A stretch of DNA of 35,106 bases from Verrucomicrobiota bacterium (GTDB lineage Bacteria; Verrucomicrobiota; Verrucomicrobiia; Opitutales; Opitutaceae): positions 1-35,106 of the forward strand of contig JACRKC010000031.1 in the NCBI GenBank assembly GCA_016235555.1. The letters run 5' to 3'. The notes under the pieces are model-generated. The model had not been told where the DNA came from. It saw only the letters and a program-made list of their open reading frames with translations, and did no database searches. How positions within the stretch are numbered: the stretch's first letter is position 1; each line of letters opens with the position of its first letter. The position numbers and the translations under genes were made by a program. Positions 1 to 35,106 of this stretch are shown in pieces.

Positions 1-1
1 C

Positions 2-193
2 AGCGACGCCGCCTGGAAAGTGATCGCCGAATCGCTCGGCGCCACGCACTCACGCGAACTCCGCCTCACCGCCCTCAACGCGCTCACCTATCTCCCTGCC
101 GCCCCGGCCGAACTCACGCCACTCGTCGCCGCGTGCGGCCAGACCGACGACGAATATCTCAAGCGCGCGAGCGCGTTTCTGCTCACAAAATAG
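2..193 (+). CDS. C-terminal fragment of a helical-repeat protein (5' end outside window)
   Basis: An open frame enters from the left edge and stops at TAG 191-193, giving 63 residues. The fragment is Ala/Leu-rich and alternates short amphipathic helices (for example RELRLTALNALTYL and DEYLKRASAFLLTK), the pattern of HEAT-like repeats. Such tails occur at the C-terminus of some secreted sulfatases in Verrucomicrobiota, and a sulfatase would fit the glycan genes that follow, but no catalytic motif is inside the window. The function is therefore undetermined. A repeat pair at 201-272 follows directly. Confidence 0.6.
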   Translation, partial: SDAAWKVIAESLGATHSRELRLTALNALTYLPAAPAELTPLVAACGQTDDEYLKRASAFLLTK

Positions 194-200
194 CGCCCCC

Positions 201-272
201 GTAGCGGTCGATGTGAGGAGGCCGTCGCTGGACGGGTTCGCGCCGTTCCGGCCTCGTCACCTCGGCCGCTAC
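201..272. repeat. REPIN-like inverted repeat, GTAGCGG family
   Basis: Arms 201-223 and 250-272 are inverted copies matching at 20 of 23 positions, beginning GTAGCGG and ending GAGGCC. Related arms occur at 3444-3514 and 21284-21384. It lies between the stop of the first gene and the sialidase-like gene and could also serve as a terminator. Confidence 0.7.
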
Positions 273-288
273 CTCACGCGCAGAGATT

Positions 289-2058
289 TTGCTGGCAACT
301 TCCAGCCGCCGTCGTCTCTCGCTCTCTCTTTCTCTCCTTCTCTCCATCATGTCGTCTGCCACCGCTGCGTTCGCGGTGGAGTTTCACCACACGCCCCTCG
401 CCATCCCCGATTCCGCCAAAGTCACCGTCTCGCTCGACACCTACCCCGGCCTGCCCCCGCGCCCCGCGCGCGGCTGGTATTACAAGTGTGCCAACGTCGC
501 CCTCGCCCGCGACGGCTCCCTCGTCGCCTGCTGGCAGCTCTCCGACGAGCACACGTCGCACCAGAGCTGGCTCATGATCGCGCGCTCGCGCGACAGCGGC
601 CGCACGTGGGGCGACTACCGCACGCTCTCCCACGCCAACGTCGACGATCACCAGGCCGTCTGGGTCGTGCCGCAACTGGGCGTGCTGCGCGACGGCCGCC
701 TCGTCATCGTCGTCGATCGCGGCCAACGCGCGCCCGGCCAGAACTGGCCGATGCTCTCCGACTGGCAGAAGCCCGACCGCGGCATGTCGAACTGGATCTT
801 CTGGAGCAGCGATCACGGCGAGACTTGGACCAAGGGTGAGCAGGTTGATTCCATCGGTGGCGAGCCCGGCTACCCGTTTGAGCTCAGCGACGGCACCATC
901 GCCTTCACGCGCACGTCGTCGGCGCAGACCACGCTGCTGCGCAATCCGCCCGCGCCGTGGAACGACATCTACTACCGCAACGAAATCGTTTTCTCCGACG
1001 ACCGCGGTAAATCCTGGACCCGCACCGCCTGGCTCGCCGACAGCCCGTTCCATGGCGACTGCGAGGTCGGCCTCGCCGAACTCGCGCCCGGCCGCCTCCT
1101 CGCCGCCTCACGCATCGGCCTCGGCAACGGCCGCTTCGGCCACCCAAGCCGCCTGCTCTTCAGCGACGACGCCGGTCGCACCTGGCCGCGCGCCGTGCCC
1201 GCGCCGTTCTACGGCCAGCGGGTGCACCTCGCGAAGCTCACCTCGGGCAAACTGCTGGCCACGTTCCGCAACGTCTGGGGCACGCCCGGCACGCGTGCGC
1301 TCGTGTTCTCACCCGACGAGGCCGCCACGCTCGGCTTCCAGCCCACGTCGCACATTCTGGACGAGTCGCGCTGCTCGCTCGACGCCGACACGCTTACGCT
1401 CCGCACCGCCGACGGCCGCACCGGCGCCGTCGAATTCAATCTCTACCCCGCGCAGGACGACCGCTCGCGCGTCGAGCTCGAGGCCACGCTGCGCGTCGAG
1501 TCCGCCGCCGCCAACGCCTGCGCAATCGGCGCGGGCGTGTGGGTGCGTTTTCTGCCCGACCGCATCTGCCTCGCCGACCGGCCTGCGGCGGGCTTCGCCT
1601 TCGACACGCGCGTGTGGCACACCTACCGCATCGTGCGCGACGCGGGCCACGTAACGATTTTGGCCGACGGCAAACAAATGCTCCGCGAGCCCATCACCGG
1701 CATCTGGCAGCGCGAAGTGCGCTTCGGCAGCCGCACCTCAGCCGCAAGCGGACGCGAAGGCATCACGCACTGGCGCGCCGTCTCGGCTAAGGTCACCAAC
1801 GCCAACGACACCTCCATCGCGTGGTCGTGGGCGCCTCGCCAAGGCTACCCCGATCAATTCCGGCGCGACCGCATCGTCGTGCTCGACATCGCCTCGCCCG
1901 CCGACGGCGGCTACAGTTCGTGGACGCAACTCGCCGACGGCCGCATCGTGATCCTCGACTACACGAGCGCGCCGAGCCTCGAATCGTTCGCGAGCGGCCG
2001 TGGCCGCGCCCCGATCATCCGCGCCTACCTCGTCGCCGAGAAGGATCTGACACGATGA
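289..2058 (+). CDS. Secreted sialidase-family (BNR/Asp-box) protein with an inserted LamG-like domain
   Basis: A 589-residue protein. The TTG start at 289 is chosen because it gives a full signal peptide (three Arg, then a Leu/Ser core, then a SATAAFA-type cleavage region); the in-frame ATG at 349 would lose the hydrophobic core. Four Asp-boxes (S-x-D-x-G-x-T/S-W) near residues 100, 172, 236 and 292 mark a six-bladed sialidase-fold propeller. Residues about 350-510 look like a concanavalin/LamG-type beta-sandwich inserted before the last blade, which resumes at WSWAPRQGYPDQF. The family hydrolyses or binds terminal acidic sugars on glycans outside the cytoplasm. The neighbouring ExuT-like permease and TonB receptor support glycan scavenging. 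The exact substrate cannot be read from sequence, and true GH33 activity is not assured. Confidence 0.8.
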   Translation: MLATSSRRRLSLSLSLLLSIMSSATAAFAVEFHHTPLAIPDSAKVTVSLDTYPGLPPRPARGWYYKCANVALARDGSLVACWQLSDEHTSHQSWLMIARSRDSGRTWGDYRTLSHANVDDHQAVWVVPQLGVLRDGRLVIVVDRGQRAPGQNWPMLSDWQKPDRGMSNWIFWSSDHGETWTKGEQVDSIGGEPGYPFELSDGTIAFTRTSSAQTTLLRNPPAPWNDIYYRNEIVFSDDRGKSWTRTAWLADSPFHGDCEVGLAELAPGRLLAASRIGLGNGRFGHPSRLLFSDDAGRTWPRAVPAPFYGQRVHLAKLTSGKLLATFRNVWGTPGTRALVFSPDEAATLGFQPTSHILDESRCSLDADTLTLRTADGRTGAVEFNLYPAQDDRSRVELEATLRVESAAANACAIGAGVWVRFLPDRICLADRPAAGFAFDTRVWHTYRIVRDAGHVTILADGKQMLREPITGIWQREVRFGSRTSAASGREGITHWRAVSAKVTNANDTSIAWSWAPRQGYPDQFRRDRIVVLDIASPADGGYSSWTQLADGRIVILDYTSAPSLESFASGRGRAPIIRAYLVAEKDLTR

Positions 2059-2069
2059 AGTGTCCCTCG

Positions 2070-2092
2070 GTAGGAGCCTGCTTGCAGGCGAT
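2070..2092. repeat. Single REP, GTAGGAGCCTGC family
   Basis: GTAG head followed by a GCCTGC/GCAGGC hairpin. The same sequence forms a perfect two-arm element at 28311-28370. It lies 12 bases after the sialidase-like stop codon. Confidence 0.75.
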
Positions 2093-2097
2093 TCGTC

Positions 2098-2155
2098 GTG
2101 GCACGGGTCTCCCGACCCGTGAAGTTCTAAACACGGGTCAGGAGACCCGTGCCAC
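2098..2155. repeat. REPIN, GTGGCACGGGTCTC family
   Basis: Arms 2098-2120 and 2133-2155 are inverted copies matching at 22 of 23 positions. Each arm is also a small hairpin (ACGGGTC with GACCCGT). It sits 15 bases upstream of the MFS start and fills most of that spacer, so it may affect transcription between the two genes. Confidence 0.8.
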
Positions 2156-2170
2156 CTCGAACGGCCTCAC

Positions 2171-3460
2171 ATGAATCGCGCCGCCGACTTCCTCCGCACC
2201 CACCAGCGCTGGTGCATCGTCGCGCTGCTTTTCTGCGTTGCGGCAGTGAACAATCTCGACCGCCAGGCGCTCTCCGTGCTCGCGGCTACGCTCAAAAAGG
2301 AACTCGGCTTCGGCAATGTGGAGTATTCCTACATCAGCTCCGCATTTCTCGCTGCGTATGCGCTCGGCTACGCGTTCTGCGGCCGCCTGATCGATCGCTG
2401 GGGCGTGCGGCTTGCGCTCGCCGCGGCCCTCGCGTTCTGGTCGCTCGCCGGCATGGCCCACGCGGTGGCCGCCGGCTGGATCGGGTTGGTGGTGTTTCGC
2501 TTTCTCCTCGGGCTCGGCGAGAGTTTCAACTCCCCCTCGGGCGTGAAGGCCATCGCCGAGTGGATTCCGCCACGTGAGCGCGGGCTGAGCATGGCCGTGT
2601 TTTCCAACGGCAACATCTTCGGCGCCATCCTCGCCCCGCCGCTCGTTTCGTTCGTCGCGCTCCGCTACGGCTGGCAGTGGGGCTTCCTCGTCACCGGCGC
2701 GCTGGGCTTCGTATTGCTCGCGCTGTGGTGGCGCTTCTACCACCACCCGGAGACGCACCCCACGGTCACGCCCGGGGAGCGCGACTACATCCGCACGCAG
2801 CTCGCCTCGGCCGCCCCCGCCGTGCCGCCGCAATCCATGTGGCGGCTGCTCCGCCATCCCGTGTGCCTCGGTTTCTTCGTGGCGCGTTTCCTCACCGATT
2901 CCACGTCCTACTTCTTCTCGTTCTGGCTGCCCGACTACCTGCAACACTCGCGCGGCTTCACTCTCGCGATGATCGGGCTCGTGGCGTGGATCCCATTTCT
3001 CGCGGCCGATGTCGGGGGACCCGGCGGCGGCGCGCTCTCCGATTTTCTCATTCGCCGCGGTTGGGCCTCGAAGCGCGCGCGCCTCACGCTCATGGCCGTC
3101 GCCGCCTGCCTCATGCCGCTGGCCGCGGTCGCCGTGCGCGCCGACTCCGCGTGGGTCGCGCTCGCCCTGATTGCGTTGCTGCTCGCCGCCCAAAGCTGCT
3201 GGATGGCCAACCAGCTCACGCTCATTTCCGAAAGCGTCTCGCGGGAAAATGTCGGCACCCTCCTCGCCCTCACCGCGCTCGGTGGCAGTCTCGGCGGCAT
3301 CGTGTCGAACCTGATCACCGGCCGCGTGCTCGACGCCTACGGCTACGTGCCCGTCTTCACCGGCCTCGGCGCGCTGCACCTCACGGCGTTCGCCGTGCTG
3401 CTGTGGTCCGTGCGGCGCGGCGCGTCGGAAGGGCGCAGCCGACCGCCGCAGCCGGCGTGA
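2171..3460 (+). CDS. MFS permease, anion:cation symporter (ExuT/hexuronate-like) type
   Basis: A 429-residue integral membrane protein with about 12 hydrophobic segments. The start NNLDRQALSVLAATLKKELG, the motif GRLIDRWGVR after helix 2, and LGLGESFNSPSGVKAIAEWIPPRERG around helices 4-5 are typical of the ACS branch of the major facilitator superfamily, which includes the hexuronate and glucarate transporters ExuT and GudP. It probably imports a sugar acid with protons across the inner membrane. It sits between a secreted glycan-active protein and a TonB receptor, as expected for an uptake locus. The last codons and the stop (3458-3460) fall inside a repeat arm, so the native C-terminus may have been altered. 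The family call is firm; the substrate is inferred. Confidence 0.88.
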   Translation: MNRAADFLRTHQRWCIVALLFCVAAVNNLDRQALSVLAATLKKELGFGNVEYSYISSAFLAAYALGYAFCGRLIDRWGVRLALAAALAFWSLAGMAHAVAAGWIGLVVFRFLLGLGESFNSPSGVKAIAEWIPPRERGLSMAVFSNGNIFGAILAPPLVSFVALRYGWQWGFLVTGALGFVLLALWWRFYHHPETHPTVTPGERDYIRTQLASAAPAVPPQSMWRLLRHPVCLGFFVARFLTDSTSYFFSFWLPDYLQHSRGFTLAMIGLVAWIPFLAADVGGPGGGALSDFLIRRGWASKRARLTLMAVAACLMPLAAVAVRADSAWVALALIALLLAAQSCWMANQLTLISESVSRENVGTLLALTALGGSLGGIVSNLITGRVLDAYGYVPVFTGLGALHLTAFAVLLWSVRRGASEGRSRPPQPA

Positions 3461-3514
3461 GGAGGCTGGAACACGCTGCGCCGCGTCCACCAGCCTCGTC
3501 ACCTCGGCTGCTAC
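3444..3514. repeat. REPIN-like inverted repeat containing the MFS stop codon
   Basis: The left arm 3444-3469 and right arm 3490-3514 (ending GGCTGCTAC) form an inverted pair related to the 201-272 and 21284-21384 elements. The stop codon TGA 3458-3460 of the MFS gene lies in the left arm. Confidence 0.65.
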
Positions 3515-3548
3515 GACGTTTCGCATCCTCCGGCTGCGACAGTCCGAC

Positions 3549-3572
3549 GTAGAGGTTTCCCGCGGCGACCAG
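3549..3572. repeat. Possible REP arm, GTAGAGG...GCGGCGACCAG
   Basis: GTAG head with the tail GCGGCGACCAG. The reverse complement of a related GTGGA...GCGGCGACCAG sequence is at 10762-10782. With only two diverged copies seen, family membership is tentative. Confidence 0.4.
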
Positions 3573-3623
3573 CTCAAAGCTGTCGGCAACGCACCCGGGC
3601 CGCGCTCACGCTCTCGATGCCTC

Positions 3624-3641
3624 GCCCCGCCCGGGCGGGGC
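3624..3641. other. Perfect 18-bp palindrome upstream of the TonB receptor gene
   Basis: GCCCCGCCCGGGCGGGGC is a perfect dyad 27 bases before the receptor ATG. It could be a terminator stem, a leader hairpin or a regulator site. No uridine run follows, so no role is assigned. Confidence 0.4.
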
Positions 3642-3668
3642 CGAACGCTTTTCTGACCCCGCTCCGCC

Positions 3669-6600
3669 ATGCAAACCCTGAACCGCTTCTTCTCCACGGC
3701 GCTTGCCGCACTCGTTTTCTTCGCCACTCCGCTCTCGGCCCAGCCGGCGACCGCCACGATCGAGGGCCGCGTTTCGAATGCCACCACCGGCTCCGCCCTC
3801 GGCCGCGCCCGCGTCGCCCTCGTCGGCACCGATCGGGAGACCTACACCGAGAGCGACGGCACCTTCCGCCTCGGCGGTGTGCCCGCGGGCGAGGCGCGCC
3901 TCAACGTGTCCTACATCGGTTTCGATCGGCAGACCGTCGTGGTCGGCGTCGCCGCCGGCGCCACGATTCAGCGCGACGTCGAGCTCGCGCTCGCCGGCAC
4001 ACGCAGCGCGGCCGCCGTCGGCGAGACGGTGAAACTTTCCGAGTTCACCGTCGTCGCCGACCGCGAGATGACCGCCCAGGCGCTCGCGATGAACGAGCAG
4101 CGCTACGCCGCCAACATCAAGAACGTCGTCGCCATCGACGAATACGGCGACCGCGGCGACGAGAACATCGGCGAGTTTCTGCGCTTCCTGCCCGGCGTCG
4201 CGCTCAACGACTCCGGCCAGGTGCCCAACGAGGTCACGCTCCGCGGTTTTCCCGCCCAGACTTCCGGCATCACCATCGACGGCGGCGACGTGATGGGATC
4301 GCGCGGCGGCGACACCCGCGCGCTCTCGCTGCTCGAGGTCCCGGTGAGCAACGTCTCCCGCGTCGAGGTCACCAAGGTCCCCACACCCGACATGCCCGCG
4401 AGCGGCCTCGGCGGTTCGTTGAACATCATCAGCAAGGCCGGCTTCGACACCAGGCGGCCGGAGTTCTCCTACCAACTCTACCAGATCTTCCACAGCCGCA
4501 GCGGACTCACGCTCGACGGCGGCCCGCGCAATCATGTCGGCGCGCTCAGCCCCAAATGGGTCGAGCCTTCGTTCGGCCTCAGCTACCTGCTCCCGGTGAA
4601 CAAGCAGCTCGCGCGCAGCGCCGGCGCCTCGCGCACGTGGCGGCAGAAACCGATGGAGCGCGGCAAAGATTCCGACGAGACCGCGACGTGGAACCTCGTC
4701 GACGGCTTCCAGCGCCAGAGCGACTGGCAGAGCCTCGCGCAGATTCTGAAGACGTGGTCCGCCAACCTCGGCGCCGACTGGCGCCTCACGCCGCGCGACA
4801 CGCTCTCGGCCAGCTTCCAATACCGCGAATCAGACAGCTACATCACCCGCAGCATCTTCTCCGCCATCTACGGCGCAGGTGCCACCGGCAACGCCACCTT
4901 CACGCAGGGCGCGGCCACCGGCGTCGGCAGCGTTTCCCAGGGCGACGGCGCCAATCAGGACATCCTTACGCAGACGTCCACCGCTGGCCTGAAATTCCGC
5001 CATCGCGGCGAAAGCTGGAAGTTCGACGCCGCGCTCAACTGGTCACTGGCCGAATCGCAATGGCTCGACATCGCCAAGGGCCACTTCAACACCGCGCCCG
5101 CCAACATCACCGGCCTCGTCGTGCGCGGTGATGGCATTCCGTCGTCGAGCGGCATCATCCCCACCCGCTACTCCGCCACGCGCGCCGGTGCCGCCGTCAA
5201 CATCTTCGACGGCGCCAACTACTCGATCGCCAGCGGCAACTCCGTCCAGAACGACTACAACGCCGGGAAACTCGCCGGCCGCGCCGATCTCCAGCGCGAC
5301 TTCGCCTGGCGGGTGCCCATCTCACTCCGGACCGGCTTCGCCATCGATCGCACGGAGCGCGACAACCGCCGGTTCCTCAAGACGTGGAACTTCCGCCCCA
5401 ACGGCGCCACCGATGCTACCTCCCGACTCGCCGGCGGTTTCGATGTGTTTGACGACGCCTACAACCGCGACGCACCCACCCTCTACGGCCAACCCATGCG
5501 TTGGATCAGCCACACCAAGCTTTACCAGCTCCTGCTCGCACGCCCGCAGTTGTTCGTCCTCGACGAGCCGCTCGCCCACCAGAACCTCGTCACCAACTCG
5601 CGCCGTCTCATCGAGACCATTTCCGCCGCCTACCTCCGCGCCGACGTGCGCCTGCTCCACAACCGTCTCTGGCTCGTCGGCGGCGTGCGCTTCGAGAAGA
5701 CCAACGACGAAGGTTGGGGCCCGAAAAACGATCCCTCCGCGCAATATCAGAAGGACGCCCAAGGCCGGGTCATCGACGGCAACGTCACGCAAGCCGGCGT
5801 GCAGCCCATCTTCCTCTCCAACGATCTTCTCGTGCGCGCCCGCCAGCGCTACGTCGAGCGCGGCACGCATGCCGAGCAGCACTACTCCGGCTACTACCCC
5901 AGTCTCAACGCCTCGTTCTCACTCACGGAGAAACTCGTCGTGCGCGGAGCCTACGCCCGCACCCTCGGCCGGCCCAACGTCAGCTCCGTCGTGCCGAGCG
6001 CCACATTCACCGAACCCACTGTCGCCGCGCCACCATCACCGTGACGAATCCCGGCCTCAAGCCGTGGACCGCCGACAGCTACGACTTCACGCTCGAGTCG
6101 TATCACCTCAAGGATGGTTTCGGCTCGTTCGGCGTGTTCCAGAAGAACATCAAGAATTTCTTCGGTTCCGTGCGCAGCGCTGCTTCGCCCTCGCTGCTGG
6201 AACTCTACGGCCTGCCCAACGACCCCGCCTACCTCAACTACGAAATCGCCACGACCACCAACACCGGCGACGCCAAGATCACCGGCGTCGAATACAGCTA
6301 CCGTCAGTCGCTCACGTTCCTCCCGCGGTGGGCGCGCGGCTTCCAGGTGTTTTTCAACGGCACCAAGATGACGCTCAGCGGCAGCACCACCGCCGACTTC
6401 ACGGGTTTCAATCCGAGCAGCTACGCCGGCGGCATCAACTTCATCCGCCCGCGCTACTTCATCAAACTCACCTGCACGTATCAGGGTGAGACGCAACGCG
6501 GCGCCGTCGCCGCCAACGTGGCCAACGGCATCCCCGCCGGCACCTACAACTACCAGGATGCCCGCCGCCGCTGGGGCCTCAGCGCCCAATACAGCCTGAG

Positions 6601-6757
6601 CAAACGCTTCGCTCTTTACGGCTCGATGACCGACCTCAACGGCGGCTTCAACCCGACCACGCTCCGCTACGCGCCCTCGACCCCCGCCTACGCCAAACCG
6701 CAGCGCTACCAGGAACTCGGCTCCACCATCACGCTCGGCGTGAAGGGGCAGTTCTGA
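3669..6757 (+). pseudogene. TonB-dependent outer-membrane receptor interrupted by a one-base frameshift
   Basis: Translation starts at ATG 3669 with a signal peptide ending at LSAQ, then a carboxypeptidase-regulatory-like domain (about residues 25-110), a plug domain (ENIGEFLRFLPGVALNDSG, RGFPAQTSGITIDGG) and a long beta-barrel. Frame 1 runs into TGA 6042-6044 just after a conserved TLGRPN segment. The family sequence resumes at once in the next frame (TITVTNPGLKPWTADSYDFTLE) and runs to TGA 6755-6757, ending in the C-terminal Phe typical of barrel proteins. The shift lies near 6025-6035 and is explained by loss of one base in a GC run. Repaired, the protein would be about 1030 residues and would take up a glycan or siderophore-like ligand using TonB-ExbBD energy. 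It is either a recent pseudogene or a sequencing error; the rest of the barrel is undamaged. Confidence 0.85.
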
Positions 6758-6767
6758 GCGCGCCGTC

Positions 6768-6822
6768 GTGGACGAGGCGTCCCGCCTCGTGCCTTGCGAC
6801 TGAGGCCAGACGCCTCAGCCAC
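6768..6822. repeat. REPIN, GTGGACGAGGCGTC / GTGGCTGAGGCGTC family
   Basis: Forward arm 6768-6790 (GTGGACGAGGCGTCCCGCCT...) and reverse arm 6799-6822 whose complement begins GTGGCTGAGGCGTC. Both arms fold as hairpins on GAGGCG/CGCCTC. The family recurs at 11791-11852 and 32216-32270. It follows the receptor stop closely and could act as a terminator. Confidence 0.75.
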
Positions 6823-6896
6823 GGCCCAACCCGCGCAGCGAGATCAGGCCCGTGGTGGGCCGTGCACTCCGTGCGCGGCCGTTCGTCCCGTGGGCC

Positions 6897-6926
6897 GGAT
6901 TGGTCTCCCCAAGTAACCACCAATCC
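6897..6926. other. Short inverted repeat upstream of the oxidoreductase
   Basis: GGATTGGT at 6897-6904 and ACCAATCC at 6919-6926 form an 8-bp perfect dyad with a 14-base spacer, about 30 bases before the oxidoreductase start. A regulator site is possible but no second copy was found. Confidence 0.3.
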
Positions 6927-6953
6927 CCGGTTGGTTCTCCGCCTTGACGCGCG

Positions 6954-9767
6954 ATGCTCCGCGCGATGACCCGCGCTTTGCCCGCCACCCTCACCCTCAC
7001 TTGCGACGTCGCCATTTTGGGGGCCGGCGTCGGCGGCCTCGCCGCCGCGCTCGCCCTCGCCCGCGCCGGGCGCCGCGTCATTCTCACTGAGGAGTTTTCG
7101 TGGATCGGCGGCCAGCTCACGTCGCAGGCCATCCCACCCGACGAGCACGGCTGGATCGAACGTTTCGGTTGCACCGCTACGTATCGTGCCTTTCGCGAGG
7201 GTGTGCGGGCCTACTACCGCGCGCACTATCCGTTGCTGCCCGCCATCGCGGCCAACCCGCGCCTCAACCCCGGCAACGGCTGGGTTTCTCCCCTCTGTCA
7301 CGAGCCGCGCGTCGCCCTGGCCGTGCTCGAGGCGATGCTCGCGCCCCACGTCTCCTCCGGCCGCATCCTGATTCTGCGCCGTCATCGTCCGCGCGCCGTC
7401 GCGCTCGCTGGCGCCGACACCCTCGCCGCCGTCACCGTCGAATGCCTCGACACCGGCGTCGCCACCACGATCCGCGCAAGCTACTTTCTCGACGCCACGG
7501 AGAATGGCGACGTGCTCCCGCTCGCCAGCGTCGAGCACGTGACCGGGTCCGAATCACGCGCCCAGACCGGCGAACCCTCCGCGCCCGCCACCGCGCGCCC
7601 GTCAAACGTCCAGGCCTTCTCCGTTTGTTTCGTCCTCGAAGAACTCGCCGGCGAGGACCACACGATCCCGCGCCCCGGGCGCTACGATTTCTGGCGCAGC
7701 TATGTCCCGCGCCTCACGCCGCCGTGGCCCGGCCCGCTCCTCGGCTGGGCCGGCCTCAACCCGCGCACGATGGAAACGATGCGCTACAACTTCAACCCGC
7801 ACCGCGAGAAGCCCGGCCTGTTCTCCGGCCTGTGGGCCTTCCGCCGCATCATCGACCGCGCGCAGTTCGCCCCCGGCGCCTACCGCAGCGACGTGTGCCT
7901 CGTGAACTGGCCGATGATCGACTACATGGAGGGCGACTTGCTCACGTGCTCCGACGCCGAGCGCACCGCCCGCCTCGCCGACGCCAAGCAACTCAGCCTC
8001 TCGATGGTCCATTGGTTGCAGACCGAGGCGCCGCGCCCCGACGTCGGCACCGGCTGGCCCGGCCTCCGCCTCCGCGCCGATCTCCTCGGCACCGCCGACG
8101 GACTCGCGATGGCGCCCTACATCCGCGAGTCGCGCCGCATCCTTGCGCGCACCACGATCCGCGAGCAGGACGTGTCGGCGAAATTCCGCCCCGGCGATAC
8201 CCTCGCCGAGCGCTACGAGGACTCCGTCGGCATCGGTTACTACCGCATCGATCTCCATCCCTCGACGGGCGGCGACAACTACATCGACGTGCCGTCGCTG
8301 CCGTTCCGCATCCCGCTCGGCGCGCTCATCCCGCAGCGCGTCACGAATCTCCTCCCCGCCGCGAAAAATCTCGGCACCACGCACCTCACCAACGGCTGTT
8401 ACCGCCTCCATCCCGTCGAGTGGAACATCGGCGAAGCCGCCGGCGCGCTCGCCGCCTTCTGCCTCGCGGAAGGCACCACGCCCGCCGCCGTCCACGCCGC
8501 CGCGGATCGGCGCGCCGCGTTTCAACGCGAGCTCGTCGCGCGTGGCGTCGAACTCGCCTGGCCCGAAAACCTCAACCTCGACGACGGCGACCCCCACGCG
8601 CACGCTCGCTGTACGCCCCCTCTCCCGCCCTACCGACAGTGTAACCTATTGGGTTACACTCCGCATTCCGCAATGCCGCCTTCTCCCGCCAGCTACCAAT
8701 CGCTCGCCGCCCAAGTCGCCGCGCGTATCGCCGACGAGATCCGCGCGGGCACCTGGCAGGAATGGCTGCCCGGCGAGCGCGCGCTCACCGACTCGTTGCA
8801 GGTGAGCCGCAAGACCCTCCGCAAGGCCCTCGCCCAACTCCAGCGCGACGGCACGCTCGTCACCACGCACGGCCTCGGCCACCGCATCACCCTCGCCGCG
8901 CCGTCCTCCGCCCGCCGCGCGGATGCGACCATCGGCCTGCTCACCCCCGAATCGCTCGAAAACCTCCGCCCCTACACCGCACTCTGGGTTGACGAATTGC
9001 GCGCACTGCTGATCGAGCACGGCGCGCGCCTCAACACTTTCGCCGGCCACCGATACTTCAACACCCGCCCCGACAAGGCCCTCGCCCGCCTCGTCCAGCA
9101 GAACCCGCAGACCGGCTGGGTGCTCGCCCACACCAACGAGCAGATTCAGCAGTGGTTCTGCGATCATCGCGTGCCATGCGTGATCGCCGGCTCCTGCCAC
9201 CACGGGTTCGATCTGCCCAACGTCGACTGGGACAACTTCGCCATCTGCCGCCACGCCGCTGGCGCGATGTTGCGCCTCGGCCACCGTCGGGTCGCGTTTC
9301 TCACGAGGCAATCACAGCGCGCCGGCGATCTCGAGAGCGAGGCGGGGTTTATTGACGGCGTGCGCCGCTCACGCGCCGGCGCCGAACCCGTCATCCTGCG
9401 CCACGACGGCACCGCCGGGGGCGTCAATCGCGTGCTCACCCGGCTCTTCAGCTCCGCGTCCGCGCCGACGGCGCTCCTCATCGCCAACACCGTCTACTAC
9501 CTCAGTGCGATCACGTTTCTCGCACAGCGCGGTCTGCGCGTGCCACGGGACGTCTCACTCGTCTCGCGCAACGACGACACGTTCCTCAATTACGTCACAC
9601 CCGCCCCGACGCGTTACACCGGCAACGCGAAAACCTACGCCAAACGTCTCCTCCAGCCGATCCAGTCCATCCTGCGCGGCGAGCCCGCCACGCCTCCCGT
9701 GCAGCGCATCGAACCGACCTTCCTCCCCGGCGCCTCGCTCACCGCGCCTTTGTCATCCATTAGATGA
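6954..9767 (+). CDS. FAD-dependent oxidoreductase fused in frame to a GntR/LacI-type regulator
   Basis: A 937-residue open frame with no stop between two normally separate proteins. Residues about 5-555 are a FAD_oxidored-family enzyme (PF12831 type): a Rossmann FAD-binding motif GAGVGGLAAALALARAG, the WIGGQLTSQ segment after it, and a C-terminal FAD-closing region (NLLPAAKNLGTTHLTNGCYRLHP). Its probable start is ATG 6954 or ATG 6966 four codons later. Residues 574-937 are a complete transcription regulator beginning at an internal ATG (8673). The linker (about residues 556-573) is Pro-rich and partly encoded by a DNA dyad that looks like an operator, so it resembles former intergenic sequence whose stop was lost. 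It could be a true fusion, or two genes in which the regulator is also made from its own start. The substrate is unknown; the context suggests a sugar or sugar-acid oxidation step. Confidence 0.75.
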   Translation: MLRAMTRALPATLTLTCDVAILGAGVGGLAAALALARAGRRVILTEEFSWIGGQLTSQAIPPDEHGWIERFGCTATYRAFREGVRAYYRAHYPLLPAIAANPRLNPGNGWVSPLCHEPRVALAVLEAMLAPHVSSGRILILRRHRPRAVALAGADTLAAVTVECLDTGVATTIRASYFLDATENGDVLPLASVEHVTGSESRAQTGEPSAPATARPSNVQAFSVCFVLEELAGEDHTIPRPGRYDFWRSYVPRLTPPWPGPLLGWAGLNPRTMETMRYNFNPHREKPGLFSGLWAFRRIIDRAQFAPGAYRSDVCLVNWPMIDYMEGDLLTCSDAERTARLADAKQLSLSMVHWLQTEAPRPDVGTGWPGLRLRADLLGTADGLAMAPYIRESRRILARTTIREQDVSAKFRPGDTLAERYEDSVGIGYYRIDLHPSTGGDNYIDVPSLPFRIPLGALIPQRVTNLLPAAKNLGTTHLTNGCYRLHPVEWNIGEAAGALAAFCLAEGTTPAAVHAAADRRAAFQRELVARGVELAWPENLNLDDGDPHAHARCTPPLPPYRQCNLLGYTPHSAMPPSPASYQSLAAQVAARIADEIRAGTWQEWLPGERALTDSLQVSRKTLRKALAQLQRDGTLVTTHGLGHRITLAAPSSARRADATIGLLTPESLENLRPYTALWVDELRALLIEHGARLNTFAGHRYFNTRPDKALARLVQQNPQTGWVLAHTNEQIQQWFCDHRVPCVIAGSCHHGFDLPNVDWDNFAICRHAAGAMLRLGHRRVAFLTRQSQRAGDLESEAGFIDGVRRSRAGAEPVILRHDGTAGGVNRVLTRLFSSASAPTALLIANTVYYLSAITFLAQRGLRVPRDVSLVSRNDDTFLNYVTPAPTRYTGNAKTYAKRLLQPIQSILRGEPATPPVQRIEPTFLPGASLTAPLSSIR
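8638..8660. promoter_or_regulatory. Operator-like dyad O1 upstream of the regulator start
   Basis: Arms 8638-8648 (AGTGTAACCTA) and 8650-8660 (TGGGTTACACT) match at 10 of 11 positions around a single central base. It ends 12 bases before the regulator ATG, a position fitting autoregulation. It shares the core TGTMAYCYATTRGRTKACA with dyads at 9750, 9806 and 21328, and its changes are compensated on both arms. Confidence 0.6.
8673..9767 (+). CDS. GntR-HTH regulator with LacI-type sensor domain (internal start of the fused frame)
   Basis: From ATG 8673 this is a 364-residue regulator, the usual length for AraR-like proteins. Residues about 8-75 are a winged helix of the GntR family (LPGERALTDSLQVSRKTLRKAL, then a DGTLVTTHGLGHRI wing). 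Residues about 88-355 are a periplasmic-binding-protein-like sensor domain as in LacI/GalR (the segments ATIGLLTPESLEN, GHRRVAFLTRQ and RGLRVPRDVSLVSRNDD). Such proteins bind DNA dyads and release them on sugar binding. A dyad lies just upstream of the start, and another overlaps the stop codon. It is listed separately because it may be translated independently of the upstream oxidoreductase, with which it shares an uninterrupted frame. It is the likely local controller of the sugar genes. Confidence 0.75.
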   Translation: MPPSPASYQSLAAQVAARIADEIRAGTWQEWLPGERALTDSLQVSRKTLRKALAQLQRDGTLVTTHGLGHRITLAAPSSARRADATIGLLTPESLENLRPYTALWVDELRALLIEHGARLNTFAGHRYFNTRPDKALARLVQQNPQTGWVLAHTNEQIQQWFCDHRVPCVIAGSCHHGFDLPNVDWDNFAICRHAAGAMLRLGHRRVAFLTRQSQRAGDLESEAGFIDGVRRSRAGAEPVILRHDGTAGGVNRVLTRLFSSASAPTALLIANTVYYLSAITFLAQRGLRVPRDVSLVSRNDDTFLNYVTPAPTRYTGNAKTYAKRLLQPIQSILRGEPATPPVQRIEPTFLPGASLTAPLSSIR

Positions 9768-9770
9768 CAA
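9750..9770. promoter_or_regulatory. Operator-like dyad O2 overlapping the regulator stop codon
   Basis: Arms TTGTCATCCA (9750-9759) and TAGATGACAA (9761-9770) match at 9 of 10 positions. The TGA stop at 9765-9767 is inside the right arm. Its centre is 57 bases from that of the next dyad. Confidence 0.55.
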
Positions 9771-9805
9771 TCAATCCTGGCCGTCTCATAGGTAAATCAG
9801 GCAGG

Positions 9806-9828
9806 TTTGTCATCTAATAGATGACAAA
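9806..9828. promoter_or_regulatory. Operator-like dyad O3, perfect palindrome
   Basis: Arms TTTGTCATCTA (9806-9816) and TAGATGACAAA (9818-9828) are perfect inverted copies around one base. It shares its core with O1, O2 and O4. No rightward gene follows, because the aldolase gene converges on this site, so its target is unclear. Confidence 0.6.
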
Positions 9829-9856
9829 ATGCAGGCCTGGCGGGCGACCGCGCTCG

Positions 9857-9873
9857 ACCGGCCGGCGGCCGGT
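9857..9873. terminator. Possible bidirectional terminator hairpin between convergent genes
   Basis: ACCGGCC and GGCCGGT arms with a 3-base loop lie between the regulator stop (9767) and the aldolase stop (9897, minus strand). No clear T-run follows on either side, so only the position and stem support it. Confidence 0.35.
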
Positions 9874-9896
9874 TCTAGAAAAGAAACCGCCCGCCC

Positions 9897-10715
9897 TCAC
9901 TCCACCGCAAACGTCTTCGTCAGTTCGCGGAGCCCGAGATTCATCACGCGCACATCGCCGCCCGGGCAGATCAACTGCGCGCCGAGATCGCGCACCTGCT
10001 GCCACATCTCGCGCCCGACGCCGAGCGTGCCCCAGAACCTGCCGTGCCGCCGGCACGATTCGCCGAGCCGCTGCATGACCGCGATCACGTCCGGATGCGC
10101 AATCTGGCCGAGTTTGCCGATGCGGTGCGCGTAGTCCCCCGGCCCGAAGAAAATCCCGTCCACCCCCGGCACCGCCACGATTTCGTCGATCGCGGCCACG
10201 GCCTCCGGCGTCTCGATCTGCATCAGGATCGCGACCTCGTTGTTCTGGTGGCGCACGTAGTCCGCCGCCGGCACCGTGCCGTAGCGCGCATCAATCCCCC
10301 CGCCGTTCCAACCCCGCAGGCCGGTCACCTCGCCCGGCGCCGGCGCGGGGTTGTTGAATTTCGCCCAGCTCACGATGCGCCGGGCCTCCTCCGCGCTGTC
10401 CACCATCGCGCACATGATGCCGCCCACGCCGCTCTCCAACACGCGCATCACCGACTGGTAGTCGACCGCCTTGAACCGCGCGATCGTCGTGACCGGATAG
10501 GCGCGCGCCACCAGGTTCAGCACCGCCAGATCCTGCGTGGGAATGTCGAAGTGTTCGAGGTCGAACCACAGCGAGGGGAACAGCCCCGAATTGCACACGA
10601 AGTCCACGTGGCGCGGCGTCGCATGGTTGCCGACCACATAGAGCGGCTCGACCGCACCGCTGCGCATGTGGGCGAGCAGTTGATTGGCACGCAGCGTGGA
10701 GGGGAGACCGCTCAT
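9897..10715 (-). CDS. HpcH/HpaI family aldolase
   Basis: A 272-residue protein from ATG 10713-10715; a longer frame upstream (to 10829) lacks family similarity and is rejected. It has the metal-dependent class II pyruvate aldolase signature: a glutamate in LWFDLEHFDI, the metal-binding region IMQIETPEAVAAIDEIV, and GIFFGPGDYAHRIG, which corresponds to the substrate-binding strand. Members such as HpaI and GarL cleave 2-keto-3-deoxy sugar acids or homologues to pyruvate plus an aldehyde in the cytoplasm. It is divergent from araD across a 137-base spacer and convergent with the regulator. With the ExuT-like permease it suggests sugar-acid breakdown. The substrate (for example 2-keto-3-deoxyglucarate) is inferred. 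Confidence 0.85.
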   Translation of the reverse strand: MSGLPSTLRANQLLAHMRSGAVEPLYVVGNHATPRHVDFVCNSGLFPSLWFDLEHFDIPTQDLAVLNLVARAYPVTTIARFKAVDYQSVMRVLESGVGGIMCAMVDSAEEARRIVSWAKFNNPAPAPGEVTGLRGWNGGGIDARYGTVPAADYVRHQNNEVAILMQIETPEAVAAIDEIVAVPGVDGIFFGPGDYAHRIGKLGQIAHPDVIAVMQRLGESCRRHGRFWGTLGVGREMWQQVRDLGAQLICPGGDVRVMNLGLRELTKTFAVE

Positions 10716-10761
10716 GGCCCGAGCAGGGCCCCGCCGAGGTCCGACCGCAACGGGCCACGAC

Positions 10762-10782
10762 TGGTCGCCGCAGGAGTCCACC
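10762..10782. repeat. Possible REP arm in the divergent aldolase-araD spacer
   Basis: The complement reads GTGGA...GCGGCGACCAG, similar to the arm at 3549-3572. The rest of the 137-base spacer should hold the two divergent promoters, but I see no convincing -35/-10 pair or operator dyad there. Confidence 0.35.
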
Positions 10783-10852
10783 GCCCGGCCGCTGTATTTC
10801 CGCTTGGCCAGCGGTTGTTTCAGTTCCACCCTTCTCCCTTCCCGCCATCGCC

Positions 10853-11551
10853 ATGCTCAACGACCTCAAACGCGAAGCCTACGAAGCCAACATGGCCCTG
10901 CAGAAGCATGGGCTCATCAACCTCACCTTCGGCAACGCCTCGGCCATCGACCGTGCCAAGGGCATCTTCGCCATCAAGCCCAGCGGCGTGCCCTACGAGG
11001 AACTTTCGCCCGGCGACATGGTGCTCGTCGACCTGCACGGCAAGAAGGTCGAGGGCAGCCTGAATCCCTCCTCGGACACGCCGACGCACCGCCATCTCTA
11101 CCGTGCCTTCAAGAAAATCGGGGGCGTCGTCCACACTCACTCCGCCTGCGCCACGGCGTTCGCCCAGGCCGGCCGCCCGATCCCGATCTTCGGAACCACC
11201 CATGCCGACTTTTTCAACGGCGACGTGCCCGTGACCCGCAAACTCACCTCCATCGAAATCGAGGACTCCTACGAATGGTCGACCGGCGGCGTGATCGTCG
11301 AACGCTTCCTCGCCGACGAACTCGACCCGCTCGATTTTCCCGGTGTGCTCGTCAACCGTCACGGGCCGTTCTCTTGGGGCACGACCGCCGCCAAGGCAGT
11401 CGAATCTGCCGTCGCCATGGAACTCGTCGCGCGCATGGCGCTGATGACCCTCGAGCTCGCGCCCAAATTGAAGCCCATCGAGCCGGAGCTCCTCGAACGC
11501 CACTTCGACCGCAAACACGGCGCGACCGCGACTTACGGCCAGAAAAAATAG
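10853..11551 (+). CDS. araD: L-ribulose-5-phosphate 4-epimerase (class II aldolase family)
   Basis: A 232-residue cytoplasmic enzyme, matching the usual length of AraD (about 231). It has the family landmarks in order: LTFGNASAID, IKPSGVPYEEL (phosphate binding), zinc ligands in HTHSACATAFAQAGRPI, GTTHADFFNGDVPVTR and a third zinc histidine in NRHGPFSWG. It interconverts L-ribulose 5-phosphate and D-xylulose 5-phosphate, feeding arabinose or ascorbate-type sugars into the pentose phosphate pathway. The ATG at 10853 matches the family start. No araA or araB is in the window, so it could equally be the UlaF/SgbE version of the enzyme in a sugar-acid route, which fits the aldolase and permease nearby. 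Confidence 0.9.
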   Translation: MLNDLKREAYEANMALQKHGLINLTFGNASAIDRAKGIFAIKPSGVPYEELSPGDMVLVDLHGKKVEGSLNPSSDTPTHRHLYRAFKKIGGVVHTHSACATAFAQAGRPIPIFGTTHADFFNGDVPVTRKLTSIEIEDSYEWSTGGVIVERFLADELDPLDFPGVLVNRHGPFSWGTTAAKAVESAVAMELVARMALMTLELAPKLKPIEPELLERHFDRKHGATATYGQKK

Positions 11552-11645
11552 CACGCCTCGGGCGCCCGGCCGACGCCACCCCAGCGGGGCCGGACCGAGT
11601 GTCGCACCAGTTATACCAAGCGCTCTTGCGAAATGGACCGTCGAT

Positions 11646-11671
11646 GTAGGGCGGAGTCGCCGAACTCCGCC
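11646..11671. repeat. REP, GTAGGGCGGRGTCGCC family
   Basis: GTAG head and a GGCGGAGTC/GAACTCCGCC hairpin. The same family forms a two-arm element inside the glycosyltransferase gene at 27756-27830. Confidence 0.7.
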
Positions 11672-11744
11672 GCCCCACACCCCTGACACCGGCCCACCAC
11701 CGCATAGCCGCACCGCATTTCGCTGACAAAACGCATGGCCTGAG

Positions 11745-11770
11745 GTGGAGCGCGTTGCCCCCAACGCGCT
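11745..11770. repeat. REP, GTGGAGCGCGTTG family
   Basis: GTGG head and an AGCGCGTTG/CAACGCGCT hairpin with a CCCC loop. This is the commonest family here, with further copies at 20050, 20152, 20193, 21199, 21426, 27956, 28003, 28432, 28523, 35039 and 35089. Confidence 0.8.
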
Positions 11771-11790
11771 GGCTTGAGTGCGAGCGTCCT

Positions 11791-11852
11791 GACTGAGGCG
11801 GGACGCCTCAGCCACTATGTCGAGCCGTCGTGGACGAGGCGTCTCGCCTCGT
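11791..11852. repeat. REP pair, GTGG(A/C)YGAGGCGTC family, opposite polarity
   Basis: A reverse copy at 11791-11815 is followed by a forward copy at 11830-11852. The order is the inverse of the pair at 6768-6822, so the two hairpins face outward with their GTGG heads toward the middle. Confidence 0.7.
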
Positions 11853-11935
11853 GCTTGGCCGGAACAGTGCAACCCGCCGACAGCTCAACGCCGCACCGGA
11901 TTTACCTCACGGCCCACGCCGCGAGAAAACTGCTG

Positions 11936-12184
11936 TCAACGATGCTGCGCACAGCGGCCATAACGCTTCATGCGCTCCGCCTGGCTGGGCCCCGTGCCCT
12001 CGCCCATGCCGATGAAATCATACAGCGCCGCGGCCATGTCGATCCCGGAGGCCTGCACCAACCCGCGCTCGAACGCCTCGCGATGCGCCTGTGCGTATTG
12101 CTTGCGCTCCGCCGCCGCGCGCGCCCGGAGCCGGCGGTGCAACGGCGTCGGAATGCGGAAAGTTTTGGAAACGGCCGCGGGCAT
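11936..12184 (-). CDS. Ribbon-helix-helix antitoxin-like protein, orphan
   Basis: An 82-residue protein from ATG 12182-12184. The N-terminus SKTFRIPTPLHRRLRARAAAE resembles the beta-strand plus helix of ribbon-helix-helix DNA-binding antitoxins, and the tail (LYDFIGMGEGTGPSQAERMKRYG) resembles the toxin-wrapping region of VapB-like partners of PIN toxins. In that family the toxin gene normally follows directly on the same strand. Here the next sequence (11935 downwards) has no PIN-like frame and leads into repeats, so the toxin appears lost or displaced. The DNA-binding role is inferred from short similarity only. Confidence 0.6.
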   Translation of the reverse strand: MPAAVSKTFRIPTPLHRRLRARAAAERKQYAQAHREAFERGLVQASGIDMAAALYDFIGMGEGTGPSQAERMKRYGRCAQHR

Positions 12185-12308
12185 GATTGGTGTCTCACGT
12201 CGGTGTCTTACACTGTTAAGCGCACCCTCGATCTACCAATGACAATTCTAGTCCTAAGTCTCGCAGGCCGGCGTGGATATCGTCAGGGTTTCGATCCAAA
12301 AATTGAAC

Positions 12309-13115
12309 ATGCTCTTCGACTTCAGACTTCGCCCACTTGACGAAATCACACCTTGGGGCGAACCACCGGATTTATCGCTGTCTTGGTTTGGCCTCACCGA
12401 CGGTCTCTACAGATTGGAAGTTGGAGATGAGCATCTCTTTTCCTACACGGATGAGATTTCGGCCTCTTGGGCTGCAAAGCATCCGGGCTTTTCTGGTGCA
12501 TATGTCGACTATCAGGTAGTGCGCCTGTGGGAGGACGTTTGCTCAATACTCCCAGACGTTCTCTCTCCCATCCCTCCTGCTTTTGCTGCTTTCTTTTCGG
12601 GCAAAAATCCAACGATTCTTGCACAACTCGTGACCGCTGAGAAATGGTGGCGAGGGCTCGACGATAGCGAAAGGGAAGAAACAAACGAGGACACTTATCG
12701 GGCAGCCATAACATGGGCAGCCAGCCGGCGCCTCGATTCTCTTTACCTCAAAGGCGGACCGAGAATCTGGATGTCTACTTTCGTCGATACATTCACTATC
12801 ACGTGGGACAACAGTGACATCAAGATTGACGAAACTGAAGTCTGGTCCGCGCGTCGCGGTAGCTACTCTATGCCACGTAGCAAATTCCTTGAAGAAGTTC
12901 GAAGTTTCAACAGCCGGTTACTCGCCCAAATGCACGAGAGGGTTCAGCAGGTGTGCGCAGACTGGCGTCGTCCAGAAATTCGCATCGACTTCGAACAACT
13001 ACGTCGCGAACAAATTGAAAGAGCAGAGACGCTACCCCGCGCATTGGCGACGGCTCCCACCTCCATCGATTGGGAAAGTGTGCAAGCTGCGATTCAGCGA
13101 GTCGCAAACATCTGA
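12309..13115 (+). CDS. DUF5984 family protein of unknown function
   Basis: A 268-residue protein from ATG 12309; a GTG at 12273 would add 12 residues but the family typically begins MLF-x-F-x-L-x-P, so the ATG is chosen. The N-terminus MLFDFRLRPLDEITPWGEPP followed by SLSWFGLTDGLYRLEVG is, from memory, characteristic of DUF5984. The middle is Trp-rich with acidic stretches, and the C-terminus is helical with many charged residues. There is no signal peptide or membrane segment. The gene is clearly richer in A/T than its neighbours, with many A/T-ending codons, which suggests acquisition by transfer. It converges on uvrA with 25 bases between stops. No function is assigned. Confidence 0.75.
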   Translation: MLFDFRLRPLDEITPWGEPPDLSLSWFGLTDGLYRLEVGDEHLFSYTDEISASWAAKHPGFSGAYVDYQVVRLWEDVCSILPDVLSPIPPAFAAFFSGKNPTILAQLVTAEKWWRGLDDSEREETNEDTYRAAITWAASRRLDSLYLKGGPRIWMSTFVDTFTITWDNSDIKIDETEVWSARRGSYSMPRSKFLEEVRSFNSRLLAQMHERVQQVCADWRRPEIRIDFEQLRREQIERAETLPRALATAPTSIDWESVQAAIQRVANI

Positions 13116-13140
13116 CGCCCTCTGGTCGCAGCTACTCAGC

Positions 13141-16100
13141 CTAGCCATCCATAGTGCCTGCAACAGACGCCGCCCGCCACCGCTTCAGGGCCTGGCCGGT
13201 AAGGGAGCGCCATTCCTCTTCGATCTCCACGCGGGGGCCCGCGAAAATCAGTTCGCCGCCCTCGCGTCCACCGCCCGGCCCGAGGTCGATCAGCCAGTCG
13301 GCCAGGTTGATCACGTCGAGATTGTGCTCGATGATGATCACGGTGTTGCCGGCATCGCGCAGTTTGAACAGCAGGTCCATCAGTTTCTGGATGTCGGTCC
13401 AGTGGAGGCCCGTCGTCGGCTCGTCGAGAATGTAGAGCGTCGACCCCTGCTGCCGCTTGCTGAGCTCGAGCGATAATTTCAGGCGCTGCGCTTCGCCGCC
13501 CGACAACGTCGTGGCCGATTGCCCCAGCGTCAGGTAGCCGAGCCCCACCGCCTCCAACGTCGCGAGCTTGTCCAGCACGCGCGGGATGTGGCGGAAAAGC
13601 CCGATCGCCTCGCGCACCGTCATCTCCAGCACATCCGCGATCGACTTGCCGTGAAACAGGATTTCCAGCGTCTCGCGATTGAACCGCCGCCCCGCGCAAC
13701 TCGGACACGGCGCATACGCGTCCGCCATGAACTGCATGTCCAGCTTGATCGCCCCGTCGCCCTGGCAGCGCTCGCACCGACCGCCGCGCACGTTGAATGA
13801 AAACCGGCTCGCCTTGTAGCCGCGCACCTTCGCCAACGGCACCTGCGCATAGAGATCGCGCAGCAGCGTGAGCAGGTCGACATAGGTCGCGGGGTTGGAG
13901 CGCGGACTCCGCCCGATCGGCTCTTGGTCCACCTGCACCAGCTTCTCGAAGAAATCGAGGTTCTCCACGTGGCGGTGCCGGCCCGGGACAGCCTTGGCGC
14001 CGTTGAGCTTCCGGGCCGCGGCGACGGCGAGGATGTCGTTCACCAACGTGCTCTTCCCCGAGCCGCTGACTCCCGTGACACAGCTGAGCAGACCAACCGG
14101 AAACTTCACATCGATGCCCCGCAGGTTGTTCGCCCGCGCCTCGCGCACCGTCAGCCACGCGCCGTCGGGCTCCTTCCGCTTGGCATCGCGCACCACGCTG
14201 AGCTTGCGCGCGAGGTAGGCCCCCGTCCGCGAATGCTTCGGCGGCAGCTCCATGCAGGCCGCGGGCGTCCCTTGGAACAACAACTGCCCGCCCTCCACGC
14301 CCGCCTCCGGCCCGAGTTCGACCAGCTCATCCGCCAGTCGCAACGTGTCCTCGTCGTGCTCGACGACGATCACCGTGTTACCCCGGTCGCGCAACGCGAC
14401 CAGCGTGTCCAGCAGCTTCTGGTTGTCGTGCGGATGCAGGCCGATGCTCGGTTCGTCGAGCACGTAGATCACGCCCACGAGGCCCATGCCGAGTTGCGTG
14501 GCGAGGCGCACGCGCTGCGCTTCCCCGCCGGAGAGCGTCGCGTAGTCCCGGTCGAGCGTCAGATAGCCCAGCCCCGTCTCCAGCAGAAAGTGCAGGCGCT
14601 GCTCGATGCCGTTGACCACGTCGCGCGCCGCCTCGTTCGTGGCGTGCGCCGCCACGATCTCACGCGCCACCGCGTGGGCCTGGCCGATGTCGAGCGACAT
14701 GAATTCTGGAAAGGTGAGGTCGGGCCAGTCTTTGACTGGCCCATTCGTCAGCGAAGCAATGTTCGCGGGCCGGTCGGAGACCGGCCCTACTTTGACCGCG
14801 CCGCTCCGCGCGTTCAAACGCGTGCCGTGACACTCCGGGCACTCGCCGCTCACCATGAACGTCGTCAACCGCGCCCGGAATCCGTCGCTATCGGTGTAAC
14901 GAAAACTCTCCTCGAGATCGGCCACGACGCCGGCAAACGGCATCGCCTTCGCCTCGCGCATCCGCCGCAGCTTGAAGGCAAACTGCCGCTCCCCCGCTCC
15001 GAACAAAATCGCGTGCCGCGTCTCCTCGGACAGCTCCTTCCACGGCACGTCGGGATCGAACGGCAGTTGCTCCGCGAGCTGCTTGAGCAGCGCGTTGTGT
15101 TTGATGATGAGATTTTTTCCGCCGATGCGCCACGGCTTCAGCGCCCCCTCGCGCACGCTTTTTTCCGGGTCGGGCACGAGGAAGTCCGGCACGAACCGCA
15201 ACTTCCGCCCCAGCCCGTCGCACGTCGGGCACGCACCCTCGCGGTGCGAAAACGAAAAGTGCCGCGCGCTCAGTTTCTCGAACACCTCGCCGCACCCCTC
15301 GCAGGCGAGCGACTGACTGAGCGACACTTCGCGCCACTCCCCGGTCGGTGGGGCTGGCTCTCCGAGCCGGCCTGGGCTGGCGGTTTCGGAACTGGAACTC
15401 AGGCCCGCTCGGAGAGCGGGTCCCACCTTCTGCGCCAGCACGACCGCCCGGTCCTTCCCCTCGCGAAACGCCAGCTCGAGCGAGTCCGCCAGCCGCGTCC
15501 GCTGGTCCGCCGTCGCCACCAACCGGTCCACGACCAGCTCCACCACGATCTCCCTCACGCCGGCGCCCGTCGGGATGAGCTTCGGCTCGTCGAGATTTTT
15601 CACCTCGCCGTCCAGCCGCACGCGCTGGAAGCCCCGCTGGCGCAGCCGCGGCAGCTCGTCGCGCAGCACGCTTGGCTTCGCCCGCATGAACGGCGCCAGC
15701 AGCATCACCCGCTCCCCCGCGCACTCGGTCAGCACGCGTTGCACATTGTCGTCGAGCGAGCGCTGCAGCACCCGTCCGCCATCCTTCGGGCAGCGCTGTT
15801 CGCCGACGAGCGCCCACAGCAGCTGCGCGTAGTCCGCGATCTCCGTCGCCGTCGCGATCGTCGACCGCGGCCCGCCCGCCCCGGTCCGCTGCTCGATGGC
15901 GAGCACCGGCGAGAGTCCGTGGATGAAGTCCACGTCCGGTCGCTTCAACTGGTCGAGCACCTGCCGGGCCTGCGCCGACAGGCTCTCCATGTATTTCCGG
16001 TAGCCCTCGGCGTAGATCGTGTCGAACGCCAGCGACGACTTGCCCGAGCCACTCGGCCCGGTGATCACCACCAGCTTCCCGCGCGGGAGCCGCACCTCGA

Positions 16101-16158
16101 GATTCTTCAAGTTGTGCTCGCGCGCGCCTTTGACGTGGATGTGGGTCGCAGCCTGCAT
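13141..16158 (-). CDS. uvrA: UvrA-type excinuclease ABC subunit A carrying two in-frame REPIN insertions
   Basis: A 1005-residue protein from ATG 16156-16158; the GTG five codons upstream is less likely. UvrA finds bulky DNA lesions with UvrB in nucleotide excision repair. Visible in order: Walker [10 protein letters not shown] (about 34-42), zinc module CEGCG...CPTC, ABC signature [15 protein letters not shown] with DEPSIGLH, second Walker [10 protein letters not shown] (about 696), the insertion-free zinc module CERCQGDG...CPSC, second signature [11 protein letters not shown] and DEPTTGLH. The protein is longer than the usual 940 or so residues. About 51 extra residues come from two repeats at 15347-15427 (residues about 245-271) and 14719-14790 (457-480), both in phase. 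The segment after the first Walker domain reads [18 protein letters not shown] rather than the usual STVGTVTEIYDYLRLLFA, so a paralogue of the housekeeping UvrA is possible. Confidence 0.92.
14719..14790. repeat. REPIN inside uvrA, GTAGGGCCGGTCTC family
   Basis: Arms 14719-14742 and 14767-14790 are inverted GTMGGGCC hairpins, 72 bases in all, exactly 24 codons. On the coding (minus) strand it starts on a codon boundary as GTA GGG CCG and encodes [20 protein letters not shown] and four more residues without a stop. A single copy of the same family follows rpmA at 32174. Confidence 0.8.
15347..15427. repeat. REPIN inside uvrA, GTGGG-CCGCTCTCC family
   Basis: Arms 15348-15372 and 15402-15426 are inverted copies matching at 21 of 25 positions. 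One pair of differences (C..G versus G..C) is a compensated change in the arm hairpin. Bounded by GG/CC it spans 81 bases. On the coding strand it begins GTG GGA CCC and encodes a Ser/Gly/Pro-rich stretch that replaces nothing essential. Confidence 0.75.
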
Positions 16159-16399
16159 GCGTGAAACTGGCACCTTACCGAAATGCCCGCCGCGTCAAAT
16201 CGCGAAACGCACGCCATTTCCATCCCTCCGACCACCCCGTTGCGCACTTCTTGTCCGTCTCATGCGCATCGCATATTCATTCTTGCGCCGTTTTTCCCGG
16301 CGCAGTTTCCTCTTCCCCGCCACAAAACCCCCTTGTGTCGCGCCATTCCACCCCTGCCAACCGACCTCCCGTTCGTGGGCGTCGCTGGATCCAAACCTC
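16159..16399. promoter_or_regulatory. Divergent promoter region between uvrA and the DUF1302 gene
   Basis: About 240 bases with no repeat element, unlike most gaps here. It should hold promoters for uvrA (leftward) and the envelope gene set (rightward). A weak TTGTCC...CATATT pair lies near 16249-16275, and a small hairpin (GCGCCG at 16285-16290 with CGGCGC at 16298-16303) follows it. No convincing SOS-box dyad was seen. The assignment rests mainly on gene layout. Confidence 0.4.
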
Positions 16400-18379
16400 A
16401 TGAAACTGTCCTCGCTCCCCTCCGCCGCCCCCCGGCTTTGCCGCGCGGCCTTCGCCGCCAGCCTCGGGCTGGCCATGCTCGCGCCGCGTTCGGACGCGAT
16501 CCCGTTCACGCTCGGTGACGTCAAGGGCAGCTTCGACACCACCCTGTCGATCGGCGGCCTTTACCGCCTCAACGACCCCAGCAGCTCGAACTACGGCGTC
16601 ACCAATTCATTCAACCGCGTCCCCGGCCTGCTCAACTCCGTCAACACCGACGACGGCAACCTCAACTACGGCAAAGGTTGGGTCTCCCAAGTTTTCAAAG
16701 GCTCCCACGACCTCGAGCTGAAATACGGCGACTTCGGCGCGCTCATCCGCGGCTACTGGTTCGTCGACACCAAGAGCGACGAAACCCTCCGCACGCCCCT
16801 CTCCGACCAGGCCAAGGACCGCGTCACCCAAGGCGCCGAGTGGCTCGACATGTATGCCCGCGGCAAGTTCACCGTCGCCGACGGTATCCCCCTCGACCTC
16901 CGCATCGGCCGTCAGGTCCTCAGCCTCGGCGAAAGCACCTTCATCCCCAACGGCATCAACGTCGTCAACTCGGCCGACCTCTCCAAGCTCCGCGTGCCCG
17001 GCTCCGAACTCAAGGAAGCCCTCCTCCCGGTCAACATGGTCAAGGCCTCCATCGGCCTCTCCAAGAACGTCACCGTCGAACCTTTCTGGCTCCTCGAGTT
17101 CCGCCGCAACGAACTCGAGCCCGCCGGCACTTATTTTTCGACCAACGACTTCGCGACCCGCGGCGGCAGCCAGGTGCTCCTCGGCTTCGGCACCCTCGCC
17201 GACACCGGTCCGCTCGGCGGCGTATCCCGCACCAACGACCGCGACGCCGCCAACTTCAACCAATACGGCCTCGCCACCCGCGTCCTTGCCCCGGCGCTCA
17301 ACAACACCGAGTTCGGCTTCTACTACGCCCGCTACAACAGCCGCTCGCCCGTCATCAGCGCACGCACCCCCACCTCGCCGATCAACACCGACCTCAGCGG
17401 CCCGCTCACCGCCGCTTTCATCCGTGGCGGCGTCCCCGCCGCCCAAGCCGGCCCGCAGGCCGCCGCCATCTGGGCCATGATCGTCAAATCCCAGCTCGCC
17501 CCCCAGACCCTGACCCCAGTCGAGATCGCCACCCTGCAGTCCGCCCCCGTGCAGGCCGCCATCGCCGGCGCCCGCTCCATCGCGCTGCTCACCGCCGCCG
17601 CCACCGGCCGCTACTTCACCGAGTTCCCCGAGGGCCTCAACCTGTTCGGCGCCAGCTTCAACACGTCTCTCGGCGCCACCGGCATCTCGTGGCAGGGTGA
17701 AATCTCCCTGAAGAACGACGTCCCGCTCCAAGTCGACGACGTCGAACTCCTCTTCGCCACCCTCTCCTCGCTCACCAATTCCACCGGCTCCGCCTTCGGC
17801 ACCGCCAACCAGATCGGCAACTTCCTCGGCCAGCTCAACAAGGAGATCAGCGGTTTCCGCCGCCATCGCGTCTGGACCGCCCAGAGCACCCTCACCAAGG
17901 TCTTTGGCCCCGTCCTCGGCTCACAACAATTCACGCTGCTCGGCGAGGTCGGCGGCGTCTGGGCCAACCTCCCCGGCAAGGACGTGCTCCGCTACGACGG
18001 CTCCGGCACCTTCACCAGCGGCAGCGCCGCCAACATGCTGATCACGCCCTTCCCGACGATCCCGGCCACGTCCACCGACGCCTTCGCCGACAAATTCTCC
18101 TGGGGCTACCAGCTCCTCGGCCGCCTCGATTACAACAACGTCTTCCCCAACGTGAACATGGCGCCCTCGCTCGCCTTCACCCACGACGTCAGCGGCAACA
18201 CTCCGCTCCCGCTCGGCAACTACATCAAGGGCCGCAAGAGCGTGAACGTCGCCGTCGAGTTCACCTACCGCAACGCCTGGTCGCTCGAGCTCCGCTACGT
18301 CAACTTCACCGGCGCCGGCCGCTACAACCTCCTCGCCGACCGCGACTACTTCGCGACCACCGTGAAATACTCGTTCTGA
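16400..18379 (+). CDS. DUF1302 family outer-membrane protein
   Basis: A 659-residue protein. ATG 16400 is chosen over an upstream frame because it opens a signal peptide (RAAFAASLGLAMLAPRSDA) followed by the typical DUF1302 start IPFTLGDVKGSFDTTLSIGG. Further landmarks are GYWFVDTKSD, LDLRIGRQVLSLGESTFIPNGINVVN and a C-terminal strand ending in Phe (FATTVKYSF), consistent with a beta-barrel inserted in the outer membrane. Family members are regularly encoded beside DUF1329, YCF48-like and RND/MMPL proteins, as here, which suggests an envelope transport or lipid-handling apparatus. Biochemical function is not established to my knowledge. A two-armed repeat at 18408-18502 follows. Confidence 0.87.
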   Translation: MKLSSLPSAAPRLCRAAFAASLGLAMLAPRSDAIPFTLGDVKGSFDTTLSIGGLYRLNDPSSSNYGVTNSFNRVPGLLNSVNTDDGNLNYGKGWVSQVFKGSHDLELKYGDFGALIRGYWFVDTKSDETLRTPLSDQAKDRVTQGAEWLDMYARGKFTVADGIPLDLRIGRQVLSLGESTFIPNGINVVNSADLSKLRVPGSELKEALLPVNMVKASIGLSKNVTVEPFWLLEFRRNELEPAGTYFSTNDFATRGGSQVLLGFGTLADTGPLGGVSRTNDRDAANFNQYGLATRVLAPALNNTEFGFYYARYNSRSPVISARTPTSPINTDLSGPLTAAFIRGGVPAAQAGPQAAAIWAMIVKSQLAPQTLTPVEIATLQSAPVQAAIAGARSIALLTAAATGRYFTEFPEGLNLFGASFNTSLGATGISWQGEISLKNDVPLQVDDVELLFATLSSLTNSTGSAFGTANQIGNFLGQLNKEISGFRRHRVWTAQSTLTKVFGPVLGSQQFTLLGEVGGVWANLPGKDVLRYDGSGTFTSGSAANMLITPFPTIPATSTDAFADKFSWGYQLLGRLDYNNVFPNVNMAPSLAFTHDVSGNTPLPLGNYIKGRKSVNVAVEFTYRNAWSLELRYVNFTGAGRYNLLADRDYFATTVKYSF

Positions 18380-18407
18380 TCCCCGCCATTTCCGCCCACC
18401 CGATGCA

Positions 18408-18502
18408 GTCATTCTGAGCGCAGCGAAGAATCCAATTTGGAGATCCGCACCACCTGAGCGCCGCGCACCTCCCGCTGGATTCTTCGCTCCGCTCGGAATG
18501 AC
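18408..18502. repeat. REPIN-like pair, GTCATTCTGAGCGCAGCGAAG family
   Basis: Arms 18408-18434 and 18476-18502 are inverted copies matching at 25 of 27 positions. A lone, diverged copy is at 19929-19955. This sequence type is widespread in several phyla. It fills the gap between the DUF1302 and DUF1329 genes. Confidence 0.8.
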
Positions 18503-18530
18503 ACGCCCAAAAAGAATCTTACGCACGCCC

Positions 18531-19892
18531 ATGAAACACCTTTCGCGCCTCGCCATTTTCTGCCTCCTGCCTCCCGCCTCCTGCCTCCTTTCCGCCGCCG
18601 TCCCCGAATCCGAGGCCGCCCGCCTCGGCAAGGATCTCACCCCCCTCGGCGCGCAGGCCGCCGCCAATGCCGACGGCACCATCCCCGCGTGGAACGGCGG
18701 CATCATGACCCCGCCCGCCGGCTACAAAACCGGCCAGCACCACCCCGATCCATTCGCGTCCGACCAGCCCCTCTACACCGTCACCCCCGGCAACGCCGCC
18801 CAATACGAAGCGAAACTCACGCCCGGCACCCTCGCCGTGCTCAAGGCCTACGCCGACTACAAGCTCGTCGTCTACCCCACGCGCCGCAGCGCCGCCAATC
18901 CCCAGCGCGTCTACGACGCCACCCGCAAGATCGCCACGAGCGCCAAGCTCGTCGAAGGCGGCAACGGCTTTTCCGGCGCCATCGTCGGCGCGCCGTTCCC
19001 GATCCCGCAAAGCGGCCTCGAAGTCGTCTGGAACCACCTCACCCGCTACCGCGGCATCGCCGCCATCCGCCACGCCGGCCAGGCCGCCGTCGAACGCGGC
19101 GGCGGTTACCAACTCGTGCAGTTCGAGGACGAATTCCTCTTCAACTACACCCGCACCGACATGACCGCCGCCGAACTCGAGAAGGACAACACCCTCATCT
19201 TCTTCAAACAGGCCGTCATCTCCCCCGCCCGCCTCGCCGGCACCATCCTCATCGCCCAGGAGACGATGGATCAGGTCAAGGAACCCCGCCGTGCGTGGGT
19301 TTACAACGCCGGCCGCCGCCGCGTCACCCGCGCCCCCCAGGTCGCCTATGACAATCCCGGCACCGCTGCCGACGGCCAGCGCACCTCCGATCAGTTCGAC
19401 ATGTTTAACGGCGCCCCCGACCGCTACGAGTGGAAGCTCGTCGGCAAAAAAGAGATGATCGTCCCCTACAACTCCTACCGTCTCCACAGCAACAAGGTGA
19501 AATACGCCGACATCCTGAAGCCCCTCCACATCAACCAGGACCTCGCCCGCTACGAGTTGCACCGCGTCTGGGTCGTCGAAGGCACGCTCAAGAGCGGCAC
19601 CTCCCACCTCTACGCCCGCCGCACCTTCTTCGTCGACGAAGACTCCTGGCAGATCGTCGCCGCCGACCAATACGACGCCCAGGGCAAAATCTGGCGCGTG
19701 TCCGAGGCCCACTGCATCCAGTATTACGACGCGGGCATTTTCTGGAGCACGCTCGAAGTCCACACCGACCTCCAAAACGGCCGCTACCTCGCCTTCGGCC
19801 TCGATAACGAGACCGCGATGTATGACTTCAACATCAAGCGCACTCCGGCCGACTACACCCCCGACTCCCTCCGCCGCGACGGCGTGCGCTGA
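18531..19892 (+). CDS. DUF1329 family periplasmic/outer-membrane-associated protein
   Basis: A 453-residue protein from ATG 18531 (a frame from 18498 lies inside the repeat arm and is rejected). It has an N-terminal signal sequence (LAIFCLLPPASCLLSAA); the Cys is in a poor lipobox, so lipoprotein status is unclear. The mature start, in which RLGKDLTPLGAQAAANADG is followed by TIPAWNGG, is diagnostic of DUF1329. Later landmarks include YDNPGTAADGQRTSDQFDMF, APDRYEWKLVGKKEM and HLYARRTFFVDEDSWQI. The beta-rich C-terminal half resembles LolA/LppX-like outer-membrane lipid-carrier folds, a comparison made from memory. It probably works with the DUF1302 protein and the RND transporter encoded alongside. 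Confidence 0.88.
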   Translation: MKHLSRLAIFCLLPPASCLLSAAVPESEAARLGKDLTPLGAQAAANADGTIPAWNGGIMTPPAGYKTGQHHPDPFASDQPLYTVTPGNAAQYEAKLTPGTLAVLKAYADYKLVVYPTRRSAANPQRVYDATRKIATSAKLVEGGNGFSGAIVGAPFPIPQSGLEVVWNHLTRYRGIAAIRHAGQAAVERGGGYQLVQFEDEFLFNYTRTDMTAAELEKDNTLIFFKQAVISPARLAGTILIAQETMDQVKEPRRAWVYNAGRRRVTRAPQVAYDNPGTAADGQRTSDQFDMFNGAPDRYEWKLVGKKEMIVPYNSYRLHSNKVKYADILKPLHINQDLARYELHRVWVVEGTLKSGTSHLYARRTFFVDEDSWQIVAADQYDAQGKIWRVSEAHCIQYYDAGIFWSTLEVHTDLQNGRYLAFGLDNETAMYDFNIKRTPADYTPDSLRRDGVR

Positions 19893-19894
19893 AG

Positions 19895-19928
19895 GTAGGG
19901 CGCGTTATCCCTGACGCGCCGTTTTTTT
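19895..19928 (+). terminator. REP hairpin with T-run after the DUF1329 gene
   Basis: A GTAG head (19895-19898), stem GGCGCGT (19899-19905) with ACGCGCC (19914-19920), then GTTTTTTT. Shape and position, three bases after the stop codon, fit a rho-independent terminator built from a REP element. Confidence 0.65.
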
Positions 19929-19955
19929 GTCTTTCTGAGCGCAGCGAAGCATCCA
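19929..19955. repeat. Lone arm of the GTCATTCTGAGCG repeat
   Basis: One diverged forward copy (GTCTTTCTGAGCGCAGCGAA...) without its inverted partner, just downstream of the terminator. Confidence 0.65.
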
Positions 19956-19975
19956 CCGCGCATCCGCACCGCGCC

Positions 19976-21175
19976 ATGCGACTCGATTTTCTCCTCTGCG
20001 TTTTCGCCACCCGGTGCCGGAGTCACGCCGGCGAAACGATCGGATCAAGGTGGAGCGCGTTGCCCCCAACGCGCTTTCCGGAGTCCCGTCGTAGCCCGAG
20101 CCGGAACCATGCAGTCGGACTCACGCTCACGCGAAACCGCGCCGTGCCGTGGTGGAACGCGTTGACCCCAACGCGCTTTCGCGACCCACGCCGTGGTCCG
20201 AGCGCGTTACGGTCAACGCGCTCCCCCGCAGAGCGCCGCGTCCGCCTCCGCGCGCTGGCCGCCGTCCTCACCCTCTGCCTCCTGCCTTCCACCTCCGGCC
20301 TCCTACCTGTCGTGGCCGCTGCCGCCGATGTCACCCCGCGCATGCTCCTCCTCGACGGCGCCGTCGTCGGGCCGGACCTCGTCGTCGTCGGCGAACGCGG
20401 CACCATTCTCCGCTCCGGCGATCAGGCGCAGACCTGGCAGGCTGTCGCCTCGACCACCCACGCCACGCTCACGGCGGTCACCTTCGCACCCGACGCCAGA
20501 CACGGCTGGGCCGTCGGCCACGACGCCCTGATTCTCGCGACCGCCGACGGCGGCCGCACGTGGGCGAAATCCTGGCAGGGCGAATCCCTCGCCGATTCCC
20601 TGCTCGACGTGCTCGCGATCGACGAACGCCGCGTCCTCGCGGTCGGCGCCTACAATCTCTGCCTCGCGACCGACGATGGCGGCAAGACCTGGACCCGCCG
20701 CAAAATCCTCGACGAGGACTACCACCTCAATCGCCTCTCCCGCGGCCCCACCGACACCTTCTACCTCGCCGGCGAACACGGCACGCTCCTCCGCTCGAAG
20801 GACCAGGGCGCGACCTGGACCCGCATCGCCACCACCTACGACGGCTCCTTCTACGGCATCCTCCCCTACGCGCGCACCCTCCTCCTCGCGCACGGTCTGC
20901 GCGGCCGCGCCTTCCGGTCCACCGACGACGGTGAAACGTGGAAACCCATCGACGTCGCCGTGCCCGTCCTCCTGCCCACCGCCGTCCGCCTGAAAAGCGG
21001 CACCATCATCCTCGCCGGCCAGTCCCGCGCGCTGTGGATCAGCCGCGACAACGGCAACACCTACACGGATTGGCCCGTAAGCCTCACCACCGCCATCGCC
21101 GAACTCCTCGAACTCGCCGACGGCCGCATCCTCGCCCTCGGCGAAGCCGGCGTGACCATCCTGCCAAAACCATGA
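19976..21175 (+). CDS. YCF48/Hcf136-like beta-propeller protein of the DUF1302-DUF1329-RND set
   Basis: A 399-residue open frame. From about residue 120 it is a repeat propeller with Asp-box-like turns (SGDQAQTW, TADGGRTW, TDDGGKTW, SKDQGATW, STDDGETW, SRDNGNTY), the pattern of YCF48/photosystem-assembly-type proteins. It has a signal-peptide-like segment at about residues 87-117 (LRALAAVLTLCLLPSTSGLLPVVAAAA). The first 85 residues are largely translated from three tandem GTGGAGCGCGTTG repeats, so the true start is uncertain. ATG 19976 is kept as the only ATG in frame before the signal; GTG 20144 is an alternative. Homologues are encoded between DUF1329 and RND genes in other bacteria and may act as periplasmic accessory factors. 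Confidence 0.75.
   Translation: MRLDFLLCVFATRCRSHAGETIGSRWSALPPTRFPESRRSPSRNHAVGLTLTRNRAVPWWNALTPTRFRDPRRGPSALRSTRSPAERRVRLRALAAVLTLCLLPSTSGLLPVVAAAADVTPRMLLLDGAVVGPDLVVVGERGTILRSGDQAQTWQAVASTTHATLTAVTFAPDARHGWAVGHDALILATADGGRTWAKSWQGESLADSLLDVLAIDERRVLAVGAYNLCLATDDGGKTWTRRKILDEDYHLNRLSRGPTDTFYLAGEHGTLLRSKDQGATWTRIATTYDGSFYGILPYARTLLLAHGLRGRAFRSTDDGETWKPIDVAVPVLLPTAVRLKSGTIILAGQSRALWISRDNGNTYTDWPVSLTTAIAELLELADGRILALGEAGVTILPKP
20050..20222. repeat. Three tandem REPs, GTGGAGCGCGTTG family, in the 5' part of the YCF48 gene
   Basis: Copies at 20050-20075, 20152-20177 and 20193-20222, each with a CGCGTTG/CAACGCG-type hairpin. The spacer sequence GAGCCGGAACC...TG.AGT near 20099 is shared with 34984-35000, so the repeats belong to a longer composite element. 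Confidence 0.75.
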
Positions 21176-21198
21176 CGCCCGTGCCGCCCGCCGCCAAG

Positions 21199-21452
21199 GT
21201 GGAGCGCGTTGCCCCCAACACGCTTTCAGGATCTCCGCTCTCGCTCGCGCGTGCCGCGTTGCACGCGACTTCTCTGCAGCGTGGTAGCAGCCGAGGTAAC
21301 GAGGCTGGCCGCACCACGCCACGGGAAGTTTGTCACCTATTGGGTGACAAACCCTCGATCCGGCCTCCTCATGTCGGCCGCTACACTCGCTCGCAAGACT
21401 CAACCAGGATGTTTGCGCCCGCCCCGGCGCGTTGAGGGCAACGCGCACCACC
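21199..21452. repeat. Nested repeats upstream of the RND gene: outer GTGGAGCGCGTTG arms around an inner pair
   Basis: The outer forward arm 21199-21224 and outer reverse arm 21426-21452 enclose an inner inverted pair of the GTAGCRGCCGAGGT family (21284-21308 and 21361-21384). The inner loop holds the operator-like dyad at 21328-21352. This 291-base gap between the YCF48 and RND genes otherwise shows no gene. Confidence 0.65.
21328..21352. promoter_or_regulatory. Operator-like dyad O4 upstream of the RND transporter
   Basis: Arms GTTTGTCACCTA (21328-21339) and TGGGTGACAAAC (21341-21352) match at 11 of 12 positions around one base. The core is the same as in the three dyads beside the GntR/LacI-type regulator about 12 kb away. 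It lies 115 bases before the transporter ATG, inside the loop of a repeat pair. Confidence 0.5.
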
Positions 21453-21466
21453 TCGCCCTCCCCGCC

Positions 21467-23812
21467 ATGCTCGAACGCTTCACCGATTGGATGTTCCGCC
21501 GGCGCACTCCGCTCGTGATCGGCTTCGCGTTGCTCACGGCGGTCATGGCCATCTTCGCCTTTCGGCTGCGCGTCGATGCCAGCTTCAACAAGACGCTCCC
21601 GCTCGATCACGAGTTCATCCGCACCTTCACGAAGTATCAGAACGAATTCGGCGGCGCCAACCGCGTGCTCGTCGCCCTCATGGTCGAGAAGGGCGACATC
21701 TTCAACGAAGCCTACTTCCAGGCCCTCAAGACCGCCACCAACGACGTCACCTTCCTCCCCGCGGTCGATCGCGTGCAGGTCCAGTCCCTCTTCACCCCCA
21801 ACGTCCGCTACATCGAGGTGGTCGAAGACGGGTTCTCCGGCGGCAACGTCATCCCCGCCGACTTCACGCCCACCGCCGCCAACTTCGCCAAGGTCCGCGA
21901 GAACATCATCAAATCCGGCAAACTCGGCCAGCTCGTCGCGAACGATTTCTCCGGCGCCATCGTCAGCGCCCAGCTCCTCGAAATCGATCCGCGCACCGGC
22001 GCCAAGATCGACTACTCGCTCGTCGCCGAAGGCCTCGAGAGCATCCGCCGCCGCATCGAGGCGAAGAGCGGCGGCGCGATCAAGGTCCACGTCATCGGCT
22101 TCGCCAAGGTCATCGGCGACATCTCCGACGGCGCCCGCCACGTCCTCCTCCTCTTCGGCGTTTCGATCTTCATCACGATCCTCCTCGTCTGGAATTACGC
22201 CGGCCGCTGGAAGCTCGCCCTCTCCCCCGTCCTCTGCTCGCTCGTCGCCGTCATCTGGCAGCTCGGCATTCTCACCATGCTCGGCTGGGGCATCGATCCG
22301 TTCTCGATCCTCGTGCCCTTCCTCGTGTTCGCCATCGGCGTCAGCCACGGCGTCCAGAAAATCTGCGTGTTCCGCAACGAGATGTTCAAAGGCCAGGACG
22401 GTCCCGCCGCTGCCAAGGCCGCCTTCATGCAGCTCATCGCCCCCGGCGCCGTCGCCCTCGCCGCCGATGTCGTCGGCTTCATCACGATGCTCGTGATCAA
22501 AATCCAGGTGATCCGCGAACTCGCCATCGTCGCGAGCCTCGGCGTCAGCGTCATCACCATCACCAACTTCTTCCTCCTCCCGCTGCTGCTCTCCTATCTC
22601 CACCTCCCGCCGTCCTACGCCAAGTGGGTCGCCGACCGCCGCGCCTCCGGCGACACGATCTGGAACCGCCTCGCCCGTGAAATGCGCCCCGGTCCGTCGA
22701 TGGCCGTCATCCTCGTCTGCTTCGCCATCGGCGCCTGGGCCTACGTGAAATCCGACGAGGTCCGCATCGGCGACACCCAGGCCGGTGTGCCCGAGCTGCG
22801 CCAGAACTCCCGCTACAACGCCGACACCCGCGTCATCACCTCCAAGTTCAGCATCGGCGTCGATATTCTCTCCGTGCTGGTCGAGACCGTGCCCAACGGC
22901 TGCGTCGACCACGATGTCGTCACGCTCATGGATCGCTTCGAGGGTCACATCCGCAACGTCCCCGGCGTCCAGTCGGTCATCTCCCTCCCGTCGATGGCGA
23001 AGATCGTCAACGCCGGTTTCTCCGAGGGCTCGCTCAAATGGCGCGTGCTCCCGCGCAACCAGCAGACCCTCGCGCAAGCCGTCTCGCCCATCGAGACCGC
23101 CACCGGCCTGCTCAACCGCGACGGCTCCGTCATGCCGATCATGATCTTCCTCAAAGATCACAAAGCCGAAACTCTCCTTGCGGTGACAGCCGCGACTAAG
23201 GAATTCGCGGCAGCGAATTCCTCGCCGAAGGCGAAATTCGTCCTGGCCTCCGGCAACGCCGGCGTCATGGCCGCCGTCAACGAAGCGGTCCACGCCGCCG
23301 AAAAGCCCATCGTCATGTGGGTCTTCGGCGCCGTGATCGTGCTCTGCCTCGGCACCTTCCGCTCCATCCGCGCCACGCTCTGCATCGTCATCCCGCTCGC
23401 GATCGTGAGCTGGCTGGCCTACGCGCTCATGGTCTACCTCGGCATCGGCCTGAAGACCTCCACCCTGCCGGTCGTCGCGCTCGGCGTCGGCATCGGCGTC
23501 GACTACGGTATCTACCTTTTCGCGCGCCTGCACACCGCCCTCGAGGCCGGCGAGTATTTCGAGGACGCGATGTTCACCGCGCTGCGCGACGCCGGTGCCG
23601 CCGTCGTCTTCACCGGCCTCACCCTCGCGATCGGTGTGAGCACGTGGATCTTCTCCAGCCTCAAATTCCAGGCCGACCTCGGCCTGCTGCTGACGTTCAT
23701 GTTCCTCGTCAACATGCTCGGCGCCATCGTGCTCCTCCCGGCCATGGCGCGCTGGTTCTGGCGCCACCACACCGGCCGCACGCAGGTGCCGTTCCCGATG
23801 CGGAAACCGTAG
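21467..23812 (+). CDS. RND superfamily (MMPL/HAE3-type) transporter
   Basis: A 781-residue inner-membrane protein from ATG 21467. The upstream part of the frame runs through repeats and is rejected. It has a duplicated layout: one N-terminal helix (PLVIGFALLTAVMAIFAF), a periplasmic loop (about 35-225), five clustered helices (about 228-385, with FLVFAIGVSHGVQ), a helix at about 412, a second loop, and five more helices from about 610 (with GVGIGVDYGIYLFAR). MMPL-type RND pumps move lipids or hydrophobic compounds using the proton gradient. The preceding DUF1302, DUF1329 and YCF48 genes point to a joint envelope apparatus. The Asp in the second helix cluster is present, while the matching spot in the first has Ser-His. 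A 10-bp perfect hairpin lies within the gene at 23199-23222. Substrate unknown. Confidence 0.87.
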   Translation: MLERFTDWMFRRRTPLVIGFALLTAVMAIFAFRLRVDASFNKTLPLDHEFIRTFTKYQNEFGGANRVLVALMVEKGDIFNEAYFQALKTATNDVTFLPAVDRVQVQSLFTPNVRYIEVVEDGFSGGNVIPADFTPTAANFAKVRENIIKSGKLGQLVANDFSGAIVSAQLLEIDPRTGAKIDYSLVAEGLESIRRRIEAKSGGAIKVHVIGFAKVIGDISDGARHVLLLFGVSIFITILLVWNYAGRWKLALSPVLCSLVAVIWQLGILTMLGWGIDPFSILVPFLVFAIGVSHGVQKICVFRNEMFKGQDGPAAAKAAFMQLIAPGAVALAADVVGFITMLVIKIQVIRELAIVASLGVSVITITNFFLLPLLLSYLHLPPSYAKWVADRRASGDTIWNRLAREMRPGPSMAVILVCFAIGAWAYVKSDEVRIGDTQAGVPELRQNSRYNADTRVITSKFSIGVDILSVLVETVPNGCVDHDVVTLMDRFEGHIRNVPGVQSVISLPSMAKIVNAGFSEGSLKWRVLPRNQQTLAQAVSPIETATGLLNRDGSVMPIMIFLKDHKAETLLAVTAATKEFAAANSSPKAKFVLASGNAGVMAAVNEAVHAAEKPIVMWVFGAVIVLCLGTFRSIRATLCIVIPLAIVSWLAYALMVYLGIGLKTSTLPVVALGVGIGVDYGIYLFARLHTALEAGEYFEDAMFTALRDAGAAVVFTGLTLAIGVSTWIFSSLKFQADLGLLLTFMFLVNMLGAIVLLPAMARWFWRHHTGRTQVPFPMRKP

Positions 23813-23856
23813 AGATCGTCAGGCACTTTTATCCGAAGAGACGGACGCGCTCCGAG

Positions 23857-23926
23857 GTAGGGCAGGTCTGTGACCTGCCCTTTCACGCGCTGAGTGCACG
23901 CTGGGCAGGTCACAGACCTGCCCTAC
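23857..23926. repeat. REPIN, GTAGGGCAGGTCTGTGACCT family
   Basis: Arms 23857-23880 and 23903-23926 are perfect 24-base inverted copies, and each arm folds on GGGCAGGTC/GACCTGCCC. It lies 44 bases after the RND stop. The remaining gap to 24012 shows no gene. Confidence 0.85.
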
Positions 23927-24012
23927 TCCCGACCATTGCTTCGCGCGGAGTTCATGACAGGCTTTGAGTGCGTCGCTTGACGACGCCCGCGGTCTGCTCT
24001 CCGCTGTGAGCC

Positions 24013-25152
24013 GTGTCCGCCGAGCCCGCCACTCCGTTCTTCTCGCGCGCGCAACAGCGCGCCGTCGCGTTCGCGCTCACCCTGCTCGCCGCGCTCGGCT
24101 CCGTCGCCCTGATCGTCGGCGCCTTCATCGTCTTCAGCCAGTTGGTCGGTTTCTTTTCCGGCGTGCTCTGGCCGCTCGCCGTCGCCGGCGTGCTCGCGTT
24201 GATCCTGCGCCCGGTGGTCGAACTGCTGGAACAGCGCCTGCGCCTCCGTCGCCTGACCGCCGTCGTGCTGCTCTACGGTTTGTTCGTGCTGCTGGCCGGC
24301 GCCGCGCTCCTCGCCCTCCTCCCGCCGCTCGCCACGCAGGTCGTGAATCTGATCGGTGATTTTCCCGCCTATTGGGAACGCGCCGGCGCTTACGTGCGCG
24401 AACACAATCCCGAGTGGACCGCCCGCGCCCGCCGGCTCCTCGCCAACCCCACCGTCCGCGACGGCGTCGACACCTTGCTCCGCGAGAGCAAACAACTCGC
24501 CGCGCACGCCATGCCCTCGCTCAAGGCCGCCGGCGGCGGCGTGCTCGGCGTGTTCACCTTCGCCACGCACCTCGCCATCGTCCCGGTCTACCTGTTCTTC
24601 TTCCTCCTCGCGAAGGGCGAGCCCACCGAAAAACTCCCGGGGCATCTCTCCTTTCTCCGTCCCGGCCTGCGCGACGATCTCGTGTTTCTCCTCCGCGAAT
24701 TCGTCGCGATCATGGAGTCGTTTTTCCGCGGCCAGATTCTGATCGGCCTCATCATGGGCGCGCTGCTCGCCGTCGGCTACACCCTCGTCGGCCTCAAGTT
24801 CGGCCTCTTCATCGGCCTCGCCCTCGGTGTGCTCAACATCGTGCCCTACCTCGGCACCATCCTCGGCCTCGGCGTCGCGCTGCCGCTCGCGTTCTTCCAG
24901 CCCGGCGGCGGCTGGACGATGGTCGGCCTCGTCCTGCTCGTGAAAATCGTCGTCCAGTGCATCGAGGGATGGTTCCTCACGCCGAAGATCATGGGCGACC
25001 GCACCGGCCTCCACCCGGTCACGATCATCGTCGCCGTGTTCTTCTGGGGCACCGCCTTCGGCGGCGTGCTCGGCATGTTGCTCGCGATCCCGCTCACCGC
25101 CTTCGTCGTGACCGCGTGGCGCCTCACGAAACAGAAATATTTCGAAGCATGA
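24013..25152 (+). CDS. AI-2E family (PerM/YdiK-type) permease
   Basis: A 379-residue integral membrane protein from GTG 24013; no ATG precedes the first helix. It has two N-terminal helices, a soluble region of about 60 residues, then a run of hydrophobic helices. Family landmarks are IVPVYLFFFLLAKGEPTEK, the motif ILIGLIMGALLAVGYTLVGL, then VLNIVPYLGTILGL and ITNxPKIMGDR-like FLTPKIMGDRTGLHPVTIIV. The family was named for autoinducer-2 export, but many members are of unknown role or act as sodium/proton antiporters. The gene stands alone after a repeat and is followed 91 bases later by the zinc-ribbon gene. Confidence 0.88.
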   Translation: MSAEPATPFFSRAQQRAVAFALTLLAALGSVALIVGAFIVFSQLVGFFSGVLWPLAVAGVLALILRPVVELLEQRLRLRRLTAVVLLYGLFVLLAGAALLALLPPLATQVVNLIGDFPAYWERAGAYVREHNPEWTARARRLLANPTVRDGVDTLLRESKQLAAHAMPSLKAAGGGVLGVFTFATHLAIVPVYLFFFLLAKGEPTEKLPGHLSFLRPGLRDDLVFLLREFVAIMESFFRGQILIGLIMGALLAVGYTLVGLKFGLFIGLALGVLNIVPYLGTILGLGVALPLAFFQPGGGWTMVGLVLLVKIVVQCIEGWFLTPKIMGDRTGLHPVTIIVAVFFWGTAFGGVLGMLLAIPLTAFVVTAWRLTKQKYFEA

Positions 25153-25153
25153 A

Positions 25154-25237
25154 TTGAACAGAAAGGCCGGGAAGACCGGGAAGAACTTCGGCGATCCGGC
25201 TCATTCCCTCCCCGTCCTTCTCGTTCTTCCTGTTCAA
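25154..25237. repeat. Inverted repeat TTGAACAG...GGGAAGA
   Basis: Arms 25154-25180 and 25211-25237 are inverted copies matching at 21 of 27 positions, purine-rich on one arm. It starts one base after the permease stop codon and occupies nearly the whole gap. It lacks the GTRG head of the other families. Confidence 0.6.
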
Positions 25238-25243
25238 AGACCC

Positions 25244-25507
25244 ATGGCCGACCACCATTCTCCTCCCGCCGAGTGCGCCAACTGCGGCGCCACGATCCCG
25301 CGCCGCGCCCGCTCCTGCCCCGAGTGCGGCGCCGACGAACGCTCCGGCTGGCGCGACAGCAGCGTTTACGACGGCCTCGACCTCCCGGACTCCGCCTACG
25401 ACGACTCCCCGCTCCCCCGCGTGCGCCGCGGTCTGCCGTGGTATTGGATCGCGACGGCCATCGTCATGATCGTCGCCGCCCTCTTCATCTCCATCGGTCG
25501 CTCATGA
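25244..25507 (+). CDS. Small zinc-ribbon membrane protein
   Basis: An 87-residue protein from ATG 25244; the longer frame from 25154 begins in a repeat and is rejected. Two CxxC pairs (CANCGATIPRRARSCPECG) form a zinc ribbon at about residues 11-30. An acidic linker follows, then a single C-terminal hydrophobic helix (WYWIATAIVMIVAALFISIG), so the ribbon probably faces the cytoplasm. The stop overlaps the start of the exonuclease gene (ATGA at 25504-25507), which implies translational coupling. The specific role is unknown. Confidence 0.75.
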   Translation: MADHHSPPAECANCGATIPRRARSCPECGADERSGWRDSSVYDGLDLPDSAYDDSPLPRVRRGLPWYWIATAIVMIVAALFISIGRS

Positions 25508-26490
25508 GCGCGGCGTGGGAGGTTGAGTTTCGCAAAGGCATCTGGCTGCCCCAGGTCGGCTGGTGGCTCGACGCCCAGGCGCGCGCCGAGCGGTCATTCG
25601 TCACCCACGCGCACAGCGACCACATCGCGCGGCACAAGGAGATCATTTGCACCCGGGCCACCGCGCGCTTCCTCGGCGCCCGCCTGCCGGGACGGCGCAC
25701 GCTGCACGAGTGGCAATTCGGCCAGACCCATCCGCTCGAATTCGGCGTGCGCGCCACGCTGCACCCCGCCGGCCACATCCTCGGCTCCGCCCAGGTGCTG
25801 CTCGAAAGCGACCGTGGCTCCCTCCTCTACACCGGCGATTTCAAGCTGCGCCCCAGCCTCGCCGCCGAACCGTGCGCCACGCCGCGCGCCGATACGCTCA
25901 TCATGGAGACCACCTTCGCGCTGCCGCGCTACGCGTTTCCACCGCAGGAGGAGGTCATCGCACGCATCGTCGAATTCTGCCAGCGTGCCCTCGCGGATGG
26001 CGCCACGCCCGCGCTGCTCTGTTACAGCCTCGGCAAAAGCCAGGAAGTTCTCCGCGCCGTCGCCTCCGCCGGTGCGCCCGTGATGCTCGAGCGCGAAACC
26101 CTGCGCCTCACGCAAATCTACGCGCAACTCGGCACGTCGTTTCCGCCGTTCTTCGAATTCGATTGGCGCAACGTCGCCGGCCACATCGTCATCTGTCCGC
26201 CCAACGCCCGCGGCCTGCTGAGCCGCATCCCGGCCGTGCGCACCGCCGTCATCACCGGCTGGGCCCTCGATTCCGGCACCATCTACCGCAGCCGCTGCGA
26301 CGCCGCGTTTCCGCTTTCCGATCACGCCGACTTCAACGACCTCCTCCGCTTCGTCGAACTGGTGCAGCCCAAACGCGTGTTCACGCTCCACGGCTACGCG
26401 CGCGAATTCGCCCAGACGCTCCGCGCGCGCGGCCTCGACGCCCTCGCCCTCGGCCACGGCAACCAGCTCGAGTTTGCGTTGCCCGGTTAG
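25504..26490 (+). CDS. MBL-fold exonuclease, ligase-associated/YSH1-like
   Basis: A 328-residue cytoplasmic protein. Metallo-beta-lactamase motifs are THAHSDH (motif 2, HxHxDH), HPAGHILGSAQV (motif 3), YTGDF (motif 4 Asp) and a late SDHADF. The segment METTFALPRYAFPPQEEV followed by LLCYSLGKSQEVLRA is typical of bacterial exonucleases related to the eukaryotic 3'-processing factor YSH1, often found beside an ATP-dependent DNA ligase and an Lhr-type helicase. No ligase or helicase gene is in the window; here it is coupled instead to the zinc-ribbon gene. Nuclease activity on DNA or RNA is inferred from the family. Confidence 0.83.
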   Translation: MSAAWEVEFRKGIWLPQVGWWLDAQARAERSFVTHAHSDHIARHKEIICTRATARFLGARLPGRRTLHEWQFGQTHPLEFGVRATLHPAGHILGSAQVLLESDRGSLLYTGDFKLRPSLAAEPCATPRADTLIMETTFALPRYAFPPQEEVIARIVEFCQRALADGATPALLCYSLGKSQEVLRAVASAGAPVMLERETLRLTQIYAQLGTSFPPFFEFDWRNVAGHIVICPPNARGLLSRIPAVRTAVITGWALDSGTIYRSRCDAAFPLSDHADFNDLLRFVELVQPKRVFTLHGYAREFAQTLRARGLDALALGHGNQLEFALPG

Positions 26491-26536
26491 ATTCGCTCGC
26501 TCTCCGCTCCGCAATCGGGTTCTGTCCGCCCCGCTC

Positions 26537-27346
26537 ATGCGTTCCCTCCTGCCGTTCCTGTTTCTCGCCCTGCTGCCTCCGGCGGCGGCGGCCCGCCCGG
26601 CGTTGAAAGACGGCGAGGTCCTCACCTTCAAAGTCTCGTGGGCCGGTCTCGGCGCCGGCGAAATCAAGATCAGCGCCAACGCCGAACCCGAGATCACCCC
26701 GCCCCGCCTCCGCGTCACCACCACCACTGCGACCAAGGGTCTCGCCCGCCTGCTGCTCGCCTTCGATGCGAAAGCCGAATCGCTGTTCGATGCCGATACC
26801 GGTCGCCTGAAATCCCTCACCGAGTGGAGCAAGCAGCGCAACAAAGTGAGCGAACACGCCGTGGCCTTCGACTACCAGGCCGCGCACGCCGTCTACACCC
26901 GCCCCGGCTCCTCCGACCAGCCGCGCCAGATCGCGATGCCCGCCGGCGATCCCCTCGACCTCATCACGCAACTCGTGCAAACCCGCGATTGGGATCTTCA
27001 GCCCGGCGAGAAACGCGACGCCCTCGTGCTCTTCAACGACGACTTCTACGAACTCACCATCCACGCCGCCCGCTATGAAGACGTGCGCACGCCGCTCGGC
27101 GAGTTCAAGACCCTCGTGCTTGAGCCGCGCATGGACAAGACTCCGCCCAAAGGCATGTTCAAAAAAGGCTCCACCGTGCGCGTGTGGATCGCCCGCGACG
27201 ACACCCGCCGGCTGCCCGTGAAATTTGAAGTGGAGTTCAAGATCGGCACCGGCGTCGCCACCCTTATCCAATACCAACCCCCGGCCCCGGCGCCCGCCAC
27301 CGCGGCGACTCAGACGCAACCGGATGCGAAAAATCCTCGTTCTTAG
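26537..27346 (+). CDS. DUF3108 family exported protein
   Basis: A 269-residue protein from ATG 26537, which opens a signal peptide (LLPFLFLALLPPAAAA); an in-frame start at 26474 is rejected because it would bury the signal. Landmarks are GEVLTFKVSWAGLGAGEIK near the N-terminus, a central beta-rich region (LFDADTGRLKSLTEWSKQRNK is not reproduced in full elsewhere), and KGSTVRVWIARDDTRRLPVKF near the end, typical of DUF3108 (PF11306). Members are predicted periplasmic beta-sandwich proteins of unknown role. Its last 23 bases overlap the glycosyltransferase gene, suggesting co-translation and a possible envelope connection. Confidence 0.82.
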   Translation: MRSLLPFLFLALLPPAAAARPALKDGEVLTFKVSWAGLGAGEIKISANAEPEITPPRLRVTTTTATKGLARLLLAFDAKAESLFDADTGRLKSLTEWSKQRNKVSEHAVAFDYQAAHAVYTRPGSSDQPRQIAMPAGDPLDLITQLVQTRDWDLQPGEKRDALVLFNDDFYELTIHAARYEDVRTPLGEFKTLVLEPRMDKTPPKGMFKKGSTVRVWIARDDTRRLPVKFEVEFKIGTGVATLIQYQPPAPAPATAATQTQPDAKNPRS

Positions 27347-28274
27347 AGGCGGCGCGCTCGGCGATTTCATCGTCACGCTCCCCGCGTTCGCGTTGCTCCG
27401 CCGTCACTGGCCCGCCGCCCGCCTCGAACTCGCCGGCAACGCCACCGCCGCCGCACTCGCCCTCGACGCCGGTCTGCTCGACGCCGCGCATTCCCAACAC
27501 GAATCGCGCTGGAGCGCGCTCTACGGCGCTGCGCCGCTGCCCGCCGGTCTCGCCGCGTGGCTCGCGACCTTCGATCTCGTCGTCAACTTCTGGCCCGACA
27601 CCGACGGCGAACTTCGCGCGCATTTCCCGCTGCGCCCCGACCAGACGTTCCTTCACGGCGAGGCGCAGCCGACCTACGCGCCGGCCGCCGCGCATTATTG
27701 CGCAGCGCTGCGCCCGTTGGGCCTGACGGGCGAGGAGCAATGGTATCGTTTTGCTGTAGGGCGGGGTCGCCGAACCCCGCCGTTTGGTTGGTGGGCCGGG
27801 GCACGGCGGTGTTCGGCGACCCCGCCCTACACCGTCGCCCTCCACCCCGGCAGCGGCTCCCCCCGCAAGAACTGGCCGCTCGATCGGTGGCTCGAGCTGG
27901 TGTCAAAACTCCCACAACCGATCCTTGTCATTCTCGGCGAAGCGGAGATCGAGCGGTGGAGCGCGTTGACCTCAACGCGCTTGGCTCGCGGCGTGACCGA
28001 ACAGCGCGTTGACAGCAACACGCTCCACCTTGCCGTCGATCTCCCGCTGCGCGACCTCGCCGTGCAGCTTTCCCGCTGCACACTTTTTCTCGGCCACGAC
28101 TCCGGTGTGAGCCACCTCGCCGCCGCCTGCGGTGTCCCGAGCGTGCTGCTCTTCGGTCCCACCGATCCCGCGATGTGGGCGCCGCCGGCGCCACACGTCA
28201 CCGTGATCAAGCGTGGCGAAACCCTCGATTCGATTTCAATCGCCGACGTGCAGCATGCTACAGCGGCGGTCTAA
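27324..28274 (+). CDS. Glycosyltransferase family 9 (heptosyltransferase-like) with two embedded REPINs
   Basis: A 316-residue cytoplasmic enzyme from ATG 27324. Family 9 landmarks are LRGGALGDFIVTLPAFALLRRH at the start, ALHPGSGSPRKNWPLDRW (nucleotide-sugar binding region) and LFLGHDSGVSHLAAACGVPS followed by VLLFGPTDPAMWAP near the end. These enzymes add heptose or another sugar to lipopolysaccharide core. Two repeats are translated as part of the protein: residues about 145-169 (VGRGRRTPPFGWWAGARRCS...), just before the ALHPGSGS motif, and 211-236, after the Rossmann strand ILVILGEAEI. Both keep the frame. Whether the enzyme is still active cannot be judged, but all conserved motifs survive. 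Confidence 0.85.
   Translation: MRKILVLRGGALGDFIVTLPAFALLRRHWPAARLELAGNATAAALALDAGLLDAAHSQHESRWSALYGAAPLPAGLAAWLATFDLVVNFWPDTDGELRAHFPLRPDQTFLHGEAQPTYAPAAAHYCAALRPLGLTGEEQWYRFAVGRGRRTPPFGWWAGARRCSATPPYTVALHPGSGSPRKNWPLDRWLELVSKLPQPILVILGEAEIERWSALTSTRLARGVTEQRVDSNTLHLAVDLPLRDLAVQLSRCTLFLGHDSGVSHLAAACGVPSVLLFGPTDPAMWAPPAPHVTVIKRGETLDSISIADVQHATAAV
27756..27830. repeat. REPIN inside the glycosyltransferase gene, GTAGGGCGGGGTCGCC family
   Basis: Arms 27756-27781 and 27805-27830 are inverted copies matching at 25 of 26 positions. It spans 75 bases, exactly 25 codons, from a GTA codon to a TAC codon. The family also occurs at 11646-11671. Confidence 0.85.
27955..28029. repeat. REPIN inside the glycosyltransferase gene, GTGGAGCGCGTTG family
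   Basis: Arms 27956-27981 and 28003-28028 are inverted copies matching at 22 of 26 positions; bounded by GG/CC the element is 75 bases. It is read through without a stop. Confidence 0.8.
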
Positions 28275-28310
28275 TTCCAATTCGCTTTCAAGATGAGTCC
28301 AACGCGATTT

Positions 28311-28370
28311 GTAGGAGCCTGCTTGCAGGCGATGGGCTACAAGCTGAATCGCCTGCAAGCAGGCTCCTAC
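28311..28370. repeat. REPIN, GTAGGAGCCTGCTTGCAGGC family
   Basis: Arms 28311-28333 and 28348-28370 are perfect 23-base inverted copies. A single copy is at 2070-2092. The gap 28275-28567 holds this and the next element and no gene. Confidence 0.85.
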
Positions 28371-28431
28371 CTCCCGGCAAATTCGTCTCATCTTGGTCGC
28401 GAAATAGAATAAGCTGGAACGTTGCGATCGA

Positions 28432-28548
28432 GGTGGAGCGCGTTGCCCTCAACGCGCATTTTGTGGGAGGGGCTTTACGCCCAGACGAGTCGCGTGGTAA
28501 ACCCGCTCCCACATTCAAAACAGCGCGTTGGGGTCAACGCGCTCCACC
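28432..28548. repeat. REPIN nested inside a REPIN
   Basis: Outer arms 28432-28458 and 28523-28548 are of the GTGGAGCGCGTTG family. Between them lies an inner pair of a different family beginning GTGGGAGSGG (28463-28482 and 28498-28512). Confidence 0.75.
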
Positions 28549-28567
28549 CTCTCTGCGCGACTCCGGT

Positions 28568-29140
28568 CTATGACCGTCGTGATTTACTCCGGCGCTCATC
28601 GACTGCCGCCACCGCACCGTCAATGATCACAAACCGCCACTTCTTCCCCGCCCACACCGGTCCCGCATAGTCGACCCCGATCCGCGCCGTCGCCCGCACC
28701 GTCCGCGCCGGCACATCCGAGCCATCATCCTCGATCCAGAGTCCGCTCGCCGGCGCCGCTTCCGCGCCATTCAACCTCCGATCGATCGCGAGCGCTTTGG
28801 TCAGCCGCCCCGGACCACTCACGCCCGCCACACCGCGGATGAGCACCGCCGCCGGCCAGTCGCGCGAGCCCACCACGAGATTCAGCATCTCGTGCACGCC
28901 ATAGCAGAGATAGACATACCACACTCCACCGGCCGCATACATGACCTCCGTGCGCGCCGTGCGGCCGGCCCGCGCGTGGCACGCCAAGTCCCGCTCGCCG
29001 TCATAGGCCTCGACCTCGGTTATGACGTGCTTCGTCACCACGCCGTCGCGGCGCCGCACGAGGTGTTTGCCCAACAACCACCGCGCCAGCGCCACAGTGT
29101 CCCGTGCGCGCAGTTCTTTCGCTTTGATTATGCGGCCCAT
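28568..29140 (-). CDS. 3-methyladenine DNA glycosylase (AAG/MPG family)
   Basis: A 190-residue protein from ATG 29138-29140, the normal length for bacterial AAG. Family landmarks are ELRARDTVALARWLLGKHLVR, the active-site glutamate region TEVEAYDGERDLACHA, MYAAGGVWYVYLCYGVHEMLN (DNA intercalating and base-flipping region), RGVAGVSGPGRLTKALAI and a C-terminal RIGVDYAG.. segment. It removes alkylated purines from DNA in base excision repair. Its start overlaps that of the divergent MFS gene by 11 bases. The three stop-proximal Arg/Ser-rich residues are unremarkable. Confidence 0.9.
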   Translation of the reverse strand: MGRIIKAKELRARDTVALARWLLGKHLVRRRDGVVTKHVITEVEAYDGERDLACHARAGRTARTEVMYAAGGVWYVYLCYGVHEMLNLVVGSRDWPAAVLIRGVAGVSGPGRLTKALAIDRRLNGAEAAPASGLWIEDDGSDVPARTVRATARIGVDYAGPVWAGKKWRFVIIDGAVAAVDERRSKSRRS

Positions 29141-30590
29141 CCCTCTTGATTCCGCGATCCGCCTCTTGAACGCAACCACCGCGAGCACCGCCACGACCAC
29201 CCTGCGCCAGCGCAAGGCCGACCTTGCGCGCAGCCTCGTCCTCTGCACGCGCGAGGGCCTCGTCGCCATGCCGCTCGTGACGATGTCGCTCCCGGTGAAC
29301 GTCTTCATCACCGCCCTCGTGACGAAGGCGTGGGCGCTCCCCAAGCCCGCCATCGGCTTGCTCTCCGCCATGCCGTTCGTCGCGAACTTCGTGCAGATTT
29401 TCGTGATGCCCTTCATCGCGAAGCGCTGCCTGCCCAAGGTCGCGACCGTCACCGCCGCCGCGCTCCACCTCGTGTCATGGGTCGTGCTCGCCGCCCTCCT
29501 CAGCGTGATTCCGCGCGACCGGCCCGATCTCGCCGCACGCTGGTTCATCGGCTGGTTTTTCTTTTCGAGCTGTTTCTCGGCCGTCGCCGGCGTGGCGTGG
29601 AACTCCTGGATCCAAGAATGGGTGCCCGCCCGGCTCCGCGGAAAATACTTCGGCCGCCGCAACCGTTTCCTGCAAATCTCCGTGCTCACCTTCCTGCTCG
29701 TGACCGGCTGGGTGCTCGCGCACTGGGACTACGCGATCCCGGCCTTTCAAGGCGTCATCCTCGCGTCGGCCTTTCTGCGCGTGTTCTCGCTGCGCTGGCA
29801 ATGGAGCAGCCCGACGCGTGCGCACCGCCCCGTGCCGGCCGCGCACCCGTCGCTTCGCGCGCAGATGGGCGTCGTGCGGCGCTCGCATTCGCTGCTGTGG
29901 TTCATCGCCTTCGGCGCCGTGTGGTCGTTTGCGGCGAACTGCTTCGGGCCGTTCTACCACGTGTTCATGTTCGAACAGTTGAAGCTGTCCGCCTTCGACG
30001 TCGGCCTGCTGTCCACCGTCTCGGCGCTCGGCGGCGCACTCGCCCTTCCCGCTTGGGGCGCGTTGCTCGACCGCTACGGCAACCGCCCCGTCATGGCCGT
30101 CTCGTTGCTCGTGTGGCAGCTCGTGAATTTCCTCTGGTGCTTTCTCACGCCGCACAGCCACACGATGGTCTACATCATCTGGGCGCTCGGCGGCATGACG
30201 AGCATGGGCGCGATCGCGAGCGCCGGCTTCGTCCTCGGCCAGTTCACGATTTTGCTGCGGCTCATCCCCGTCGAAGCCAAGAGCCTCGCCATCGGTCTCA
30301 ATCTCGCCATCACCTCGCTCGCCGCCGCCATCGCCCCCATCGTCGGCGGCATGATCCTCGAAGCGGCGCTGGCGCGCTGGAGCGATGCGCTCGCGGTCTA
30401 CCACGTGTGCTTCGTGCTGCAGCCCGTGCTCGCGCTCGCCGGCTGTGCGCTGCTGCTCAAGGTCCACGAACCACAGGCCAGCTCGATGACCGAGGTCTTC
30501 GGCGCGATGCGCAACATCCGCACGCTCAGCGGCGTGCTCGGCCTCGACTTCCTCGTGAACTACGTGTTCTACCGTCCCACCAAGCGATGA
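29130..30590 (+). CDS. MFS transporter of unknown substrate
   Basis: A 486-residue membrane protein with about 12 hydrophobic segments. Notable segments are [26 protein letters not shown] at the first helix, [35 protein letters not shown] (helix 4-5 with the MFS basic loop), [13 protein letters not shown] and [14 protein letters not shown]. The start is uncertain: ATG 29130 overlaps the start of the divergent glycosylase gene, and a TTG at about 29168 is an alternative closer to the first helix. Its stop overlaps the PfkB start (ATGA, 30587-30590), so the two are probably co-translated and the kinase may act on the imported compound. Confidence 0.8.
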
Positions 30591-31498
30591 GCGCCGCGCC
30601 TCACATCGTCACTCTCACCGGCAATCTGCTCGCCGAGCGCACGCTCGGGTTCGACGCGTGGGCGCCCGGCAAGACGCAGCGCGCCCGCAGCGAAAGTTTT
30701 CAGGTCGGCGGCAAGGGCATCAACGTCTCGAAAATGCTCAACCGCCTCGGCGCGCCCAACACCGCGCTCTGCTTCACCGGCGGCGCGAGCGGCGCCGAAT
30801 GCGAAGCCTGGCTGCGCGCGAAAAACTACTCGTTCCGCGCGTTTTCCACCGCCGCCCCCACCCGCACCGGCACCGTCGTGCGCGCACCGGGCGCGCTCGA
30901 GACCACGTTCCTCGGGACCGATCAGCCGCCGTCAGCCGACGCGCTGCGCGCCTGCGCCGAGTTTCTCGCGGCGCAGCCCACGGGCACGGTGCTCGCCGTG
31001 TGCGGCAGCCTGCCCGGTTGGGCCAGCGCCGACTACGATCCGCTGCGCGAAATCCTGCACCGCTGGCCCGAGCGCGGCGTGCTCGTGGCCGACACCTACG
31101 GCCCGCCGCTCGCGTGGTTCGCCGACGAGGGCACCTCGTTCCTCCGCCTCAACCGCACCGAAATCCAGACGCTGTTCCCGGCGCTCGATCGCAACACCGC
31201 CGGCGGCGAATACCTCCGCCTCGCCCGCCAGCGTTTCAGCGCGCTGCGTTGGGCGCTCAGCGATGGCTCCGCCCCCGTCTGGTTCATCGCCGAGCACGAG
31301 GAGCCGCTGCAAATCCCCACGCCCAAGGTCGACGAAATCTCTCCGATGGGTTCGGGCGACGTGATGCTCGCCTGCATCCTCCACGGTCGTTTTCACCGCG
31401 GCATGCGCTGGCGCGAAGCCGTCGCGTGGGCGCTCCCCTACGCCGCCGCCAACGCTGCCCACCCGGGAGTTGCGGAATTTCCCGAACCGTCCGCCTGA
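30587..31498 (+). CDS. PfkB-family sugar kinase, 1-phosphofructokinase/LacC-like
   Basis: A 303-residue cytoplasmic kinase. Landmarks are the N-terminal GG motif [18 protein letters not shown] (sugar binding) and the C-terminal [17 protein letters not shown], with the catalytic Asp in GSGD. The GSGD form and the overall layout resemble the FruK/LacC branch, which phosphorylates fructose 1-phosphate or tagatose 6-phosphate with ATP. It is translationally coupled to the upstream MFS gene, suggesting uptake followed by phosphorylation of one sugar. The substrate is inferred at branch level only. Confidence 0.83.
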
Positions 31499-31540
31499 CA
31501 CGCTCGTTTCTCCAAAAATTCCCTTGCGTTCGCTTCCGCG

Positions 31541-31561
31541 AAACCGTTCTTTCTGCGGTTT
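31541..31561 (+). promoter_or_regulatory. Hairpin in the rplU leader
   Basis: AAACCG (31541-31546) pairs with CGGTTT (31556-31561), followed by TATTT and the rplU ATG at 31567. It looks like a small terminator or leader structure immediately before the start codon. No strong Shine-Dalgarno sequence is visible here. Confidence 0.35.
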
Positions 31562-31566
31562 TATTT

Positions 31567-31881
31567 ATGAAAGCCACGATCAAAACCCAGGGCCAGCAGT
31601 TCACTGTGTCCGAGGGCGACATTCTCACCGTCAACCGTTATCCCGGCACCGAAAAGGGCTCGACCATCGAGATCAAGGACGTGCTCGCCGCCGGTGAAGG
31701 CGCGGACTACAAGGTCGGCAAGCCCACCCTCGCGGGAGCGATCGTTTCGGCCACCGTGCTCGAAAACAAGCGCGGCGACAAAATCATCGTCTTCAAGAAG
31801 AAGAAGCGCAAGGGCTACGAGCGCAAGCAGGGCCACCGCCAGGAGCTCTCCGTCATCAAGATCGATTCGATCAAGGCCTAA
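31567..31881 (+). CDS. rplU: 50S ribosomal protein L21
   Basis: A 104-residue protein, the usual length for L21. The N-terminus [21 protein letters not shown], the central [29 protein letters not shown] and the final IKIDSIKA match the family. It binds 23S rRNA in the large subunit. It is followed by rpmA after 25 bases, the standard rplU-rpmA order. The adjacent obgE gene, often third, is absent from this window. Confidence 0.97.
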
Positions 31882-31906
31882 CTCTCCAAGAAAGGAACCA
31901 CCCACC

Positions 31907-32152
31907 ATGGCGCACAAGAAAGGTCAGGGCACATCCACCAACGGCCGCGAGAGTCACTCGAAGCGGCTCGGCGTAAAAGTTTTCGGCGGCCAGGCCATCC
32001 GGGCCGGCGGCATCATCATGCGTCAGCGCGGCTCCAAGCTCCACGCCGGCGACAACGTCGGCACCGGCCGCGACTGGACCCTCTTCGCGCTCACCGACGG
32101 CAAGGTGCAATACGACAAGGCCCATCGCCGCGTGAACGTCGTCACCGCCTGA
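31907..32152 (+). CDS. rpmA: 50S ribosomal protein L27
   Basis: An 81-residue protein beginning [20 protein letters not shown], diagnostic of L27, whose N-terminal tail reaches the peptidyl-transferase centre. [22 protein letters not shown] and [15 protein letters not shown] confirm the assignment. The start is already Ala-His-Lys, so no Firmicutes-type N-terminal cleavage sequence is present. An AAAGGAA motif precedes the ATG. A REP hairpin with a T-run follows the stop and likely terminates the operon. Confidence 0.97.
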
Positions 32153-32173
32153 ACGGCGCGACAACCGCTTTCC

Positions 32174-32203
32174 GTAGGGCCGGTCTCCGACCGGCCCTTT
32201 TTT
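32174..32203 (+). terminator. Terminator of rplU-rpmA formed by a GTAGGGCCGGTC REP
   Basis: A GTAG head, a perfect 9-bp stem GGGCCGGTC/GACCGGCCC with a TCC loop (32177-32197), then TTTTTT. It lies 21 bases after the rpmA stop. The same family forms the two-armed element inside uvrA at 14719-14790. Confidence 0.8.
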
Positions 32204-32215
32204 ATTTCCCGAGTC

Positions 32216-32270
32216 GTGGACGAGGTAGCTTGCCCGCCGTAGCCTTGCGCGAAGGCGGGTCCCGCCTCGT
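32216..32270. repeat. GTGGACGAGG REP split by another palindromic element
   Basis: GTGGACGAGG (32216-32225) and TCCCGCCTCGT (32260-32270) are the two halves of the hairpin seen at 6768 and 11830. About 34 bases containing GCCCGCC...GGCGGG and GTAGCCTTGCGCGAAGG separate them. Confidence 0.55.
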
Positions 32271-32344
32271 CGATCGAGACCGCTCCCGTCCCCCGCCCAT
32301 CAGATTTCTTGCCCGCCCCCGCCCGCTCGCTCACCGTCGCGCCC

Positions 32345-32746
32345 ATGTCCGACCGGCTCCAGCAACTCCGCCGCCAGCGCGCCCTCGTCGCGGAGCACCT
32401 CGCGTGGCTCGATCGCGAAATCGATCGGGCCCTCGAAGCCCCCGCGCCCGTGGAGCCGATCACGCCGCCGCCCGCCGACGACCTCACGAGCGTTCCGTTC
32501 TCCATGCGCGCGGCTCCGCCCGTCGCGGCCAAGTCGTCCGCCACACCCGTCGCCGCCCCGCGAGCCCCCTCCGACGACGCGGCGACAGCCGCCTCCGCCG
32601 ACGCCATCCTCCGGGACTATCAGGTCGAGCCCGACACGATGAAGTCCGACGTCAAGAAGGGCTGCCTGCTTTACTTTTTTGGCGCGCTCGTCCTCGTGGC
32701 TCTCGGCGTCGCCGCGCTCTATTTCTTCTTCCAGCACGGAAGGTAG
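32345..32746 (+). CDS. Hypothetical membrane-anchored protein
   Basis: A 133-residue protein from ATG 32345. It has an N-terminal amphipathic coiled-coil-like helix (RLQQLRRQRALVAEHLAWLDREIDR), a low-complexity Pro/Ala linker (about 35-90), then a single C-terminal transmembrane helix (GCLLYFFGALVLVALGVAALYFFF). No catalytic motif or known domain is recognised. Its TAG stop (32744-32746) is the last three bases of a GTAG repeat head, so the repeat defines the C-terminus. It lies between rpmA and the convergent pheA. Confidence 0.65.
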   Translation: MSDRLQQLRRQRALVAEHLAWLDREIDRALEAPAPVEPITPPPADDLTSVPFSMRAAPPVAAKSSATPVAAPRAPSDDAATAASADAILRDYQVEPDTMKSDVKKGCLLYFFGALVLVALGVAALYFFFQHGR

Positions 32747-32769
32747 GGGCCGACCTCCGGGCGGCCCGT
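32743..32769. repeat. Diverged GTAGGGGCC REP providing a stop codon
   Basis: A GTAG head (32743-32746) and an imperfect GGGCC-type hairpin. The TAG is the stop of the small membrane protein. It also lies near the pheA 3' end. Confidence 0.5.
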
Positions 32770-32832
32770 TGCAGTCCGGCGCACATATCCACGCCGCTCA
32801 GGCGAGCGGATTCCATTTCCGACCGGCCCGCG

Positions 32833-33912
32833 TCAGCTCACCGCCGGATAACTGCCCAGCCACTTCACCATCGGGCAGAATTTCTTCAGCTCGCTGAGCG
32901 CCTCCTTCATGTTGGCGTCCTCGTAGTGCCCGGTCACGTCGATGAAGAAGTAATAGTCCCACGGCCGCTTCTTGCTCGGTCGCGACTCGATCTTCGAGAG
33001 GTTGATGCCCCGCTCGGCCAGCGGCATCAGCATCTTCAACAGCGCCCCCGAGTGCGCCGCCGCCTCGTCCCCGAGCGAAATCAGAAAACTCGTCAGATCC
33101 TTGCCGTTGCCGACCGGGCCGGACGCCTTCTTGCCGATCACGAAAAACCGCGTGGTATTGTCCGCCTTGTCCTGGATGTTGCGCTCGACGATCGGCACGC
33201 CGTAGTGCTCCGCCGCCATCTCGCTCGCGATCGCCGCCGTGCCCGGTTCTTCCTTGGCAAACTGCACCGCGCGCGACGTGCTCGGCGCATCGATGAGTTG
33301 CGCGTGCGGCAGGTGCCGCTGCAGCCAGTGCCGGCATTGCGCGAGCGCCTGATCCTTCGAGTAAACGCGCTCGATGTCCTCGAGCGGCGAGTTCGAGATG
33401 AGCGCGTGCGTGATCTCGAGGTAGATCTGCGCGACGATCTTGAGGTCGCTCTCCACGAAATTATCCAGCGCCTCGCGCACGCTGCCCTCGGTGGAGTTCT
33501 CGATCGGGATGACCGCGTAATCCGTCTCGCCCTTCTCGACCGCTGTGAAGATGTCACCGATGCTCGCCATCGCGTGATAATTCACGCTCGCGCCGAATTT
33601 CTTCATCGCCGCCGCATGCGTGTTGGTCGCTTCCGGCCCGAGATACGCGATCAGCAACGGCTGCTCGAGCGCGATCGCCGCCGACATGATCTCGCGGTAG
33701 ATCGCCTGCAACGCCTCGTGCTTGATCGGCCCTTCGTTCTGGCTCGTGACCTTGCGGATCACGGCATCCTCGCGTTCCGCCACGTAGATCTGCCCGCCCT
33801 GGCTGCGCTTGATCTTGCCGATCTCGGCGGCCAGCGCGAGGCGCTCGTTGATCAGCGTGACGAGCTGGCGGTCCAGCGAGTCGATCTTTTCGCGGATGGG
33901 CTCGAGGCTCAT
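32833..33912 (-). CDS. pheA: Bifunctional chorismate mutase/prephenate dehydratase
   Basis: A 359-residue cytoplasmic enzyme from ATG 33910-33912. Residues about 1-85 are an AroQ chorismate mutase (IREKIDSLDRQLVTLINERLALA, EIGKIKR, IYREIMSAAIALEQ). Residues about 90-270 are prephenate dehydratase (AYLGPEATNTHAAA, YAVIPIENSTEGSV, the TRFFVIG motif). Residues about 280-355 are an ACT domain with GALLKML and ESRPSK, the phenylalanine-binding sites, implying feedback inhibition. It converts chorismate to phenylpyruvate in Phe synthesis. The start overlaps the scpB stop (ATGA at 33909-33912), so the two are translationally coupled. Confidence 0.95.
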   Translation of the reverse strand: MSLEPIREKIDSLDRQLVTLINERLALAAEIGKIKRSQGGQIYVAEREDAVIRKVTSQNEGPIKHEALQAIYREIMSAAIALEQPLLIAYLGPEATNTHAAAMKKFGASVNYHAMASIGDIFTAVEKGETDYAVIPIENSTEGSVREALDNFVESDLKIVAQIYLEITHALISNSPLEDIERVYSKDQALAQCRHWLQRHLPHAQLIDAPSTSRAVQFAKEEPGTAAIASEMAAEHYGVPIVERNIQDKADNTTRFFVIGKKASGPVGNGKDLTSFLISLGDEAAAHSGALLKMLMPLAERGINLSKIESRPSKKRPWDYYFFIDVTGHYEDANMKEALSELKKFCPMVKWLGSYPAVS

Positions 33913-34793
33913 GATGCGGCGGGCGCGGCAGGCGCGGCGGGCTGAGGGGCGGCGCCTTCCAGCGGCAGTTCCTCGTCGGCGAGACCCATGTCGGTGTCGT
34001 TCGGTTTGTGCGCCGTCGACGAACTTTGCAGCCACTCGTCGATCTGACGCGACGACAGCACGTCCGACGCCGGCAGTTCGTCGCACGACTTGATGCCGAC
34101 GAACTCGAGAAACTTGTCCGTGGTCCCGTATTGGAGCGGACGCCCCGGCAGATCGGCGCGGCCCACGATGTAGATGAGTTCCTTTTCGAGCAGCTTGTTG
34201 ATGCCCGCCTCCGCCGACACGCCGCGGATCGTCTCGATCTCCGTGCGCGTGACGGGCTGGCGGTAGGCCACCACCGCGAGCGTCTCGACCGACGACTGGT
34301 TGAGCCGCACCGGCGGCGGCTCCTGCCGCAGGATGCGCACCCAACGCGCAAACCGCGGATGCGTCACCAGCCGGTAGCCGTTGGCGCCCTCGATAAGGAG
34401 CAACCCTTCGTCGCTCGCGCGCAACTCCGCCGCGATCTGGTCCATCGTCTCGCGGATTTGCGTGACCGTCACCAGCTCCGGCACGCCGCTGTAAAGCTCC
34501 GGGTCCTGCGGTCCCTCGGTCACCTCTTCCACCGCCTCCACCACCGCGGCACCGGCCTGAACGGCCTCGGCCACCGGCACCGCCGCAGCTTCCACCGGGG
34601 CTTCCGCGGACGTCTCCGCCGGAGCGCTCCCGGACGCCGCGGGGGCGCCTTCGCCCACCGGCTCCTCGCTCACCAACGGCACCTGCGCCTGCTCGTGAAA
34701 CCGCGCAAACGCAGCTTGAATGTCCTTGATCGCGAGCGCCTGGTTGGACGACAGCAGCAACGCCTTGAGCACTTTTTTCAGGTTGAACGCCAT
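33909..34793 (-). CDS. scpB: Segregation and condensation protein B with a low-complexity insertion
   Basis: A 294-residue protein, longer than the usual 180-200, from ATG 34791-34793; the longer frame to 34952 is rejected. ScpB joins SMC and ScpA in the chromosome-condensing complex. The first winged helix starts normally (LKKVLKALLLSSNQALAIKDIQAAF) but is split by about 60 residues rich in Ala, Glu, Pro and Val (about 38-98). It then resumes with QIAAELRASDEGLLLIEGANGYRLVT and the second winged helix (SSVETLAVVAYRQPVTRTEIETIRGV, INKLLEKELI, GRPLQYGTTDKFLEFVGI). The C-terminus is a Pro/Ala tail. The insertion lacks a GTRG-headed palindrome, so it does not look REP-derived. No scpA is seen in the window. 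Confidence 0.9.
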   Translation of the reverse strand: MAFNLKKVLKALLLSSNQALAIKDIQAAFARFHEQAQVPLVSEEPVGEGAPAASGSAPAETSAEAPVEAAAVPVAEAVQAGAAVVEAVEEVTEGPQDPELYSGVPELVTVTQIRETMDQIAAELRASDEGLLLIEGANGYRLVTHPRFARWVRILRQEPPPVRLNQSSVETLAVVAYRQPVTRTEIETIRGVSAEAGINKLLEKELIYIVGRADLPGRPLQYGTTDKFLEFVGIKSCDELPASDVLSSRQIDEWLQSSSTAHKPNDTDMGLADEELPLEGAAPQPAAPAAPAAS

Positions 34794-34924
34794 GCGGATA
34801 AAGTGGCGACGAGTGATGCGGCGCCCGCCGCCCCATGCAAACTGATTTTCGCGCCGCCGCCGCGAACGGGTGTGACTCAAACTGAGGACAGCCCCGGAGC
34901 GGCCGGGCTGCACCAGGGGCGGGG

Positions 34925-34950
34925 GTGGGCGGGCACGTCCCCGTGCCCGC
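34925..34950. repeat. REP, GTGGGCGGGCACGTCC family
   Basis: GTGG head and a GCGGGCAC/GTGCCCGC hairpin with a GTCCCC loop. It is the only copy of this sequence seen here, but it has the shared design. Confidence 0.6.
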
Positions 34951-34983
34951 ATTTCGACTGCCCTGGTCGCTCCGTTCCCCGTC

Positions 34984-35106
34984 CGAGCCGGAACCCTGTA
35001 GTTGAACTCGCGTTTATTCGTGACCGTGCGGTGGAGCGGTGGAGCGCGTTGACCCCAACGCGCTTTTCAGGATTCACGTCGTAACCCAAGCGCGTTGAGG
35101 TCAACG
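34984..35106. repeat. Composite repeat with GTGGAGCGCGTTG arms, running off the window
   Basis: GAGCCGGAACC near 34985 and a forward arm at 35039-35064, then TTTCAGGATT and a partial second copy (35089-35106). The non-hairpin parts are shared with 20071-20110 and 21222-21232, so the mobile unit is longer than the REP alone. Confidence 0.65.

Follow-up and report, generated by a model that had tools for sequence, protein, structure and literature searches.

In-frame REPINs of apparently different age in a GT9 glycosyltransferase gene of an Opitutaceae bacterium

Introduction

Do bacterial palindromic repeats become useful parts of proteins? A single gene for a GT9 (heptosyltransferase-like) glycosyltransferase makes this question directly testable, as it appears to contrast a fresh insert that is predicted to be disordered with a probably older one that is found in two genera, with a decaying palindrome and a preserved frame. 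Such insertions also appear to be frequent in these bacteria.

The gene lies in a stretch of 35,106 nucleotides (the window), on contig C129 of an 8.03 Mb draft genome (G000) of the Opitutaceae. A preliminary description had placed two 75-base palindromes of two different families, both repeated elsewhere, inside the gene at 27756-27830 and 27955-28029. These coordinates are exact, and the two families, which we call H and B (all family letters were coined in this analysis), are both abundant in the genome. The features of the gene and its 3' side are:

27324..28274, + strand: GT9 (heptosyltransferase-like) gene, 316 aa, intact frame
27756..27830, + strand: REPIN1, family H, head GTAG, 75 nt, residues 145-169
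27955..28029, + strand: REPIN2, family B, head GGTGGAG, 75 nt, residues about 211-236
28311..28370, no strand assigned: REPIN of family C, just 3' of the GT9 gene
28432..28548, no strand assigned: pair of family B (the family of REPIN2) with repeat-like material between the arms, 3' of the GT9 gene

Results

Two inverted REP pairs in an intact gene

The gene product has both features of a GT9 member that we looked for, namely the GT9 domain (PF01075, E 1.4e-18) and likeness to solved GT9 structures, with 3tov (GT9) as the top Foldseek match of its model (TMq 0.71). There is no internal stop in the 27324-28274 ORF; the 316-residue frame runs open through both elements, neither of which creates a stop, as had been claimed. 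The protein is presumably made, folded as predicted and active.

Each element consists of two REPs of the same family, inverted with their heads outward, and forms one hairpin. The heads, beside the stem-loop, are GTAG in REPIN1 and GGTGGAG in REPIN2, GGAG being a known variant of the REP head. REPIN1 runs from a GTA codon (residue 145) to a TAC codon (residue 169), just as described; REPIN2 begins at the second base of codon 211 and ends at the first of codon 236. The earlier characterization of the arms as near-perfect is apt for REPIN1, in which they are 97% complementary over 29 nt and match at 26 of 27 positions in a fixed 27-nt comparison, and less so for REPIN2, with 23/27 in the same comparison. 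The RNA folds have energies of -65.4 kcal/mol for REPIN1 (z -7.9) and -46.0 kcal/mol for the window copy of REPIN2 (z -6.1), with 0/200 shuffles as stable in either case.

REP families and RAYT-like loci of the genome

REPs were counted in a sample of 835,106 bases (the window and 40 pieces of 20 kb each, together about 10% of the genome), using fifteen consensus strings from word counting, some of them interrelated, and allowing up to 5 mismatches. This gave 475 raw matches, against 6 in the reversed sequence, and a census of 407 non-overlapping REPs with 133 inverted pairs. The families of REPIN1 and REPIN2 have high copy numbers and are spread over the genome: matches in the own genome number at least 86 for REPIN1 (40 of 135 candidates scored) and at least 76 for REPIN2 (40 of 283), each palindromic place being counted per strand. 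Family H REPs also stand at or near the start of several draft contigs (for example C48:1-28, C43:42-71 and C57:36-65), which suggests that REPs break the draft assembly.

A transposase search of the own genome returned ten matches to Y1_Tnp and thirteen to one RAYT (itself included). The RAYT-like loci and the REP families that flank them are:

G000:C79 90-497: L202, family H on both sides, REP_Tyr_transpos 107.7 bits (cut-off 80)
G000:C79 9010-9465: L201, family B on both sides, 63.6 bits, below the cut-off of 80
Other loci by flanking family: L204 (D); L197 and L198 (E); L205 and L209 (F); L203 (N)

None of the listed REPs was found near L206, L207 or L208. Among six proteins compared with the NCBIfam RAYT model, L202 and L197 pass 80 bits, and L201, L203, L204 and L205 score 50-77. 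L202 and L201, the loci of families H and B, are about 9 kb apart on contig C79. The two elements of the GT9 gene show the REPIN features that were tested, and they may have been mobilised by the RAYTs that their families flank.

Homologues of the GT9 gene

The homologue set comprised the best 80 of 450 relatives, a set from which records very near the window genome may be missing; the nearest named homologue in it (L041, identical to L002) is the GT9 gene of G031, an Opitutus sp. MAG. A GT9 match of E 2.6e-56 or better, spanning at least residues 3-292, was found in 20 genomes besides the own one among 95 searched, and in these 95 there was no second genome of the window's genus. When 252 Opitutaceae genomes were searched, 72 (the own genome included) gave E <= 1e-70, with G031 as the best other genome (70%). 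A tree built from 71 of the 81 proteins, with ten distant or partial ones left out, places the window and G031 genes as sisters (support 0.937), and the order of the genes neighbouring GT9 is conserved with the L041 locus.

The elements occupy two variable places of the protein between conserved motifs, as had been stated, one before HPGSG (site 1) and one between KNW and GHDSG (site 2). Both segments had been expected to face gaps in homologues. This holds for REPIN1 insofar as no counterpart was seen at site 1 in the homologues; for REPIN2 it does not hold in the closest homologue, that of G031, which has a decayed REPIN of family B at site 2. No repeat-free homologue was found with the same residues, and the homologue that has nearly the same ones is the one with the decayed repeat. 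The best ungapped inverted repeat scores 26 in the window gene and 27 in L075, a homologue from a Lac Pavin MAG, followed by 13 in the next homologue; the median over the 88 distinct homologous genes, without that of the window, is 9. In a separate comparison by an ungapped inverted-repeat score, the G031 element is outside the top 15 homologues. Known REPIN carriers amount to 3 of the 89 GT9 genes examined, the window gene included.

A second REPIN in the linker region of REPIN1

Site 1 is a variable linker rather than a simple gap. In the 68 of 80 homologues that were measured, the stretch before HPGSG has a minimum of 29 residues and often has 30; the window gene has 48, and 4/68 homologues are longer. 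Without REPIN1 only 23 residues would be left, fewer than in any of the 68, so that about six or more residues would have been replaced besides the 25 added, or lost earlier. To judge from these lengths, a plain clean insertion would not account for REPIN1. Its residues 148-165 are predicted to be disordered (AlphaFold pLDDT < 50), and REPIN1 looks like the younger of the two inserts, with no genome found close enough to show its exact empty site.

L075 carries a perfect palindrome of its own in the same linker region, a little nearer the N-terminus:

L075 2429-2521: REPIN, 93 nt with 27-nt arms, in frame, GTAG head one base in

This palindrome has 23 matches in its own genome (both strands counted) and, judged by eye, does not belong to family H. 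With REPIN1 in the window gene and an unrelated REPIN in L075, the linker region has been hit at least two times.

A decaying counterpart of REPIN2 in a second genus

Site 2 measures 71 residues in the window gene. Among 75 other homologues (L118 was dropped as mis-anchored), 69 have 56-69 residues, and six, L041, L042, L049, L090, L095 and L104, are as long as the window's or longer. Taking away REPIN2 would leave about 46 residues, under the minimum of 56; as both sites thus fall below all measured homologues without their 25 codons, either the insertions also displaced residues or some had been lost before.

The G031 gene also has 71 residues at site 2, and these include a recognisable REPIN of the family of REPIN2 (64/75 nt identical, ungapped) at the same site and on the same strand, in the same phase and of the same length. 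Its arms have decayed to 18/27, against 23/27 in the window copy, its fold is near the level of shuffled sequences (z -1.6, 12/200 shuffles as stable), and the frame is open across it. The palindrome is eroding in G031 while the frame is kept. A further carrier was considered in G028, which has 71 residues at site 2 as well, and was rejected: its summed arm score is 33 where others reach 34 (a range that leaves out the window gene and L041), and its gene belongs to a different clade from those of the window and G031.

Across REPIN2 the GT9 model has a helix (206-216) and two strands (223-229 and 232-238), with pLDDT block means of 76-89, and a homologue lacking REPIN2 is predicted to have a short helix and one strand at the corresponding place. 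The residues of REPIN2 are predicted to be folded, in a model that draws on few sequences with the insert.

One inherited insertion or two

Aligned with gaps, the window and G031 copies of REPIN2 are identical at 66/76 positions (87%), and at 20/23 in the spacer, and the G031 copy has at most 78% identity to the 19 other own-genome copies compared. The window copy matches own-genome copies elsewhere at up to 67/79 positions, with 21/27 in the spacer (19 copies extracted from 20 of the best places); by BLAST, its identity is 83% to own-genome copies and 86% to the G031 copy. Because own-genome copies are nearly as similar, the spacers of family B must be partly conserved, and a shared spacer proves less. 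A spacer unique to the pair, with no more than 73% identity to any other copy in the genome sample, had at one point been proposed; own-genome copies that reached 85% weakened this argument and lowered our confidence in a single old insertion, in the overall reading and in the broader proposal discussed below. The two copies further share an A at one right-arm position, which, read on the opposite strand, occurs among the sampled REP heads in the C form 38 times and in the T form once (presumably the window copy).

Synonymous divergence between the window and G031 genes is lower in REPIN2 (dS 0.34) than in the rest of the gene (1.08), which a single old insertion does not predict. The difference is marginal (Fisher p 0.06; 2/179 windows as high), and we make no claim from dN and dS about selection on REPIN2. 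We consider one inherited insertion likelier than two, as the best reading of these data and not as proof. REPIN2 is probably the older insert and seems to have entered before the genus of the window and that of G031 split.

Other in-frame REP insertions

The uvrA gene of the window carries two further insertions, both in frame:

13141..16173, - strand: uvrA gene, ORF of 1010 aa, TIGR00630 1116 bits (cut-off 729.8)
14719..14790, - strand: uvrA REP dimer 1, head GTAG, 24 codons, two hairpins, -43.1 kcal/mol, z -5.9
15347..15426, - strand: uvrA REP dimer 2, head GTGG, -48.5 kcal/mol, z -6.4

The dimer at 15347-15426 falls in a stretch that is unaligned to the best solved UvrA chain (9gxk; query residues 240-280). 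An M20 hydrolase gene elsewhere in the genome (L183 13159-14502) has two in-frame REPINs of families H and B, as in GT9, and both inserts face gaps relative to the solved chain 3n5f. A protein kinase gene is a further clear in-frame case, as is that of a DUF3516 helicase, which has two inserts.

A rough codon model called 22 of 130 testable REP pairs in frame inside ORFs, as well as 16 of 119 testable single REPs, and it assigned coding-like flanks on both sides to 62 of the 130 pairs. It should be noted that this model is weak at telling sense from antisense in a GC-rich genome, that at least one of the 22 calls (window 21284-21384, in an ORF antisense to other genes) was judged spurious, and that the screen missed REPIN2 because of REPIN1 in its flank. 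Pfam searches of nine proteins (eight sampled ORFs and the window uvrA) assigned a family to eight, L188 having none; with GT9 included, the ORFs of 11 of the 22 pairs have a Pfam match (the Pfam run covered part of the ORFs). For the kinase L179, the second insert of L183 (M20) and both inserts of L190, the position is clearly inside a domain. Extrapolation from 11-22 of 130 pairs in about 10% of the genome suggests, very roughly, some 100 to 200 in-frame insertions genome-wide.

The lengths of the two GT9 elements had been noted to be multiples of three. Both are indeed 75 nt long; this is no special signature, as the core lengths of the 22 in-frame pairs leave remainders of 0, 1 and 2 in 8, 7 and 7 cases, and divisibility by three as a sign of selection was dropped for the same reason.

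Elsewhere in the window, a long ORF at 3669-6044 seems to be continued in another frame at 5501-6757, a possible frameshift in what we take to be perhaps a TonB-dependent receptor (3669-6757). At 6954-9767 there is a single ORF of 937 aa with no stop between its two parts, presumably an oxidoreductase followed by a GntR/LacI-like regulator.

Discussion

The interpretation we favour, with a probability of roughly 0.83, is that both segments are REPINs that entered the GT9 gene, likely moved by RAYTs, kept the frame and are most likely translated in a working enzyme. RAYT-type single-strand transposases encoded elsewhere in the genome most likely moved the REPINs into two tolerant landing sites, which would be the linker that joins the two Rossmann domains and, within the C-terminal domain, a variable stretch. 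Insertion would have kept the frame open while displacing some local codons, and both segments would then have been translated as part of the enzyme. REPIN2 would have entered once, before the two genera parted, and its palindrome would since have been eroding in G031 with the frame kept. The persistence of the inserts may reflect tolerance rather than benefit.

Several other explanations can be weighed against this one. A chance resemblance to a REP in what would be ordinary GT9 sequence at site 2 is hardly credible: a tryptophan after GEAE does occur at this site in several repeat-free homologues, and the G028 gene is equally long there with no clear similarity to REPs, but the family of the window copy is an abundant one, the G031 gene matches the left arm of the window REPIN2 at 26/28 positions against 19 for the best other among eight listed (76 genes scored), and the inverted-repeat score at site 2 is 15 against at most 11 in other homologues (L041 left out). 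A misjoining of assembly pieces at a REP would fit the family H REPs that several draft contigs have in their first 70 bases or so; it is nonetheless very improbable, given that both elements leave the frame and the domain order unbroken, that another assembly likewise has a REPIN at site 2 and that the gene order around GT9 is conserved. As to removal of the segments after transcription, or their skipping by the ribosome, the strength of the hairpins is all that speaks for it; a frame open through both elements needs no removal, nothing else suggests it, and we give this idea almost no weight.

A more substantial alternative is that the palindrome itself is functional in the gene, as an mRNA hairpin that tunes expression or as a protein-binding site, so that selection acts on the DNA or RNA form. 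The hairpins are very stable and REPIN2 has few synonymous changes between the two genera, as such a function would have it. However, the G031 copy is losing its palindrome, the inserts of the window gene and L075 are unlike in both sequence and position, and known carriers are so few among the GT9 genes examined that we regard a selected palindrome as quite improbable. Two independent entries of REPIN2 at one site, in the window genome and in G031, or a later exchange between the two genomes, are also unlikely, if a little less so. Family B REPs are present in both genomes, other copies in the own genome resemble the window copy nearly as much as that of G031 does, and synonymous divergence in REPIN2 is low, all of which would suit such a history; it would also have to produce the same site, strand, phase and length without gaps, a G031 copy with more identity to the window copy (87%) than to any of the 19 others compared, and a shared right-arm A that is rare among sampled heads.

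A broader proposal is that the REPINs of the Opitutaceae, driven by RAYTs, are a continuing source of protein sequence: translated palindromes would be gained at tolerant sites and would then erode while the peptide is kept and becomes folded, as appears to be the case for REPIN2 in GT9, and each genome would have some hundred affected genes or more. We put this forward tentatively, and it is rather more doubtful than the reading of the GT9 gene itself.

In-frame REPs are already known in this bacterial family. REPs wholly inside ORFs were described by Di Nocera et al. (2013; PMC3733652), with the highest number of in-frame GTAG REPs in Opitutus terrae, and these form a closer parallel to the GT9 elements than the Rickettsia repeats that the preliminary description had named. 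The available part of that paper reports GTAG or GTGG heads inside ORFs, as here, with most O. terrae GTAG-20 elements having the GTGG head. Dimers or groups that encode 20-30 residues make up more than half of the inserts, again as here, and some genes contain two inserts. An Opitutus genome, uvrA (both O. terrae uvrA genes carry double inserts) and RAYT genes flanked by the same repeat are further points in common. Its authors considered either a neutral location in linkers or loops or an altered function of repair genes. In contrast to the present case, the same part of the paper neither traces one insert across genera nor compares ages within a gene, and GT9 is not named in the portion of the main text available. 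A limited survey of the literature found no study that traces one in-frame REP insert across related Opitutaceae genera.

Other systems share some of these features. The Rickettsia palindromic elements (RPEs) are likewise read in frame in many protein genes, and a guanylate kinase that contains one has been reported to be made and active; as far as the accessible portions of these sources go, they differ in length (105-146 bp), and RPE-4 and RPE-6 are listed among the CGTC repeats, for which there is apparently no dedicated transposase (PMC2229807, PMC3733652); the families described here do have RAYT-like loci. The GT9 elements, with heads GTAG and GGTGGAG, do not have the CGTC head of the RPE-4/RPE-6 type. 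The REPINs of Pseudomonas fluorescens resemble them as inverted REP doublets associated with RAYTs, one group having a common spacing of 71 bp, and were, in the part of that study at hand, analysed in extragenic space, unlike the elements in GT9 (PMC3116915). The enterobacterial RU/ERIC elements found inside genes are also small mobile repeats read in frame, and are, in the available text, MITE-like, 103-168 bp long and not described as REP/RAYT (Delihas, 2007; PMC2759123). What the window adds to these precedents is a single gene with two inserts of apparently different age, an insert that is shared with another genus and decaying there, and a rough sample count which suggests many in-frame insertions in this genome.
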